This document shows positions 1 through 64,000 of a stretch of 64,000 nucleotides of DNA, piece after piece. A model generated the notes under the pieces. That model had not been told where the DNA came from and did no database searches. It saw only the letters and a list, made by a program, of their open reading frames with translations. How positions within the stretch are numbered: position 1 is the first letter of the stretch; every line of letters starts with the position of its first letter. The stretch comes from an uncultured Flavobacteriaceae bacterium. Lineage in GTDB: Bacteria > Bacteroidota > Bacteroidia > Flavobacteriales > Flavobacteriaceae. The DNA lies in the NCBI GenBank assembly GCA_947488345.1, contig CANKZQ010000005.1, forward strand, positions 124,001 to 188,000. Direction: 5' to 3'. The translations under genes were made by a program, and so were the position numbers.

Positions 1-129
1 GTAAAGAAACTCAATAATAGTTCATCAGTTGATGTTTATGGTAAACAAGTTGCTATTGCATTAAGTAGTTACCCTCCATCGCCGACATTGCAAGAGGTCA
101 AAGGGGAATATTATGTCTGGGATAATTGA
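1..129 (+). CDS. C-terminal fragment of a gene cut by the window edge
   Basis: Frame 1 is open from the first base to a TGA at 127-129 and encodes the last 42 residues of a protein, ending YYVWDN. The start lies outside the window. The fragment has no membrane segment and no motif I recognise. The next gene starts 33 bases downstream on the same strand, so the two may be co-transcribed. It could be a chance open frame, but the close spacing to the next gene favours a real 3' end. Confidence 0.45.
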   Translation, partial: VKKLNNSSSVDVYGKQVAIALSSYPPSPTLQEVKGEYYVWDN

Positions 130-162
130 GTTTAAGAACTGTCTTTATTTAAAATTTAATTA

Positions 163-576
163 ATGACTTTATCAGCGTTTTCTGTAATTGGAATATTACT
201 AGTTGTACTAGAAATATATTTCCCCAAGCATGCTGATACGTTGCAAAAATTCATAATCGATCTGCCTTCGTATATTATGGCATTTTTTTACACAATTGTG
301 TTCTATAAAGGAAAGTCAAGGTTATGGTTTTTTAAATTGCTTGGATTAATAGTAGTTGTAATATCTGTTTTAGTTGCCTTGTATGGTTCAAGAGAACATA
401 TGGAAATTGCATTAGATGTAATGGTTATCGGAATGTGGATACCTGCCTCCTTTGGTGTAGTTATGGTTTGGGGGCCTGTTGCATCGTGGATATTTAAAAT
501 ATTTGACTATATAACCAGAAAAAAGGCACTAGCAGGAATTGGTATAATATTGACCGTTATGGACAATATTTTCTAA
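163..576 (+). CDS. Small four-helix membrane protein, unknown function
   Basis: Encodes 137 residues with about four hydrophobic stretches (roughly residues 3-19, 35-50, 56-74 and 88-112), so it is an integral inner-membrane protein. No signal peptidase motif and no family motif is recognised. It starts with ATG 33 bases after the partial gene on its left and is followed by a 112-base gap before the cyclophilin gene. The composition is strongly AT-rich, like the other unrecognised genes of the first 5 kb. Function is unknown. Confidence 0.6.
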   Translation: MTLSAFSVIGILLVVLEIYFPKHADTLQKFIIDLPSYIMAFFYTIVFYKGKSRLWFFKLLGLIVVVISVLVALYGSREHMEIALDVMVIGMWIPASFGVVMVWGPVASWIFKIFDYITRKKALAGIGIILTVMDNIF

Positions 577-688
577 TTAAAACACCAATGATTGTGGACT
601 TTATTCTTTAGGTAATTCTAGTTAATATATTCTATAATTCCTTAATGTAAGTTTAAATAAAGTGCAGAATCAACCCTAATAACATTAT

Positions 689-1525
689 ATGAAATCAATT
701 ATTAAACATACATTTTTATCCCTTATTGCAGTGTTATTTTTCAGTTGTAATCAAAAATGGGGGTCATCTGATTTAAAACAGGAGTATCGTAAAAAGATTG
801 TGATGAAGACGAATTATGGTACTTTGATTCTTGAACTATATAATGAGACACCTTTACATAGAGATAATTTTATCAAACATGTGAATAATAATTCCTATGA
901 CAGCCTTCTTTTTCATAGAGTAGTGAATAAATTTATTATTCAAGGAGGTGCTCCTGAAAGTAGAGAAGCAAAACCAAATGAGTTGTTAGGAGCCAGAGAT
1001 TTACCTTACGTTATTGAACCTGAATTTAATGCTGATCTATTTCACAAAAAAGGAGCATTAGCAGCAGCCGAAAGTGGTGGTCTTGATAAGACATCGCATG
1101 GTATGCAATTCTACATAGTACAAGGGAAAATTAATAGTGTAAGCCGTCTGGACAGAATCCAAAAATATAAAAATGAAGATATTGCTAAAGCGTTTTTTAC
1201 AAATGACACTACGAAAAGAGTCTTAATTGACTCAATAAATTATTATGAGAGTGAAGAAAATTCAGATCGGTATAATAAACTAATGGATAGTATTTTAAAT
1301 ATAGCAATGGGGAATAAAGATTTTAAGACATATAGTATACCAAAAGCGCATAAAGAAGTCTATAAATCGATTGGTGGTGCTCCATTTTTAGATCAAAGTT
1401 ATACTGTTTTTGGAGAGGTCATTGAAGGTTTAAATGTAATTGATTCGATTGCAAGTGTCGCAACCAATTCAGATGACAGACCTCTCAAAGATGTGAGAAT
1501 ATTGAGTGTTAAATTTATAAAATAA
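689..1525 (+). CDS. Cyclophilin-type peptidyl-prolyl isomerase lipoprotein
   Basis: A 278-residue cyclophilin that catalyses cis-trans isomerisation of Xaa-Pro bonds during folding of exported proteins. The N terminus is a lipoprotein signal with the lipobox Cys at residue 20 (LFFSC), which places it in the periplasm, anchored in a membrane. The catalytic fold starts near residue 36; LFHRVV (about 74-79) and the GMQFYIVQG block (about 138-146) are the family active-site strands. The last strand motif, GGAPFLDQSYTVFGEV, begins near residue 229, so some 80 residues of polar insert separate the two halves of the domain. Bacterial single-domain cyclophilins are usually 160-200 residues, so the insert explains the extra length. 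It stands alone, with an AT-rich gap on both sides. Confidence 0.88.
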   Translation: MKSIIKHTFLSLIAVLFFSCNQKWGSSDLKQEYRKKIVMKTNYGTLILELYNETPLHRDNFIKHVNNNSYDSLLFHRVVNKFIIQGGAPESREAKPNELLGARDLPYVIEPEFNADLFHKKGALAAAESGGLDKTSHGMQFYIVQGKINSVSRLDRIQKYKNEDIAKAFFTNDTTKRVLIDSINYYESEENSDRYNKLMDSILNIAMGNKDFKTYSIPKAHKEVYKSIGGAPFLDQSYTVFGEVIEGLNVIDSIASVATNSDDRPLKDVRILSVKFIK

Positions 1526-1872
1526 AACTATTAACTAAAGGCAGGAATTTTTCGACATAACTTGTATTAAGAACTGTAAGAGACACTCTTCTTTCCCCAT
1601 TTAATAAAGAAATAAGTCAAAAGAAGCGCTAATATTTTAATCTCAGCATAATCAGTGATTTAACCTTTTTGGTAAGCAGTTAAATCAGAAGAAAACAATC
1701 TGAATAAATTTGAAAAGTCTCTAATGTACTCTTGCTATATCCAAATAACAGAAATGATAGCATAATGCTGATTTAATAATAAATATGACCTAAGAATTTA
1801 ATTATTAATTGGGAAAAATTAAATTCTTTCCATGAATCAGAATATATTGATTTATTTTAATAGGGTAAAATC
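1526..1872. other. AT-rich gap between convergent genes, one strong inverted repeat
   Basis: No gene is supported in these 347 bases. The one clear structure is a perfect inverted repeat with 9-base arms, TGATTTAAC at 1656-1664 and GTTAAATCA at 1679-1687, with a 14-base loop. It has no T-run, so it is not a textbook intrinsic terminator. It lies between the 3' ends of the convergent cyclophilin and EEP nuclease genes. Confidence 0.5.
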
Positions 1873-3036
1873 TTATTCAGGGTTATAGTTTTTTAGGTAA
1901 TCAAGGTATTGATCACTAAAATTAATTTTGATTTCTACCCAAAGAGGTAAATGATCACTAGCCTGGAAAGTTTTCCACTGGTTGTAATATTTTTTAAGTG
2001 AAGTATCAGTTTTAGTGGCAGCATTTAGACTATTAATTTGTCCTTGAAATTTTTTCTTTTTAGTTTTAGAGGTGGCTGAAGTGAAACCCTCTTTAGCTTT
2101 TTTAAGTTTTGCACGTATCATTTTTTTCAGAATGGGCTTATATGCGGAGTAATCTTCTTCCCTAAAAATACTTTTAAAGAACTGAATGACGCGATCATCT
2201 CTATCGGGTTCTAAGAAGGCAAGTTCATTCTTTTTTGATCTAAAGGAAATCTGATCGTAGAATTTCGTTTGATCTTTGTTACTTCCTTTCCTATTCATAA
2301 CTGTTTTGAATCCATTTTTTTCTAGGGCATTAAAGCCTTCACTTCCCCGCTGTTTAATATTGAAATCTCCAACTAGAATATGGTTCGAATCACTATTCTT
2401 AGCTTCTTTAGCTAAATACTTGGCAATTGCTTTAATTTCTTCAACTCTGCGCTTATATTGTGGAGTGTTACCAGAGTTGGAACCAAAATAAATATGAACT
2501 GTAGAAAAGTAAAATTTAAACCAACCCGATTGAAAATCAACTCCGAAAGGAGTTCTGGAAAATTGCCTTTTTTTTGGTGAACTGTTGTTGATTAGTAAGC
2601 GATCGGGCAATACTATCTCGCCTGCGACGCCTGTAAATTTAACTTTATGTTTGTCATAGATAAAACCCAATCGTTCGTTGTTTCCTCCGATTGAGCTATG
2701 AGTAGTATCAGTTAGAATGTAATCATAACTACCTCCGAGAATGTTCATCAATTTTTTTAATGGCCAAAGATCAACACAGATTTCTTGAACTGCGATTACG
2801 TCGAAACGAGATATTATTTCGGCAATGTAAAATAATGATTCTGTCATTCGTGGGCCAAAATTGAATCTGTCGTCATCAAAATTTCTTATATTCCATGTAC
2901 CTAGAATTAGAGAATCTTCGCATTTTTTATTAGGAAAATTTTCATCCCTTAGTTGTTGACGAATGCGTTGTAAACCACCTACGGTTCTTTTGCGTTCGGA
3001 AATTGATAGTTTTTTCAATGATGCATAATATGGCAT
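1873..3036 (-). CDS. EEP-fold (DNase I-like) nuclease/phosphodiesterase, cytoplasmic
   Basis: A 387-residue member of the endonuclease/exonuclease/phosphatase superfamily. All family motifs are present: GTWNIRNF (46-53, Asn49), AVQE (82-85, metal-ligand Glu85), the strand STVH (178-181, His181), GDFN (223-226) and the final SDH (360-362). The family cleaves phosphodiester or phosphomonoester bonds in nucleic acids, lipids or nucleotides; the substrate here cannot be read from sequence. There is no signal peptide, so the enzyme is probably cytoplasmic, unlike secreted nucleases of the family. A basic helical insert (about 283-345) between GDFN and SDH is unusual. It lies 11 bases downstream of a membrane-protein gene on the same strand, suggesting a two-gene operon and possible membrane recruitment. 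Confidence 0.85.
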   Translation of the reverse strand: MPYYASLKKLSISERKRTVGGLQRIRQQLRDENFPNKKCEDSLILGTWNIRNFDDDRFNFGPRMTESLFYIAEIISRFDVIAVQEICVDLWPLKKLMNILGGSYDYILTDTTHSSIGGNNERLGFIYDKHKVKFTGVAGEIVLPDRLLINNSSPKKRQFSRTPFGVDFQSGWFKFYFSTVHIYFGSNSGNTPQYKRRVEEIKAIAKYLAKEAKNSDSNHILVGDFNIKQRGSEGFNALEKNGFKTVMNRKGSNKDQTKFYDQISFRSKKNELAFLEPDRDDRVIQFFKSIFREEDYSAYKPILKKMIRAKLKKAKEGFTSATSKTKKKKFQGQINSLNAATKTDTSLKKYYNQWKTFQASDHLPLWVEIKINFSDQYLDYLKNYNPE

Positions 3037-3047
3037 AATATAAAGTT

Positions 3048-3608
3048 TTATAGGGTTTCTTTATTATTTGATTGTACTGCTTGTTTTTTAGATGAAGGAT
3101 TGTTGTTGTTTGCATTATTTCCAAGTAAATATCCTATGATGGTTCCAAGTAGACCAACAACAGGAGCAATTTGCTTTTCGGAGAATCCTGCCGTTACTAA
3201 AAATATGCTTGATACTAATACTAAAGTTACGATTACAACCTGAGTGGAATTAGAACCCCAACCTTTGCCTAACCAAATCATAACTAATATGTACGCACAG
3301 ATGACCAAAAAACCAAATGAAAGTATTAGAATACTCATAAATTGAGAATGTTCAATCCATTTTTGATCGTTACTGTTAAATATTGGAGTTTCAAAATTTT
3401 CACCTTGAACATTGGTGCTATCTTTTAGTTCTTTATCTTTTAGTGCCTTGGGCTCTATCACTTCTTCTTCTTCTCCTTGCTTAATAGGATCTTCACTGTT
3501 ATATTCATAAGAAGCGGAACGGGAAAATGTCTCATTGTCAGTAAGTTCAGGTTGAATAATTGTTGGATTCGTGACTAGAAAAAATGTCAGTAATAATATG
3601 GCTTTCAT
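3048..3608 (-). CDS. Three-helix membrane protein paired with the EEP nuclease
   Basis: Encodes 186 residues. It begins with a hydrophobic signal-like segment (1-15), then a charged region with an acidic run (46-51), then three transmembrane segments (about 91-113, 122-142 and 147-163), the last one glycine-rich, and an Asn-rich hydrophilic tail. No known family is recognised. It is the first gene of a two-gene unit with the EEP nuclease (11-base gap), and its promoter region faces a divergent operon. The pairing suggests it anchors or regulates the nuclease, which is inference only. Confidence 0.65.
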   Translation of the reverse strand: MKAILLLTFFLVTNPTIIQPELTDNETFSRSASYEYNSEDPIKQGEEEEVIEPKALKDKELKDSTNVQGENFETPIFNSNDQKWIEHSQFMSILILSFGFLVICAYILVMIWLGKGWGSNSTQVVIVTLVLVSSIFLVTAGFSEKQIAPVVGLLGTIIGYLLGNNANNNNPSSKKQAVQSNNKETL

Positions 3609-3797
3609 AGTAGGGGATTTATTCAGAGCTGAAAATACATGTGTCTGAAATATAAATCAAGAGGGAAAACCCCTTTTCTAAAAGGGAATATCCTGAGATA
3701 AAAAAGGAAAAACCCCTTTTATTCGAATCAAAAAGGACCTTATTCCTTTTTTTTAATTAGCTTTAATTAATATCTAAAACCTTACTTAGCCATACCC
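3609..3797. promoter_or_regulatory. Divergent promoter region with repeated CCCCTTTT boxes and hairpins
   Basis: This 189-base stretch separates two divergent operons. It carries two near-identical boxes, GGAAAACCCCTTTTC at 3664-3678 and GGAAAAACCCCTTTTA at 3706-3721. The first overlaps the inverted repeat CCCTTTT-cta-AAAAGGG. Downstream of the second is another inverted repeat, AAAAAGGA with TCCTTTTT, followed by T residues (about 3730-3755). The repeats look like binding sites for a shared regulator of both operons, or one may act as a terminator. A related box, GGACAAACCCGTTTTTA, occurs near 7941. Confidence 0.4.
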
Positions 3798-4643
3798 ATG
3801 AATAGTATTAATGAATTATACACCAGATTATTGGAAGGGTTTCCAGTGAAAGAATTGAAATCTTATTTTGGTGTTTCAGGCACAAAAATCGAGATAGTAA
3901 AATATATTGTAGCTAACCATGATCATGAGCACATAAATAAATTTATTTGCGATTGCTTTGGTTATATACATCAACATGTGAACATTTATGAGGTAAATAA
4001 GAAAATACCAGTATCAACTAAAGATGTGCTGTCAGGTAAATGTATTTTATACGAATCTAATTCTGTGAATGCTACCTGGATTTATTTAATAAAAACAAAA
4101 GTGTTATTTTACAGTACGCATACTACTCAAGAAGAAGAGTTACATTTTTTATTGCCAGTGAAGATTGAGAATAAAGGTAAGAAATTAATAGTTCGTTTTA
4201 ATACCTTTGCAAGAGATATTAATACTTATTTTGACTATACGGTTTATCCTAAAAGAATAGGTAGTATTGAATATTTTATTTTTGATGACTTTAAGAATTA
4301 TATAAGTCAAGTTATATTTAAACTCGATCTCAATAAAGGAGTTAAAAAATTGTGGGAAACTGATTATTTCGACGGGTTAATTGTGAAAAATAAAAATTCC
4401 AAATCAATAAGACAAGAGAGAATGGATGAGGATTTTACCTTTAAAAAACAATACCCTAAAGAATGGAAATCTCTTATGAAGACTCCTATTCAAAAAACTA
4501 GGTTTGCAATTTTAAAGAAGAAATTATCAATAAAACATTTTGAATGTAATCCTAGTACTGGTTCTCTTGGATTTAATGTTCATCCTGAGTTCGAGGGTGA
4601 TATTAGTAAACTAATAAGTTTAATACTCAAAAACAATGCTTAA
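3798..4643 (+). CDS. Unrecognised 281-aa protein, first gene of a three-gene unit
   Basis: A soluble, lysine- and aromatic-rich protein of 281 residues with no signal peptide or membrane segment. The first 50 residues (helical, with LKSYFGVSGTKIEIVKYIV) resemble a small DNA- or protein-binding helical domain, but the match is not strong enough to name. The rest, with alternating hydrophobic strands up to about residue 170, is probably a separate mixed alpha/beta domain. The stop codon overlaps the start of the next gene by eight bases, so the two are translationally coupled. It is transcribed away from the EEP nuclease pair. Function unknown. Confidence 0.65.
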   Translation: MNSINELYTRLLEGFPVKELKSYFGVSGTKIEIVKYIVANHDHEHINKFICDCFGYIHQHVNIYEVNKKIPVSTKDVLSGKCILYESNSVNATWIYLIKTKVLFYSTHTTQEEELHFLLPVKIENKGKKLIVRFNTFARDINTYFDYTVYPKRIGSIEYFIFDDFKNYISQVIFKLDLNKGVKKLWETDYFDGLIVKNKNSKSIRQERMDEDFTFKKQYPKEWKSLMKTPIQKTRFAILKKKLSIKHFECNPSTGSLGFNVHPEFEGDISKLISLILKNNA

Positions 4644-4995
4644 AATGCCTTTTAAATTTATGAATAGTCTAAATGACTCGATTAGTGAATTAGATCCCGA
4701 TCGCATTTATGTTGAAAATATTCGTAGTATTTTGAAGACAAATACTAGAATTGCCAGATTTATTTGCAAACTGGCCGTTCGTAAAGGATATTTCGAAAAG
4801 TATTATGCAATTTCATGTAAAAATGAAACATGTGGGCGAGTTATTAAATCTTATCAGGATAAAACGGAGATACCACTTGAATTAGTATGTCAAATGTGTG
4901 AAGAAGATGGAACGTTAGTCTACACGTTCGCGACAGAAAACTTAATTGTTACGCCCTATTACAAGTATATTCAAGGGACTTATGAGCTTGCTTAA
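4636..4995 (+). CDS. Small zinc-ribbon protein
   Basis: Encodes 119 residues. Cys61-x4-Cys66 and Cys85-x2-Cys88 form a likely four-cysteine zinc ribbon in the middle of the protein, preceded by a helical segment with the pattern ARFICKLAVRKGYF (40-53). The family is not one I can name. It overlaps the upstream gene by eight bases and is followed after 18 bases by a small membrane protein, so the three genes form one unit. A role as an adaptor or nucleic-acid-binding partner is possible but not shown. Confidence 0.65.
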   Translation: MLKMPFKFMNSLNDSISELDPDRIYVENIRSILKTNTRIARFICKLAVRKGYFEKYYAISCKNETCGRVIKSYQDKTEIPLELVCQMCEEDGTLVYTFATENLIVTPYYKYIQGTYELA

Positions 4996-5013
4996 TTTTA
5001 AAAATAATAATTT

Positions 5014-5265
5014 TTGGAAGAATTACCCGAAGTAAAGAATACACAAAAATCGATGGCTATTGCCAGATTAAGTCAAGAACTTTGGTTTAAGGCTATCTTG
5101 TTTTTGGTTTCAATAATAATTTTTATTGCCATAAGTGTAACCTTAATTTACATGGCACTATGTAAATATGATGTTGCACTTGTAGTGGCTATAGGTATTT
5201 CGGACGGATTAATTGGAGTGATTTTAACAATAATCACAAGGAGTCTGTTTAAAACTAAGACTTGA
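5014..5265 (+). CDS. Two-helix small membrane protein, third gene of the unit
   Basis: An 83-residue protein with two transmembrane segments (about 25-49 and 55-77) and a short charged N terminus. The frame opens with a TTG at 5014; the first ATG is at 5053, which would shorten the protein to 70 residues and still keep both helices. The gene ends 96 bases before the 3' end of tmRNA, which is encoded on the other strand. No family recognised. Small two-helix proteins encoded beside soluble sensors are often effectors or anchors, which is inference here. Confidence 0.55.
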   Translation: MEELPEVKNTQKSMAIARLSQELWFKAILFLVSIIIFIAISVTLIYMALCKYDVALVVAIGISDGLIGVILTIITRSLFKTKT

Positions 5266-5309
5266 AATAAATAGAATTATTGATTTTGTTGACTAAATGT
5301 TGACTATAA

Positions 5310-5355
5310 TATAAAATAAAAATCACAACAGCTTAAATATAAACAAGTTGTGATT
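5310..5355 (-). terminator. Intrinsic terminator of ssrA
   Basis: On the minus strand the arms AATCACAAC and GTTGTGATT (9 base pairs, at 5347-5355 and 5321-5329) are followed by a T-rich run just left of 5321. It sits a few bases past the tmRNA 3' end. Confidence 0.6.
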
Positions 5356-5361
5356 ATTTAA

Positions 5362-5754
5362 AGTGGAGACGGAGGGACTCGAACCCTCGTCCAAACAAGC
5401 AGCTAAAGCGCTTTCTACATGTTTATTTCTCGATTAATTTTCGACGAATAACTGACCAAGAACAGCCCACTATTCGCTTATCTTCTTTAGTTTCGAAATA
5501 CTATCGAAGTCTAGTATTTCTATGCTTACTTTTACGATGTCTCAAAGTTGAACGCGGTTAGCAAACGCTTTCAGGAGACATAAAGCTTCTCTACCTAGTA
5601 GAGACGAGGCTAAATCCTACTGTAATTCAGATTATGCAGCTAAAGCGTAGTTATTCTCGCCGTTTAAGAGTTGAAATTGAGTTTTACGAGTACTATTTCA
5701 TTGCTCGACATGCTTACATTTTAACTGATCTCGCTGTCAAAACCAGTCGTCCCC
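5362..5754 (-). ncRNA. ssrA: Transfer-messenger RNA (tmRNA), tag GENNYALAA
   Basis: tmRNA rescues ribosomes stalled on broken messages by acting first as an alanyl tRNA and then as a short message that adds a degradation tag. The 5' end (GGGGACG, minus strand, 5754-5748) pairs with CGTCTCC near 5365-5371, forming the acceptor stem with discriminator A at 5364. The T-arm GGTTCGAGTCCC is visible at about 5372-5385. The tag frame is at 5632-5661 on the minus strand and reads GENNYALAA then TAA, the Bacteroidota type; the resume Ala is probably the preceding GCN-like codon. The CCA end is not encoded. Length is about 390 bases, normal for this RNA. Confidence 0.96.
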
Positions 5755-5777
5755 AAAATTTCAAAGAAATAAGACTG

Positions 5778-5785
5778 CAAACTTA
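5778..5785 (-). promoter_or_regulatory. -7 box of the ssrA promoter
   Basis: TAAGTTTG on the minus strand is an exact match to the Bacteroidota -7 consensus TAnnTTTG and lies 24 bases before the mature tmRNA 5' end. A TTTA at 5804-5807 (18-base spacing) is a weak -33 candidate. Confidence 0.55.
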
Positions 5786-5911
5786 GGCATTTTTTATAAA
5801 TACTAAACTTGTGAAATCTTATTATTCATAATACCTTGCAGCAAATTCTAGACCAATAGCATACATGTGCCACTATGTCTTTAATTTTACGAACATTAAA
5901 ATTATTTTTGA

Positions 5912-7117
5912 ATGAAATTCGCCCTTATTACCGAACGTAAAAATCCGCCAGACCGTCGTGTCGTACTCTCACCCGAAGCCTGTCAAAAATTAGTTCAAGA
6001 CTTTCCAGAAGCCTCCATTACCATTGAATCATCGGCCATTCGGGTATTTAAAGATGAAGCTTATAGTGAATTTGGGCTGCCAATTACAAAAGATGTAAGT
6101 GATTCTGATGTTCTATTAGGGGTAAAAGAAGTGCCAATTGAAGCTTTAATACCTAATAAATCTTATTTTTTCTTTTCGCACACAATCAAGAAACAACCAT
6201 ACAATAGAAAATTACTCAAGGCCATTTTGGACAAAAATATCACGTTTTATGACCATGAAACAATTACGAACGCTAGAGGAAATCGATTAATTGGGTTTGG
6301 TTACTATGCTGGTGTTGTAGGGGCTTATAACGGTTTGAGAGCTTATGGATTGAAATATGGAAATATTGATTTACCAAAAGCTGAACATGTTAAAAATAGA
6401 ATTGAACTTGAAGCCGAATTGGATAAAATATCACTTCCAAATATGAAAATAGTACTCACAGGTAAGGGAAGAGTCGGTAAGGGAGCGAAAGAAATTCTAG
6501 ATCATTTAAAAATAAAAGAAGTATCGGTTGAAGACTATCTGACGAAGGATTTTGATGAAGCAGTGTATACAAATATTGATGTGTTAGATTACAACATCCG
6601 TAACGACGGAAGAATAGTGAACAATCAAGATTTTTATACGAACCCTCAAGAATACAAAGCAAATTTTATGCGTTTCGCGAAAGTGAGTGATCTCTATATT
6701 GCCGGACATTTTTTTGGAGAAGGCTCGCCGTATATTTTTACACGCGAAGACGCGAAGTTACCTGATTTCAACATTAAAGTTGTGGCCGATATTAGTTGTG
6801 ACATAGACGGCCCTGTGGCCTGTACTATTCGCCCTTCTACAATTGCAGATCCGGTATATGGTTACGACCCATTTAGTGAACAAGAGGTGGATTATAAACA
6901 CAAAGATGCAATTACGGTTATGGCGGTTGATAATTTACCTTGTGAATTACCCGACAATGCCAGCAGAGGGTTTGGCTTTATGTTTTTAAAAGATGTGATT
7001 CCAGCATTTTTCAATGGAGATAAAGATAGGGTATTGGCACGTGCTAAAATGACCGAACACGGAAAATTGACGGAAAGATATGCGTATCTTCAAGCTTATG
7101 TTGACGGATTAGAATAA
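5912..7117 (+). CDS. Saccharopine/alanine dehydrogenase-like NAD(P)-dependent oxidoreductase
   Basis: A 401-residue enzyme of the alanine dehydrogenase / pyridine nucleotide transhydrogenase N-terminal superfamily. The N-terminal block (RKNPPDRRVVLSPE) is the substrate-side signature of this fold, seen in both alanine dehydrogenase and lysine-forming saccharopine dehydrogenase. A nucleotide-binding segment with VLTGKGRVGKGA (about 180-191) deviates from the usual GxGxxG. DISCDIDGPV (about 293-302) resembles the active-site region of saccharopine dehydrogenases. I favour a saccharopine-dehydrogenase-like enzyme of amino acid metabolism, but the true substrate is open. The next gene begins on the base after its stop codon. 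Confidence 0.75.
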   Translation: MKFALITERKNPPDRRVVLSPEACQKLVQDFPEASITIESSAIRVFKDEAYSEFGLPITKDVSDSDVLLGVKEVPIEALIPNKSYFFFSHTIKKQPYNRKLLKAILDKNITFYDHETITNARGNRLIGFGYYAGVVGAYNGLRAYGLKYGNIDLPKAEHVKNRIELEAELDKISLPNMKIVLTGKGRVGKGAKEILDHLKIKEVSVEDYLTKDFDEAVYTNIDVLDYNIRNDGRIVNNQDFYTNPQEYKANFMRFAKVSDLYIAGHFFGEGSPYIFTREDAKLPDFNIKVVADISCDIDGPVACTIRPSTIADPVYGYDPFSEQEVDYKHKDAITVMAVDNLPCELPDNASRGFGFMFLKDVIPAFFNGDKDRVLARAKMTEHGKLTERYAYLQAYVDGLE

Positions 7118-7339
7118 ATGCTGCAAGACAAGCAATTCTTAATAGACTTGGCACATACCAAGATGCCGTACGGTAAATATAAAGGCAGGTACTTAATTGA
7201 TTTGCCTGAACATTATGTTGTTTGGTATCATGCAAAAGGATTTCCAAAAGGTAAAATTGGTTTGCAACTAGGGTTGATTTATGAATTGAAATTAAATGGA
7301 TTAGAACATTTAATTCGAACTATTCGAAAGAATTCATAA
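7118..7339 (+). CDS. DUF3820 family small protein
   Basis: A 73-residue protein with the core MPYGKYKGRYLIDLPEHYVVWY, the hallmark of the DUF3820 family (putative quorum-sensing-regulated or nucleic-acid-associated small proteins in some annotations, no established activity). ATG directly follows the TAA of the dehydrogenase gene, so it is translated from the same transcript. No signal peptide or membrane segment. The pairing with the dehydrogenase is common in this family of bacteria as far as I recall. Confidence 0.8.
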   Translation: MLQDKQFLIDLAHTKMPYGKYKGRYLIDLPEHYVVWYHAKGFPKGKIGLQLGLIYELKLNGLEHLIRTIRKNS

Positions 7340-7442
7340 TGTTAAATTTCATTAAAGTTCTGTTAAAATAAGCCCTGCGAAACCCTAGCACATCGTTTTT
7401 TCTTAATTTTAGAAGATAACAACCAATTAAAACTAATTTCAT

Positions 7443-7808
7443 ATGTCTACACAAAAAGTTGCCAACCGATTGGTGGAGTTAATGCGTCAAGGAGACGGAA
7501 TGACTGCGATTGAAGAATTATACGCTGATACTATTGTTAGTAAAGAAATGCCAGGTTACCCAGGAGGAGAACTTGTTTCTGGAAAAGAAGCTGTTACTCA
7601 AAAGAGTGTTGCTTGGTTGAACAATGTGCAAGAGTTCCATAGTAGTGCAATTTCTGAACCTCAAGTTGCGGGGAATCACTTTTCATGCACCATGGACTTT
7701 GATGTCACTTTTAAGGATAGCGGAAGACAGAAAATGTCAGAAGTTTGTGTATATGAAGTACAAAATAATAAGATTGTTAATGAACAATTCTTTTACACCA
7801 TGGGTTAA
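7443..7808 (+). CDS. SnoaL-like / NTF2-fold protein
   Basis: A 121-residue protein with the NTF2-like layout: an N-terminal helix pair (VANRLVELMRQGDGMTAIEE), the segment LYADTIVSKEMPG, and long beta strands ending EVCVYEVQNNKIVNEQFFY. SnoaL-like proteins form a cone-shaped pocket that binds small ligands or serves as an isomerase/hydrolase scaffold; the ligand here is unknown. It has its own AT-rich leader upstream and a strong terminator downstream, so it is probably a single-gene transcript. Confidence 0.8.
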   Translation: MSTQKVANRLVELMRQGDGMTAIEELYADTIVSKEMPGYPGGELVSGKEAVTQKSVAWLNNVQEFHSSAISEPQVAGNHFSCTMDFDVTFKDSGRQKMSEVCVYEVQNNKIVNEQFFYTMG

Positions 7809-7830
7809 CCTAAAAATCTGTTTCTATTTT

Positions 7831-7866
7831 AAAAAAGCGATATGAATAACTTCTATCGCTTTTTTT
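7831..7866 (+). terminator. Terminator of the SnoaL-like gene
   Basis: Arms AAAAAGCGAT and ATCGCTTTTT enclose a 13-base loop, followed by a run of seven T residues, 23 bases after the stop codon. Confidence 0.8.
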
Positions 7867-8005
7867 CTATACATAACACACATATAATTCCTGTACTCTA
7901 GGCTAAAAGATCGGTAACCTCAAAAGTTGTTCCTAAATAAAACGGACAAACCCGTTTTTAAAAAAGAATACAATGATTGTTTTGAGTAAAAACAAAGTAA
8001 AATAA

Positions 8006-8032
8006 TTGATTTCGCAACATTTTTTAACTTTG
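8006..8032 (+). promoter_or_regulatory. Promoter placing transcription start at the DUF1801 start codon
   Basis: TTG at 8006-8008 and an exact -7 box TAACTTTG at 8025-8032, spaced by 16 bases. Transcription should begin about six bases after the box, which falls on the ATG at 8037, suggesting a leaderless message. Confidence 0.4.
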
Positions 8033-8036
8033 ATGT

Positions 8037-8402
8037 ATGAATCCAGCGGAAGTATACATATTAGAACAATCCGAACCCTTTCGTTCGATGCTATTACATT
8101 TACAAGTAGTTATTGAAACTACCTTACCCGAAGTAACATTAAAATATAAATACAAAATACCGTTCTATTATGTTGGTGGAAATCCGTTTTGTTACTTGAA
8201 TGTTCCCAAGAATAAAGCATATGTAGATGTAGGGTTTTGGAACGCGGCACATCTCACAGTATATACAGAGCATTTAAAGGCAGCGGGTAGAAAAGTGATG
8301 AAATCGTTACGGTATCAATCACTAGACGAGATTCATGAAGAAATATTGGTTGCAATTTTAAAAGATGCCTATTCGGTAAGAGATAAAAAGTTTTATAAAT
8401 AG
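8037..8402 (+). CDS. DUF1801 domain protein
   Basis: A 121-residue YdhG/DUF1801-type protein, a small cytoplasmic family of unknown biochemical function related to the iron-chaperone frataxin-like fold in structure databases. The N terminus NPAEVYILEQSEPFRSMLLHL is typical of flavobacterial members, which fixes the ATG at 8037. The middle KYKYKIPFYYVGGNPFCYLN is the family core. The gene lies 6 bases from the stop of the convergent transglutaminase gene. An upstream -7 box only five bases before the ATG implies little or no 5' leader. Confidence 0.82.
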   Translation: MNPAEVYILEQSEPFRSMLLHLQVVIETTLPEVTLKYKYKIPFYYVGGNPFCYLNVPKNKAYVDVGFWNAAHLTVYTEHLKAAGRKVMKSLRYQSLDEIHEEILVAILKDAYSVRDKKFYK

Positions 8403-8408
8403 CATAGA

Positions 8409-9374
8409 CTATTCTATTTTCGCATCAATTGCAAAACTCAAAATAGGTAATGATTCAGAATAGATTGTAATATTTTTACTTTTATTGTTTTTATATTTAA
8501 AAGAACCAACATAATTTCCATCCTTGGTTTTTTTGTACATCATAGGTTTGTAGTTCTGGCCATCCAAGGTGTAAAAAACCTTTTTCGAATTAGGGATTTT
8601 ATCAAAATATACCTGCGCCTTTTTATCACTTATTTCAATGATACCACCCTGATTATCTGCTATTTTAAATTGTTCAATAAAGTAGTTTGCATAAAATATT
8701 GGTGTTTTAAAAAAGGTAGCTTTCGAAATAGGACTTTCTAATAGTTGCCAATCTCTATTTACCGGAAAATGTGTTAGAATAAGTTCTTTTGGATCAACAA
8801 AAAAATAATAATCATTATAGTGCTTGTACTCCTTTACCTGGGAAACCGTTGACCAGGTTATATCTAATAGTTGCCATATATTATTTATTTTCACGGCGTT
8901 CCATGCATGATTTTTGTAAGTAGCGTCATTATTTATTTGATTGGCCATCGTTTTGCTATAACCAACTACTATTTCAGATTGGATATTTAAATCATCGCAA
9001 ATGGCTTTAAAAACCCTGGCATATCCTATACAAATAGCTTTGTTGGTCTTTAAAATACGCTTAATTTTCTTTCTGTTTTTAGTTTCCAGCTGTCTTAACC
9101 TTTCTTTTTCACTAGCATAAATTATTTGATAATCAGCAATATCAAAGACATCATTCACTTTTTCATAATCGATATTGTTGCTAAGCCATTGGTAAGCCGC
9201 TCTTACTTTTTCTTCATCGAGATTAAAATCAGAATTTATTTTAGTTGCAAGGTCAAGAGTAGTGTTGATTTTATTCGGATAATTTCTTACAATTGCATCC
9301 ACCTTTGCATAGTCTTGCCCCTGCATATTAAAGGAGAGTAAGAGTACAGAAATCAATACAATTCTAACAAACAT
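8409..9374 (-). CDS. Periplasmic transglutaminase-like protein, copy 2
   Basis: A 321-residue protein with an N-terminal signal peptide (about 1-19, ending before QDYAKVD) and a transglutaminase/protease-like core. The predicted triad is the Cys in NKAICIGYA, the His in NHAWNAVKI and the Asp in LLDITW. Bacterial members act as proteases or cross-linking enzymes or only bind peptides; activity is not known. It is a diverged neighbour of the gene at 9395-10363, with the same domain order and the same conserved YYFFVDPKEL block after the triad, so the pair arose by tandem duplication. It starts 20 bases after that gene ends. Confidence 0.85.
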   Translation of the reverse strand: MFVRIVLISVLLLSFNMQGQDYAKVDAIVRNYPNKINTTLDLATKINSDFNLDEEKVRAAYQWLSNNIDYEKVNDVFDIADYQIIYASEKERLRQLETKNRKKIKRILKTNKAICIGYARVFKAICDDLNIQSEIVVGYSKTMANQINNDATYKNHAWNAVKINNIWQLLDITWSTVSQVKEYKHYNDYYFFVDPKELILTHFPVNRDWQLLESPISKATFFKTPIFYANYFIEQFKIADNQGGIIEISDKKAQVYFDKIPNSKKVFYTLDGQNYKPMMYKKTKDGNYVGSFKYKNNKSKNITIYSESLPILSFAIDAKIE

Positions 9375-9394
9375 TTTTATTTTAAAGATAAAAC

Positions 9395-10363
9395 TTATTT
9401 TTCAACAGTTACTTTATAATGCAATGCAGTTTTACGATTCGCAATAATAAACAATTCGGTATTGTTAGTTTGTTGAAAAGGAATCGAAAATGAGCATGAC
9501 GACCCTGAACAAACGGGTTGAATTTCTTGAGGTCTCATGTTATCTCTAAACGCATAATGTAAAGTGACTCCGTTAGGAATTACCCCCATTTTGAAATCTA
9601 TTGTAGATCCAGAAGCTACGACCAATTTTCCTTGATTTGGCGTTTTTAATTGCAGCTTATTTTTAAAATATGCTTTCGAAAAAACTGGGGTGTCATAAAA
9701 ATCTTTGAGAGCTACTTTCTTGTTGGTAAATGAAAACTCATTGTCTGCTGGTAAATGTGTGAGGGCAAACTCTTGAGGATCTGTAAAGAAAAAGTAATCA
9801 TCAAAAAAGGGTTTCCACTGTTTATTTTCAGAATGGCCGGCTCCCCAAGTGACATCTACTAGTTTCCAAGTATTTCCGATCTTAATGGCATTCCATGCAT
9901 GGTCTTCCTGTGGTGGAATATTACCGACGTCATTGATAGAGGCCTTCGAGTATCCTCCAATAAATAAACAGGGCATGTCTAACAATTCAGCTACTTTTTT
10001 AAAAGTTCTAGCGTATCCTTCGCAGACTGCTTTGTTAGTTCTTAAGGTTTCATTTACAGAATGCGCGTTAACAGCCGCTAATTTTCGCTGAAAATCAGCC
10101 TGATCAGTATAGCTGAAATTTACTTGAGTATCACCTTTATAAAAACGTTGAAGGTCATAGGTTATATTTTTTGAGAGCCAGGTGAAAATAGCTCTTGCCT
10201 TATCACTGTCTGTCGTAAAGTCTTTGGCTATTTGTGCGGCTAAACCTTCCGCGGAAGCGTAATGCTTAGGATAGGTATCTACTTTTTGATCTACAACCTT
10301 AAAGTTTTGTGCTTGTATAACTATACATGAGAGAAAAAGGAAGACGCTTGTAAGTAATTTCAT
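9395..10363 (-). CDS. Periplasmic transglutaminase-like protein, copy 1
   Basis: The Met at 10363 is preferred because it begins a clean signal peptide (MKLLTSVFLFLSCIVIQAQ), giving 322 residues; an upstream in-frame ATG at 10408 would add 15 residues with no signal function. The transglutaminase core shows NKAVCEGYA (nucleophile Cys), EDHAWNAIKI (His) and LVDVTWG (Asp). A beta-rich C-terminal domain follows. It lies 50 bases downstream of kdsA, in the order kdsA, copy 1, copy 2 on one strand, so transcription from kdsA is likely. Role in envelope turnover is inference. Confidence 0.85.
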   Translation of the reverse strand: MKLLTSVFLFLSCIVIQAQNFKVVDQKVDTYPKHYASAEGLAAQIAKDFTTDSDKARAIFTWLSKNITYDLQRFYKGDTQVNFSYTDQADFQRKLAAVNAHSVNETLRTNKAVCEGYARTFKKVAELLDMPCLFIGGYSKASINDVGNIPPQEDHAWNAIKIGNTWKLVDVTWGAGHSENKQWKPFFDDYFFFTDPQEFALTHLPADNEFSFTNKKVALKDFYDTPVFSKAYFKNKLQLKTPNQGKLVVASGSTIDFKMGVIPNGVTLHYAFRDNMRPQEIQPVCSGSSCSFSIPFQQTNNTELFIIANRKTALHYKVTVEK

Positions 10364-10413
10364 ATACATAGATAAACACGAATTATACCAAAAAATTGTG
10401 GTGCTCAAATAGC

Positions 10414-11232
10414 TTAAAGAGTATTTATAGTTTTGCGAATAGCAACCAAATTGCTCAATAAAGTTTCCAGATGATCTAGGTGTAACATATTGGCGCCATC
10501 ACTTTTCGCATTAGCAGGGTCAAAATGTGTCTCTATAAACAAGCCATCAACACCTGTGGCGATACCTGCACGTGCAATGGTTTCAATCATATCTGGTCTT
10601 CCACCTGTCACGCCAGATGTTTGGTTGGGCTGCTGCAAGGAATGTGTCACGTCAAGAACCGTTGTAGCATATTGTTTCATAGTTGGGATGCCTCTAAAAT
10701 CAACAATCATATCTTGGTAACCAAACATGGTACCCCGATCAGTAATCATGACATTTTCATTACCACTATCGATTACTTTTCTTACAGCGTGTTGCATGCT
10801 TTCAGCACTCATAAATTGCCCTTTTTTAAGGTTCACAACTTTTCCTGTTTTCGCTGCTGCAACCACCAAATCGGTTTGACGCACCAAAAATGCTGGAATT
10901 TGTAATACATCGACATATTCAGCAGCCTTGGCTGCATCAGAAACTTCATGAATATCTGTGACCGTTGGAACCTTAAAAGTGGTACTCACTTTGTGTAAAA
11001 TTTGAAGTGCCTTTTCATCACCAATTCCGGTAAAACTATCAACTCTTGATCGGTTTGCTTTTTTAAAACTTCCCTTGAATACATATGGAATTTCGAGTTT
11101 ATCAGTTATGGTAATTACTTTTTCGGCGATTCGTAGAGCCATATCCTCACTTTCTATGGCACAAGGGCCAGCAAGTAAGAAAAAATTACCGCTGTTTGTA
11201 TATTTGATATTCGGAATTGAAGAGATGTTCAT
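10414..11232 (-). CDS. kdsA: 3-deoxy-8-phosphooctulonate synthase
   Basis: A 272-residue enzyme that condenses phosphoenolpyruvate and arabinose-5-phosphate to Kdo-8-phosphate, the first committed step to the Kdo of lipopolysaccharide. The signature AGPCAIES (21-28) has Cys24 where metal-independent enzymes such as that of E. coli carry Asn, so this is the metal-dependent class; the other expected ligands lie in VTHSLQQPN (His), LFIETHFDP (Glu) and NAKSDGAN (Asp). Further signatures are KGSFKKANRSR and GVTGGRPD. A -7 box TATTTTTG on the minus strand at 11249-11256 lies just upstream. Two transglutaminase genes follow on the same strand. Confidence 0.96.
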   Translation of the reverse strand: MNISSIPNIKYTNSGNFFLLAGPCAIESEDMALRIAEKVITITDKLEIPYVFKGSFKKANRSRVDSFTGIGDEKALQILHKVSTTFKVPTVTDIHEVSDAAKAAEYVDVLQIPAFLVRQTDLVVAAAKTGKVVNLKKGQFMSAESMQHAVRKVIDSGNENVMITDRGTMFGYQDMIVDFRGIPTMKQYATTVLDVTHSLQQPNQTSGVTGGRPDMIETIARAGIATGVDGLFIETHFDPANAKSDGANMLHLDHLETLLSNLVAIRKTINTL

Positions 11233-11407
11233 TGCTCAAAATTTTAAACAAAAATACACTTTTTTACCGTTCTTAGAATGATGATTTTTGTGAATGCCAA
11301 CGGTATATATTTTGTTTGAAATAAAACTTGTCGTCTTGTGAAATGTAATGCTAAAAAAAACGTTATAATAATTACTTTTAGGCATTACTATTTCAAATTC
11401 AAAAAAC

Positions 11408-14020
11408 ATGAAAAAAATCTTCAAGATACTTATAGGAATATTTTTATTCTTAATTGCACTTGTTATCATTATTCCACTTGTTTTTGAAGATAAAATTATT
11501 GAATTAGTAAAGCAAACGGCTAACAACAATATCAATGCAAATCTTGATTTTAAAGATGCTGATCTGCGTATTTTTAGTAGTTTTCCGAGTGCAATGGTTT
11601 CTCTACAAAATGTATCAATTGTTAATAATGCTCCCTTTGAGGGTGATACCCTAGTAATAGCGAAAGCAGTCGATTTAAAAATGCCTTTGTCTGATCTGTT
11701 TAAAAGTGAATCAGAAATTAGTATAACAAGTTTTGTTGTGAATGAGGCGAAGGTTGCTGTCAAAATTGATGCTAATGGTAACGCGAATTACGATATTGTC
11801 AAAAAAAGGGAGACCAAAGATACCGCAACGAAGACATCAGCAGGTGTGCAATTGGGATTGGCATCATATCAAATACTAAATAGCCAGATTTCATATCATG
11901 ATCTATCGAGCAACATTGGTTTTAAATTAACTGATTTAAATCATGCTGGTAGCGGAAATCTATCGTCTGACACATCAGAATTAAACACAGAATCTTCTGC
12001 CCTGATTTCTTTTGAAAAGAATGGTGTTTCGTACCTGAAAAATAACAAACTCAAATTAGATGCGGTAGTAGCGATTGATTTAAAAGAGAAGAAGTATCGC
12101 TTTTTGCAAAATCAATTAATGCTAAATCAGTTGCCTTTGGTTTTTGATGGTTTTTTCAAAATGAACGATACGAATCAAGAAATTGATGTGTCTTTTAAAA
12201 CACCATCTTCCGATTTTAAGAATTTTTTGGCGCTGGTACCTGAAGTTTATTCGAAAAATATTGAAGGAGTAACTACAACAGGAAACTTTGATGTGAACGG
12301 AAAGCTTGAAGGAATCATTGATGATACACATATTCCTAAATTTAAGATTCTTATAAACTCTGATAATGCATCTTTTAAATATCCAGATCTGCCAAAATCA
12401 TTGACAAATATCAACATCAATACCGAAGTTGCAAATACAACGGGTGTTGTGGATGATACGTATGTGAATATTGATAAATTATCTTTTAAGGTAGATGATG
12501 AAGTGTTTAATGCGAAGGCAAAGTTGTCGAATATTACCGAGAATATGAAGGTTGTTGCAAGTTTAAAAGGTATCGTAAACCTCACTAGCTTAGAAGACAT
12601 ATATCCAGCGGAAGCGGTAAAAGGAGTGAGAGGAGTATTAGACTTAGATGCGACAACAAATTTCGACATGAACGCTCTCAAGAAGCATCAATACGAAAAA
12701 ACGAAAACAACAGGTAGCTTTAGTGTAAAAGATTTTAAGTATGAATCGAAAGAACTGAGTAGCCCTTTACAGGTTAAAAACGCTGCAGTTATGTTTAATC
12801 CGCAAACAGTAAACCTAAATGGTTTTGACGCAAAGTTAGGAGATACAGATTTTAGCGCATCAGGTACGATACATAATTTACTCGGGTTCATATTTGCAAA
12901 AGAGAATATTGAAGGTAAGTTTACCGTAACTTCGAATACATTCTCGGTAAATGACTTTATGATTTCAGAGGTTGATGCAAATATAGATGCAAGAACAATT
13001 GAAGAAACACCAGAACGCATTAAAATCCCATCCTTCTTAGACTGTACAATCAATGCGAAAGCGACTACTGTTTTATATGATAATGTCACGCTTAAAAATG
13101 TGTCAGCTTTGTTATTCATAAAGGATGAAAAGGTGACCTTAAAAAATGTGAAATCTAATGTTTTTGGTGGTGTTTTGACCCTTAACGGAAATGTTTCAAC
13201 CAAAGATGAAATTTCAAAATTTGACATGGACATGGATGTAAAAAAATTCAATATTGGCCAATCTTTTACATCTTTGGAATTATTTCAAGCTTTGGCTCCA
13301 ATTGCAAAAGCCATTGATGGTAACCTTAATTCGAATATAAGCGTATCTGGTAATTTAAATGATGACTTAACACCAGATCTGAATTCATTAAATGGTAAGA
13401 TGTTGGCACAACTACTCTCCTCTAAAATTACAACTCAGAAGACACCATTGTTACAAAGATTGGAGCAGCAGTTACCCTTTTTAGATACAAAGAAACTGAA
13501 CCTTGAGAAGCTAAAAACAGCCTTAACTTTTAAAGAAGGTAAAGTAGCCATCAAACCCTTCAAATTGAACTATGAAGATATAGAAATAGCCATTGCTGGA
13601 GGTCATGGTTTTGACAGATCGTTGGCATATGATGCTGTGTTGAATGTACCTGCAAAGTATTTGGGCAAAGAGGCCTCAAATCTAATTGCCCAATTAAATA
13701 ATGAGGAAGCTAACAACATAAAAGTACCTGTAAGTGCATTGATTTCAGGAAAATTTACCCAACCGAGTATAAAAACAGATCTAAAGGCTGCTGTTAGTAA
13801 TCTAGGGAAGCAAGTTGCGAAGAATCAAAAAGACCAATTGTTAAATAAGGGAAAAGATAAAGTTACTGACGCTTTAGAGAACCTATTGGGAAAGAAGAAA
13901 GATACCTCAAAAGTTGATTCTTTGAAAAAGAATCCAACCAAAGAAGCCGCCAAGGATTTATTAAATAATTTATTTAAACGCAAAAAGAAGAAAAAGGATT
14001 CGGTAAAAGAAAATGGATAA
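11408..14020 (+). CDS. AsmA-like envelope protein
   Basis: An 870-residue protein with one N-terminal transmembrane helix (about 4-24) and a long periplasmic repeat-like beta region. The N terminus (FSSFPSAMVSLQNVSIVNNAPFEGDTL split across 50-75) matches the AsmA domain of flavobacteria, and an AsmA-type C-terminal region lies at about 610-770. AsmA-like proteins form hydrophobic grooves that carry lipids between inner and outer membranes. The last 65 residues are a lysine-rich tail (KRKKKKKDS). It is followed after 72 bases by recJ. A long open frame on the opposite strand at 12688-13251 is a shadow of this gene. Confidence 0.85.
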   Translation: MKKIFKILIGIFLFLIALVIIIPLVFEDKIIELVKQTANNNINANLDFKDADLRIFSSFPSAMVSLQNVSIVNNAPFEGDTLVIAKAVDLKMPLSDLFKSESEISITSFVVNEAKVAVKIDANGNANYDIVKKRETKDTATKTSAGVQLGLASYQILNSQISYHDLSSNIGFKLTDLNHAGSGNLSSDTSELNTESSALISFEKNGVSYLKNNKLKLDAVVAIDLKEKKYRFLQNQLMLNQLPLVFDGFFKMNDTNQEIDVSFKTPSSDFKNFLALVPEVYSKNIEGVTTTGNFDVNGKLEGIIDDTHIPKFKILINSDNASFKYPDLPKSLTNININTEVANTTGVVDDTYVNIDKLSFKVDDEVFNAKAKLSNITENMKVVASLKGIVNLTSLEDIYPAEAVKGVRGVLDLDATTNFDMNALKKHQYEKTKTTGSFSVKDFKYESKELSSPLQVKNAAVMFNPQTVNLNGFDAKLGDTDFSASGTIHNLLGFIFAKENIEGKFTVTSNTFSVNDFMISEVDANIDARTIEETPERIKIPSFLDCTINAKATTVLYDNVTLKNVSALLFIKDEKVTLKNVKSNVFGGVLTLNGNVSTKDEISKFDMDMDVKKFNIGQSFTSLELFQALAPIAKAIDGNLNSNISVSGNLNDDLTPDLNSLNGKMLAQLLSSKITTQKTPLLQRLEQQLPFLDTKKLNLEKLKTALTFKEGKVAIKPFKLNYEDIEIAIAGGHGFDRSLAYDAVLNVPAKYLGKEASNLIAQLNNEEANNIKVPVSALISGKFTQPSIKTDLKAAVSNLGKQVAKNQKDQLLNKGKDKVTDALENLLGKKKDTSKVDSLKKNPTKEAAKDLLNNLFKRKKKKKDSVKENG

Positions 14021-14092
14021 ATATGGATATCCAATTTACTGCCACATAAATCAGTTAAGAATACCTAGCTTTGTATTGATTATACGAAACAC

Positions 14093-15793
14093 ATGCGTTG
14101 GACTCTTAAACCCAAACCTCTATTAGAAAAGGTTAAAAACCTATCAAAAGCATTATCGATAAGTGACACCTTAGCGTCGTTACTCGTGCAACGAAATATT
14201 GAAAGCTTCGATGAAGCAAGACATTTCTTTCGCCCTAGTTTAAAAGATCTACATGACCCTTTTTTACTACAAGATATGTTACAAGCTGTTGAGCGAATTG
14301 AACAAGCAATGCAAGCTAAAGAAAACATTTTAGTCTTCGGAGATTATGATGTAGATGGAACAACAGCAGTTTCCTTAGTGTCTTCATATTTGAAATCATA
14401 TTACCCCAATGTAGCATCGTATATTCCTGATAGATATGAAGAGGGTTACGGTATTTCGTATCAAGGAATTGATTTTGCAGATGACAATGATTTCACCTTA
14501 ATCATTGCGCTGGATTGCGGCATAAAGGCGATTGATAAAGTTTCTTATGCTTCTGATAAAGGAATTGATTTTATCATTTGTGATCATCACCGTCCTGGAA
14601 ATGAACTGCCAAAAGCGGTGGCTGTTCTTGATGCCAAAAGGCAAGATTGTACATATCCTTATGATGAGTTATGCGGCTGTGGAGTAGGGTTTAAGTTGAT
14701 TCAGGCATTGGGCTCCAGACGAGGGCAAACAATTAAAGATTTGACCGAATATCTCGATTTAGTAGCTACGGCGATCGCCGCAGATATTGTTCCGATGACG
14801 GGTGAAAATAGAATTCTGGCCCATTATGGTTTAGCACAGATTAATTCCAACCCAAGATTGGGTATCAAAGCTATTATTGATCAATTAAAGAAAGATGTCT
14901 TAACTATTACGGATGTTGTTTTTATCATTGCACCTCGCATCAATGCCGCTGGACGAATGAAGCACGGTATTCATGCCGTTGAATTATTAACTTCTGATGA
15001 TTTGGCATCGGCTTCAGATTTTGCAAAATCTATTGAAGTCTACAATGTCGATCGCAAGGAATTAGATAAAAAGATTACAGCAGAAGCATTAACCCAAATC
15101 GAAGAAAATAGGGAGCAAGAGCGCTTTACTTCGGTTGTGTATCAAGAAGATTGGCATAAAGGAGTGATTGGTATTGTAGCTTCACGCTTGATAGAAACCT
15201 ATTACCGACCCGCACTGGTATTTACAAAGAATGGCAATAAATTAGCAGCTTCTGCTCGTTCCGTAAGTGGTTTTGATGTCTACAATGCTTTAGAAGCTTG
15301 TTGTGAATACATCGAACAGTTTGGAGGACATAAATATGCTGCAGGATTGACTTTATTAGAAGAAAATTATGATCTATTCAAATCGAAATTTGAAGAGGTG
15401 GTGAAACATTCAATTCCCGATGAATTAAGAACACCAGAGATTAAAATTGATGCTGAAATTTCATTGACTGAGATTACTGATAAAACCATGCGTATTATCA
15501 ATCAGTTTGGGCCTTTTGGACCGCAAAATATGAAACCCGTTTTTGTTGCGCGCAACTTGAAAGACAATGGTTATGGAAGAACCGTTGGTGCAGATGATAG
15601 TCATTTAAAATTGAGCATAGTTACTGAGGGTAGTGGTGTAGTTTACAATGCAATTGGGTTTAATTTAGGTCATTATCATGAACAACTCAAAGACGGACAA
15701 ACTTTTGATGCCGTTTTTACCATTGAAGAAAATGTATGGAATGGTAGAACTTCGTTACAATTGAATCTGAAGGATGTTCGAATTATAGAATAG
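14093..15793 (+). CDS. recJ: Single-stranded-DNA-specific exonuclease RecJ
   Basis: A 566-residue 5'-3' single-strand DNA exonuclease used in recombination and mismatch and base-excision repair. The DHH-family motifs are intact: GDYDVDG (83-89), DCG (141-143) and DHH (164-166), followed by the DHHA1 region with SVSGFDVYNALEAC and FGGHKYAAG (about 400-430) and a C-terminal OB-like domain. Length is normal. A -7 box TAGCTTTG at 14066-14073 gives a promoter within the short gap after the AsmA gene. Confidence 0.97.
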   Translation: MRWTLKPKPLLEKVKNLSKALSISDTLASLLVQRNIESFDEARHFFRPSLKDLHDPFLLQDMLQAVERIEQAMQAKENILVFGDYDVDGTTAVSLVSSYLKSYYPNVASYIPDRYEEGYGISYQGIDFADDNDFTLIIALDCGIKAIDKVSYASDKGIDFIICDHHRPGNELPKAVAVLDAKRQDCTYPYDELCGCGVGFKLIQALGSRRGQTIKDLTEYLDLVATAIAADIVPMTGENRILAHYGLAQINSNPRLGIKAIIDQLKKDVLTITDVVFIIAPRINAAGRMKHGIHAVELLTSDDLASASDFAKSIEVYNVDRKELDKKITAEALTQIEENREQERFTSVVYQEDWHKGVIGIVASRLIETYYRPALVFTKNGNKLAASARSVSGFDVYNALEACCEYIEQFGGHKYAAGLTLLEENYDLFKSKFEEVVKHSIPDELRTPEIKIDAEISLTEITDKTMRIINQFGPFGPQNMKPVFVARNLKDNGYGRTVGADDSHLKLSIVTEGSGVVYNAIGFNLGHYHEQLKDGQTFDAVFTIEENVWNGRTSLQLNLKDVRIIE

Positions 15794-15954
15794 AAATGCG
15801 GTGAGAAAATTGTTCCCTTGAGGAGACAGCTATTTTGTTAAAAATTACGCTTGAAATTTATAATACATAGTTGCAACAGAAATTAAATGTAGAGCATTTG
15901 AATAGAAAATTACTAAGAAATAGTCCCCTTGAGAGGACAATTTTTCGAATGAAC

Positions 15955-16605
15955 TTAATTAGACTTACGGAGGCCTATAGCATGATGTTCAATATCCCAA
16001 AACAACTTGTTTTTGTTTTCTTTAAGCCAAATTTTGAATAATAGAAGTTCTTTTTGAGAAGGCACATCCAATTCATATTGATGATTGTTATTTTCAATAC
16101 CGCTATGAACTCTCAAAAAATATATGGCATCAGAGTATTCAGGATCTGCAAATAATTTACGTTTGATAGATTTTTTGACTAATTTTAATTTGTTCCTGTA
16201 ATATTTTAAGGGATTCTTTTTAACAGGTATTGCTTTTCCTTTAATTTTGACCTCACCAGAATCTAGAAATAATTCTTTCCTATTTAATTTATACCAAGCT
16301 TTCCAATCTTTATAATTTTCTTTTGAGGGTTCGTACAGGCGATCAAAACTTGAAAAAATATCACTTTCTATCGCAGTAGTTTTTTCTAAGAAGGTAATTG
16401 CACTATCGAACCCTTTGGCAATATGATCATCAATTTTTACTATAGTGTCCTTCGTTTCGAATAGATCAAGGTACTGATCAATAATGGATAAATGCTTTTT
16501 ATAAATATTCTTAGCTTCTTTATTTGTAGACTCCACTTTTTGAGCATAGCAATAGGAAGAAAATAGTATTGCCAAATAAATACATTTTTCATTATAAATG
16601 ACCAT
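15955..16605 (-). CDS. Exported protein of unknown function, 216 aa
   Basis: The first 21 residues form a signal peptide (hydrophobic IYLAILFSSYCYA), so the product is exported. The rest is charged, lysine-rich and mostly helical with no cysteine pair and no known motif. It lies between recJ (convergent) and rpe (same strand, 40 bases upstream), and may be read through from rpe. I do not recognise the family. The flanking gap at 15794-15954 contains two short similar stretches, TTCCCTTGAGGAGACA and TCCCCTTGAGAGGACA, of unknown meaning. Confidence 0.65.
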   Translation of the reverse strand: MVIYNEKCIYLAILFSSYCYAQKVESTNKEAKNIYKKHLSIIDQYLDLFETKDTIVKIDDHIAKGFDSAITFLEKTTAIESDIFSSFDRLYEPSKENYKDWKAWYKLNRKELFLDSGEVKIKGKAIPVKKNPLKYYRNKLKLVKKSIKRKLFADPEYSDAIYFLRVHSGIENNNHQYELDVPSQKELLLFKIWLKENKNKLFWDIEHHAIGLRKSN

Positions 16606-16644
16606 TTAATAACCGTCGCCTTCAGGAGACATTAAAGGTGTCAA

Positions 16645-17295
16645 CTAAACCCGCTTCAATTTCGCAATTGTCTCAGTAGGATTCTCACTTTTAAAAACAA
16701 AGCTACCAGCAACTAAAACATCGGCTCCAGCCGCTAATAATTTACCGGCGTTTTGATCATTCACGCCGCCGTCAATTTCAATTTTCGTTGGTGCACCTGA
16801 CTTTTCAATCAAGTCTTTTAATTGTATAATTTTTTTATAGGTGTTTTCTATAAAACTTTGTCCGCCAAAGCCTGGGTTTACACTCATTAAACACACTAAA
16901 TCGATATCACGAATAACATCTTCTAGAACAGCGATCGGTGTATGAGGGTTGAGAGCAACGCCCGCTTGCATACCCTCAGCTTTGATGGCTTGTAATGTTC
17001 TGTGTAAATGCGTACAAGCTTCATAATGTACCGTTAAAATATCCGCCCCAACATTTTTAAAATCTGAAATATAGCGATCAGGATCCATAATCATCAAATG
17101 TACATCCATGGTTTTTGCTGCGTGCTTTTTTATGGCTTTGATAACTGGCATCCCAAAAGAAATATTGGGTACAAATAAGCCGTCCATTACGTCTATATGA
17201 AACCAATCGGCTTCACTATTGTTAATCATTTCTACGTCACGTTGTAGGTTGGCAAAATCGGCGGCTAATACAGAAGGGGCAATTAAATGTTGCAT
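16645..17295 (-). CDS. rpe: Ribulose-phosphate 3-epimerase
   Basis: A 216-residue TIM-barrel enzyme interconverting ribulose-5-phosphate and xylulose-5-phosphate in the pentose phosphate pathway. Visible signatures are IAPSVLAADF at the N terminus, HIDVMDGLFVPN (catalytic Asp and metal-binding His), DVHLMI, VNPGFGGQ (phosphate loop) and EIDGGV (second catalytic Asp). Length is normal. A -7 box TATCTTTG on the minus strand at 17325-17332 lies 30 bases upstream. The terminator of rpoD separates the two genes. Confidence 0.97.
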   Translation of the reverse strand: MQHLIAPSVLAADFANLQRDVEMINNSEADWFHIDVMDGLFVPNISFGMPVIKAIKKHAAKTMDVHLMIMDPDRYISDFKNVGADILTVHYEACTHLHRTLQAIKAEGMQAGVALNPHTPIAVLEDVIRDIDLVCLMSVNPGFGGQSFIENTYKKIIQLKDLIEKSGAPTKIEIDGGVNDQNAGKLLAAGADVLVAGSFVFKSENPTETIAKLKRV

Positions 17296-17384
17296 TGAAA
17301 ATGAATTGTTTTTTTAGCGATGTACAAAGATACTTTTTTCTTTTCGAAGTTGCTTTTGTTTAAGACGTGATTTATTAAGAGAAC

Positions 17385-17419
17385 AAAAAAGAAAGCCTTC
17401 CACAAAGTGGAAGGCTTTC
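17385..17419 (-). terminator. Terminator of rpoD
   Basis: A 13-base perfect stem (GAAAGCCTTCCAC with GTGGAAGGCTTTC, loop of 3) with a T-run on the minus-strand side (CTTTTTTG), 70 bases after the rpoD stop. Confidence 0.85.
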
Positions 17420-17489
17420 AATTCATTAATCAAAAAACGAATAGTTCTTGACTACTCATAATGTGATAAAAGTATAAAACTTATAGAGA

Positions 17490-18353
17490 TTAACCTAAAT
17501 AAGTTCTTAAAATTTTGCTTCTAGAAGTATGCTTCAATCTTCTAATTGCTTTTTCTTTTATTTGACGAACTCTTTCGCGAGTCAAGTCAAAAGTTTCACC
17601 AATTTCTTCTAAAGTCATTGGATGTGCATCACCTAAACCAAAGTATAATAAAACAACATCGGCCTCACGAGGAGTTAACGTTTCTAATGCACGTTCGATT
17701 TCAACTTTCAATGACTCATGTAATAAGCTCTTATCAGGATTTGGAGACTCTCCAGAACGTAATACGTCATACAAATTAGAATCTTCACCCTCGATTAAAG
17801 GAGCATCCATAGATACGTGACGTCCAGAATTCTTCATTGATTCTTTTACGTCGTTGATCGTCATATCTAATTCCTTCGCGATTTCTTCAGCCGAAGGAGG
17901 TCTTTCATTTTCTTGCTCTAAACGAGCGAATGTTTTATTGATCTTATTAATAGATCCAATTTTATTCAATGGCAAACGCACAATACGCGATTGCTCTGCC
18001 AACGCTTGTAAGATAGATTGACGAATCCACCAAACAGCGTACGATATAAATTTAAAACCACGTGTTTCATCAAAACGTTTAGCTGCTTTGATCAAACCTA
18101 AGTTACCTTCGTTTATTAAATCAGGTAAAGTTAAACCTTGATTTTGATATTGCTTAGCAACAGAAACTACGAATCTTAAATTTGCTTTTGTTAATCTTTC
18201 TAAAGCTACTTGATCTCCAGCTTTGATACGTTGAGCTAATTCAACTTCCATATCAGCAGTAATCAAATCTACTTTACCTATTTCTTGCAAATATTTGTCT
18301 AAAGAGGCAGTTTCTCTATTGGTAACTTGTTTTGTAATTTTAAGTTGTCTCAT
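17490..18353 (-). CDS. rpoD: Primary sigma factor of RNA polymerase (Bacteroidota type)
   Basis: A 287-residue sigma-70 family factor. It has region 1.2 ([20 protein letters not shown]), region 2 with the core-binding and -10-reading segment ([16 protein letters not shown] and [14 protein letters not shown]), region 3 and region 4 with the helix-turn-helix [20 protein letters not shown]. Region 1.1 is missing, as in the housekeeping sigma factors of Bacteroidota, which read TTTG/TAnnTTTG promoters such as those seen in this window. It has its own terminator and a 395-base divergent region shared with an ECF sigma operon. Confidence 0.96.
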
Positions 18354-18748
18354 ATATTTACTTTAATTAATACTTATTTTTTGTTGTGTACCTATATATA
18401 CGCAAGATGTTACGAGAATGTTACAAAAACATTATTTTTTTCACTCCATGATGCTTAATATAACAACTGAGAAGAGAAAATCCCCCTGTTAGTAACTTGT
18501 TGAGTATTTTTAAACAACCCTGTGATTTCATTTTAATTAATAGCCTATCTTATTGAGTATAAGCTAAACAACGACTAAATGAATAATTGAATGCATAAAA
18601 TGTGACTTTTTAAAAAAGTATGTGTCATAAGAGTAAACATACTATATAAAATAAGTGAAACATAAAGTAAACTTATTTAAAGTCACTAACAAGAAACATT
18701 TATTTTATATAGTTTTTATAGTACATCTAAACCTTAATAGGAAACTAA
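18354..18748. promoter_or_regulatory. Divergent rpoD / ECF sigma region with nested inverted repeats
   Basis: A 395-base gene-free region that must hold promoters of both sigma genes. Its main feature, at 18602-18686, is three perfect inverted repeats nested as in a three-way junction: outer arms GTGACTTT and AAAGTCAC, and two inner hairpins with 7- and 8-base arms. The structure ends 62 bases before the TTG start of the ECF sigma gene. No clear -7 box was found on the plus strand close to that gene. Confidence 0.6.
18602..18686 (+). other. Putative three-stem leader structure upstream of the ECF sigma gene
   Basis: Outer stem: 18602-18609 with 18679-18686. Second stem: AGTATGT 18617-18623 with ACATACT 18637-18643. 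Third stem: AAATAAGT 18649-18656 with ACTTATTT 18671-18678. The two hairpin loops share the string CATAA(G)AGTAA. All pairs are Watson-Crick. It could be an RNA element of the sigma operon leader or a cluster of operators; direction of transcription is assumed from the downstream gene. Confidence 0.45.
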
Positions 18749-19318
18749 TTGAAATCTTCTGTCAAGATCAACCAGCTCAGTGATGAGGAACTGGTTAGTG
18801 AAATCGTAAAAACAAATGATAGTGCGCTTTTTGCAGTGCTATATGACAGGTATGCGCCCATTGTTTTTAATAAATGTCTTGGTTTTGCTAAACATAAGGC
18901 AGAAGCAGAGGATTTAACACATGATATATTTATAAAATTATATGTTAAAATAAGGTCGTTTAAAGGGACGGCTAAATTTTCGACTTGGCTCTATTCGTTT
19001 ACCTATAACTTTTGTGTTAATTATGTACAAAGAGATGCGTATAAAAACAAAGAACAGGTGAACGAAGAGGCCGTAGAAAAAAGAGCGGCAGTGACTGATG
19101 AAGTCAGCGATGAAGATTTTTTTCAGTTAAAAGCTGAAAGATTACAAAAGGTATTGTCAATTATAGATCCAAAAGATAAAATGGTCTTGTTAATGAAATA
19201 TCAAGATGATTTTTCTATTAAAGATATTTCTCAATCATTAGAATTAGGAGAAAGTGCGGTGAAAATGCGCATAAAACGAGCGAAGGAAAAAGTTATGGAA
19301 TTGTACAAAACGATCTAG
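18749..19318 (+). CDS. ECF-type RNA polymerase sigma factor
   Basis: A 189-residue extracytoplasmic-function sigma factor. Region 2 is visible as FAVLYDRYAPIVFNKCLGF and AEDLTHDIFIKLYVKI and region 4 as LLMKYQDDFSIKDISQSLELGESAVKMRIKRAKEK, the typical two-domain layout. The frame begins with TTG at 18749; no upstream ATG exists in frame and the next Met is deep in region 4, so TTG is taken as the start. It is followed by a 63-residue gene after one base and by an MscS-like channel gene, which may be the signal partner or an output. A strongly structured leader precedes it. Confidence 0.92.
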   Translation: MKSSVKINQLSDEELVSEIVKTNDSALFAVLYDRYAPIVFNKCLGFAKHKAEAEDLTHDIFIKLYVKIRSFKGTAKFSTWLYSFTYNFCVNYVQRDAYKNKEQVNEEAVEKRAAVTDEVSDEDFFQLKAERLQKVLSIIDPKDKMVLLMKYQDDFSIKDISQSLELGESAVKMRIKRAKEKVMELYKTI

Positions 19319-19319
19319 T

Positions 19320-19511
19320 ATGGAAAACCCTTTTAAAAAAATATTGAATCAGGAGGCACTTCCTGAGACATTGAAAGATAAAATAATGAATGATATTTCA
19401 TTTATAAAATTATCAATTGATGTGGCAGATTTATTCGCGGTGAAATATCCTACAGTTGCAGGTGAGTTATTTACAATGACTGAAAAGAAATCAAAAAAGA
19501 ATAAAAAATAA
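19320..19511 (+). CDS. Small protein coupled to the ECF sigma gene
   Basis: A 63-residue soluble protein with a basic tail (KKSKKNKK) and no membrane segment. Its ATG lies one base after the sigma gene stop, so it is translationally coupled. Its position is where an anti-sigma factor is often encoded, but it lacks the transmembrane helix and zinc motif of common anti-sigma families, so a regulatory role is a guess. No family recognised. Confidence 0.7.
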   Translation: MENPFKKILNQEALPETLKDKIMNDISFIKLSIDVADLFAVKYPTVAGELFTMTEKKSKKNKK

Positions 19512-19542
19512 TTTTATACGAACCTTTTAATTTTTAAAAATC

Positions 19543-20382
19543 ATGATTATTCAAGACGGGTCAAGCGGGATTAATTTAGACTCATTTCGCGGTATATGGG
19601 ATAATATTTTGTTGGGTTTGCCAAAAATCTTAGGCTTAATAGGTTATATAATTCTATCATGGATACTCCTAAAAGTGGTACTTTATATAGTAAAGAAAGC
19701 ACTAAGTAGAACAAAACTTGATGAATGGTCAGAAAAACTAAAGGAAACAAAAATCTTTGGAAATACCACAATTAATATCGTGTTGACGAAGGTCATTTTA
19801 GCCGTATTAAAATGGTTTTTAGTATTGATCTTTGTTTTAATTGGAGCTGATATTTTTGGACTAGATATGGTTTCTGAAGGGATCAGTGGTTTTATAGCAT
19901 ATTTACCAAAGTTAATAAGTGCATTACTCATTTTTGTTGGAGGAGTTTATTTAGCAACGCTTGTTAAAAAAGCAATTCATACAGCCTTTCAATCATTAGA
20001 AATTACTGGAGGAAAACTTGTTGGGAATATTATATTTTACCTCATAGTTGTATTTATATCTATTACAGCTCTAGATCAGGCAGGTGTTGATACGAGTGTT
20101 ATTAAAAGTAACTTGACACTGATATTGGGATCGATAGTGCTTTCATTTACGATTGCATTTGGATTGGGTTCTAAAGAAATTATTCAACGCTTATTGTTCG
20201 GGTTTTATTCCCGTAAGAATTTGAGTCCTGGTCAACGTATTAAAATTGGGGATGTTCAAGGAGTTATAGAGTCTATTGATAATATATATATGACATTAAT
20301 AACAAATGAAGGAAAATTTATTTTTCCTATCAAGCAGGTAAGTGATAAGATAATTCAAATAGTCGATGATAAGAATACATAA
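19543..20382 (+). CDS. MscS-like mechanosensitive channel family protein
   Basis: A 279-residue inner-membrane protein with five predicted helices (about 24-49, 72-97, 107-140, 160-180 and 190-212). The last helix and following block, IAFGLGSKEIIQRLLFGFYSRK, then LSPGQRIKIGDVQGVIESI (about 233-251), match the pore helix and beta domain of MscS-family channels. It lacks the long cytoplasmic vestibule of classical MscS, so it is a short variant similar to the CmpX-like group. It is the third gene of the ECF sigma unit, 31 bases after the small protein gene. Osmotic or envelope stress sensing is a reasonable inference. Confidence 0.85.
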   Translation: MIIQDGSSGINLDSFRGIWDNILLGLPKILGLIGYIILSWILLKVVLYIVKKALSRTKLDEWSEKLKETKIFGNTTINIVLTKVILAVLKWFLVLIFVLIGADIFGLDMVSEGISGFIAYLPKLISALLIFVGGVYLATLVKKAIHTAFQSLEITGGKLVGNIIFYLIVVFISITALDQAGVDTSVIKSNLTLILGSIVLSFTIAFGLGSKEIIQRLLFGFYSRKNLSPGQRIKIGDVQGVIESIDNIYMTLITNEGKFIFPIKQVSDKIIQIVDDKNT

Positions 20383-20523
20383 AAGAACAAATACTCTTGC
20401 TGTTTTACGTTGGGGAATGTAAGTACAAACGAATCTTTATTATTTGTCATAACACAAGAGTATCGCTTACAGAGGTTTGACAGAGCCTCTGATATTGGTA
20501 AATCAGTCAGGTTTTCTATAAAT

Positions 20524-20556
20524 AAAGGGGTTTATTATATAGATTGCGTTTATCAA
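20524..20556. repeat. Direct repeat, copy 1 of 2
   Basis: 33 bases, 30 identical with the copy at 20688-20720. It lies directly before the hairpin at 20559-20597. Confidence 0.75.
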
Positions 20557-20558
20557 TA

Positions 20559-20597
20559 AAAAGCTTCCTATCTCGAGAGATTGGGAGGGAAGCTTTT
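20559..20597. terminator. Hairpin after repeat copy 1, probable terminator of the ECF/MscS unit
   Basis: Arms AAAAGCTTCC (20559-20568) and GGAAGCTTTT (20588-20597) form a 10-base stem with an AT-flanked T-run on both strands, so it can stop transcription from either side. Confidence 0.65.
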
Positions 20598-20687
20598 AAA
20601 AAATAATTGAAAAAGAAAAGGGAAAATGTATGAGAGAAGAAGTTCAAAACTTCAAAAACCGATAAATCAACCAAAATCTATTGAAGT

Positions 20688-20720
20688 AAAGGGGTTTATT
20701 ATATAGATTCGATTTATCAA
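20688..20720. repeat. Direct repeat, copy 2 of 2
   Basis: Second copy of the 33-base repeat, 164 bases after the first, followed directly by the hairpin at 20722-20752. Confidence 0.75.
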
Positions 20721-20721
20721 A

Positions 20722-20752
20722 AGAAGGCCTCTCCGTTCGGAGAGGCTTTCAC
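20722..20752. terminator. Hairpin after repeat copy 2
   Basis: GCCTCTCC (20727-20734) and GGAGAGGC (20739-20746) with a GTTC loop. It lies directly after the stop of the minus-strand regulator gene and can terminate it (T-rich on the minus side). Confidence 0.7.
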
Positions 20753-20755
20753 TTT

Positions 20756-21754
20756 TTATTCAAATCCTAAGGCCTTGTTTATGGTAATGCGGTCTCTTAA
20801 CTTATTTATTTTTTGATGCATTTTATTAAAAAACAGCGTTCTATCTTTCTCTCCAGAATGTACAAGTAATTTTGAATTAGTCATTTGTCGATGAAAGAAA
20901 TCGTCCATAATATCACAAGTCTCTTGGTGTTCAATCTTTAAATATTCTAGCACGGTATAGGGTACAAAAAAAGCTTTTCTGTGAGTTGTTTTTACCATAA
21001 TTATATTACTCATGGTTAGCAAATCACTTTTATATAAGTTATAGGAGGCATTATTTTTTGAATTGATAATACTTTGCTGGATTGTTTGTTGCTCAACATG
21101 ATGTACAATCTCTTCCAAATCATCACATATCTTAAGAGCTAGATCTTTAGACAGCAGTTGAGAATCGTAGAAATAAATGATTTGTTCTAAAGTACCGTTG
21201 ATTGTATTGTCGTTCCAAAATTCGGTAATATTTATAAAATTATAAGTCCGACCCAATTCAAAAGCTTTTTCAAGCAACGATTCAGGAATGGTTTTTATAA
21301 AGGTATCAAAAGAAACCTTGTTTTTAGTCATTTCTTTATTCGTAAGTTTTAGCCATACATATATTTTATAACGAGTGATGAACGAATCTTTGAGCGTATA
21401 AAATAACGGAATATCTTTTGCCGAGTATAAAATTGAGGCGCTCGATAATTTTGTTAAGGGAACTAAATTTGCAATTGACCTAGAAAAATAAGACTCTAAA
21501 TGTACAGTATCTAGAATTCTCGGCGATTTTTCTACAACAATAGTGTTTGGACTTCCAACTTCGTACAACCGATTCAGTGATATTTTGAAGTGCTTGGCTA
21601 GTATCACACCCTCCTCTAAGGTTAAATTTGTTTTTAAATTAATTCTTCTATAGGCGGCGTCATAGCCGATATCTAAAACAGCGGCAATCTCATCTATAAA
21701 TGAAGTACTCCCAGCATTCTTTTCCTTTAAAAACTTGATAAATTGATTTTGCAT
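20756..21754 (-). CDS. Putative helix-turn-helix regulator, 332 aa
   Basis: The first 70 residues (FIDEIAAVLDIGYDAAYRRINLKTNLTLEEGVILAKHF split over 19-56) have the spacing of an Xre/BetR-like helix-turn-helix DNA-binding domain, typical of a flavobacterial regulator family. The remaining 260 residues are helical and contain no known ligand-binding motif and no membrane segment. It is divergent from an outer-membrane barrel gene 113 bases away, so control of that gene is plausible. Family assignment rests on the N-terminal helices only. Confidence 0.7.
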   Translation of the reverse strand: MQNQFIKFLKEKNAGSTSFIDEIAAVLDIGYDAAYRRINLKTNLTLEEGVILAKHFKISLNRLYEVGSPNTIVVEKSPRILDTVHLESYFSRSIANLVPLTKLSSASILYSAKDIPLFYTLKDSFITRYKIYVWLKLTNKEMTKNKVSFDTFIKTIPESLLEKAFELGRTYNFINITEFWNDNTINGTLEQIIYFYDSQLLSKDLALKICDDLEEIVHHVEQQTIQQSIINSKNNASYNLYKSDLLTMSNIIMVKTTHRKAFFVPYTVLEYLKIEHQETCDIMDDFFHRQMTNSKLLVHSGEKDRTLFFNKMHQKINKLRDRITINKALGFE

Positions 21755-21867
21755 TATTCACAAATTATTATAAAAACATGATTTCTATTTGTGAAATTTA
21801 AGATTTATTTTTTGGAAAAACGCCAAAAATGTAGATGTTATTATAAATATCACAAGTAGTTTTAACC

Positions 21868-22443
21868 ATGTTAACCGAAAATAAAGCAATTATGAACACG
21901 ACACTTAAACAACGAATAGAACTATTGTTTTTTGTGCTTTTGTGCATTTATGGTAGTTATAATGTGTTTGCACAAGATGTAAAAGATCAGCACATTGGTA
22001 CGAACGAATTAAAGATCAACATGGGGTCTTTATTATTGGAATTTCCAGAAATAAGTTATGAGTATATTATAAATGAAGAATCATCAATAGGCATCTCAGT
22101 TGCACTTCCTTTAGATCGAGATATAAGCTATCGATTTATAATATCTCCTAATTATCGGATATTTTTTGGAGAAAAAAGAGCAGCTGGTTTTTTTATTGAG
22201 GCAAATTCGGCCATCTTTTCACAAAGGTTTCAAAGGGATCTTATTTTTGGAAGTATTAATGACCCTTCAACGGATAGCACCAAAATAGGTTGGGGTTTAG
22301 GAATCGCTGTTGGAGGGAAATTTTTGACAAAAAATGGTTTTATCGGAGAGATTTATGTTGGAGGTGGTCGAAATTTTATCAATACGGATAAAATTGATGG
22401 AGGGTATCCAAGAATCGGGATTTCGATAGGGAAAAGATTTTAA
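21868..22443 (+). CDS. Outer-membrane beta-barrel protein
   Basis: The frame opens at 21868, but the Met at 21892 starts a standard signal peptide (TTLKQRIELLFFVLLCIYG) ending near FAQ, and is the better start; the mature part is about 155 residues of alternating strands. The end, YPRIGISIGKRF, has the terminal aromatic typical of outer-membrane barrels. Small barrels of this type are probably structural or binding proteins; ligand unknown. It is followed after 16 bases by an SDR gene on the same strand and lies divergent to a helix-turn-helix gene. Confidence 0.75.
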   Translation: MLTENKAIMNTTLKQRIELLFFVLLCIYGSYNVFAQDVKDQHIGTNELKINMGSLLLEFPEISYEYIINEESSIGISVALPLDRDISYRFIISPNYRIFFGEKRAAGFFIEANSAIFSQRFQRDLIFGSINDPSTDSTKIGWGLGIAVGGKFLTKNGFIGEIYVGGGRNFINTDKIDGGYPRIGISIGKRF

Positions 22444-22459
22444 TTTTATACAAAATACT

Positions 22460-23245
22460 ATGGCTAAAACAGCATTGATTACAGGGGCAGCTTCGGGCAT
22501 TGGCTATGAACTCTCACTTTTGTTGGCTAGAGATTCGTATAATTTGATTTTGATCGACTTAGATATGGTTAAACTTCTTATGGCTAAAACCTCCATTTCA
22601 AATATGTATGAGTGTAAAATTAAATGTATAGAGCAAGATTTATCCAAAAAAAATGCGGCAGTAGCAGTTTTTTCTCAAATAGAGAATGTCGCTGTTGACA
22701 TTTTAATAAACAATGCTGGTTTTGGTATTTTTGGCACCTTTTCAAAAACAAATTGGCATCGAGAATCTGAAATGTTGAATCTACATATTCATACAACGAC
22801 GCACTTAACGAAGTTATTCTTACAACAAATGATACATCGTAATTCAGGAAAGATTTTGAATATTGCTTCACTTGCAGCATTTCAACCCGGACCGTTAATG
22901 GCCTTGTATTATGCGTCGAAAGCGTATATATTATCTTTCTCTGAAGCAATTGCGAATGAACTAAAAGGTACGGGAGTTTCTATTACAGTATTATGTCCTG
23001 GTCAAACAAAAACGGCTTTTCAAAATGGTGTTTCGCAAACGTCAAGTGAAGCTGCATCTGGTTTTTATAGTGCATGTCCAAAGAAAGTAGCTAAAGCTGG
23101 ATATGAGGCCTTACTTAAGGGGAAAACAGTCGTTATTCCAGGAAAATTTAATAAGTTTTTATCCTTTCTCCCCAGAGTTGTTTCAAGAAGTTTTGCCACG
23201 AATATGGTGAGGAAAATTCAAGAAAAAAATAGAGCTAGTGCTTAA
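22460..23245 (+). CDS. Short-chain dehydrogenase/reductase
   Basis: A 261-residue classical SDR. The cofactor motif TGAASGIG (8-15) is followed by Asp33 in LIDLD, which favours NAD(H) over NADP(H). NNAGFG (about 84-89), the catalytic Ser in IASLAAF and YYASKAY (Tyr and Lys) complete the active site. The C-terminal region (PKKVAKAGYEALLKGK) resembles the DltE/YqjQ-type group of lipid- or carbonyl-reducing enzymes. Substrate is unknown. It lies 17 bases after the barrel gene, so both are likely one transcript. Confidence 0.88.
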   Translation: MAKTALITGAASGIGYELSLLLARDSYNLILIDLDMVKLLMAKTSISNMYECKIKCIEQDLSKKNAAVAVFSQIENVAVDILINNAGFGIFGTFSKTNWHRESEMLNLHIHTTTHLTKLFLQQMIHRNSGKILNIASLAAFQPGPLMALYYASKAYILSFSEAIANELKGTGVSITVLCPGQTKTAFQNGVSQTSSEAASGFYSACPKKVAKAGYEALLKGKTVVIPGKFNKFLSFLPRVVSRSFATNMVRKIQEKNRASA

Positions 23246-23264
23246 GAGTAAATTATTTGCTATG

Positions 23265-23304
23265 AAAAAAACCATCTTCCCGATATTTCGGGAGATGGTT
23301 TTTG
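23265..23304. terminator. Bidirectional terminator between the SDR gene and pnp
   Basis: Arms AAACCATCT..CCCGA and TCGGG.AGATGGTTT with A- and T-runs on the outer sides; it serves the convergent genes on both strands. Confidence 0.85.
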
Positions 23305-23323
23305 TTTTGAAAAAAGAAAAGAA

Positions 23324-25576
23324 TTAATCTTCTTTTTTATTTTCTCGTGGTCTTCTATCGTCTCTACGATTATCTCTACCACGGTTATCTCTGCCGCGAT
23401 TGTTATCACGTCCACCTCTGTTATTATCTCTTGGAGGTCTTTCTACAAAACCTTCAGGTTTCGGCAAGATTGCTTTACGAGATACTTTTTCTTTACGCGT
23501 ACGTTTGTCAATACCAAAGTATTTCACATCGAATACGTCTCCCATGTTTACCACATCAGACACATTTTCGGTACGTTCCCAAGCAAGTTCAGAAACGTGT
23601 AATAATACTTCATTACCTGGAGCTTCAGCATATTCCACAACAGCACCAAAATCTAACATTTTGATAACTTTTACTTCATAGACACTTCCAACTTCTGGTT
23701 TGAACGTTAAAGAGTCGATTTTTGCCAATACAGCATCAATACCTTCCTGTCCAGTTCCTAAGATTTCAACGATACCTTCTTCTGTTACCGGGTCTTCGTT
23801 GATAACGATCGTACATCCAGTTTCTTTCTGTAATTCTTGAATTACTTTTCCACCTGGTCCGATTAAGGCACCAATATATTCATTAGCGATTCTAGCCGTC
23901 ACCATTTTAGGTGCGTAAGATTTCACATCTTCTCTTGGAGCAGCGATTGTATCTGTTAGTTTTTCTAAAATATGCAAACGACCATCTCTAGCCTGTTGTA
24001 ATGCATTAACCAGAATTTCGTAACTCAATCCTTTTACTTTGATATCCATCTGACAAGCTGTAATACCGTCTGCAGTACCTGTAACTTTAAAGTCCATATC
24101 ACCTAAATGATCTTCGTCACCTAGGATATCAGATAATACAGCATACTTTCCAGAATCAGCATCAGATATCAATCCCATGGCGATCCCAGACACTGGCTTA
24201 GTCATTTGAACACCCGCGTCCATCATGGCCATCGTTCCAGCACAAACAGTTGCCATCGAAGAAGAACCGTTAGATTCTAATACCTCAGAGACAATACGTA
24301 CCGTATATGGGCAATCTGCAGGAACCATTCCTTTTAAAGCACGTTGTGCTAAGTTACCGTGTCCTACCTCACGACGTGAAGTTCCACGAATAGGTCTTGC
24401 TTCACCCGTACAAAAAGGAGGGAAGTTATAATGAAGATAGAAAGTTTCTTCTCCTTCATATGATGGCATATCAATTTTGTTTGCTTCTCTAGATGTTCCT
24501 AAAGTTACGGTTGCCAATGCTTGCGTTTCTCCACGCGTAAAAATTGAAGAACCATGTACAGAAGGTAAGTAATCAGTTTCACACCAGATAGGGCGAATAT
24601 CTACTGTTTTACGACCATCTAATCGCAATCCTTCATTTAACGTAAGATCTCTAATGGCAGCTTTTTCTGCAGCACGATAGTATTTAGATACTAAGTCTCC
24701 AAAATCTTCTAACTCTTCTTCGCTAAATGTAGCTTTGATTTCTTCTTTAATTTCACCGAAAGCGGCACCACGTTCATGCTTAGAAGAACCAGCTTTTGCA
24801 ATAGCATACACTTTGTCGTATGCCATGTCATGTACTTTTTTCTTCAAGTCTTCATCTTCTCTTTCTGGCTCATATTCACGTACTTCTTTTTTACCGAAAG
24901 CTTCAGCTAAACGCTCTTGAGCCGCACATTGTACTTTGATAGCTTCATGAGCAAATTTGATAGCGTCAGCCATTTCTTCTTCAGAAATTTCATCCATTTC
25001 ACCTTCAACCATCATTACCGAATCAGCAGAAGCACCGATCATCATGTCGATATCAGACTCTTCTAATTGTGCTCGAGTCGGATTGATGATAAACTCACCA
25101 TTTACACGACCAACGCGTGCCTCAGAAATAGCACATTCAAATGGGAAATCTGATAACTGAATAGCCGCAGAAGCTGCTAATCCAGCCATTGCGTCAGGCA
25201 TAACATCTTCGTCATGAGACATCAATTGAATCATTACCTGTGTTTCACTATGGTAATCTTTTGGAAATAATGGACGTAAAACACGGTCTACTAGTCGCAT
25301 TGTTAATACTTCACCATCACTAGGTCGTGCTTCTCTTTTAAAGAAACCTCCAGGATAACGTCCTGCTGCCGCAAACTTTTCACGATAATCTACTGTTAAC
25401 GGTAAAAAGTCTACATCACTTTGTTTGTAGTTGGAAACGACTGTACATAATAACATACATTTTCCAGATTGAACTACTACCGAACCATGAGCTTGTTTTG
25501 CTAATTTTCCGGTTTCGATGGAAATTTCTCTTCCATCACCAAGGTCTATGACCTCTCTAAAAACTTTTGGAATCAT
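23324..25576 (-). CDS. pnp: Polyribonucleotide nucleotidyltransferase (PNPase)
   Basis: A 750-residue phosphorolytic 3'-5' exoribonuclease of mRNA decay. Two RNase PH domains (about 5-230 and 320-540, with [23 protein letters not shown] and [20 protein letters not shown] in the active second copy), then a KH domain ([15 protein letters not shown], about 567-581) and an S1 domain ([20 protein letters not shown]). The last 40 residues are a low-complexity tail rich in Arg, Gly, Asn and Asp, beyond the usual S1 end; it is probably RNA binding. Gene order rpsO-pnp is conserved in bacteria. A hairpin in the leader may serve autoregulation. Confidence 0.97.
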
Positions 25577-25650
25577 AAATATTTTTTAATTCTAATTAAA
25601 CAATGGTCGTTGTGTTGTAGTAGTAATTGTTGACCAATGAAAAACTATGA

Positions 25651-25682
25651 ATCCTGTCCGAACTCTTCGGGATTTTCAGGAT
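25651..25682 (-). promoter_or_regulatory. Hairpin in the rpsO-pnp intergenic leader
   Basis: Two stacked stems: ATCCTG (25651-25656) with CAGGAT (25677-25682) and, inside, CCGAA (25658-25662) with TTCGG (25666-25670). It lies 70 bases upstream of the pnp start and downstream of the rpsO terminator. E. coli pnp is autoregulated through an RNase III-cleaved stem at the same relative position; similar use here is inference. Confidence 0.4.
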
Positions 25683-25730
25683 CTGCTTAATCATAAATGC
25701 GTATTTAAATTCTTACGCTTGAACTATATG

Positions 25731-25759
25731 AAATAAAAAGAGAGGCATAAAGCCTCTCT
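25731..25759 (-). terminator. Terminator of rpsO
   Basis: AGAGAGGC and GCCTCTCT form an 8-base stem with a 5-base loop, followed on the minus strand by CTTTTTATTT, 8 bases after the rpsO stop. Confidence 0.75.
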
Positions 25760-25766
25760 AAATTGA

Positions 25767-26036
25767 TTATTTTCTTAATCCTAATTCTTTAACAATTGCA
25801 CGATATCTTACAATATCAGTCTTAATTAGATAATCAAGTAAACTTCTGCGCTTACCTACTAATTTCACTAAAGAACGTTCCGTATTAAAATCTTTACGGT
25901 TTTTCTTTAAATGCTCTGTTAAATGGTTAATTCTGTGTGTGAACAAAGCAATTTGTCCTTCAGATGAACCTGTGTCTTTTTCAGATTTTCCGTGCTTTTT
26001 GAAAATCTCTTGTTTCTTTTCTGTTGTTAAATACAT
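25767..26036 (-). CDS. rpsO: 30S ribosomal protein S15
   Basis: An 89-residue primary 16S rRNA-binding protein of the small subunit. The sequence contains the family signature GSSEGQIALFTHRINHLTEH and VGKRRSLLDYL. Length matches the normal 88-90 residues. It precedes pnp on the same strand, the conserved bacterial order, with its own terminator between them and a near-perfect promoter upstream. Confidence 0.98.
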   Translation of the reverse strand: MYLTTEKKQEIFKKHGKSEKDTGSSEGQIALFTHRINHLTEHLKKNRKDFNTERSLVKLVGKRRSLLDYLIKTDIVRYRAIVKELGLRK

Positions 26037-26089
26037 GCTAACATTAAATTTTATTAATCATTTTTATGTACTGATACGCTATCAGGCGG

Positions 26090-26119
26090 CAAATATAAAA
26101 CTATTATTTTGATTGGCAA
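26090..26119 (-). promoter_or_regulatory. Promoter of rpsO
   Basis: On the minus strand TTG (26117-26119), a 19-base spacer and TATATTTG (26090-26097) match the Bacteroidota primary promoter exactly, 54 bases upstream of the start codon. Confidence 0.7.
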
Positions 26120-26223
26120 CATTTTGTATCTATCAGTTTTAGAGTTCATGTATAAATTTTAGATGCTTATTAAACCTTTTTCATTGATACAAGTCATAGA
26201 ATCGTAACTTAAAAAATAATATC

Positions 26224-27078
26224 ATGAAAAGACAAAAACTGAATTGGAGTATTTTATTGTTAGCGTTGATCGGGCTATTCTTGACAAGTTGTCAAGACGA
26301 AGATACGAGCATAGACACTTCTGCATCACAAGAGATTGATCTAAAAAGTACTGAGACTGAAACAGAGTTGGATAATGTTTCTGATGAATCTAGTGCCTTG
26401 ATTGAAGAGGCCTATTTAACCGAAGAATTTGCTGAAACAAAGAGTATTCCAGGAAACAGATATTTACCCGACTGTGTAACAATTACAAAAGTAATTACTC
26501 AAAATAACAAAGAAGTAACGGTAGATTTTGGAGAAGGGTGTGAGCTACGGAATGGAAATATGGTAAGTGGTAAAATTATTTTAGAGTATGCTAAGGATCC
26601 TGATGCCGCTAGTAAAATGATTTCTTTTGAATTTGACGGTTTTGTTTTTAATGAAAAGACTGTTGAAGGAAATGGTTCTATTTTAAGAGAGCGCTCAAAT
26701 GATAACGGAAACCCTCGATCTACAAGAACAGGAACGATTACCGTGACTTGGCCAGATAGTTCTAGTGCCAATAAAAATGGCACAAAAATAAGAGAATGGA
26801 TTGAAGGTTATGGAACTGGTGCTTGGGGAGATAATGTATTTTTAATTACAGGAAATTGGATGTTTACCAAGAAAAACGGCACTGTTTTATCTGCAAAAAT
26901 TGTAGAACCTTTAAGAAGAGAACTTGCTTGTAAATTTTTAGTTAGTGGAACAGTAGAATTGGCTAAAAATGAAAATAGTGCGGTATTAAATTACGGTGAT
27001 GGAGATTGCGATTCTTCAGCAATAGTGAATATCAATGGAGGACCGGATAGAGAAATAGATTTAAGTGCTATTCGATAA
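26224..27078 (+). CDS. Lipoprotein of unknown function, 284 aa
   Basis: A lipoprotein signal peptide with LTSC (lipobox Cys about residue 23) and an acidic Ser/Thr/Glu-rich linker (about 25-65) tether a beta-rich domain to a membrane. The domain has two related parts, one with CVTITKV and VTVDFGEGC, another ending LNYGDGDCDSS, so it seems internally repetitive with conserved Cys. I do not recognise an enzymatic motif. It is a single-gene unit bounded by a bidirectional terminator shared with accD. Confidence 0.75.
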   Translation: MKRQKLNWSILLLALIGLFLTSCQDEDTSIDTSASQEIDLKSTETETELDNVSDESSALIEEAYLTEEFAETKSIPGNRYLPDCVTITKVITQNNKEVTVDFGEGCELRNGNMVSGKIILEYAKDPDAASKMISFEFDGFVFNEKTVEGNGSILRERSNDNGNPRSTRTGTITVTWPDSSSANKNGTKIREWIEGYGTGAWGDNVFLITGNWMFTKKNGTVLSAKIVEPLRRELACKFLVSGTVELAKNENSAVLNYGDGDCDSSAIVNINGGPDREIDLSAIR

Positions 27079-27087
27079 AAAGGTAAT

Positions 27088-27122
27088 AAAAAAGAGCGAT
27101 ACATTTGTATCGCTCTTTTTTT
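27088..27122. terminator. Bidirectional terminator between the lipoprotein gene and accD
   Basis: AAAAAAGAGCGATAC and GTATCGCTCTTTTTT form a 15-base stem around an ATTT loop. Confidence 0.9.
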
Positions 27123-27981
27123 ATGATCTTATCGGATTATTTTCTATCAAGTCAATATATAAATTGATTTGTTCTTTTAAATTTTTACGCTCTATGATTT
27201 TATCTAAAAATCCGTGTTCTAAAACGAATTCAGCACGTTGAAAACCTTCTGGTAAATCTTTACCAGTGGTATCCTTTACAACACGCGGTCCTGCGAAAGC
27301 TACAAGCGCATTTGGCTCAGCAAAATTAACATCACCCAACATCGCATATGAAGCAGTCGTTCCTCCAGTAGTAGGATCGGTACACAAAGAGATATAAGGT
27401 ATTTTTGCTTCGCTTAACTGTGCTAATTTAGCAGAGGTTTTTACCAATTGCATCAAGGACAATGAAGCCTCTTGCATTCTTGCTCCTCCTGACTTAGAAA
27501 TCATTAAAAAAGGTATATTCTTTTGCATAGAATAGTCAATAGCACGGGCAATTTTCTCACCTACAACACTTCCCATCGAACCTCCAATAAATTTAAAATC
27601 CATTGCTGCTACAACAATGTCTTTACCTAAAGACTTGCCTACGGCAGTTCTCACGGCATCTTTTAATTTCGTTTTTTCTTGTGCATCTTTTAAACGATCC
27701 GGATATTTTTTAGTGTCTTCAAACTTTAATGGATCTTTAGAAGTAATACCAGCATTTAGTTCTTTGTATTTATTTTCGTCAAATAAAATTTCAAAATACT
27801 CATTACTACCAATTCGAACATGATAACCATCTTCAGGACTTACATAGTAATTCTCTTTTAATTCGTCTGTATCAACAATTTTTCCACTAGGCGTTTTATA
27901 CCACAACCCTTTAGGAACATCTTTCTTTTCTTCAGTAGGAGTTTGAATTCCCTTGTCTTTTCTTTTAAACCAAGCTGACAT
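27121..27981 (-). CDS. accD: Acetyl-CoA carboxylase carboxyltransferase subunit beta, zinc-ribbon-less
   Basis: A 286-residue beta subunit of the carboxyltransferase that makes malonyl-CoA for fatty acid synthesis together with AccA. The crotonase-like core is intact, with [24 protein letters not shown] and [15 protein letters not shown]. The N-terminal zinc ribbon is not: the four cysteines of typical AccD are replaced, as in YKTPSGK (28-34) and VSPEDGYH (47-54). From memory this loss is general in flavobacteria, so it is a lineage trait and not decay. It sits alone between a terminator and fba. Confidence 0.96.
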
Positions 27982-28049
27982 AAGATAATTATTTGGGGTG
28001 GCAAGTTAGTAAAAAAATGAAAGGCTTCGTAAAAATAAAGATGAGAAAA

Positions 28050-29117
28050 TTATAATGTATCTACATTGTTTAAATCTTCAAAAGCTTGTTTCAAACGTTC
28101 TGTAAAACTTATTTCTCCTTTACGTAACCATCCTCGAGGGTCGTAATACTTTTTGTTAGGAACATCATCTCCGTCAGGATTTCCAATTTGTTTCTGCAAA
28201 TAAGCTTCCTTGTCTTTCATATAATCACGAATACCACTCATAAAAGCATACTGCATGTCAGTATCAATATTCATTTTTATAACACCATAACTAATTCCTT
28301 CACGGATTTCTTCAACCGTAGAACCAGATCCTCCGTGAAAAACAAAATCAATATGATTATGACCTACATTGTATTTTTCTGAGATATACTCTTGAGAATT
28401 CTTCAAAATTTTAGGGGTCAATTTCACATTACCTGGTTTGTATACGCCATGAACATTACCGAAAGCAGCAGCCACAGTAAATTGATCACTTACTTTACTT
28501 AACTCCTCATAAGCATAGGCAACTTCTTCGGGCTGTGTATATAATTTAGAGTCATCAACATCAGTATTGTCTACCCCATCTTCTTCACCTCCTGTAATAC
28601 CTAATTCTATTTCTAGCGTCATGCCCATTTTACTCATACGCTCTAAATAGTGCTTGCAGATCTCAATATTTTCCTCAATAGGTTCTTCTGATAGATCAAT
28701 CATATGAGAACTATATAATGGTTTTCCAGTAGCAGCAAAATGTTCTTCACTTGCGGCTAATAAACCATCTATCCATGGCAATAATTTTTTTGCACAATGA
28801 TCGGTATGTAAAATAACAGGAACACCATAAGCCTCGGCCATTAAATGCACATGCTTGGCCCCTGCAACGGCACCGGCGATAGCTGCTTTTTGCCCTTCGT
28901 TAGATAAACCTTTACCGGCATTAAATTGTGCACCACCATTAGAAAATTGAATAATTACGGGAGCATTAAGATCTCTGGCAGTCTCTAGAACGCCATTGAT
29001 ACTATTGGAGCCAATAACGTTTACAGCTGGTAATGCAAACCCTTTTTCCTTTGCTAATTTAAAAATCGCTTGCACTTCACGCCCTGTTGCTACTCCTGGT
29101 TTTATAGTATGACTCAT
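28050..29117 (-). CDS. fbaA: Class II fructose-bisphosphate aldolase
   Basis: A 355-residue zinc-dependent aldolase that splits fructose-1,6-bisphosphate to the triose phosphates in glycolysis and runs in reverse in gluconeogenesis. Diagnostic parts are PVILHTDHCAKKLLPW (zinc His and catalytic Asp), the LEIELGITGGEEDG loop, FGNVHGVYKPG and FVFHGGSGST (zinc His). Length and the long C-terminal region place it in the class IIA group with E. coli FbaA. It lies 69 bases upstream of accD on the same strand. Confidence 0.97.
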   Translation of the reverse strand: MSHTIKPGVATGREVQAIFKLAKEKGFALPAVNVIGSNSINGVLETARDLNAPVIIQFSNGGAQFNAGKGLSNEGQKAAIAGAVAGAKHVHLMAEAYGVPVILHTDHCAKKLLPWIDGLLAASEEHFAATGKPLYSSHMIDLSEEPIEENIEICKHYLERMSKMGMTLEIELGITGGEEDGVDNTDVDDSKLYTQPEEVAYAYEELSKVSDQFTVAAAFGNVHGVYKPGNVKLTPKILKNSQEYISEKYNVGHNHIDFVFHGGSGSTVEEIREGISYGVIKMNIDTDMQYAFMSGIRDYMKDKEAYLQKQIGNPDGDDVPNKKYYDPRGWLRKGEISFTERLKQAFEDLNNVDTL

Positions 29118-29236
29118 TTAGTTTGATTTAAGAGTTGAAATATTTGGGTATAAAAGTAAACATTTTTAGAGATACCGAGTACAAAGTAGTATGATAATAA
29201 ACGAAATCGATATAGTATAAAAAAAGAGAAATTTAC

Positions 29237-31828
29237 TTAGAAAGGATAGTTGATGCCAATATTGTAAACGGCTCTATTAAAATTATAGTTTTGAAACCAT
29301 TTGTTCTCTAAATTATAAGGTTCATAGGTTTTAAAACCAGCGTCTAATCTAAAAATAAGAAACCCGAAATCATAGCGGGCTCCAAAACCAGAACCGATAG
29401 CCATGCCCTTAAAGGAATTGAAACTATTAAATTTGGCTTCTGAAGAAGTAAGGGGTGATTTGGTAATATCCCAAATATTTCCGGCATCTATGAATAAGGC
29501 TCCATTTAAACTATTTAACACTTTGAATCGATATTCAAGATTGGAGGTAAGCTTAAGACTTCCAGTATTAAATTCTAATGTACTTTGTTCTGAACCTGGC
29601 CCTAGGCGAAAGGTTCGCCATGCACGAATATCGTTAGAACCACCTGCTCTGTAGCTTCGACTAAATGGAATGTCATCCGAATTTCCAAAAGGAACTGCGA
29701 TTCCGAAGAATTGACGAAAAACTAAAGAAGTATTTTGATTGATACCCCAGTATTTTTTATATTCAAATTCCGTTTTAAGATATTGAGCCACGGGTAGACC
29801 AAACAATTCTTTTTTACTCCCATCGGCTGGTTTTTTAACAAAGGCGGATGTCAATGAACCCGAAGAAATAAGCCTTCCTGTAAAAGCAGAAAAACTATTA
29901 TCTCTAAAATTCTCACGATTATTGTAATTATAAGCATATGAAATTACAGGTACTAACACGTCCTCGATTAATATTTCTCTTTGTTCTCTCACGTTGCTCG
30001 CAATTCGAAACTCTTCAGGATTAGAACCTGCGAAATCTTCATTGGAGTTTAAAACATAATTTATGTAGTTCAGTGGTTTTAAGATTGGGTTACCCGTTTC
30101 TCTATCCAAAATAGGAGCGCCACTCAATGCATCTCTCTCAACAGTATCAAAAGTTTCGGCGCTAGGTGCCAATGGATCGATATTATTAATTCCAGCATTG
30201 TAAGCTATATCATTTAGTTTGTTCGCTTCTGAGCCATAAACATCAAAATAATTTCCACGATTCGTGTTGCGTATATATTGAAGATTTAGCAATTCAACTT
30301 TATGGTTCGTTTTTGGGGAACTAATCCAGGTGTAATCGATTCCGGCGGTTACATTTTGTCTATCTAACCCGATATTATTTTGGATACCTAAACTAAGACC
30401 GATATTCGTTTTAGGAGACATGCGCTTCGGGATTAATTTTGATCCTTTAAAAGGAAATAAAAACCTTGGAAGTTTGAGTGTGACTCCAGATCCTATTTCC
30501 CAAGCATTAAAGAAGTCTGAATTGTCTGAAATCTCTTGAGAAGTGTTTAGAAAAGAACCTTGAAACGATAACTCTAAGATTTCGGCTCCTTTGAAAATAT
30601 TTCTGTTTAAAAAAGAGAACTTTCCTGAAATTCCAAATCGGTTGATACTCGATGTTGTAAATTCGGCGTCCCAACCCAATGAGTATTTTTTCAAGGGTGT
30701 TAAGAAAATGTTGGCAGTAAGGGTTTCATCGTCGTTTTCTTCATATTTAATGTCGACTGAGGGTCGAAAATTTTGCAATTCTCTTAAGAATTTTCTGGTA
30801 AGATCTCTATCGTTATCTCTATAAATTGAACCACTATCTATGATAATTGAGTTGGCTAAATACTTCGGATTATATTTTAACTCAGATTGAGCATAAAAAT
30901 TTATATTATTAAACTTAGCAGAATCTTGTTGCTTTTCATCTTTCGTGTTGAAGGAATAATCGGTATAAACATTTACTCTTTTAATTTTTTGAATCGTATA
31001 GGGTTTGTAGTAACTACTATCGTCGGCTTCAATTTTTCTATTGCCAATCACCAATTGTACATTTTGCTTGTGCCTTGCCATATTGGTGGTGTCTATATTG
31101 AACTCCATTAGGTCTCTTCCAAAATGATAGATACCTGAGTTTCTATATAAATTGACTAACCGATCCTGTTCCTTTTCAAAATTTTGAGTTTTAAAAAGGT
31201 CTCCTTTTTTTATGAAAGAAGCATCAAGAGTAGTTTTGTATAAAGAATCTAAAACGGGAGAAGCTATATTACTTGTAATTGTATCTAAAAAATAAGGATT
31301 TTTTGTGGTGACCTCATAGTCTACACTTATACGCTTAGATTCAGTGGTGTTTTCTTTATAAGTTACTATTGCATCCCAATACCCTTCATTAAAATAATAG
31401 TCCTCTAAACTCTGAGTTGATTTTTTTATTTTATCAAGGTCAGAAATAACGGGAGCATTACCACTTTTCAGTAACCATTTATTAAATCCTCTTGAGCTTT
31501 TTTCTAAGGCCTTAAATTGTTTCTCTGAGAATTTTTTAGTCGCCCATTTCTTAAAATTCGGTTTATTTGAGGGCCATCGTAAAGAAATCGTATCAGGATT
31601 TCCTAAGTTGTATAGATGCAAAGAAAAAGGAATTCCTAAAATTTTTTGATTGGGTTTTTGTCGCAAAAAACTATACAACTTTTGAGATGATACTTTTTGA
31701 TCATTCACAATAATCGTATTCTTTTCGAGTAGGTAATTATTTTCAGGAACATGTTTTGTAGCGTCGCAGGCAACAATCAATATTACTAATACAATAAATA
31801 ATACTATTTTCGTGAAAATATTATACAA
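29237..31828 (-). CDS. tamL: TamL-type BamA/TamA family outer-membrane lipoprotein
   Basis: An 863-residue protein with a lipoprotein signal (lipobox Cys in LIVACD, about residue 21), POTRA-like N-terminal repeats and a C-terminal 16-strand Omp85 barrel ending in YPF. The barrel contains the lid-loop motif region SFSRSYRAGGSNDIRAWR, close to the canonical VRGF/Y motif. TamL replaces TamA in Bacteroidota and works with the AsmA-like TamB protein in outer-membrane biogenesis. Lipidation is the defining difference from TamA. It diverges from a TrmH-type methyltransferase gene, an arrangement I recall as usual in flavobacteria. Confidence 0.9.
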   Translation of the reverse strand: MYNIFTKIVLFIVLVILIVACDATKHVPENNYLLEKNTIIVNDQKVSSQKLYSFLRQKPNQKILGIPFSLHLYNLGNPDTISLRWPSNKPNFKKWATKKFSEKQFKALEKSSRGFNKWLLKSGNAPVISDLDKIKKSTQSLEDYYFNEGYWDAIVTYKENTTESKRISVDYEVTTKNPYFLDTITSNIASPVLDSLYKTTLDASFIKKGDLFKTQNFEKEQDRLVNLYRNSGIYHFGRDLMEFNIDTTNMARHKQNVQLVIGNRKIEADDSSYYKPYTIQKIKRVNVYTDYSFNTKDEKQQDSAKFNNINFYAQSELKYNPKYLANSIIIDSGSIYRDNDRDLTRKFLRELQNFRPSVDIKYEENDDETLTANIFLTPLKKYSLGWDAEFTTSSINRFGISGKFSFLNRNIFKGAEILELSFQGSFLNTSQEISDNSDFFNAWEIGSGVTLKLPRFLFPFKGSKLIPKRMSPKTNIGLSLGIQNNIGLDRQNVTAGIDYTWISSPKTNHKVELLNLQYIRNTNRGNYFDVYGSEANKLNDIAYNAGINNIDPLAPSAETFDTVERDALSGAPILDRETGNPILKPLNYINYVLNSNEDFAGSNPEEFRIASNVREQREILIEDVLVPVISYAYNYNNRENFRDNSFSAFTGRLISSGSLTSAFVKKPADGSKKELFGLPVAQYLKTEFEYKKYWGINQNTSLVFRQFFGIAVPFGNSDDIPFSRSYRAGGSNDIRAWRTFRLGPGSEQSTLEFNTGSLKLTSNLEYRFKVLNSLNGALFIDAGNIWDITKSPLTSSEAKFNSFNSFKGMAIGSGFGARYDFGFLIFRLDAGFKTYEPYNLENKWFQNYNFNRAVYNIGINYPF

Positions 31829-31921
31829 TACAGTCTTGTTTAACGCTCTGAAAGCTGAAAAATATTTAACAATTAGTAATTTGAGTTAGATTATAAAGAA
31901 TCAATTACCTGCTCTTTACAT

Positions 31922-31952
31922 CAAAAGTAATACTATTTACATGCTAAGCAAA
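31922..31952 (-). promoter_or_regulatory. Promoter of tamL
   Basis: On the minus strand TTTG (31949-31952), a 19-base spacer and TACTTTTG (31922-31929) match the -33/-7 consensus. The spacer overlaps the start codon of the divergent trmH-family gene. Confidence 0.6.
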
Positions 31953-32675
31953 AATCAATTAAAATTAATAACAAGTTTACATCAAAAAAAGTACCGAACT
32001 CGTCATGGTTTGTTTATAGCGGAAGGCATAAAGGTAGTTTGCGAGTTTTTAGACTCATCATTTCAGTTAAAGAATTTATACACTACAGAAGTTATTCAGG
32101 AGTTTGAAGGGTATAATCCTCAAATTATTTCTGAAATAGAATTAAAAAAAATCAGCAATTTAAAAACACCAAATAAGGTATTGGGCGTTTTTGAGATACC
32201 TGAAATGAAACAGATAGAGCATGAGGGGTTGTTATTGGTTTTAGATGACATCAAGGATCCCGGTAATTTGGGCACAATTATTAGGTTATGCGATTGGTTT
32301 GGAATACGGAAAGTTGTCTGTTCTAAAGAGACCGTTGATTGCTACAATGCGAAGGTGGTGCAATCTACGATGGGTTCATTGACTAGAGTTTCCTTAGTTT
32401 ACACAGATTTAATTCCTTTTTTAGAAAGCACAGAGTTACCTATTTATGGAGCATTATTGGACGGAGAAAATATCTACAATACTTCTTTAATAAAAGATGC
32501 AATTCTAATCATAGGGAATGAATCAAATGGTATATCGAGCGAGGTATCTGAATTTGTTACACATCGAATTACCATTCCGCGATTTGGAAGTTTACAATTA
32601 GCAGAAAGCTTAAATGCTGCCACTGCCACTGCCATTATCATAAGTGAATTTAGATCGTCTCTTATTGAAAAGTGA
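31941..32675 (+). CDS. TrmH/SpoU-family RNA 2'-O-methyltransferase
   Basis: A 244-residue SPOUT methyltransferase for ribose methylation of rRNA or tRNA. The N-terminal substrate-binding part (KKYRTRHGLFIAEGIKVV) is followed by the trefoil-knot motifs VLDDIKDPGNLGTIIRLCDWFG (motif 1), IIGNESNGIS (motif 2) and IPRFGSLQLAESLNAATATAI (motif 3), here each named by its key part. The target nucleotide cannot be read from sequence. Its last 14 bases overlap the end of the convergent porT gene. Confidence 0.93.
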   Translation: MLSKNQLKLITSLHQKKYRTRHGLFIAEGIKVVCEFLDSSFQLKNLYTTEVIQEFEGYNPQIISEIELKKISNLKTPNKVLGVFEIPEMKQIEHEGLLLVLDDIKDPGNLGTIIRLCDWFGIRKVVCSKETVDCYNAKVVQSTMGSLTRVSLVYTDLIPFLESTELPIYGALLDGENIYNTSLIKDAILIIGNESNGISSEVSEFVTHRITIPRFGSLQLAESLNAATATAIIISEFRSSLIEK

Positions 32676-33384
32676 AATTAATAAAAATCCCTCTGGTTCC
32701 TAAATAATCAACAGGTGCTGTAAACGGACTAGGAACGTCATCATAAACTAATTCATTGTTAATGGCAAAAATTCCTCGAATCGAAGGTGAAAATTTGAAC
32801 CATTGCAAATAAATATCTACCCCGACCCCAACTTCGTACATAAAATTACTTGTTTTCATCCTAAATTGTCCACTTGTGTTGTCATCAGGATTATTTTGAT
32901 TGCTAGAGAAATTATAATCATAAGATACGCCTCCGATTACAAAAGCACGCATATTATCTAATCTTTTCGTGCTTAATTTCAACAATAAGGGCAATCTTAA
33001 ATAAGTTCCGGGAATATCTCTAACATTACTCGGACTTAAACCTGCAACAACGTCCTCAGCGTAGGTAATTGTCTTCGTATTACTCGATAATCCAGGTTCG
33101 AAACGAACACTAATATGCTCGTTTAAATTATATCCAACAACAAGTCCAATATTAAAACCTAAAGATTCTTCAACGGTTATATAGTCTGAGTTTTCATCTA
33201 GAACTAGAGCGTTACTTGGGTTATATGTTACTTTAAACCCTTTATTATTAAGACCTAAATAATAGGCAAAGTGCAACTTTTTTTTATCTACATTGGGTAG
33301 ATATTCTATGCGATCTTTCTGGGCAAATAGATTACTAGCAGAAATTAAAAGAAAGCAGGTGCTTACAATGATTATTCGTTTCAT
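32662..33384 (-). CDS. porT: Type IX secretion system protein PorT
   Basis: A 240-residue outer-membrane barrel protein with a cleavable signal peptide (about 1-21, LLISASNLFAQ). The sequence and its place directly behind ubiE match PorT (SprT in Flavobacterium), a component of the type IX secretion machine that exports adhesins and enzymes and supports gliding. The C terminus (IFINFTFQ) has the barrel signature. It starts 9 bases after the ubiE stop, so they are co-transcribed. Two type IX cargo-like genes and gldH in this window fit this role. Confidence 0.88.
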   Translation of the reverse strand: MKRIIIVSTCFLLISASNLFAQKDRIEYLPNVDKKKLHFAYYLGLNNKGFKVTYNPSNALVLDENSDYITVEESLGFNIGLVVGYNLNEHISVRFEPGLSSNTKTITYAEDVVAGLSPSNVRDIPGTYLRLPLLLKLSTKRLDNMRAFVIGGVSYDYNFSSNQNNPDDNTSGQFRMKTSNFMYEVGVGVDIYLQWFKFSPSIRGIFAINNELVYDDVPSPFTAPVDYLGTRGIFINFTFQ

Positions 33385-33393
33385 ATAAATTAA

Positions 33394-34122
33394 TTACTTT
33401 TTTGCAGTATACATTGCTGCAATTCCAAAAGTTAAAGATCTGTTAGTTGCATTATTAAACCCATTTTTTTGCAAAATATTGTTGAAGTTTTCACCATAAG
33501 GAAAAGCAGCTGCCGACTCTGGCAAATATGAATAGGCATTTTTGTCTTTTGAAAACAACTTTCCAACAGTAGGAATAATGTATTTAGAATACAATTTGAA
33601 CAATTGTTTCATCGGAAATTTTTCTGGCTGAGAAGTTTCCAGTATTGCTAAAACTCCTGCAGGTTTGAGGACTCGTTTTATTTCTTGAAGTCCCTTATCT
33701 AAGTTTTCAAAATTTCGTACCCCAAAACCTACCGTTATAGCGTCAAAAGTATTGTCTTCAAAGGGCATATTTTCAGAGTCACCCTGTATCATATCAATAC
33801 TTCCTTCTAATTTCTTATTTTTTATTTTTTCAATACCCATATCTAGCATTCCTTGCGAAATATCTAAGCCAATCACTTTTTCAGGGTTTAATTTTGTCAG
33901 CATGATAGCAAAATCTCCAGTTCCTGTAGCGATATCTAATATTTGTTTTGGGTTATTTTGCCCGACAAATTTCACTACTTTTTTTCTCCATCTCATATCT
34001 ATACCAAAGGTTAAAACACGATTTAAGAAATCGTAATTGGTAGAGACCTTGTCAAACATCTGTTCGACTTGATCTTTTTTTCCTAGTTCAGAATTTTTAT
34101 ATGGAGTAACCTTAGTAGCCAT
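33394..34122 (-). CDS. ubiE: Demethylmenaquinone methyltransferase
   Basis: A 242-residue SAM-dependent methyltransferase that converts demethylmenaquinone to menaquinone, the last step of the main quinone pathway in this group. Signatures are [22 protein letters not shown] at the N terminus, the SAM loop [11 protein letters not shown] and the GFGVRNFEN / [13 protein letters not shown] blocks. Length is normal. A -7 box TATCTTTG on the minus strand at 34142-34149 lies 20 bases upstream. porT follows in the same transcript. Confidence 0.97.
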
Positions 34123-34217
34123 GCTAATAAATTAATTTTGACAAAGATACACATTCAGATAATAAAGATAAACCTTCTAGGTTTTTTTAACGAGATCAAA
34201 CATAATTGGTAAAATAC

Positions 34218-34249
34218 TTGACAAGCCCTATGCCCATATTGTATATTTG
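34218..34249 (+). promoter_or_regulatory. Promoter of queA
   Basis: TTG (34218-34220), a 21-base spacer and TATATTTG (34242-34249) match the consensus. The position downstream of the in-frame ATG at 34206 excludes that codon as the start. Confidence 0.65.
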
Positions 34250-34283
34250 CGCTCATTTTTACAAAACTCTAAACCATAAATTA

Positions 34284-35333
34284 ATGAAGTTATCACATTT
34301 TAAATTTGACTTACCAGAGGAATTACTTGCAGAATATCCATCAGAACAACGCGATGAAGCGCGTTTGATGGTATTGAATCGTAAGGAACAAACCATTGAA
34401 CATAAACATTTTAAAGATTTGGTAAATTATTTTGATGAAGGTGATATCATGGTTTTCAACAATACCAAGGTTTTTCCAGCTAGACTTTACGGAAATAAAG
34501 AAAAAACTGGCGCTAGAATTGAAGTGTTTTTGTTAAGAGAATTGAATAAGGAAAGTCGCTTATGGGATGTATTAGTTGATCCTGCAAGGAAAATTAGAAT
34601 AGGAAACAAATTATTCTTTGGCGATAATGATGACTTGGTAGCTGAGGTAATCGATAATACAACTTCGAGAGGTAGAACATTACGCTTTTTATTCGATGGA
34701 AGTTATGAAGAGTTTCGCAAAAAATTGAAAGATTTGGGCGAAACACCATTGCCAAAATATATCAAAAGAGATGTAGAACCTTCAGATGTAGAAAGATATC
34801 AAACAATTTATGCGAAACATGAAGGTGCTGTTGCTGCGCCTACAGCCGGATTGCATTTTTCCAAACATTTGTTAAAACGATTGGAAATTAAAGGAATTGA
34901 TTTGGCCGAGGTAACCTTACATGTAGGATTAGGAACTTTTCAACCCGTAGAAGTAGAAGATTTGTCAAAGCATAAAATGGATTCTGAAGAGATTATCATT
35001 CCAGAGAGTGCGGCGAATACAGTGAACAATGCCTTGGATAATAAGAAACGTGTATGTGCAGTAGGGACCACCGTAATGAGAACTATGGAAAGTTCAATGT
35101 CTGCAGATTACAGATTGAAGCCTTATAGTGGATGGACTCATAAGTTCATCTTTCCTCCGTACGATTTTGGTATTGCCAATGCCATGGTGACGAATTTTCA
35201 TACACCTCAATCTACGCTTATGATGATGACAGCGGCTTTTGCAGGACACGATTTCCTAAAAGAGGCATATGCAGAAGCCATCAAAGAGAAATATAACTTT
35301 TATTCATACGGTGACGCGATGTTAATTCTATAG
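34284..35333 (+). CDS. queA: S-adenosylmethionine:tRNA ribosyltransferase-isomerase
   Basis: A 349-residue enzyme that transfers and isomerises the ribosyl part of SAM to form epoxyqueuosine in tRNAs with GUN anticodons. The ATG at 34284 begins the usual N terminus ([18 protein letters not shown]) and is preceded by a matched promoter. Conserved blocks include [26 protein letters not shown] and [11 protein letters not shown], all hallmark QueA sequences. Length matches the family. It stands between the divergent ubiE gene and a type IX cargo gene. Confidence 0.97.
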
Positions 35334-35411
35334 GTAACAACTATAATTTATATGGACAACTCATATAATAACTGATATTTACCTAACTTAGTAATCTTAA
35401 AATAGTATACG

Positions 35412-37079
35412 ATGATGAAAAAAGCAATTCTAATATTTTTAACTTTTAGTTTTTCTCTGAATTTCTTTGGACAGGTTACCAATGAAGGTACTCCAGCGAG
35501 TTGGGATATGGTTGATTCCAAAAATAACATTACATCGATTAAGCTTCCAAAGTTGAATATGAAAAAAATTCAAGCTGAGGATGAGATCAACGATAAGATA
35601 AGAGCAAAACCTTGGAGATTTGGGTATAAGCATAAAGTAAATCATGGACTTGATAATGCTGGTTCTTGGACAAGCTTATCTAACGGAGATAGAATTTGGA
35701 GAATACTTTTTGAATCTAAAGGAGCATTAAGCTTGAATTTTATTTTTAATCAATTTCACATGCCTGATGGAGGAAAAGTATATGTATATAGTGATGATAG
35801 AACGGATCTTCTTGGGGCCTATACTGCTGTGCAAAATCAAGAAAGTGGAATGTTAGGAACTTGGCTTGTCGAGGGAGATAAAATATGGGTTGAATATTTA
35901 GAACCCAAAAATGTTGCAGGACAAGGAAAATTGAATATCGCAAGTGTTACTCATCAATATAGATCAGCTGAAACAATGAAAGCCTTGAATGATTCAGGTG
36001 CTTGTAACAAAGATGTTGATTGCCCAATTGGAGCTGATTTCGAAAGTCAGAGAGATGTTTTGAAAAAAGCTGTTAGTCTTATACTTGCCAACGGTAGCGA
36101 TTTTTGCACGGGTACTTTGATTAATAATACGAATGAAGATAATAAACCGTACATTTTAACCGCAAATCATTGCTTTTTTAGGAATGATGGAAGTTCTACT
36201 GGTGCGAACCCAGCAACCCTTGCTTTTCGTTTTAATTGGATAAGTCCGACTCCAATTTGTAGTGGGTTTACAAATAGTACGAATGGACCCACAAATATGA
36301 CCTTAAGTGGTTCAACTATGCGAGTTAATAATTCTGATTCTGATGTTGTATTATTGGAGATTAATAATCCAATTCCTACCGATTGGGATGTGAATTATGC
36401 AGGTTGGGATCGATCAGGTGCAACACCTTCTTTTGTAGTAAGTATACATCACCCCTCAGGTGATATCATGAAAATTGCTAGAGATAATTCAGGAGTCATA
36501 AAATCTTCCCATTCTATAGATGGTGGTCCTGTTGCACAAACCTGGGATATTACTACTGCCGGTGGTGGATGGGAACTTGGAGTAACCGAAAGAGGTTCTT
36601 CAGGAGGAGCACTTTTTGATCAAAATGGAAGAATTATAGGACAACTTTTTGGTGGCGCAGCATTTTGTAATGGGACTAATGATAACGGACTCTTAGATTT
36701 TTATGGACGTTTTGATGTTTCATGGGATAACGGAGGAACGGCACCTACCCAATTAAAAGATTGGTTGGATCCCGCAAATACAAACCCAGTTACGTTGGAT
36801 ACCAAACAAAATGTTTTGTCTGTTAATGATGAATTTTTAGTAGAAAATATTTCTGTTTTCCCAAACCCTACTTCTGGAACTGTAAATGTAAAAGCTACAG
36901 GTGTAGTCGGAGATTTAAGTTATGAAGTTTTTAATTTGTTAGGACAATCCTTACAATCTGATCTGTTACAAAATGAAACAATTCAATTAAATAATCTTAA
37001 CAGTAATATTTATTTTATAAAGATTACAGAAATTGAGACAAATAAAATTTTAGTGAAGAAAGTTGTATTGAGTAAATAA
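35412..37079 (+). CDS. Secreted S1-family serine endopeptidase with type IX sorting domain
   Basis: A 555-residue secreted protein. Signal peptide at about 1-20, then a propeptide-like region (to about 205) with beta-rich part, then a trypsin-fold peptidase with His253 in LTANHC, Asp311 in SDVVLLE and Ser397 in GSSGGA. The arrangement resembles lysyl endopeptidase-type enzymes. Residues from about 475 form a type A C-terminal sorting domain with FPNPTSGTV and a final KKVVLSK, the signal for export and surface attachment by the type IX machine. It stands alone with a terminator behind it. Confidence 0.9.
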   Translation: MMKKAILIFLTFSFSLNFFGQVTNEGTPASWDMVDSKNNITSIKLPKLNMKKIQAEDEINDKIRAKPWRFGYKHKVNHGLDNAGSWTSLSNGDRIWRILFESKGALSLNFIFNQFHMPDGGKVYVYSDDRTDLLGAYTAVQNQESGMLGTWLVEGDKIWVEYLEPKNVAGQGKLNIASVTHQYRSAETMKALNDSGACNKDVDCPIGADFESQRDVLKKAVSLILANGSDFCTGTLINNTNEDNKPYILTANHCFFRNDGSSTGANPATLAFRFNWISPTPICSGFTNSTNGPTNMTLSGSTMRVNNSDSDVVLLEINNPIPTDWDVNYAGWDRSGATPSFVVSIHHPSGDIMKIARDNSGVIKSSHSIDGGPVAQTWDITTAGGGWELGVTERGSSGGALFDQNGRIIGQLFGGAAFCNGTNDNGLLDFYGRFDVSWDNGGTAPTQLKDWLDPANTNPVTLDTKQNVLSVNDEFLVENISVFPNPTSGTVNVKATGVVGDLSYEVFNLLGQSLQSDLLQNETIQLNNLNSNIYFIKITEIETNKILVKKVVLSK

Positions 37080-37103
37080 CGCCTTCACATGAATATAAAA
37101 TAA

Positions 37104-37131
37104 TAACGTCCTGTTGATCAGGACGTTTTTT
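37104..37131 (+). terminator. Terminator of the S1 peptidase gene
   Basis: AACGTCCTG and CAGGACGTT form a 9-base stem followed by TTTTTT; it ends just before the rlmN start codon. Confidence 0.85.
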
Positions 37132-37139
37132 ATAGGTAG

Positions 37140-38180
37140 ATGATAAAAAAACAAGACATACGCGCACTGACAAAGGAAGAGCTTCGCTCTTTTTTTGTAG
37201 AAAATGGAGACAAAGCTTTTCGCGGAAATCAGGTGTATGAGTGGTTATGGAGTAAAGTGGCGTATACCTTCGATGATATGACCAATCTATCGAAGACAAC
37301 AAGAACAATGTTGGATGAAAATTTTGTCATCAATCATATTGAAGTTGATCAAATGCAACGTTCAAATGATGGTACCATTAAAAATGCGATTAAATTGCAT
37401 GATAGTTTAATTGTTGAATCGGTATTGATACCAACAGAGACTAGAACTACCGCCTGTGTTTCTAGTCAAGTGGGGTGTAGTCTAGATTGTAACTTTTGTG
37501 CGACTGCTCGCTTAAAGCGGATGCGAAATTTGAACCCAGATGAGATTTATGACCAAGTAGTCGCTATTGATAAGCAAAGTCGACTGTATCATCATCATAA
37601 GTTGTCTAATATTGTTTTTATGGGAATGGGAGAGCCTCTCTTAAATTATAAAAATGTATTGGCATCTATAGAGAAGATAACATCAGATGAGGGCCTAGGA
37701 ATGTCGCCAAAACGCATAACATTGTCAACAGTGGGTATCCCGAAGATGATTAAGAAATTGGCAGATGATGAGGTGAAATTCAACTTAGCTGTTTCATTAC
37801 ATTCAGCGATTGATGATGTGCGTTCTAAGATGATGCCTATTAATGAAAAGAGCAATTTAGCTGAGCTACTAGAATCTTTACAATATTGGTACTTAAAAAC
37901 GAAGAAAATCATCACATTTGAATATGTCGTTTGGAAAGGGATCAACGACACCCAAAAGGATGTAAATGCCTTGGTAGACTATTGCAAACAAGTTCCTTCT
38001 AAGGTGAACATTATCGAGTATAATGCCATCGATGATGGGGAATTTCAACAAGCCGCACCAGAGGCAATCGACATGTATGTTCATACATTAGAATCAAATC
38101 GTATTGTGGTCAATGTGCGTCGAAGTAGAGGTAAGGATATTGATGCTGCATGCGGACAACTGGCTAACAAGACTTCTTGA
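37140..38180 (+). CDS. rlmN: Dual-specificity RNA methyltransferase RlmN
   Basis: A 346-residue radical SAM enzyme that methylates C2 of adenosine 2503 in 23S rRNA and adenosine 37 in tRNAs. The 4Fe-4S motif CSLDCNFC is followed by the SAM-binding GMGEP; the additional conserved Cys residues lie in TTACVSSQ and DAACGQL, the latter forming the methylated thiyl intermediate. N-terminal residues ALTKEELRSFF and KAFRGNQVYEWLW match the family HhH-like RNA-binding part. Length is normal. Confidence 0.97.
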   Translation: MIKKQDIRALTKEELRSFFVENGDKAFRGNQVYEWLWSKVAYTFDDMTNLSKTTRTMLDENFVINHIEVDQMQRSNDGTIKNAIKLHDSLIVESVLIPTETRTTACVSSQVGCSLDCNFCATARLKRMRNLNPDEIYDQVVAIDKQSRLYHHHKLSNIVFMGMGEPLLNYKNVLASIEKITSDEGLGMSPKRITLSTVGIPKMIKKLADDEVKFNLAVSLHSAIDDVRSKMMPINEKSNLAELLESLQYWYLKTKKIITFEYVVWKGINDTQKDVNALVDYCKQVPSKVNIIEYNAIDDGEFQQAAPEAIDMYVHTLESNRIVVNVRRSRGKDIDAACGQLANKTS

Positions 38181-38182
38181 TA

Positions 38183-39133
38183 CTACTCGTTTAGCAAAGC
38201 ATTGATCGCATCTAAATTGGGTGCTAAAATAATTTCAATACGTCTATTTTTTGCTTTTCCAGAGACAGAAACATTACTCGCAACAGGTAAGAATTTACTC
38301 CTTCCAGCAGCCGTGATCTGTTTCGGAGACACATTGTTATTGGTTAGAATTCGAACAATTGCGGTGGCTCTTTTTGTGGATAAATCCCAATTATCAGTGA
38401 TCGCACCTTTTCCGCCGTAAGGCACATCATCTGTATGTCCTTCAATCAACACATCGATATCCGTATTTTGTTTCAAAACGCCTGCTAGATTTACGACAGC
38501 CGAACGCCCTTGAGCACCAACTGCCCAACTCCCAGAACCAAATAGTAATTTATTTTCCATAGACACATAGACTTTACCATTTTTACGTTCTACGGTGAGA
38601 CCTTTACCTTCAAAACCACGTAACGCGGCAGATACGGCATCTTTTAGACGAAGCATTTTGGCTTCTTTGGCGGCAATGAGACCTTCTAGCTCATCAACAC
38701 GTTTAGAACGTGCATCTAAATCGCCTTGTAGCTTTTCTAAACGACCACTTTCTTTGGCCAATTGTGATTCTTTTTCTTGTAGTTGTAAGAGCAATTCTCG
38801 GTTTAGTTTCTCTTTCTCCGACAATTGACTTGCACTCATTTGAGACAGTTCATTGTACTCTTGCTCAAGTTTTGATTTTTTTGCATCCAACCGATCAACT
38901 TCTTCATTTAGTTTCGTTCGATCAGATTCTAATTTAGCAACTGCTTGTTGCAAGGTTTTAGAGCTTTCTTCTAAGGCTTTCTTTTTATCTAGAAGGTCTT
39001 GATTTTCACCAAATAAATCGGCGTTATTGTCGCGCAATTTATTGTATTTGTCTTCTAATTCAGTGTATACTTTTTTGGTGACGCAAGAAGTCGCTAAAGT
39101 CAAGGTAAGGATTACTAAAACTATTTTTTTCAT
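38183..39133 (-). CDS. OmpA-family lipoprotein with long coiled coil
   Basis: A 316-residue protein with a lipoprotein signal (Cys in LATSCV, about residue 17), a coiled-coil region at about 22-165 rich in Glu, Lys and Leu heptads, and a C-terminal OmpA/MotB peptidoglycan-binding domain (from about 190; LIEGHTDDVPYG and AAGRSKFLPVA, and the NRRIEI end). It links the outer membrane to peptidoglycan. Flavobacterial relatives of this layout are often annotated as OmpA family; the partner is not known. It is convergent with rlmN, 2 bases apart. Confidence 0.9.
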   Translation of the reverse strand: MKKIVLVILTLTLATSCVTKKVYTELEDKYNKLRDNNADLFGENQDLLDKKKALEESSKTLQQAVAKLESDRTKLNEEVDRLDAKKSKLEQEYNELSQMSASQLSEKEKLNRELLLQLQEKESQLAKESGRLEKLQGDLDARSKRVDELEGLIAAKEAKMLRLKDAVSAALRGFEGKGLTVERKNGKVYVSMENKLLFGSGSWAVGAQGRSAVVNLAGVLKQNTDIDVLIEGHTDDVPYGGKGAITDNWDLSTKRATAIVRILTNNNVSPKQITAAGRSKFLPVASNVSVSGKAKNRRIEIILAPNLDAINALLNE

Positions 39134-39233
39134 AATAAAAATGATTTATTTCTGAATTCCTGCGAAAGCAAGAATAACAAAAGATATAATATAAGTAATT
39201 CTTTAATCTATAAGCTATCTTCGTTTTTAAATC

Positions 39234-39992
39234 CTAGTCAATTTCAACACCAACAGGGCAATGGTCAGAGTGTTTGGCTTCGGGTAAAATGTACGCTCTT
39301 TTTAAGCGATTTTCTAAAGATGCTGTTGCCATACAGTAATCTAATCGCCACCCTTTATTATTATTTCTAGCATTCGCACGGTAACTCCACCAGCTATAAT
39401 GATGAGGCTCTTTATTAAAATGCCTGAAAGTATCTATAAAACCACTATCAATAAACTTGCCAATCCATGCTCTTTCGACTGGTAAAAACCCAGAAACACC
39501 TTTCATTTTCGGGTTATGAATGTCAATTTCTTCATGACAAATGTTGTAATCACCGCAAATAATAAGGTTCGGAAGCTCTTTCTTCAATTGCGAAATGTAG
39601 TCGTGAAATTCATCCATATAATTGAGTTTGAAATTCAAGCGATCATCATTGGTGCCCGAGGGTAAATACAAACTCATAATCGATACGGTATCAAAATCTA
39701 AGCGTAAGTTACGACCTTCAAAATCCATAGATTCAATGCCGGTACCATATTCAATATGGTTGGGTTTTATTTTTGATAAGATAGCAACACTACTGTATCC
39801 TTTTTTCTGTGCAGAAAACCAATAATGATACGGATAGCCAGCTTGTTCAAATAGCGCTAAATCGAGTTGCTCTTTATGAGCTTTTGTTTCTTGTATGCAG
39901 ATGACATCTGGGTTTGCAGCTACTAACCAATCTAAGAACCCTTTTTTCAGCGCAGCACGAATACCATTAACATTGTAAGAAATAATGTTCAT
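39234..39992 (-). CDS. xth: Exodeoxyribonuclease III
   Basis: A 252-residue AP endonuclease/3'-5' exonuclease of base-excision repair. EEP-fold motifs are complete: SYNVNGIRAA, CIQETKA (metal Glu), CGDYNICHEEID, LDYC and the catalytic KHSDHCPV. The length and motifs fit the ExoA/XthA group. It is the last gene in the tightly spaced run from ricT, six bases after scoB, an unexpected place for a repair enzyme. Confidence 0.95.
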   Translation of the reverse strand: MNIISYNVNGIRAALKKGFLDWLVAANPDVICIQETKAHKEQLDLALFEQAGYPYHYWFSAQKKGYSSVAILSKIKPNHIEYGTGIESMDFEGRNLRLDFDTVSIMSLYLPSGTNDDRLNFKLNYMDEFHDYISQLKKELPNLIICGDYNICHEEIDIHNPKMKGVSGFLPVERAWIGKFIDSGFIDTFRHFNKEPHHYSWWSYRANARNNNKGWRLDYCMATASLENRLKRAYILPEAKHSDHCPVGVEID

Positions 39993-39998
39993 TATATA

Positions 39999-40658
39999 TT
40001 AATTTAATACCATTTCTGGAATGTCACCATCAACTACCAAGGTTCCGGCAGTTGCATTTTTTATATCTTCAACAGAAACTCCTGGAGCCCTTTCTAATAA
40101 ATGAAAAGCGCCATCTTTAATCTCTAGCACGGCTAAATTCGTCACCACTTTTTTTACACATCCCACGCCTGTGAGTGGCAAGGAACATGTTGTTAACAGC
40201 TTCGATTCGCCACGTTTGTTCGTATGCATCATGGCTACAATAATATTTTCGGCAGAAGCAACAAGGTCCATGGCGCCACCCATACCTTTCACCATCTTGC
40301 CTGGAATTTTCCAGTTAGCGATATCCCCATTTTGAGCGACTTCCATCGCCCCTAATACGGTTAATTGCACATGTTGACCTCGAATCATGGCAAAGCTGGT
40401 TGCCGAATCAAAAATAGAGCCTCCATCGAGCACGGTCACTGTTTGTTTACCGGCATTGATCATGTCGGCATCTTCTTCACCTTCAAGAGGGAAAGGTCCC
40501 ATACCGAGCAATCCGTTTTCACTTTGAAACTCTACATCGATACCTTTCGGAATATAATTTGCCACTAAGGTCGGAATACCAATACCTAAATTGACATACC
40601 ATCTATCTTGTAATTCTTGAGCGATTCTTTGCGCTATTTCTTGTTTGGATAAACTCAT
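39999..40658 (-). CDS. scoB: 3-oxoacid CoA-transferase subunit B
   Basis: A 219-residue subunit of succinyl-CoA:3-ketoacid CoA transferase, which moves CoA between succinyl-CoA and acetoacetate. YVNLGIGIPTLVANY contains the start of the domain, and the catalytic Glu lies in QSENGLLGMGPFP (about 45-57). VKGMGGAMDLV is also diagnostic. It is 3 bases after scoA and 6 bases before xth in the same transcript. Confidence 0.95.
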   Translation of the reverse strand: MSLSKQEIAQRIAQELQDRWYVNLGIGIPTLVANYIPKGIDVEFQSENGLLGMGPFPLEGEEDADMINAGKQTVTVLDGGSIFDSATSFAMIRGQHVQLTVLGAMEVAQNGDIANWKIPGKMVKGMGGAMDLVASAENIIVAMMHTNKRGESKLLTTCSLPLTGVGCVKKVVTNLAVLEIKDGAFHLLERAPGVSVEDIKNATAGTLVVDGDIPEMVLN

Positions 40659-40661
40659 AAG

Positions 40662-41363
40662 CTAAAGTTTAGGAGTTATTGTGCGTTGTTCAATGCGTTT
40701 TTTGTAGTCACTTCCCTTGAAAATACGTTGCACGAAAATTCCTGGGGCGTGAATTTGATTTGGATCTAACTCTCCAGCGGGTAACAATTCTTCAACTTCC
40801 GCCACGGTAATTTTTCCAGCCATAGCCATCATCGGATTAAAATTTCGAGCGGTTCCTTTAAAAATTAAATTCCCTGCTGTATCCCCTTTCCAAGCTTTTA
40901 CAAAGGCAAAATCTGGTTGAAACGCATGTTCTAACACATACATTTTTCCATTAAACTCTCTTGTTTCTTTCCCTTCGGCGACCTCGGTTCCATAGCCAGC
41001 CGGTGTATAAAAGGCTGGTATACCCGCACCTGTAGCTCTACAACGTTCTGCTAGTGTACCTTGCGGAATCAAATCTACTTCTAGTTCGCCGCTTAGCATT
41101 TGGCGTTCAAATTCGTCGTTTTCTCCCACGTAGGAAGAAATCATCTTTTTAATCTGACGTTTCTGTAGTAATAAACCTAATCCGAAATCATCGACACCCG
41201 CATTATTAGAAATACAGGTTAAGTTCGTCACTCCCAATGATACTAACTGGCTAATGCTATTTTCAGGAATACCGCACAAGCCAAAACCACCGAGCATAAA
41301 CGTCATGCCAGATTGCACTCCTTCCAGGGCTTCTTCGACATTTTGTACAACTTTATTAATCAT
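40662..41363 (-). CDS. scoA: 3-oxoacid CoA-transferase subunit A
   Basis: A 233-residue partner of Sco[14 protein letters not shown] (about 24-36) is the family CoA-binding loop, and [18 protein letters not shown]-like sequence (here [12 protein letters not shown]) and the final [15 protein letters not shown] are typical. Together A and B recycle ketone bodies and could feed acetoacetyl units into acetyl-CoA metabolism. It starts 5 bases after the PBP1A gene stops. Confidence 0.95.
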
Positions 41364-41368
41364 AATTT

Positions 41369-43681
41369 TTAGCTATCAAAATTAATTTCTTCACTATCTG
41401 GAGTTTCTCCATCTTCGCCGGTTTGTGCTTCTTTATACTTTCCACAATCCAATTCTACTTTTAAATTCGACGGCTTTTCAAAAGGTTTATCACTTATGTT
41501 GAGTGTTTTATCAGCATAACATTTTTTCATATAAAGCGCCCAAATTGGCATAGCCATGGTAGCTCCTTGACCTCGTCCTAAATCTGGGAAGTGAGCTGCT
41601 CTATCTTCTGCGCCTACCCACACTCCAGTAGTTAAATTAGGTACTAAGCCCATAAACCAACCATCAGATTGATTTTGAGTTGTACCCGTTTTTCCTGCTA
41701 TCGCATTTGTGAATTTATACGGATAGCCCGATGAAATACTATCGGGAAATTTTTTATTGGCGGTACGTAAATGTACACCCGACCCTCCTTTAGTAACTCC
41801 TTCTAATAAATTGATTACGGTGTAAGCGGCTTCTTCACTTAAGACCTCTTTTGTTTTTGGAGTAAAATTTGTCAATATCGTTCCGTTCTTATCTTCTATC
41901 CGCAGCACCATAGTCGGTTCAACATACATCCCTTTATTTGAAAAAGCGTTATAAGCACCTACCATTTCATATAAGGTTAAATCAACACTTCCCAAAGCGA
42001 TAGATGGTGCCTCAATTATATCACTAGTGATTCCTAAGTTTTTGGCTAAACGCACCACGTTTTTAGGAGTTGTCATATCAATTAATTGTGCAGAAATAAC
42101 GTTTGTAGAATTTGCTAAGGCGTTTTTAATGGTTTTAGTCCCTCCATATTTTTCGTCAGAATTACCTGGGGTCCAATCTTCCGGAAGGCCATATTTTCCT
42201 TTCGGAATGGTGTATGGCGTATTATTTAGTGGGTAACAAGGAGAGATTCCTAACTGATTAATCGCTGTTGCATACACAAATGGCTTGAAGGTAGAGCCTA
42301 CTTGACGCGCTCCTTGTTTTACATGATCATATTGAAAGTGTTTATGATTAATACCACCAACCCAAGCCTTTACATGACCTGATTGTGGATCTGTAGATAA
42401 AACACCCGTGTGCATAAAATGTTTGTAATAACGAATTGAATCTTTGGGCGTCATGATGGTATCAATTTCTCCTTTCCAAGAGAAAATTTTCATATCTGTT
42501 TTTGCATCAAAAGAAGCCAAAATGTCCTTTTCGGATTTTCCAGCTTTTTTCATTCTTTTCCAACGATTAGAACGTTTCATGGCCGATTTTATATTCGCGG
42601 CTATTTGGTTTTTATCTAAATCGTAAAAAGGAGCGGTTTTATTTTTCTCTTGACTTTTATAAAACACACGCTGCAAATTCGACATATGTTCTTGCATTGC
42701 TTCTTCAGCATACTGCTGCATACGAGAATCTAGCGTCACATGTATTTTTAGACCGTCGCGATAAATATCATAAGGGGTTCCATCTGGTTTTGGATTGTCT
42801 TTTACCCAATCTTTTAAAAAACCTCGTAAGTACTCTCTAAAATAGGTAGCCATTCCGAAACTCGTATCTTCAGGCGTAAAATTTAATTCAATAGGCAGTT
42901 TCTGAAGTGAATCTTTTGCTGCCATCGAGATTTTGCCATTCTTTTCTAGCTGCATTAGCACTACATTTCTGCGCTGTAAGGATTTCGCCTTAGACACTTC
43001 TCTTTGCGGATTGAACTGTCTTGGGTTTTTGAGCATGGCCACAAAGACAGCGGCCTCTTGAATATTTAAGTCTTTAGGTTCTTTTCCAAAATAAATACGT
43101 GAAGCAGAACGCACGCCAACTGCTTGGTATAAAAAATCCATCTTATTTAAATACATAGCAATGATCTCTTGCTTGGTATACTGACTTTCAAGGCGTGTAG
43201 CAATCACCCATTCTTTTGTCTTCTGCAAGACAATACGCTTGATAAAATTTCCAGATGGTTTAACAGTAAAGAGTAACTTCGCCAATTGTTGCGTAATGGT
43301 ACTGGCACCACCATCTTTACCTAATTTTGCCACAGCTCTTGCTGTACCATAAAAATCGATACCTGAATGTTCATAAAAGCGAACATCTTCAGTTGCAACC
43401 AAAGCATCTATTAAATTTTGAGGAAGATCTTTATACCCAATAGGCGTTCTGTTTTCTATGGCATAGGTTCCAATGGTTTTTCCGTCACTCGATATAATTT
43501 CAGTAGCTAATAAACTTTTAGGATTCTCGAGTTCTTCGAAAGTTGGAAGTTTACCAAAAACACCCCAACCGGCTAACAAAAACATAAGAATAAGACATCC
43601 GATTCCACCTAAAAAAATACGCCAAATCCACTTCGTGAGTTTTCTAAAAAGAGGAAATTGCTGAGCCGCTTGTTTAGTCAT
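41369..43681 (-). CDS. Class A penicillin-binding protein (PBP1A)
   Basis: A 770-residue bifunctional peptidoglycan synthase. One N-terminal transmembrane helix (about 20-41), then a glycosyltransferase-51 domain with the catalytic Glu in [14 protein letters not shown] (96-109) and the [12 protein letters not shown] block (124-135), then a transpeptidase domain with GSTFKPF (active-site Ser), the SxN motif in ANSTNV and KTG in AGKTGTTQ. The end is acidic ([11 protein letters not shown]). It overlaps gldH by eight bases and leads into scoA with a 5-base gap. Confidence 0.95.
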
Positions 43682-44165
43682 TGTTTTGAGTTTTTTCTAT
43701 TCTTAAACCAACATCAGTTACCCCTTCGAGATCCGTAATACCTTCAACAGCACCACTTTTACGCATGGCCTGTTGGATATTGATGTTGTATTCTCCGGTA
43801 ACTGGAAAAATAACATTGGTTTTATATTCTAGTATATTTTCTTTTAAATCGGTTAACCCTTCACCTAAAAATTTACCTTGTGCATCAGTCATCTCGTATT
43901 CTAAGGTATCTATAAAACTAGTATTGTTAGGGAAATTGATATCGACTATTATGAACAAATTGCTGTACTGATAATCGTTATTGTTTCTTAAGTTAATAAA
44001 CAAATTATTTCTAGAAATAGTATCTACGGGGTTGAATTTAAAATTTACAATAGAATCTTTGTGCCACACACTATTTGGCATTGATTTATAAACATCGAAT
44101 GTTGCATTGTTACTACAAGAAACAATCAAGCTAACAACAAGTATGGCTAAGCATATTTTACGCAT
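43674..44165 (-). CDS. gldH: Gliding motility lipoprotein GldH
   Basis: The Met at 44165 starts a lipoprotein signal (RKICLAILVVSLIVSC), giving 163 residues; an upstream ATG at 44237 would add a charged extension before the signal and is not credible. The mature sequence is beta-rich and matches GldH, a lipoprotein needed for gliding in Flavobacterium johnsoniae and linked to the type IX system. It overlaps ricT by eight bases upstream and PBP1A by eight bases downstream, so translation is coupled on both sides. Confidence 0.88.
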   Translation of the reverse strand: MRKICLAILVVSLIVSCSNNATFDVYKSMPNSVWHKDSIVNFKFNPVDTISRNNLFINLRNNNDYQYSNLFIIVDINFPNNTSFIDTLEYEMTDAQGKFLGEGLTDLKENILEYKTNVIFPVTGEYNINIQQAMRKSGAVEGITDLEGVTDVGLRIEKTQNND

Positions 44166-45321
44166 TTTTGCGAGGTTTTTTTCGTCTATTATTTTTATTG
44201 TTTCTCTTTTTTCTGCGCTGTTTTTTGGCTTTGTCAAAACGTGTTAAACTATCTTGTCCTACAACATTTGCAAATACTTTTTCCTCTTTAGGGCTCTCTA
44301 GTTCGAAAGCGAAATCTTCGAGACTCTGAGCTTTCTTTTTATTTTTATTAAGGGCAATAATTTCATTGGCTCTTTCGGTACTCAACTGATGCCATTGCAT
44401 TGGATTATCTTTATAGGCATACCAAATAAGTCCTCTGAAAATATCCATTTTTTGAAAAACACCGGTGCCTTTTTCCGTTTGAAGCCACGTATCTGTGTTT
44501 GGAAATTTTTTCAAGGCATCCATATAAGAATCTAGTTCATAATTCAAACAGCATTTCAATTTTCCACATTGACCCGCTAGTTTTTGAGGGTTCAATGATA
44601 ATTGTTGATATCTAGCAGAAGCTGTGCTTACCGAACGGAAGTCTGTCAACCAAGTTGAACAACATAGTTCTCGACCACAAGAGCCTATACCACCTAATCG
44701 TGCTGCTTCTTGACGGAGTCCTACCTGTTTCATTTCAATACGAATCTTAAAAGTAGAGGCTAATTCTTTAATTAATTCTCTAAAATCTACCCGCTCGTCA
44801 GCGGTATAATAAAATGTAGCCTTATTACCATCACCCTGAAACTCAACATCAGAAAGCTTCATTTGCAGTCCTAGACGAGAAATAATTAACCGAGCATTTC
44901 GCTGAACTTCTTGCTCTTTGTTACGTGAAGTTTGCCAGATGTCGATATCTCTTTGAGAAGCTTTTCTGTAGATTTGTTTCACATCCTCGCTATCAAATCC
45001 AATATGTTTTTTACGCATCTGAATTTTGACCAATTCTCCTGTTAAAGAAATGGCTCCAATATCATGGCCAGGCGAAGTTTCTACAGCCACAACATCGCCC
45101 ACATTGACAGATAGGTCTTTGGTGTTCTTGTAGAAATGTTTTCGTCCGTTTTTAAAACGAACTTCTACAATATTGAATTTGGATTGCCCTGTGGGTAATG
45201 TCATATTAGACAACCAGTCGAACACAGTTAATTTGTCACAACTTCCTGTGCCACAACTACCATTACTTTTACACCCTTTAGGGACGCCATTAGTATCCGT
45301 AGAGCAACTATTACAGCTCAT
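44158..45321 (-). CDS. ricT: RicT/YaaT-type PSP1 domain protein
   Basis: A 387-residue protein with the PSP1 domain. The N terminus is Cys-rich (CNSCSTDTNG, then CKSNGSCGTGSC). Family features include GGIGSCGRELCCSTWL and QCGKLKCCLNYEL, whose Cys residues bind an iron-sulfur cluster in the Bacillus RicAFT complex, a regulator of mRNA processing. A lysine/arginine-rich tail (about 365-387) is added. In flavobacteria ricT next to gldH is common as I recall. It heads the run of six genes. Confidence 0.9.
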   Translation of the reverse strand: MSCNSCSTDTNGVPKGCKSNGSCGTGSCDKLTVFDWLSNMTLPTGQSKFNIVEVRFKNGRKHFYKNTKDLSVNVGDVVAVETSPGHDIGAISLTGELVKIQMRKKHIGFDSEDVKQIYRKASQRDIDIWQTSRNKEQEVQRNARLIISRLGLQMKLSDVEFQGDGNKATFYYTADERVDFRELIKELASTFKIRIEMKQVGLRQEAARLGGIGSCGRELCCSTWLTDFRSVSTASARYQQLSLNPQKLAGQCGKLKCCLNYELDSYMDALKKFPNTDTWLQTEKGTGVFQKMDIFRGLIWYAYKDNPMQWHQLSTERANEIIALNKNKKKAQSLEDFAFELESPKEEKVFANVVGQDSLTRFDKAKKQRRKKRNNKNNRRKKPRKNA

Positions 45322-45489
45322 ATATGTTATATTTTAAATCAAACTATGAATATGTTTGATGTAAATTCGTAAATCCTTTATAATTGTGTAAATATAATTA
45401 TTTTAATCAAAGGAATATTAGAAGTTAAATTTTAAATATTGAGAAGCATTGCTTTTGATATACTATATTTGTCATTCAGATCTTATCGG

Positions 45490-46869
45490 ATGAAAAAAAT
45501 AATCTTTTCTTTAATTATCTTGGTATCTGTAGCTGGTTTAGCACAGAATCAAGAAGAAGCTTATGGGGGGAAATACACCTTTAATCCAACAAATATGCCT
45601 TGTATCTCGACTGCTCAAAAAACAGAGATAAAGAATCAATTAGCAATAAGTATCGCATCCTTAAAAAAACAAGGGAAGTTGGCGAAGGTGAACACGAAAC
45701 TAATTCAACAATTTTCATGGCCGGTTAAAAAATCATCAGATTCTGACTTTGCCGATTTTTGGGGAATTTCAAATTATGTGGATCACAATGCCAATTTTCC
45801 AGATGAATTACAAGATTATAATTGTGGTTCGAGAACCTATGATACAGATAGCGGATATAATCATAGAGGTTTGGATATCTACACATGGCCATTTTCTTGG
45901 TTTCAAATGGAAAATGATATGGCAGAAATAATTGCCCCCGCAGATGGTGTAATTATCTTTAAGCGGGATGGAGAATTCGATAAAAGTTGCGATTTTAATA
46001 ACAATCGATGGAATGCAGTTTATCTTCGACATAATGATGGAAGCGTGACTTGGTTTGGTCATATGAAATCTGGGAGTTTAACAACAAAGAATGTTGGTGA
46101 CAGCGTTGTTAGAGGTGAATATCTCGGGGTAATTGGTAGTTCGGGTAACTCGACCGGTCCTCACTTGCATTTTGAAATATACGATGCGAGTAACAATATT
46201 ATAGACCCTTATAATGGTGCCTGTAATAACACTACGAGCTGGTGGGCTGATCAAAAAGAATACCGTGAGCCAACCATTAATGCCGTTTTAACACATTCGG
46301 CGGCTCCAGATTTTAATACTTGTCCAAGTACAGAAACAGTGAACTTAAGTGATGAGTTTGCTCCAAATACCACTGTATACTTAGCCTCTTATTTTAGAGA
46401 CCAACTATCAGGAACAACAGCAACTTATAGATTGTATAGACCTAACGGTGTTGTTTTTAGCACGTGGAATAGAAATTTTACAAATACATGGAGTTCTTCA
46501 TACTGGTATTGGACCTTTAATAATTTGAGTGCTATTGGCGATTGGCGCTTTGAAGTGACCTATGAAGGAAAAACAGAAAGCAAGACGTTCAAAGTTACTA
46601 ATGGTACGCTGAGTGTAGAGGACAGACAATTAGAAAAAGTGGCTATTGGTCCTAATCCTTTTCAGAGTACATTAAAATTGAGTGATATTTTATTTGATGT
46701 GACTAATTATCAAGCCGTTGTGTATAATAATCTAGGGCAACAAGTATATACCGCAGCAAATGTATCGCGCGAAATGAATTTATCATCCCTTGCAAAAGGA
46801 GTCTATTTTTTAAAGATACAATCGAAGACAAATAGTGCCTTCCGAACATTTCCTATCATAAAAAACTAG
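45490..46869 (+). CDS. M23 metallopeptidase with type IX sorting domain
   Basis: The ATG at 45490 begins a clean signal peptide (KKIIFSLIILVSVAGLAQ), so it is preferred over the upstream TTG at 45439. The 459-residue product has an M23 (LytM-type) zinc endopeptidase core with His125 and Asp129 in HRGLD and His225 and His227 in GPHLHFE. The family cuts peptidoglycan cross-bridges or peptides. A beta-sandwich region and a C-terminal sorting domain (NPFQSTLKLSD, then KGVYFLKI and a final IIKN) mark it as type IX cargo. It runs into holB after 8 bases. Confidence 0.9.
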   Translation: MKKIIFSLIILVSVAGLAQNQEEAYGGKYTFNPTNMPCISTAQKTEIKNQLAISIASLKKQGKLAKVNTKLIQQFSWPVKKSSDSDFADFWGISNYVDHNANFPDELQDYNCGSRTYDTDSGYNHRGLDIYTWPFSWFQMENDMAEIIAPADGVIIFKRDGEFDKSCDFNNNRWNAVYLRHNDGSVTWFGHMKSGSLTTKNVGDSVVRGEYLGVIGSSGNSTGPHLHFEIYDASNNIIDPYNGACNNTTSWWADQKEYREPTINAVLTHSAAPDFNTCPSTETVNLSDEFAPNTTVYLASYFRDQLSGTTATYRLYRPNGVVFSTWNRNFTNTWSSSYWYWTFNNLSAIGDWRFEVTYEGKTESKTFKVTNGTLSVEDRQLEKVAIGPNPFQSTLKLSDILFDVTNYQAVVYNNLGQQVYTAANVSREMNLSSLAKGVYFLKIQSKTNSAFRTFPIIKN

Positions 46870-46877
46870 GTTAGCAG

Positions 46878-48035
46878 ATGCTTTTTAGAGATATCATCGG
46901 ACAAGAAAAAACAAAAGCTCAATTGGTAAAATCTGTTGAGAACAAACGAATTCCGCATGCGCAACTTTTTGTAACACCAAAGGGTAGTGGAGCACTACCA
47001 TTAGCAATAGCCTATGCCCAATATATTTTATGTCAGAATAGTGATGGCGAAAACATCACTGGTAATGAGGCTTGTAATTTAAAGTTTCAAAAACTCATGC
47101 ATCCAGATATGCATTTTGTCTTTCCGGTAGCAGCAAATGCTGCTGTTAAAAAGCATCCAGTTAGTGATTTGTTTTTAGGGGAGTGGCGAAATTTTATTGC
47201 AAATAATCCTTACGGAGATTTATTAGATTGGTATCAGCAGCTCGGTATAGAGAATAAACAAGGACAAATAGGTGTTGATGAAGCCGAATCTGTGGTCAAG
47301 AAATTATCACTAAAAGCATATGAAGGTAATTTTAAAGTGATGCTTATTTGGATGGCGGAGAAAATGAATATCGCAGCATCGAATAAGTTACTGAAATTGA
47401 TAGAAGAGCCTCCCGATAAAACGGTACTCTTGTTGATTACTGAAAATGAAGATCAAATAATCAATACTATTTTATCTAGATGCCAGGTTGTAAAGCTATT
47501 TCCTTTAAGTGAAAACGAGATAAAAGCAGCTTTGGTTGAACGAGCACATCTCAGCGAAAATGAGGCCATAAGAATTGCGCATCAAGCGGATGGTAATTGG
47601 AATAAAGCGCTGAAAATTGCGAATAATTCAGGTAATGACGAACAATATGAAGCATGGTTTATCACTTGGATACGCACCGCCTTTAAGGCAAAAGGAAATG
47701 CCGCAGTAATTCAAGACTTAATAGGGTGGAGTGATACCATTGCTGCTTCTGGAAGGGAAATACAAAAAAGTTTTTTAAACTACTGTCTGCAGTTTTTTAG
47801 ACAAGCACTGCTTAAAAATTATACTGCAGAATCCTTGGTTTTTCTTGAGCCTACATCAACAAGTTTTGATTTGGCAAAATTTGCACCCTTCATTCACGGA
47901 GGAAACATTATTGAAATAAACAAGGAAGTAAATGATGCCATTTACCATATCGAGAGAAACGGAAATGCTAAAATTATTCTCCTAGACCTGTCGATTAAAT
48001 TGACAAGATTGCTACATCAAAAAGAAGTGGGCTAG
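46878..48035 (+). CDS. holB: DNA polymerase III subunit delta prime
   Basis: A 385-residue subunit of the clamp loader. The N-terminal AAA-like fold begins LFRDIIGQEKTKAQLV; the P-loop is degenerate (TPKGSGALP), as in delta prime, which does not hydrolyse ATP. SRC-like sensor residues follow in LSRCQVVKLFPL. Length fits flavobacterial holB. It lies 8 bases after the M23 gene and overlaps the end of convergent trhA by four bases. Confidence 0.92.
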   Translation: MLFRDIIGQEKTKAQLVKSVENKRIPHAQLFVTPKGSGALPLAIAYAQYILCQNSDGENITGNEACNLKFQKLMHPDMHFVFPVAANAAVKKHPVSDLFLGEWRNFIANNPYGDLLDWYQQLGIENKQGQIGVDEAESVVKKLSLKAYEGNFKVMLIWMAEKMNIAASNKLLKLIEEPPDKTVLLLITENEDQIINTILSRCQVVKLFPLSENEIKAALVERAHLSENEAIRIAHQADGNWNKALKIANNSGNDEQYEAWFITWIRTAFKAKGNAAVIQDLIGWSDTIAASGREIQKSFLNYCLQFFRQALLKNYTAESLVFLEPTSTSFDLAKFAPFIHGGNIIEINKEVNDAIYHIERNGNAKIILLDLSIKLTRLLHQKEVG

Positions 48036-48682
48036 TGTTTTAGAACGTAGTAATATATAGACATAAAGTGCGAAAAACTACCGAGTAATACGAACACATG
48101 AAAAATAGCATGGTTGAATCGTAGTTTTTTAATACTATAGAGTACAGCTCCAACAGTATAGAAAACACCTCCAGCCAACAACCAATACAGACCGTTTAAT
48201 GGTAAATGCGCCATTAAAGGTTTGATTGCAAAAATGATAATCCATCCCATAACTACATATGCGATTGTAGAAATTTTGTCATATCTGCCTGTGTAAAATA
48301 ATTTGAAAAAAACACCAATAATAGCAATGCCCCAGGTGATTCCAAAAATAGTCCATCCTTTGGGTCCTTTTAACGTAACTAAGGTAAATGGCGTATAAGT
48401 ACCCGCAATCAATACATAAATAGCAGCATGGTCTAGAATATTCAACTTTCTTCTAATATCTGGGTGTTGAAAATAGTGATAGAAAGTAGAGGCGGCATAC
48501 AGTAGTATTAAACTGGTTCCAAAAATGGTAAAGCTTACGATATGTCGCGCCGTTCCCATTTCTGAAGCATGATTGATCAATAATACAAGCGCAATAATAC
48601 TTAAGATTAAGCCAATACCATGGGTTATAATATTTAGCTTTTCTTCTAAAGAACTGTAATATGTTAGATTCTTTTTATCCAA
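48032..48682 (-). CDS. trhA: Hemolysin III / PAQR family membrane protein
   Basis: A 216-residue inner-membrane protein with seven helices. The family pattern is seen in EEKLNIITHGIGLILS (N-terminal Glu and His), AASTFYHYFQHPD, LDHAAIYVLIAGTYTPF and the C-terminal FNHAIFHVFVLLGSFSHF, whose His residues bind zinc in PAQR relatives. Function in bacteria is thought to involve membrane fluidity control; the hemolysin label is historical. The stop of plsC directly precedes its start on the same strand. Confidence 0.92.
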   Translation of the reverse strand: MDKKNLTYYSSLEEKLNIITHGIGLILSIIALVLLINHASEMGTARHIVSFTIFGTSLILLYAASTFYHYFQHPDIRRKLNILDHAAIYVLIAGTYTPFTLVTLKGPKGWTIFGITWGIAIIGVFFKLFYTGRYDKISTIAYVVMGWIIIFAIKPLMAHLPLNGLYWLLAGGVFYTVGAVLYSIKKLRFNHAIFHVFVLLGSFSHFMSIYYYVLKH

Positions 48683-49429
48683 TTAGTGATTGTTTTTCAT
48701 ATCATGTAACAATTCATCATGAATGATTGTAAATGCCTTTTCTTTAGTCGTTTCTAGTTGATCTAGCGTCAACCCTTTCGTTTCTATAAATGGATGAATT
48801 TTGACACGTAATTTTCCTGGCCATCCGCTAAAGAATGTCCATGAAAAACGCTTTTTTACATCATAAAATGTCATGGGTACAATAGGAATTTGATGTTCTA
48901 TTGCCAATCTGAATGCGCCGTTTTTAAATGGAGCTAAGGTGACACTCTCTTCTGGCACTAACCCTTCTGGAAAAATGGCAATACTCAGTCCTTGATTTAG
49001 TTTTTTCTGTGCTCTTACATAAACTTCTTTTCTGCTTTTTTCACTACTTCGATCTACCCAAATGCTCGTTTTTTTAAAGACATATCCGAATACGGGTAAC
49101 TTTCCCAATTCTTTTTTTCCGACGAATACCGCAGGGTTTTTCATCACTGCTAGCATAAGCATTACATCAACTAAAGAAGCGTGGTTCGCAATGAACATAT
49201 AACTCTTGTCGGGCTTAATTTCTTGCTCAGTTTCTACTACTGGTTTAAAACCCATTACGAATAAGATGGTTTTTCCCCAAAATCTGGCAATTTTAAAAAA
49301 GGTCTTGTAAAATCTATCGTACGATATCACAATAATCAAGACAGGGAGCACAAACAGGATAGAGAAAAATACCCATCCATAAAACCATGGGCGCCAAAAC
49401 AAGCGAAATATATTTTTTAAGAAATTCAT
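48683..49429 (-). CDS. plsC: 1-acyl-sn-glycerol-3-phosphate acyltransferase
   Basis: The ATG at 49429 is preferred over an in-frame TTG at 49438, giving 248 residues. It converts lysophosphatidic acid to phosphatidic acid in phospholipid synthesis. An N-terminal membrane helix (about 12-35) precedes the acyltransferase motifs NHASLVD (catalytic His-x4-Asp) and FPEG (substrate-binding). It runs directly into trhA without a gap. Lipid synthesis next to a membrane-fluidity protein is a sensible pair, which is inference. Confidence 0.93.
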   Translation of the reverse strand: MNFLKNIFRLFWRPWFYGWVFFSILFVLPVLIIVISYDRFYKTFFKIARFWGKTILFVMGFKPVVETEQEIKPDKSYMFIANHASLVDVMLMLAVMKNPAVFVGKKELGKLPVFGYVFKKTSIWVDRSSEKSRKEVYVRAQKKLNQGLSIAIFPEGLVPEESVTLAPFKNGAFRLAIEHQIPIVPMTFYDVKKRFSWTFFSGWPGKLRVKIHPFIETKGLTLDQLETTKEKAFTIIHDELLHDMKNNH

Positions 49430-49553
49430 TCGTTCCAAATGTAGTAAAAATTAAATTCGAAAAATGAAGCTTCAATTTGAGGTTTTAAATATGTATTTTT
49501 GCCACCAGATATGAGTTTTATCCACGTATAACTGGTCAAAAGAAATTAGATAA

Positions 49554-50522
49554 ATGTCAAGAATACTAACAGGAGTACAAAGTACAGGAACACCGCATTT
49601 GGGTAATTTGCTAGGGGCAATTATTCCGGCCATTGAGATGGCAAATGATCCTAAAAACGAATCGTTTTTGTTTATTGCAGATATGCATACGCTCACCCAG
49701 ATTAAAGATGGTTCAGTGATAAAGGAGAATACCTATAGTACGGCGGCAACCTGGTTGGCTTTTGGGTTAGATATTTCGAAGACGGTATTCTATCGCCAAA
49801 GTGATATTCCGGAGGTAACCGAATTGACTTGGTATTTGAATTGTTTTTTCCCATATCAGCGTTTGACATTGGCGCATAGTTTTAAAGATAAAGCAGATCG
49901 CCTAGAGGATGTAAATGCAGGATTATTTAGTTATCCAATGTTGATGGCGGCTGATATTTTGTTGTATGACGCAGATATAGTACCGGTAGGAAAAGATCAG
50001 GCTCAGCATTTAGAGATGACCCGCGATGTGGCCAATAGAGTCAATCATCAAGTAGGAGACATTTTAGTGCCACCGGCTACGAAAGTACAAGAACATACGA
50101 TGTTGGTACCTGGTATTGATGGTGAAAAGATGAGTAAATCACGAGATAATGTGATTAATTTATTTTTGGATGACAAAAAGTTACGCAAACAGGTGATGAA
50201 AATTCAAACAGATAGTACACCTCTTGAAGGTGCGAAGAATCCTGATACATGTAATTTATTCGCCTTGTATAAATTGGTGGCGAATGCAAATCAAATTGCT
50301 GAAATGCGTGCTAATTACGAAGGGGGTAACTACGGTTACGGTCATGCGAAACAGGCATTTTTTGAGTTGTTAGTTAATAAGTACGCAAAGGAGCGCGCAC
50401 TGTACCATCATTATATGAATAATCTCAGTGAAATTGACGATGCGTTAGCTGTAGGTGCTAAAAAAGCTAAAAAAGTGGCACATGAGGTACTGTCTCGAGT
50501 GCGAGCAAAATTAGGCTATTAA
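49554..50522 (+). CDS. trpS: Tryptophanyl-tRNA synthetase
   Basis: A 322-residue class I synthetase charging tRNA-Trp. GTPHLGN (13-19) is the HIGH motif and GEKMSKSRD contains KMSKS. Length is normal. A -7 box TATTTTTG at 49494-49501 lies 53 bases upstream. It is convergent with the aldo/keto reductase gene, two bases apart. Confidence 0.97.
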   Translation: MSRILTGVQSTGTPHLGNLLGAIIPAIEMANDPKNESFLFIADMHTLTQIKDGSVIKENTYSTAATWLAFGLDISKTVFYRQSDIPEVTELTWYLNCFFPYQRLTLAHSFKDKADRLEDVNAGLFSYPMLMAADILLYDADIVPVGKDQAQHLEMTRDVANRVNHQVGDILVPPATKVQEHTMLVPGIDGEKMSKSRDNVINLFLDDKKLRKQVMKIQTDSTPLEGAKNPDTCNLFALYKLVANANQIAEMRANYEGGNYGYGHAKQAFFELLVNKYAKERALYHHYMNNLSEIDDALAVGAKKAKKVAHEVLSRVRAKLGY

Positions 50523-50524
50523 GC

Positions 50525-51565
50525 TTATGGTGCTGGATTTGGAATTTCAGCATGCACAGCTTCAATTTCAGTCAACGTCTCCTCCGATAATTCAACATTA
50601 ATACTATCAATATTTTCTTTCAACTGTGCTATATTAGTCGCACCGATGATATTACTTGTTACAAACGGTAGTTGATTGATGTAAGCTAGGGATAATTGGG
50701 TTAATGAGATACCACATTTCTCTGCGATTTCTAAATAACGCTGAACTGCTCTATCTGAACTCTCGCTTCTGTAACGTGCAATGAATCTTGGAAACAGGGT
50801 GCCTCTGGCTCCTTCAGGTAAATTTCCTTGTAAATATTTGCCAGAAAGTACGCCTTGTGCCAATGGAGAATACACTAATAAGCCAATATTTTCACGTAAT
50901 GAAACTTCTGACATTCCGTATTCATATGAACGATGAATTAGTGAGTATGAGTTTTGAATAGTTACCGGTCTTGGTAGTTGATGTTGCTCGGCAGTCTGTA
51001 TATATTTCATGGTGCCCCATGGAGTTTCATTCGACAGGCCAATCTGCTTGATTTTACCCTGTTTGATAAAGCGCTGTAAGGTTTCTAAAATTTCTAAGTG
51101 ATTTTCAGCTTCTTTTGTAGCTGTTTTATAGGGATAATCTCTTACTCCAAAACAGTTGACTCCTCGCCCTGGCCAATGTAATTGGTACAAATCTATATAA
51201 TCTGTTTGTAAGCGTTTTAAACTATTTTCTAAGGCTTCTGTAATGGCTCTTTTGCTAAATCCGTCTTCACGAATGTGTGCTGTATAAGCGCCTGGCCCAA
51301 CGATCTTTGATGCCAATACAACCTTGTCACGGTTACCTGTTTTTTTGAACCAGGTACCAATAATACGCTCAGTATCTCCATATGTTTCTGCATTTGCAGG
51401 CACAGGATATAACTCAGCGACATCAAAAAAATTGACACCACGCTCTAATGCATAATCCATTTGTTCATGACCTTCGGCTTCGGTGTTTTGATTGCCCCAA
51501 GTCATGGTGCCTAAACATATTTTACTAACTTTTATATCGGTATTTGATAAGGTGGTATATTTCAT
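50525..51565 (-). CDS. Aldo/keto reductase, Tas-like
   Basis: A 346-residue NADPH-dependent TIM-barrel reductase. The N terminus (LSNTDIKVSKICLGTMTWGNQN) and DVAELYPVP resemble E. coli Tas. The catalytic Asp-Tyr pair lies in FFDVAELY (Tyr), with the following Lys in VVLASKIVG and the His in LYQLHWPG. The C-terminal NADPH-binding GATNIAQLKENI is also typical. Physiological substrate is unknown. Confidence 0.92.
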   Translation of the reverse strand: MKYTTLSNTDIKVSKICLGTMTWGNQNTEAEGHEQMDYALERGVNFFDVAELYPVPANAETYGDTERIIGTWFKKTGNRDKVVLASKIVGPGAYTAHIREDGFSKRAITEALENSLKRLQTDYIDLYQLHWPGRGVNCFGVRDYPYKTATKEAENHLEILETLQRFIKQGKIKQIGLSNETPWGTMKYIQTAEQHQLPRPVTIQNSYSLIHRSYEYGMSEVSLRENIGLLVYSPLAQGVLSGKYLQGNLPEGARGTLFPRFIARYRSESSDRAVQRYLEIAEKCGISLTQLSLAYINQLPFVTSNIIGATNIAQLKENIDSINVELSEETLTEIEAVHAEIPNPAP

Positions 51566-51664
51566 GTATTGTTGTGTATTCGTTTTTATTAAATGGTTTT
51601 GATTGAAGACGAAAGGAAAAAGGTGACCTTACGAATTCACAAAAAATGATTTAATAAATCAATA

Positions 51665-52852
51665 TTAATTTAATATCGCTTCTATTCCTGGTAACGACTT
51701 GCCTTCTAACATTTCAAGCATGGCACCTCCACCGGTAGAAACGTAACTTACTTTATCAGCAAAGCCGAATTGTTTTACGGCGGCCACAGAATCTCCTCCA
51801 CCAACAAGCGAAAAAGCACCTTCTGCTGTAGCATCAGCGATAGCGTTACCGAGTTCTATGGTTCCTTTGGCAAATTTTTTCATTTCAAAAACCCCTAATG
51901 GGCCATTCCATAATATGGTTTTAGACTGAGCAATAACAAATGAGAACCCTACATTACTCTTTGGGCCAGCATCCAGGCCTTGCCACCCATCAGGAATATG
52001 TTGGATATCTACAAATTGAGTATTGGCGTCGTTGCTAAAGGCATCTGCAGCAACAACATCCACCGGAAGATGTACTTTTACACCTTTCTCTTCAGCTTTT
52101 TTTAGAATTTCTAAGGCCAATTCTTGTTTGTCATCCTCACAGATAGAGTCTCCAATTCTTCCGCCTTGAGCTTTGATAAATGTAAAACTCATTCCACCAC
52201 CAATGATTAGATGATCAACTTTATCTAAAATATTTTCTATTACGGTTATTTTAGATGATACTTTCGAACCTCCTAAAATGGCGGTTACCGGTTTTTTACT
52301 GTCTTTAAATACTTTATTGATACTTTCGATTTCTTTCGCTAAAAGACTTCCAAAACATTTGTTGCCTTCAAAAAACTGCGCCACGATGGTTGTGGACGCG
52401 TGAGCTCTATGGGCGGTTCCAAAGGCATCGTTTACATAAATGTCACCTAATTTTGAAAGCTGTTGCGCAAACTCCAGATCTCCATTTTTTTCCTCTTCAT
52501 AAAAGCGCAAGTTCTCTAATAATAGAATCTCACCTTGTTCTAATGAACGGGCTGCTTCTTCGACGGTTGAACCAACACAATCATCTACGAATTTAACAGA
52601 AACTCCAATTATTTCGGTAACGGTATCGACAATATGTTTCAATGAAAATTCTGGGCTTACACCTTTAGGACGACCTAAATGGGACATCAAAATACAGCTT
52701 CCGCCATCTTCTAAGATCTTTAAAATTGTTGGTTTTGCAGAAACAATACGTGTTGTATCAGTTACTTGAAAATGTTCGTCAAGAGGAACATTAAAATCTA
52801 CGCGTATTAAAGCCTTCTTGTCTTTAAAGTCAAAATCATTAATTGTCGTCAT
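51665..52852 (-). CDS. pgk: Phosphoglycerate kinase
   Basis: A 395-residue glycolytic enzyme that makes ATP from 1,3-bisphosphoglycerate. [33 protein letters not shown] and the C-terminal [11 protein letters not shown] and [14 protein letters not shown] are all diagnostic. Length is normal. A -7 box TATATTTG on the minus strand at 52877-52884 lies 25 bases upstream. Confidence 0.98.
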
Positions 52853-52999
52853 AATTAGGGCTATTTTTTAGAGCATCAAATATAAAGTATCTTCAATTAA
52901 TTTAGGTAGTTTTTCGCCTTCTTAATGCACTGATAATATGGGTCAATGCGAATTTTATCGAAATTATAAGTATATTTAAGGAGTTAAACAGGTATTATT

Positions 53000-53464
53000 A
53001 TGGGTATTAAAAGTTTTCAAGGACGAAGAAATCAGGTAAAAAAAGAAGAGTTGAAACCGGCATTGGTTTCTGATTTTATGACAAAAAAGTTAATCACGTT
53101 TAAACCAGATCAACCGGTAGCTGAAGTGATGCAAATATTGGTAAAAAATAAAATTTCTGGTGGTCCGGTGGTTAATGAGAAAAATGAACTATTGGGGATT
53201 ATCTCTGAAGGTGACTGTATCAAACAAATATCAGAAAGTCGCTATTATAATATGCCCGTTGAAAATGATACTGTAGATAAACACATGGTAAGAAATGTAG
53301 AAACGATTGATGGAAATTTGAATGTTTTTGATGCTGCACAGAAATTTTTAGAATCAAAGCGTCGGCGTTTTCCGATTGTAGAAAATGGTAAGTTGGTGGG
53401 GCAGATTAGTCAGAAAGATATCTTGATTGCTGCCATGGAACAGAAAGGTCAAAATTGGCGCTAA
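53000..53464 (+). CDS. Two-CBS-domain protein
   Basis: A 154-residue soluble protein with two CBS motifs (about 25-85 and 90-148) forming one Bateman module, which binds adenine nucleotides and acts as an energy sensor in many proteins. SGGPVVNEKNELLGIISEGD and RRFPIVENGKLVGQISQKDI are the family strand-turn patterns. No effector domain is fused, so it acts in trans or is a stand-alone sensor. It is followed by the structured minus-strand element at 53475. Confidence 0.9.
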   Translation: MGIKSFQGRRNQVKKEELKPALVSDFMTKKLITFKPDQPVAEVMQILVKNKISGGPVVNEKNELLGIISEGDCIKQISESRYYNMPVENDTVDKHMVRNVETIDGNLNVFDAAQKFLESKRRRFPIVENGKLVGQISQKDILIAAMEQKGQNWR

Positions 53465-53474
53465 GTAAACTACA

Positions 53475-53700
53475 TAAAAAAAGCCCGTTACGATGTAACG
53501 GACTCTTTTGAATACTAACCTAAACCTCTTATTACTTATTGTATTTTTAATTTCCTAAATCTTGGGGGAGAAAGGAGAAAAACGTTCACGTTATTTATTC
53601 TCTTTTTCATAGCAATTTCCCCGTTTTAATTTCGGTGAAACCTTGTTTGTTACGCGGCTTCGAATATTAAACAACTGTCTTTTAATTATCCCCCTATTAA
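53475..53700 (-). ncRNA. Putative structured small RNA, copy A
   Basis: One of two related elements transcribed leftward. On the minus strand it starts with a G-run (GGGGGATAATT, 53694-53684), contains GAAGCCGCG in a hairpin loop, the string TTGCTATGAAAAAGA, a 33-base block identical to copy B (53551-53583) and ends with an intrinsic terminator: CCGTTAC-gat-GTAACGG plus a run of T. Length about 220 bases. Possible long-range pairing joins the 5' G-run to the C-run in the identical block. It may be a 6S-type or other regulatory RNA. Identity is not established. Confidence 0.55.
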
Positions 53701-53860
53701 AATTCAATTTTTTTTAGAAAAGCATTTAAAATACTGAAAATCAAATAGATAAAAGTTGATATTTTTTTGAAAGTATTGATTGATTTTGATGTGAAAATAG
53801 AAAAGATGAGCCTTTTTTTGATGTTTAAAAGAGCGAAAAACATTGCTATAACTTGAACAA

Positions 53861-54076
53861 TAAAAAAAGCCCACCAAATGGTGGACTTTCTACACTAAAC
53901 CTAAACCTTATGTTTTTTGTTTTTGATTTCCTAAATCTTGGGGGAGAAAGGAGAAAAACTATCGACGGTATAAAATTTCTTTTTCATAGCAACTTTCCCG
54001 TTTTATTCGATAAAAGCGTCGTTTGTTACGCGGCTTCGAGTATTAAACAATCGTCGTGCAATTATCCCCCCTTTAA
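53861..54076 (-). ncRNA. Putative structured small RNA, copy B
   Basis: The second copy of the element at 53475-53700, about 380 bases away, in the same orientation. It shares the G-run (AATTATCCCCC on the plus strand at 54060-54070), a 19-base block (54021-54039) and the 33-base block (53927-53959). Its terminator stem is CCACCA-aa-TGGTGG: the sequence differs from copy A but the pairing, the flanking AG/CT pairs and the c-a mismatch are kept, which is covariation expected for an RNA hairpin. Confidence 0.55.
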
Positions 54077-54155
54077 AATGTTAAAATGTTAAAATATTTT
54101 TTTAAATACCTGAAAATAAGAACTATATGATTTAATAAAAATAAGAGAAGAATGG

Positions 54156-54506
54156 TTAATCTTTTTTGATAAGTAGATAAAAATCGTTATCCAACGCTAA
54201 ATAACCTTGATCGTAAATGTAATAATAGGTGTTACCTGTTTTCGTGGTATAAATAGAAGTGAAAAGGTTAAAATCGAAATTATACGTTAGAAGCTTTGCC
54301 CTCGTAATTTTGGTTTTACCGCTTTGGTTTAAGTCAGAAAGAGTTTTATAATTTTTACGAAGGCGATTATTGGTATTTCGAATTAAATTTTTACTGTCCT
54401 TATTGACTTTATTATTATAAGAATTTCTGCAATAGTCTGTACAGAACTTTTTATCTATTCGCCCTTTAAAAGGTTCTCCACATTCTAAACATTGTTGTTT
54501 TTGCAT
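54156..54506 (-). CDS. Small zinc-finger protein, unknown function
   Basis: A 116-residue protein that begins with a zinc-binding motif, CLECGEPF (Cys6, Cys9) and CTDYC (Cys22, Cys26), spaced for a zinc ribbon of the DUF2116-like kind. A basic helical part (about 40-70) could bind nucleic acid. The rest is beta-rich and aromatic. It is divergent from a short SSB gene, sharing a palindrome-rich promoter, so they may belong to one regulon. No established function. Confidence 0.75.
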   Translation of the reverse strand: MQKQQCLECGEPFKGRIDKKFCTDYCRNSYNNKVNKDSKNLIRNTNNRLRKNYKTLSDLNQSGKTKITRAKLLTYNFDFNLFTSIYTTKTGNTYYYIYDQGYLALDNDFYLLIKKD

Positions 54507-54707
54507 GCCCTAATATACTAAAAATATCCGTTTACAAACGACTACATTCGTTTACAAACGAAAGTAAGTACTTAACAACCGAGTCTCATTTGGTTGTTGA
54601 ATTATGTTTGCAGTGTCGAAAGAAAAAAATAGCTCTTTCGCAAAAAATAAAAAATCCTGACACGTGTTCGGGATATATCTTAACTGTTAAACATTAAAAT
54701 TAAAATT
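54507..54707. promoter_or_regulatory. Palindrome-rich divergent region upstream of ssb
   Basis: Two identical 13-base sites CGTTTACAAACGA lie at 54529-54541 and 54549-54561, exactly 20 bases apart, i.e. on the same DNA face. Further inverted repeats follow: AACAACC (54574-54580) with GGTTGTT (54592-54598), and CGAAAG with CTTTCG (about 54617-54639). A -7 box TATGTTTG is at 54603-54610, upstream of ssb. The twin sites look like operators of a dimeric regulator. Confidence 0.5.
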
Positions 54708-55043
54708 ATGAACGCACTAAGAAACAAAGTACAGTTGATCGGAAATTTAGGAGGAAATCCAGAAGTAATTACCCTAGATTCGGGTAAAAAATTAGCAAAA
54801 TTCTCTATTGCTACCAACGAAACGTATAAGAATAGTCTCGGAGAAAAAATAACAGATACGCAATGGCACAATGTTATTGCCTGGAACAAGACCGCAGAAA
54901 TCATTGAGAAATATGTATCAAAAGGAAGTGAAATTGCGGTAGAAGGAAAATTGGTGACCCGTTCTTATGAAGACAAAGAAGGTATTAAGAAATATATTAC
55001 TGAGATTGTGATCAATGAATTATTACTTTTAGGGAGTAAATAG
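54708..55043 (+). CDS. ssb: Short single-stranded DNA-binding protein
   Basis: A 111-residue OB-fold protein that coats single-stranded DNA. The start NALRNKVQLIGNLGGNPEV and the middle DTQWHNVIAWNKTAEI and VEGKLVTRSYED are typical SSB. It stops at the end of the OB-fold; the acidic tip that recruits partner proteins in full-length SSB is missing. This resembles accessory SsbB-type proteins or a specialised paralogue. It has its own terminator. The twin operators upstream suggest separate control. Confidence 0.88.
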   Translation: MNALRNKVQLIGNLGGNPEVITLDSGKKLAKFSIATNETYKNSLGEKITDTQWHNVIAWNKTAEIIEKYVSKGSEIAVEGKLVTRSYEDKEGIKKYITEIVINELLLLGSK

Positions 55044-55061
55044 AATTACTAATATTCTTAT

Positions 55062-55090
55062 AAAAAGAGCGCATCGCGCTCTTTTTTTTT
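55062..55090 (+). terminator. Terminator of ssb
   Basis: AAAAAGAGCGC and GCGCTCTTTTT form a stem with an AT loop, followed by a run of T, 20 bases after the stop codon. Confidence 0.85.
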
Positions 55091-55116
55091 GATACTAAAA
55101 CTCATATATTTGAGAA

Positions 55117-56313
55117 ATGAGTCCGATACCATTTTTAAAATTCCCAAATTTTAATATCTATAGTACACCATTATTAATATTGGTCGTTCAAGGATTAATT
55201 TTTGGATTCTTATTATTGTGGCGATATCATCAGAAAAGAAATATTTCTGATCTTTTATTGGCATTGATTTTAATTATTACATGTTATCATCGTACTACGT
55301 ATACCATCGGTTTTATGGATTGGTATGATACATTTCGTAATACTAAGATTAATTATTATTTAATTAGTCTAGGGATGGTTTTAGCTCCATTGCTCTATTT
55401 TTATGTTAAATCTATTACCACATCAGACTTTAAATTTAACAAAAGAGATATCTGGCATTTTGTACCATGGTTGATATTTTTTGTTTTCAAAGGTTTCATT
55501 TTAATCTACGATGCTTCGCAACCAGGATTTAATGAAACACAAAATGGCTATATGGTCATCAACCTTCAATGGAAATATCTTGACCCAGTATTTACTCTTT
55601 TTTCGACCTTTCAAATGCTATTATACCTAGCATTCACATTTCAATTATTTTACGAGTATAAGAACAAAATACGGCATTATTTTTCGAATGTTTTTAAATT
55701 AGAATTAAACTGGATACGTAATTTTTTATTTATCTATAGCCTTATTTTTATATATGGGGTCATTCAGATATTTATTAATGAAGTTATTTCTGAATTAAGT
55801 TGGACACAAAAATGGTGGTTGCAATTTTGTTCTGCTCTTGCTGTAATTTATGTTGGGATCAAAGGATATTTTACGGATACAATCAAATTGACTTCACTCA
55901 ACTTCGAATCAGATGATAAGGTAAATTTATTAAAGAACAAACAGATAGTACCAAATAAAATATCTGAAGATTTAATAAAGAAAAAAGAGCAGCTAAACAG
56001 TTATTTTGAAAAAGAAAAACCATTTTTAAATCCAGATTTAAATCTTATTGAGTTGTCTAAAAAAGTAAATATGAATAGAGCCGAGCTCTCTGAAGTTATT
56101 AATGAGGGTTTTGATTTGAACTTCAATGACTTTGTAAATACTTTCCGTGTAAATGCTTTTAAGGAAAAGCTACAAAAAGGAGAACATAAGCAACTTTCTT
56201 TATTAGGAATAGCCTATGATTGTGGTTTTAATAGTAAGGCTACTTTCAATAGAGTTTTCAAAAAACTAACACATACATCACCTACCCAATATCTAAATTC
56301 ACAAGTTAATTAA
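55117..56313 (+). CDS. Membrane-anchored AraC-family regulator
   Basis: A 398-residue protein with about seven transmembrane helices in residues 15-255 and a C-terminal AraC-type DNA-binding domain (two helix-turn-helix units, LIELSKKVNMNRAELSEVI and LLGIAYDCGFNSKATFNRVFKK, ending SPTQYL). Membrane AraC regulators of this layout are common in Bacteroidota and probably sense an envelope or extracellular signal. A tandem operator-like repeat lies directly after its stop and before an S41 protease gene, its likely target. Confidence 0.88.
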   Translation: MSPIPFLKFPNFNIYSTPLLILVVQGLIFGFLLLWRYHQKRNISDLLLALILIITCYHRTTYTIGFMDWYDTFRNTKINYYLISLGMVLAPLLYFYVKSITTSDFKFNKRDIWHFVPWLIFFVFKGFILIYDASQPGFNETQNGYMVINLQWKYLDPVFTLFSTFQMLLYLAFTFQLFYEYKNKIRHYFSNVFKLELNWIRNFLFIYSLIFIYGVIQIFINEVISELSWTQKWWLQFCSALAVIYVGIKGYFTDTIKLTSLNFESDDKVNLLKNKQIVPNKISEDLIKKKEQLNSYFEKEKPFLNPDLNLIELSKKVNMNRAELSEVINEGFDLNFNDFVNTFRVNAFKEKLQKGEHKQLSLLGIAYDCGFNSKATFNRVFKKLTHTSPTQYLNSQVN

Positions 56314-56316
56314 GAC

Positions 56317-56358
56317 GTCTCAAATCGTATTTGAGACTGACAAATACGGGTTGAGTCG
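56317..56358 (+). promoter_or_regulatory. Tandem operator candidate for the AraC-type regulator
   Basis: CAAATCGTATTTGAGACT (56321-56338) and CAAATACGGGTTGAGTCG (56341-56358) share CAAAT-n5-TTGAG-n-C and are exactly 20 bases apart. The first lies inside a perfect inverted repeat, GTCTCAAAT-cgt-ATTTGAGAC (56317-56337). Two direct half-sites with a two-turn period are the usual architecture of AraC-family binding. Confidence 0.5.
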
Positions 56359-56414
56359 TCTAGCGACATCATAATTGGCAATTTTGTTTCATCAAATCGA
56401 AATAATAATCAATT

Positions 56415-58202
56415 ATGAAAATTATACGCACAGTTTTATGCAGTCTAGTTCTTTTTTCCTGCCAAGCGCAAGAATATCAAGTGACTTTTAAAGTAGACAT
56501 GCGTCACGAAAAAAAAATAAGCAAGGTGTCTCTACGAGGAAATATCAGTCCATTGTCATGGGATAAGGATTATGCGTTATCTGACGCTGACGGAGACCGT
56601 ATTTATGAAGCCACGATTCCATTTAAAACCTCGAAAAGAAACCTAAGATTCAAATTTAGTAATGGTAAAGCATTAGAATTATACGGATCAGACAACCGCA
56701 TACTTTGGTTCAAAAAGCCATCAATAAAAGCTAATTTTGTTTTTAACGAATTTAACGTACATGACTCAAAAAGGCTTGAAAAACTAACCTATACAGAAAC
56801 ACAGATTAAAGAAGATATTGCGGTATTAAAAGAGACCCTAGAATTTATACATCCAAATTTGTATACCTATCGAGATAGTATCAAATTAGAGCAAGATTTT
56901 ATACACTTAGAAAAAAAACTACTTGCGAACCCTACATTACTTAATGCCTATAAGGAGGTTTCAAAATTTGCCGCAAATATTAAATGTAGTCACACCTTTA
57001 CCAATCCTTGGAATCAAGGTCCAGATGTGAAGATGGCAGCTTTTCATCAAGCAGATAAAATGCCTTTTACATTTAACAGAATAGGAAAACGATTATTTAT
57101 CGATAAAAATGCATCTGATAATGAACAGCTCAAAAAAGGACTTGAAATTTTAAGTATAAATGGTATTGCTACTGATACGATCATGACCCGCTTAGTCGAC
57201 TATATTACTTCTGACGGAAATAATTTCGAAAAGCGCTTGCAACGCTTAACATTAAGTGGAAATTCAAAGTTCGAATTATTTGACATTTTCTTTCCGTTGG
57301 AATTTCCGCATCACGGTGAATTTCAATTGCAACTAAAAGATCATCGTACAGATGAGATGCAGCAAACTTCGGTGAAAGCAATGTCAAAAACAAAACGTAC
57401 TCAAATCTTAAAGCAACGCTATACCGATTTTGGGAGTTCTTTTGAAGAAGGGTGGAAATTTTCAATTCTTAATGAGAAAACAGCACAGTTACAGATTAAG
57501 AGTTTTGCCATTTTTAGCAGTGATTTTAATTGGAAAGAGTTTTTAGACAATGCATTTAAGTCCGTAAAGAATAATAAAATTGAAAACCTCGTAATTGATA
57601 TCCGCGGCAATGAAGGTGGAGACGCACAGGTAGTAGAATACATTCTAGAACGAATTATCGATACACCTATCACCGTTAAATTACCCGCGCAAACAACTGT
57701 TTATCGCACCATTCCAGAAAGGCTTAAAAAATACATTAGCACTTGGGATAAGCGACCATATGATTGGGGCAATAAAGTAAAAAAGCTTCCAAACGGTCGG
57801 TATAAATTAAAGGATATGTATGCCGAAACTTCTCAAACCTATAGACCAAAAAAGGCTGGTTTTAATGGAAATGTTTATGTGCTTACTGACGCCGAAAATA
57901 GCTCAGCGACCCATATTATGGCGACCTATGTGAAAGCCTATAAGCTGGCAACACTTGTAGGGCAGGAGACAGGAGGAAATCAAAAAGGTTTGAACGGAGG
58001 GTATATATTCTTTCATAGACTGCCCAATACAAGAGTTGAACTAGACATCCCAGTTTTCAGTATCAAAATTTTAGAAGAAACAGCGACCACCTATGACGGT
58101 GGAATACAACCAGATGTGCAGGTTCAAAAAAATGTGAATGACCTCATAAATGGTATAGACACAGAATTAAACAAAGTATTAGAAATTATAAAAAATAAGT
58201 AA
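56415..58202 (+). CDS. S41-family serine peptidase with N-terminal carbohydrate-binding-like domain
   Basis: A 595-residue protein. The lipobox-like LFSCQAQ (Cys about 16) suggests a lipoprotein. Residues about 18-110 look like a CBM20/48-type beta domain (VTFKVDM, WDKDYALSDADGDRIYEA). The rest is an S41 tail-specific protease-like domain, with VIDIRGNEGGDAQ and the catalytic Ser region in DAENSSATHIMA, and QETGGNQKG. It follows the AraC regulator and heads a run of four genes on this strand. Substrate is unknown. Confidence 0.87.
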   Translation: MKIIRTVLCSLVLFSCQAQEYQVTFKVDMRHEKKISKVSLRGNISPLSWDKDYALSDADGDRIYEATIPFKTSKRNLRFKFSNGKALELYGSDNRILWFKKPSIKANFVFNEFNVHDSKRLEKLTYTETQIKEDIAVLKETLEFIHPNLYTYRDSIKLEQDFIHLEKKLLANPTLLNAYKEVSKFAANIKCSHTFTNPWNQGPDVKMAAFHQADKMPFTFNRIGKRLFIDKNASDNEQLKKGLEILSINGIATDTIMTRLVDYITSDGNNFEKRLQRLTLSGNSKFELFDIFFPLEFPHHGEFQLQLKDHRTDEMQQTSVKAMSKTKRTQILKQRYTDFGSSFEEGWKFSILNEKTAQLQIKSFAIFSSDFNWKEFLDNAFKSVKNNKIENLVIDIRGNEGGDAQVVEYILERIIDTPITVKLPAQTTVYRTIPERLKKYISTWDKRPYDWGNKVKKLPNGRYKLKDMYAETSQTYRPKKAGFNGNVYVLTDAENSSATHIMATYVKAYKLATLVGQETGGNQKGLNGGYIFFHRLPNTRVELDIPVFSIKILEETATTYDGGIQPDVQVQKNVNDLINGIDTELNKVLEIIKNK

Positions 58203-58231
58203 AATAAAGAAACATATAAAAACATAACATT

Positions 58232-58774
58232 ATGGAGAACGAAATAAACATACACCAGCAAAAGAATAGAACCGAAATTACGGTTGCCAAAGGGATTCTA
58301 ATGATCCTATTCATAGCTGTTTTTAACATAGAGGTAGTTGCTCAAGATAGCATAGAATTATCAGATATTGAGATTTTGCACGATACTAATTGGGAAGGCA
58401 ATCTAATGTACATAGATTATACTAGCGGTAACAAAACGGTATTACAAACGAAGATGCAATTAGTAGTTAAGGGAAATAGAATAATGATATCAACACAATA
58501 TAATAATGAACCAAAGGCGAATTCAAAAGGATCCATCAAACTAAAAAAAGGAGGAACCTATTTTGGCAACGAAAGGGTTATTAAAAAAATAAAACAAGAG
58601 AACGGCATGATAAAAATAGTAACAATGTTCAAAGGTTCTGACAATAACAAAAAAGCAACTATTTATAAAACATATCTTTTCGATGATAACATATATTCTG
58701 TTACGAAAGAGATTCTTTTAACAGGTTCAAAAGAAAAGTTTATAAGGAATAAATATAGCTATACAAGAATTTAA
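58232..58774 (+). CDS. Exported protein of unknown function, 180 aa
   Basis: An N-terminal charged stretch precedes a hydrophobic helix (about 21-37, ILMILFIAVFNIEVVAQ) that looks like a signal with a late cleavage site. The rest is beta-rich, lysine- and asparagine-rich, with no family motif I can name. It is 30 bases after the S41 gene and 12 bases before the GIN-domain gene, so the genes are one operon. Function unknown. Confidence 0.7.
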   Translation: MENEINIHQQKNRTEITVAKGILMILFIAVFNIEVVAQDSIELSDIEILHDTNWEGNLMYIDYTSGNKTVLQTKMQLVVKGNRIMISTQYNNEPKANSKGSIKLKKGGTYFGNERVIKKIKQENGMIKIVTMFKGSDNNKKATIYKTYLFDDNIYSVTKEILLTGSKEKFIRNKYSYTRI

Positions 58775-58785
58775 AAATAACTAAA

Positions 58786-59664
58786 ATGAAGAAAATAACA
58801 CTATTGTTTTTCCTGATCGGAATGACGGGATTTACACAAATCAAAGGGAACAAGAATATCGAAACACGAACTTTTTCTGCCATAGGATTGACGGATATTG
58901 AAATGGGTCTATATGCGAAGGTAGAGATAGATCAATCAAGTGATGAGACAATTTCTATTACTGCAGATAGCAATCTATTTAATTTAATTGATACGGAAGT
59001 CGTAGATGGCACCTTAAAATTGGTTCAAAAAGATTGGATTAAGCCATCACAGAACATCATTATAAAAATTGGGATGCCACATATGAAAAGAATTCAATTA
59101 GATGTACATGAGACCTTGCTCGTTAAGAATATTAAAAAAGACAATATTTCATTCATGGCATTGAATGGTACAATCGTGGCAAAAGGCAATACAAACTCCG
59201 TTGGTATCGGTGCCGAAAACGGAACTGTCGATGCAACCGAATTACAAGCAAAAAGCGCTTTCTTAAATATTTGGGGTGCGGGAAAAGCGATGGTGAATGT
59301 ATCCGACGTTCTTGAAAGCAACTTAAGTAACGATGCAAGAATAGAGGTTATTGGTGCACCTAAAGTTTTAAAAGGCGATAGTAAAAGAGCCATTGCAAAG
59401 TCAAGAAAACCAAAAAACGTCGCATTAAAATGGATAAGTTTTAAGATAAAGAACAATTCGTCAAATAGAAATCAGTTTGCTGTTGTTGGCCCTAAGGCCG
59501 ATGGTTCGACATTTGGATATGGTTTCCCAATGATGCCATTTACGTCGAAAAAAGAACGATGGACGACAGGAACCAAAGTGTATAAGGTGAATAAAATAGG
59601 CTTGAGAAAACTATTGGTTGTTATTAAAGCAGAAGATGAAGGTAAAACTGTACAATTATTCTAA
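58786..59664 (+). CDS. GIN (DUF2807) domain exported protein
   Basis: A 292-residue protein with a signal peptide (about 1-18) and a right-handed beta-helix-like DUF2807/GIN domain in residues about 25-205. The pattern ETRTFSAIGLTDIEMG, VEIDQSS and the repeating short strands is typical of this envelope domain family, found in many Bacteroidota adhesin- or sensor-like proteins. The C-terminal 90 residues (LKWISFKIKNNSSNRNQF) add a second beta domain that I cannot name. No enzymatic motif. It is in the S41 gene run. Confidence 0.82.
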   Translation: MKKITLLFFLIGMTGFTQIKGNKNIETRTFSAIGLTDIEMGLYAKVEIDQSSDETISITADSNLFNLIDTEVVDGTLKLVQKDWIKPSQNIIIKIGMPHMKRIQLDVHETLLVKNIKKDNISFMALNGTIVAKGNTNSVGIGAENGTVDATELQAKSAFLNIWGAGKAMVNVSDVLESNLSNDARIEVIGAPKVLKGDSKRAIAKSRKPKNVALKWISFKIKNNSSNRNQFAVVGPKADGSTFGYGFPMMPFTSKKERWTTGTKVYKVNKIGLRKLLVVIKAEDEGKTVQLF

Positions 59665-59665
59665 T

Positions 59666-60229
59666 ATGAAGATTATCAATAGGCTTAAAAAGGTAAATAT
59701 TAATTTTTTAGTAGCCGGAAGTGCACTTTTTGTGAGTGTTTGCGCATTGTTTTTATCAATTCAAGAAGTACGAATCATGCGGTCACAACAAAAAGCCTCC
59801 ATGTATCCATATATTACGATAGGTAAATCCTACAATGCAAGAGGATTTGGTATTCAAATGAAGAATAGCGGTAATGGATTAGCGAAAATTAATTCGTATC
59901 AAATCTATAATGATAGTATGCATTTCAAAGATTGGTTTGATGTTTTGCAGACATTGGCTCCAGATGCAAAAAATATCAATTATAATGTGATCAGCACCGA
60001 TGGGAATATTCGTGATAAAATGATTAGTCCTGGGGAAAATGTAAATCTTATAACGTTGAAATGGACATCCGAAACTAGAAAACTTGAAGGACTGTTTAAT
60101 ACCCTGAAAGTGAAAGTTAGCTATTCTTCTTTGCTTGATGAACAATGGACGGTACAGGAGGGAGTTCCAAATCAAATCGATGAGAAACCTACATTAGAAC
60201 CCGCAAAAGAATTCGACTATTCTAATTAA
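59666..60229 (+). CDS. Single-pass membrane protein of unknown function
   Basis: The ATG at 59666 starts one base after the GIN gene stop and is preferred over an in-frame ATG at 59618 inside that gene; the product has 187 residues. One transmembrane helix (about 13-31, AGSALFVSVCALFLSI) with a short basic N terminus, then a soluble beta-rich domain. No family recognised. It is last of the four-gene run, with a terminator at 60322. Confidence 0.75.
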   Translation: MKIINRLKKVNINFLVAGSALFVSVCALFLSIQEVRIMRSQQKASMYPYITIGKSYNARGFGIQMKNSGNGLAKINSYQIYNDSMHFKDWFDVLQTLAPDAKNINYNVISTDGNIRDKMISPGENVNLITLKWTSETRKLEGLFNTLKVKVSYSSLLDEQWTVQEGVPNQIDEKPTLEPAKEFDYSN

Positions 60230-60321
60230 ATTATGAAGTAAAGAATAGAATAATTTATGAATATGAACGTTATTCATTCTCAATGCTCAGTGGGAAACGC
60301 TGTGCAAAAGAGAAAGTTTTT

Positions 60322-60346
60322 AGAGCGCCTTATGGGCGCTCTTTTA
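60322..60346 (+). terminator. Terminator of the S41 gene run
   Basis: AGAGCGCC and GGGCGCTC form an 8-base stem around TTAT, followed by TTTT, about 95 bases after the last stop codon. Confidence 0.8.
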
Positions 60347-60372
60347 TGTATATAATTACCGAAGTAATTTTT

Positions 60373-60405
60373 TTTGGATTGTTATAGAATATAATTGCAT
60401 CTTTG
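60373..60405 (+). promoter_or_regulatory. Promoter of attenuator-like unit 1
   Basis: TTTGG (60373-60377), a 21-base spacer and CATCTTTG (60398-60405) match the Bacteroidota -33/-7 layout apart from one base. The promoter of unit 2 (60783-60814) has the same TTTGGAT and CATCTTTGCA words. Confidence 0.55.
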
Positions 60406-60413
60406 CATCATAA

Positions 60414-60524
60414 ATGAAAATCACAAGAATACATATCACACCAAAATCACTGTTTTGTCAGTGGGATTATCGAGGAATAAATGAATTATTCAATCGATGT
60501 AGGACGATATGTAATTATTTTTAA
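60414..60524 (+). CDS. Short leader-like ORF of unit 1, 36 aa
   Basis: A 36-residue frame starting nine bases after the -7 box. It begins MKITRIHITPKSLFCQWDYR and ends NRCRTICNYF, with three Cys and three Arg in the last part. The DNA encoding the second-last Arg (GGACG, 60502-60506) can pair with CGTCC of the downstream terminator (60574-60578). This is the layout of a leader peptide in transcription attenuation. No downstream gene is found before unit 2, so its target may be lost or distant. Confidence 0.45.
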   Translation: MKITRIHITPKSLFCQWDYRGINELFNRCRTICNYF

Positions 60525-60570
60525 GATTTTTTTTTGAAAGAATTAATCAGATAAAAACAGAAATATGTAC

Positions 60571-60599
60571 AAGCGTCCAAGAAATTGGACGCTTTTTTT
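60571..60599 (+). terminator. Terminator of unit 1
   Basis: AGCGTCCAA and TTGGACGCT form a 9-base stem around GAAA, followed by TTTTTT. Confidence 0.85.
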
Positions 60600-60782
60600 A
60601 TGAAAAAAATAGAACAATTTGAGCATAAATTTTAACAATTAAAATAGAAGACCTTGAAGAGTAAGCAATTGGTAGACAGACTATTGCCGTATATCTTAAT
60701 AATCTGCAGAAAGCGGACAGGGATTGTTATGACTAAAATTAAATATAACTAACTGATTATCAATAAATTATATTGTTTTTTA

Positions 60783-60814
60783 TTTGGATATTTAAAAAAT
60801 ACTATTCATCTTTG
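60783..60814 (+). promoter_or_regulatory. Promoter of attenuator-like unit 2
   Basis: TTTGG (60783-60787), a 20-base spacer and CATCTTTG (60807-60814), near-identical in words and spacing to the promoter of unit 1. Confidence 0.55.
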
Positions 60815-60865
60815 CACCGCAGTTTTAAACAAACAACTGTGATACACAAAAATTAAATAGAAGTC

Positions 60866-60946
60866 ATGTTAGAACATCGCATAACAGTTCAGAAAATAGA
60901 CAAAAGAAGTTTGTCTTTTTTTAGGCTTCGGTATTTCTGTAAATAA
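60866..60946 (+). CDS. Short leader-like ORF of unit 2, 26 aa
   Basis: A 26-residue frame (MLEHRITVQKIDK at the start, FFRLRYFCK at the end). The codons for Leu21-Arg22 (CTTCGG, 60926-60931) can pair with CCGAAG (60965-60970) of the terminator stem, giving a potential antiterminator. A ribosome that reads to the stop would cover CTTCGG and let the terminator form. The TPR gene starts 86 bases after the terminator and is the only candidate target in the window. Confidence 0.45.
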   Translation: MLEHRITVQKIDKRSLSFFRLRYFCK

Positions 60947-60960
60947 TCTTTCCAGAATCT

Positions 60961-60995
60961 AAATCCGAAGTAAGAACAACATTTCGGATTTTTTC
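60961..60995 (+). terminator. Terminator of unit 2
   Basis: AAATCCGAA (60961-60969) and TTCGGATTT (60983-60991) form a 9-base stem followed by TTT. Confidence 0.75.
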
Positions 60996-61080
60996 AAATC
61001 ATTTTAGAGAATCCTAATTTTTTAAGCACTGAGTATTGAACTTGGTATGCTTGAGTAATACTATTCAAAATTTATAAAAA

Positions 61081-61629
61081 ATGGAAAATAATTTACATAA
61101 TAGTTATGTGATGAAAGCTTTAGATGCTTACCCATATAACCTTGAAGAGACTTTAGAAGCATTGAATTATGCGCTTTCTTATAATAGCAGAGATGCATTT
61201 GCATTGTGCTTAATGGGTCGCCTATATGCTGAACAACTCGAAGATTATACGACTGCAAAAAACTATTTTGCTGAGGCATTATCAGTAAATCTTGACGCGC
61301 ACTACGTATATACCCATTATGTACGAGTTTTAATTCAAAATGATGATTTTGATGAGGCAGAGAAGTTATTAAATTATGCTTTTACCATCAAAGGAGTTAG
61401 CAGGTCTACCCTACTTTTACAAAGAGGGCAGCTCTATGAAGCAACAGGCAGATATAAATTGGCATTTGAAACATTAAAAGAAGCTAAAAAAGGAGGTTTA
61501 AATAATGAGTTTGTCGATTTTGTCAATGATGAAATTTCTCGAGTTGAGAGAAAACTTAGCTTCGAAAAGAAGAATGAAGTAAAAGAAAAACCAATTGAGA
61601 AAAAGACATCTATCTTTGGTCTGTTTTAA
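61081..61629 (+). CDS. TPR-repeat protein, 182 aa
   Basis: A helical protein with about four tetratricopeptide repeats in residues 15-150 (for example DAFALCLMGRLYAEQLEDY and TAKNYFAEALSVNLDA), followed by a charged linker and an end with KKTSIFGLF. TPR proteins bind partner proteins; no partner is visible. It is followed by a strong terminator, so it is a single-gene transcript, possibly controlled by the attenuator-like unit in front of it. Confidence 0.85.
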   Translation: MENNLHNSYVMKALDAYPYNLEETLEALNYALSYNSRDAFALCLMGRLYAEQLEDYTTAKNYFAEALSVNLDAHYVYTHYVRVLIQNDDFDEAEKLLNYAFTIKGVSRSTLLLQRGQLYEATGRYKLAFETLKEAKKGGLNNEFVDFVNDEISRVERKLSFEKKNEVKEKPIEKKTSIFGLF

Positions 61630-61657
61630 AAGAGTCGCTCATCGCGACTCTTTTTTA
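61628..61657 (+). terminator. Terminator of the TPR gene
   Basis: AAAAGAGTCGC and GCGACTCTTTT form an 11-base stem around TCATC, followed by TT; the first A lies on the stop codon. Confidence 0.85.
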
Positions 61658-61705
61658 TTTTGTAATTATTAGTATCTTGTAATTACCTTTTATAATGTAA
61701 TTCGT

Positions 61706-64000
61706 ATGGAGACTGAACTAAAGAAATTAATACATGTGTCGGCACTTTTTGGGTTATTGCTTTTATTGTTGAGCCCATATCATGCGCATGCCAAGTCGAT
61801 GGAGTCTCACCTACATGATACTCCAAATCATGAGATAAAGGGAAAGATTGTTGATGCTAATACGGGTGAAGTAGTGCCATTTTGTAGTGTGATTATCGAA
61901 AATACATATTCCGGAACTTCAAGTAATGAAGAAGGAGATTTTGTTATAACTGTAGAAACCTTACCAACAAAACTCATATTTTCCCATTTGAATTATAAAA
62001 AGCAGATTGTTACGGTTACACAAAGTACCGAGCTTATGGTGATGTTATCTCCCTTAGCGCATAGCCTCGATGAAGTAACACTTGATGTAGGTGCTAGTAA
62101 TGATTATGCCATTGAATTGGCTCAAAAGGCATTCAAGCGAATGAGTTCGCTCAGCTCAATAGAAAAATACGGGAAGGCACTCTATCGTCAAAAGGCAAAG
62201 AATGGTGCCACATATTCTGAGTTTTCTGAGATTATTTATGACATAAAATACAACACAAGCGGGGTTCAAGATTGGGAAATTATAGAAGGTAGGTATGCCT
62301 TAAAAGAAAATAGTGTTAACAATAAAAACTTCACGCTCCTTTCTCGTTTGCTCACCGCAATTCAGCCAAATACCAATGACCTGTTGTTTCCATTGCGAGA
62401 ATCTTTAGAAAATTATTACAACGCAAAAATTATAGATCTTCTTAAAACCGATGAAGGAAATATCATTGTGTTATACTTAAAGTCAAAAGCCCAGCTTGCA
62501 AAGCCAGCATTTGAAGGCGAAGTATACTTGAACTCGAGAACGTATGACGTCTTAAAAGTAATCGGAACAATAGCTCAAGATGATGTGAAATTAATAAAGC
62601 TTACGGAGAAAAATACCTCTAAGAGGAACTATAATTTATCGTATGAAATAGTATTTAAGAAAGACAAGAAATTAGATTTAGTACTAGACTATATTAAAGT
62701 ACAGCAAGAATTTGATTATTTTAAAGACAAAGTGTTGAAAACACATGTTTCTTCTGAATCGAATCTATTCTTTTTCGAGTATTATCAACCAATAAGAAAA
62801 CGAAAATTGGGGCGGCAGTTTGGTCGTGGAAAGAGCGATTGGGAAAACTTAAATGAAATTGGATATAACGAAAAGTTTTGGCAAGACAATCAAATTGTAA
62901 AAAGAACGCCTGTAGAACAAGAAGTTATTAATGCTTTTGAAAAGGGCAATAGATTTGAATCTATGTTTTTGAATAGTAGACAACAAATTGCCTTAATGCA
63001 ATCGGGTATTGCCGGTGATCCATTTATAAAATGGCTCGGTGAAAGCATGCATACATTTGCTGAGAATAATAAAGTACAAAAAGTCTATTTGCATACCAAT
63101 AAAGAGGTGTTTTCATCTGGCGATTATTTGCGGTATAGTGCCTTTGGTGCAATAGGGCCTGAACATTATCAGTCACTCGAAAGTCAGGTACTTCATGTTG
63201 ACCTGATAAATGCAAATAGTAAGATTGTAAAAGCAACGACTTTAGAACTTATAAACGGTCGAGGAAAAGGGTCAATGAAAATTGATAGTGAACTGCCTTC
63301 AGGAATATATCAATTGAGAGCATATACAAACTGGATGCGGAATTTCGACGAGGCTTTCTTTTTTTATAAAACAATAGAGATCTTAGATGGTCAAACGAAT
63401 ACCAATATTACTTCAACAAATACCAATAAAATTGATGTACAATTTTTTCCTGAAGGAGGAGATGCTGTTGCAAATATGATGAATGTTATTGCATTTAAGG
63501 CCATAGGAACTGATGGATTAGGTAAAAAAATAAAAGGTCAGATACTAGATTCGAAGGGACAATTTATTGCAAATATAAATTCGATCTATAGCGGAGCCGG
63601 ATCTTTTAGACTACGACCACAAAAAGGAGAGAAGTATACTGCGGTTTTAAGTGATAACTCCAAATACCCGCTTCCTAACATAAAAAGTGAAGGTTATGTG
63701 ATGCGTATTGATAATAGAAATACCAAAACGGTTCGCGTAAAGGTACAAGCTAGTGAAGGTTTAAAAGACAAGGCCTTTTATATAATTGGTCATATGCGCG
63801 GTAAGAAATACTATCAAACCCGACTCCAGTTTAATGATGCTCCAAGTATTGACTTCGAGATCCCCAAAAACAAGTTGCCAAGTGGTGTTATGACACTCAC
63901 CCTTTTTGATCAGAATAAAAAACCCTATGCCGAACGCATTTTATTTGTAAATAATCAAAATGAGCTAATTGTTCGTACGAAACTGAATAAAAAAACCTTG
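61706..64000 (+). CDS. Large exported protein with carboxypeptidase-like regulatory domain, partial
   Basis: The frame starts with ATG at 61706 and stays open for 765 codons to the window end, so the C terminus is missing. A signal peptide (about 1-29, ending AHAKS) precedes a CarboxypepD_reg-like (DUF4480/CnaB-like) domain at about 42-125 (IKGKIVDANTGEVVPFCSVIIENT). A long beta-rich region follows with features of an MG2/macroglobulin-like domain, including VYLHTNKEVFSSGDYLRYSAFG (about 453-474) and PSGIYQLRAYTNWMRNF. Flavobacterial proteins of this type sometimes have a TonB-plug-like end. Likely an envelope or surface protein; role unknown. Confidence 0.75.
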   Translation, partial: METELKKLIHVSALFGLLLLLLSPYHAHAKSMESHLHDTPNHEIKGKIVDANTGEVVPFCSVIIENTYSGTSSNEEGDFVITVETLPTKLIFSHLNYKKQIVTVTQSTELMVMLSPLAHSLDEVTLDVGASNDYAIELAQKAFKRMSSLSSIEKYGKALYRQKAKNGATYSEFSEIIYDIKYNTSGVQDWEIIEGRYALKENSVNNKNFTLLSRLLTAIQPNTNDLLFPLRESLENYYNAKIIDLLKTDEGNIIVLYLKSKAQLAKPAFEGEVYLNSRTYDVLKVIGTIAQDDVKLIKLTEKNTSKRNYNLSYEIVFKKDKKLDLVLDYIKVQQEFDYFKDKVLKTHVSSESNLFFFEYYQPIRKRKLGRQFGRGKSDWENLNEIGYNEKFWQDNQIVKRTPVEQEVINAFEKGNRFESMFLNSRQQIALMQSGIAGDPFIKWLGESMHTFAENNKVQKVYLHTNKEVFSSGDYLRYSAFGAIGPEHYQSLESQVLHVDLINANSKIVKATTLELINGRGKGSMKIDSELPSGIYQLRAYTNWMRNFDEAFFFYKTIEILDGQTNTNITSTNTNKIDVQFFPEGGDAVANMMNVIAFKAIGTDGLGKKIKGQILDSKGQFIANINSIYSGAGSFRLRPQKGEKYTAVLSDNSKYPLPNIKSEGYVMRIDNRNTKTVRVKVQASEGLKDKAFYIIGHMRGKKYYQTRLQFNDAPSIDFEIPKNKLPSGVMTLTLFDQNKKPYAERILFVNNQNELIVRTKLNKKTL

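Follow-up and report, generated by a model that had tools for sequence, protein, structure and literature searches.

RNAs that antagonize small RNAs are already known, as are multi-copy small RNAs of Bacteroides that bind at start sites (PMC8687705 and, for FopS, PMC11697453, each in the text portions available). In this paper, the RNA-like units under study are termed class III, and the two small-RNA-like families to which they are complementary are termed class I and class II. CJnc180 of Campylobacter jejuni acts against the small RNA CJnc190 and is cis-encoded with its partner (PMC8687705, available portions). Class III would likewise be an RNA acting against small RNAs, but its units lie on other contigs than their partners or far from them, occur in several copies and are antisense to two families, and their action is predicted. 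FopS of Bacteroides thetaiotaomicron comprises 14 paralogous sRNAs and is thus multi-copy like class III and also from Bacteroidota. As far as the accessible text of PMC11697453 goes, FopS has its description from Bacteroides and an entry in Rfam. It represses mRNAs and binds in the vicinity of start codons, which the seed of class I might do as well, whereas class III is complementary to two other small-RNA-like families. Neither the class III units of the window nor the class I units scanned gave an Rfam match to FopS. The Rfp RNAs of Flavobacterium psychrophilum, e.g. Rfp18, are independent flavobacterial transcripts according to the available part of PMC9723704, as class I may be; the word sponge is absent from the main text of that paper. 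In the literature searched, with the supplements of PMC9723704 and their list of 85 new RNAs outside its coverage, no description of class I, II or III RNAs was found, and class I may already be among those 85 RNAs.

The window, i.e. the whole analysed stretch of 64,000 nucleotides from an uncultured Flavobacteriaceae bacterium, carries two class III units on the minus strand (Table 1), with ssb and pgk nearby. A preliminary description had taken them as paralogous structured elements in one orientation, about 380 bases apart. The pair was confirmed with a spacing of 376 nt and with 83 and 88% identity in blocks of 66 and 52 nt. An identical block of 19 nt (53645-53663 / 54021-54039) and the G-run start on the minus strand of both copies were found as described; the longer identical block (53550-53583 / 53926-53959) exists as well, with a length of 34 nt instead of 33. 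The terminal hairpins keep their pairing with different stem sequences, as had been claimed. Their c-a mismatch is visible on the plus strand, but in the minus-strand RNA it is a G-U wobble, and hence transcription of the minus strand is favoured. In the 1.7-kb region, 7 terminator-like sites were counted on both strands, compared to 0.9 ± 1.1 in shuffled sequences. The proposed pairing of the G-run with a C-rich block fared less well: it comprises three pairs, two of them invariant and the third broken in 3 of 29 aligned copies (copy 1 of L035 and both copies of L085). The folding z-scores of the single window copies are modest (-2.26 and -1.37). The open middle, regarded as a structural feature, turned out to contain a block antisense to another putative RNA; the preliminary description could not have seen this. 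A tmRNA gene is located at 5361-5754 on the minus strand of the window.

Table 1 Features of the two class III units and of their neighbours in the window
Feature	Position	Strand	Remarks
Class III type 1 copy A, G-run to terminator T-run	53860..54071	-	putative 5' end
Class III type 1 copy B, G-run to terminator T-run	53474..53694	-	putative 5' end
Copy A block 1, TTGTTTAATACTCGAAG	54034..54050	-	conserved, enters hairpin; no antisense partner found in six genomes
Copy B block 1, TTGTTTAATATTCGAAG	53658..53674	-	conserved; no antisense partner found in six genomes
Copy A block 2, GGGAAAGTTGCTATGAAAAAGAAAT	53975..53999	-	24-25 nt unbroken predicted pairing (one G-U) with both class I units of the genome
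Copy B block 2, GGGGAAATTGCTATGAAAAAGA	53601..53622	-	core of 24-25-nt unbroken predicted pairing (two G-U) with both class I units
Copy A block 3, CTCCTTTCTCCCC	53941..53953	-	core of 19-21-nt unbroken predicted pairing (1-3 G-U) with the five class II units seen
Copy B block 3, CTCCTTTCTCCCC	53565..53577	-	core of 19-20-nt unbroken predicted pairing (1-3 G-U) with the same five class II units
Copy A intrinsic terminator (hairpin and T-run)	53864..53891	-	
Copy B intrinsic terminator (hairpin and T-run)	53477..53509	-	
CBS-domain gene, convergent neighbour	53000..53464	+	in 12/15 class III loci
116-aa gene without Pfam match, upstream neighbour	54156..54506	-	in 11/15 class III loci

The distribution of class III was examined with a covariance model trained on 29 of the 36 matched copies. 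Class III was detected in 14 of the 17 genomes of the genus, including 11 of 11 good ones, with 1-5 mostly tandem copies per genome; a DNA search gave matches in 16 of 17 genomes, some of them to class I only. Copy A scored 134.1 bits (G000:C5:177924-178074) and copy B 126.9 bits (G000:C5:177548-177698), both being members of the training set. The alignment holds 29 of 32 non-identical extracted copies; copy 2 of L079, L080 and L081 were omitted because of inserts or near-duplication, and two copies of L077 did not pass extraction. The preliminary suggestion was to look for homologues beside pgk/CBS/ssb genes; the neighbours listed in Table 1 are mostly kept across the genus, several of the 15 class III loci being short contigs. 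No class III unit was found in 394 genomes of other genera with the covariance model and strict filters, by which homologues could be missed; among the 397 sampled genomes of the family only the three of the genus matched. A pattern scan of named genomes yielded eight stretches, all from Flavobacteriaceae or Bacteroidetes and two of them from Aureibaculum (A. luteum and A. flavum). Thus, the host genus is probably Aureibaculum.

A hairpin followed by a T-run, with various stems, is situated 3' of 34 of 35 class III copies (copy 2 of L085 being doubtful among these, as the hairpin picked by the script differs from the one seen by eye), and the 35th copy ends at a contig end. Pairing is complete (100% of the cells) in an internal hairpin formed by columns 38-42/58-62, where both partners have changed in two pairs. 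With all eight pairs of the structure included, the covariation score is 0.174 compared to 0.144 ± 0.007 in shuffles (reached by 0 of 500). The two double-change pairs were reached in 40 of 500 shuffles, and the sequences are related. The mean column identity of the 19 type 1 rows is 0.93 in block 1, 0.97 in block 2, 0.98 in block 3 and 0.71 elsewhere. Type 2, a second paralogue type (L035, L073, L075, L076, L082), is represented by 10 rows. These are similar throughout, with an identity of 0.91 outside the blocks, so that the blocks do not stand out there. The consensus of block 2 in type 1 is GGGAAA(A/G)TTGCTATGAAAAAG, and forms of AAGTGGAAATTTTATGATAA replace this block in type 2. By eye, a TCAG....TTA stretch was recognized about 42 nt before the G-run of many copies, but no clear TAnnTTTG box upstream of class III, unlike class I. 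The predicted unpairedness amounts to 0.49 for block 2, 0.39 for block 3 and 0.49 overall; the blocks are hence not especially open.

Block 2 is the reverse complement of the seed region of class I, which is found at unlinked loci. A class I unit consists of a TAnnTTTG box, hairpin 1, the sequence CTTTTTCATAGCAATTTT, a terminator stem opening with C's and a T-run. Of 199 Flavobacteriaceae genomes, 170 contained the exact 18-mer of class I (by genus, 169 of 198; among good genomes, 149 of 165), with none listed for the reversed control. This 18-mer alone does not prove a class I unit: at two places of G119:C12 (L229/L249) and at L250 it stands without hairpin and terminator, in surroundings that resemble gene starts. 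Two further features were counted in sets chosen by motif and weighted to the genus. Of the 79 instances passing the terminator pattern, 65 had TAnnTTTG at most 70 nt upstream, compared to 786 among 13502 windows of background. A perfect stem of 6 bp or longer abutted the seed in 74 of 78 distinct upstream sequences, compared to 9.8 in mononucleotide shuffles. For hairpin 1, 64 distinct 5' arms were listed by the script, a few of them clearly mis-picked (e.g. L233). The class I motif adjoins dnaJ in 41 of 48 loci, usually just downstream of the gene; some of these loci are one place fetched twice, and L229 has the motif without a class I unit. Class I is a widespread putative sRNA of the Flavobacteriaceae.

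At the class I places no Rfam family was matched (15 and 20 sources scanned), and identity with Flavo-1 was rejected for this reason. An earlier designation as rnpB-linked proved too narrow, as the RNase P RNA was in the locus of 6 of 15 sources (one of them a class III locus) and of none of 20 others. Class I loci include L003, L025, L211-L228, L231, L232, L234-L240 and others; tandem copies occur in G002 (L241, three at 252-nt spacing) and in G033 (L244, four).

Matches to the seed 17-mer with up to two mismatches, class I and class III copies themselves included, exceeded the reversed control in six of seven genus genomes (e.g. 36 versus 15 in G119 and 28 versus 13 in G161); in G149 they were below it (22 versus 32). 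As ATGAAAAA is a common gene start, it would give the same bias as true targets. Start sites of the form AAAATTGCTATGAAAAAG, complementary to the class I seed, were observed at lipoprotein-like gene starts in single genomes (L007, L250). Flavobacterium johnsoniae favours A at position -3 upstream of starts (PMC6847099, available text). Block 2 has T at this position (TTGCTATG) and is thus not an optimal start by this rule.

Block 3 (CTCCTTTCTCCCC) is the reverse complement of GGGGAGAAAGGAG, the 13-mer that marks class II. With up to one mismatch, nine genomes of the genus had 6-15 sites each, a count that takes in the class III copies, compared to 0-3 for the control; without mismatch the 13-mer was found in only 14 of 199 genomes of the family. 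Class II forms an unlinked tandem array behind TACATTTG or a similar box, with units 96-126 nt apart, each of them a GA-rich hairpin (GGGGAGAAAGGAGAGAAG ... CTTTTCTCCTT) that carries a strong SD-like AGAAAGGAG. The genes flanking the array, read in L165 and L171 only, are presumably a DUF4870-like and a MiaE-like gene. No Rfam family was detected at class II in 11 loci, with one tRNA elsewhere. Among 12 genomes outside the genus that contain the 13-mer, similar hairpins were seen in two (G025, G146) and, by eye, in none of the other ten.

Arrays of 2-5 units occur in L165, L166, L167, L168, L171, L172, L174 and L175, with no gene directly behind. A single-unit form, whose promoter region resembles part of the array promoter, was seen in L173, L176, L177, L178, L183 and L184. 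In L178 and L183 it is located upstream of a secreted-type gene of 128/129 aa and of a gene that we take to encode a LuxR-type response regulator. Furthermore, three close genomes share a pair of GGGGAGAAAGGAT sites with a spacing of 508-525 nt (L180, L181 and L182), which may be additional partners of class III; in L180 these are situated between a tRNA gene and a gene presumably encoding an ECF-type sigma factor.

In the window genome, copies A and B show uninterrupted complementarity of 24-25 nt (1-2 G-U) to each of the two class I units and of 19-21 nt (1-3 G-U) to the five class II units seen. Pairing energies were calculated with RNAduplex for 22 class III copies of eight genomes, with partners from the same genome and 100 shuffles each. 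Shuffling followed the selection of the best partner, class I was represented by a single copy for G149 and G151, and RNAduplex energies overstate long interactions. Against class I, 14 of 14 type 1 copies were better than their shuffles (-38.1 to -46.8 kcal/mol, z -2.8 to -7.7); none of the 100 shuffles equalled 12 of these copies, and for the other two copies 2 of 100 did. The type 2 copies gave no class I signal in the duplex comparison with shuffles (8 of 8, z -1.2 to +1.0). Against class II, all 22 copies surpassed their shuffles (-41.8 to -59.2 kcal/mol, z -3.7 to -7.8); no shuffle was as good in 21 copies and one in the remaining copy. For block 1, a search of six genomes returned no antisense partner, as all 16 exact matches were class III copies, and a third partner RNA was rejected on this result. 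Its matches with one mismatch, class III copies subtracted, numbered 2-5 per genome compared to 2-12 for the control, some recurring in close genomes. Since block 1 is conserved and no partner was found for it, conservation of a block does not trivially entail complementarity in this system.

In G157, the class III block extension CCCCTAAG fits the class II unit CTTAGGGG of the same genome, while in other genomes class III CCCCAGA or CCCCCAAG stands against class II CTCAGGGG and others. The G157 match is suggestive of one co-change. The class I seed hardly varies, so that no compensatory change is visible for block 2 and class I.

The class III units possess terminators of their own and show conserved complementarity well beyond chance to putative small RNAs, type 2 to class II only. 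On this gene anatomy, the conservation in the genus, the long complementarity to two unlinked conserved loci and its significance against shuffles we base the proposal that class III units are paralogous small-RNA genes acting as multi-copy dual antisense sponges of class I and class II RNAs, to which we assign a probability of about 0.55. If the units are transcribed and pair in the cell, block 2 would bind the seed of class I, the short sRNA usually downstream of dnaJ, over about 20-25 nt, and block 3 the repeat unit of the class II hairpin-array RNA over about 13-21 nt. Binding would titrate both RNAs by sequestration or mark them for decay, with control running from class III to its partners, and would relieve whatever class I and class II repress. 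Class I might repress translation starts of the form TTGCTATGAAAAA, and block 2 would mimic such starts. Type 1 would then be a two-headed sponge for class I and II, and type 2 a sponge for class II only. In most of the sampled genera the class I motif occurs with no class III match; class III would hence be at most a lineage-specific layer.

The complementarity as such has no direction, and the same pairing could be read in reverse, with class I and/or class II regulating class III, which would reach targets of its own through block 1 or the hairpin. The wide distribution of class I, compared to class III seen in the genus only, and the conservation of block 1 in spite of its missing partner RNA are in line with this. 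However, two separate antisense blocks for two RNA families fit a collector better than a target, and the tandem multiplication would suit titration. We regard the reversal as unlikely, with an appreciable chance of being correct. Rather unlikely in our view is that no base pairing takes place and the shared blocks are sites of a common RNA- or DNA-binding protein, their opposite orientation being incidental. Short common motifs of fixed sequence, the nearly invariant core of class I and the average predicted accessibility of the blocks would be expected of protein sites. Relative to the predicted transcription, however, the blocks of class III lie on the opposite strand to those of classes I and II, as RNA complements and not copies. 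Moreover, the complementarity of block 2 takes in the CCC of the class I terminator stem, and the co-change in G157 also speaks against a protein site.

Two further explanations concern the nature of the units themselves. Block 2 reads as a translation start, and its ATG could open a small peptide in a short mRNA whose translation is repressed by class I; a frame of 18 aa is common to three close genomes (window copy A, L083, L084) with one residue differing. But the frames of 22 type 1 copies range from 6 to 100 codons with no common peptide, on which ground a coding role was disfavoured, the spacing between the ATG and block 3 does not stay constant modulo 3, and type 2 copies lack the ATG-bearing block. 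We consider this reading very unlikely. The preliminary description had compared the units with 6S-type RNA in two adjacent copies, for their length, G-rich 5' end, C-rich block and open central region, and 6S-Flavo RNA (RF01685; PMC2864571, available text) indeed bears a general likeness in its G-rich 5' end and open middle. No Rfam family reached the gathering score at the units, however; the best sub-threshold hit, with an E-value of 0.068, was an unrelated leader. The RF01685 model matches at another, unlinked place of the same genome (G000:C1:69832-69958; 86.9 bits, cut-off 85) and not at class III units, and 3 of 29 homologues do not retain the G-run. 6S-Flavo was thus rejected for the window units, and 6S-type identity in general appears extremely improbable. 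Flavo-1 (RF01705), also named as a candidate, was rejected as well, since its three copies over the cut-off are all located elsewhere in the genome.

If the sponge proposal is correct, class III would be a Bacteroidota RNA capturing two unrelated small-RNA families at once and multiplied in tandem. It would also point to a widespread Flavobacteriaceae sRNA that has no Rfam family and lies beside a heat-shock chaperone gene. The long complementarities are directly testable predictions of base pairing in Aureibaculum luteum and A. flavum. According to the available part of PMC9976891, ribosomes of Bacteroidia sequester the anti-SD, and rpsU of many Flavobacteriales has an extended SD. Class II raises the question which role an RNA rich in strong SD-like sequences has where ribosomes do not recognise the SD. 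One could imagine a three-part RNA network of the Flavobacteriaceae tuning translation start. It would comprise an old and widespread sRNA linked to dnaJ, with a seed complementary to a good start site (AAAATTGCTATGAAAAA), a tandem GA-rich RNA array with a strong SD (AGAAAGGAG) in a lineage with hidden anti-SD, and class III titrating both as a mimic of the start site (block 2) and of the anti-SD (block 3, CUCCUUUCU). This wider picture is speculative and improbable as a whole. The host's own 16S rRNA 3' tail was not found in a pattern search of 15 contigs or contig parts and an Rfam scan of five. In this group the tail is taken to read CCUCCUUUCU, and the anti-SD identity of block 3 is assumed from this.

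Two minor observations concern other loci. At L109, L117 and L118, from three close genomes (G000:C5:77385 and relatives), a CATAGCAA motif with a terminator-like hairpin is located at a gene 3' end. L119 (G149:C1:490569), possibly another sponge, has a stretch of about 80 nt in which two sites of the TTGCTATGAAA type are joined by a related one, TTGCTGTGAAG.
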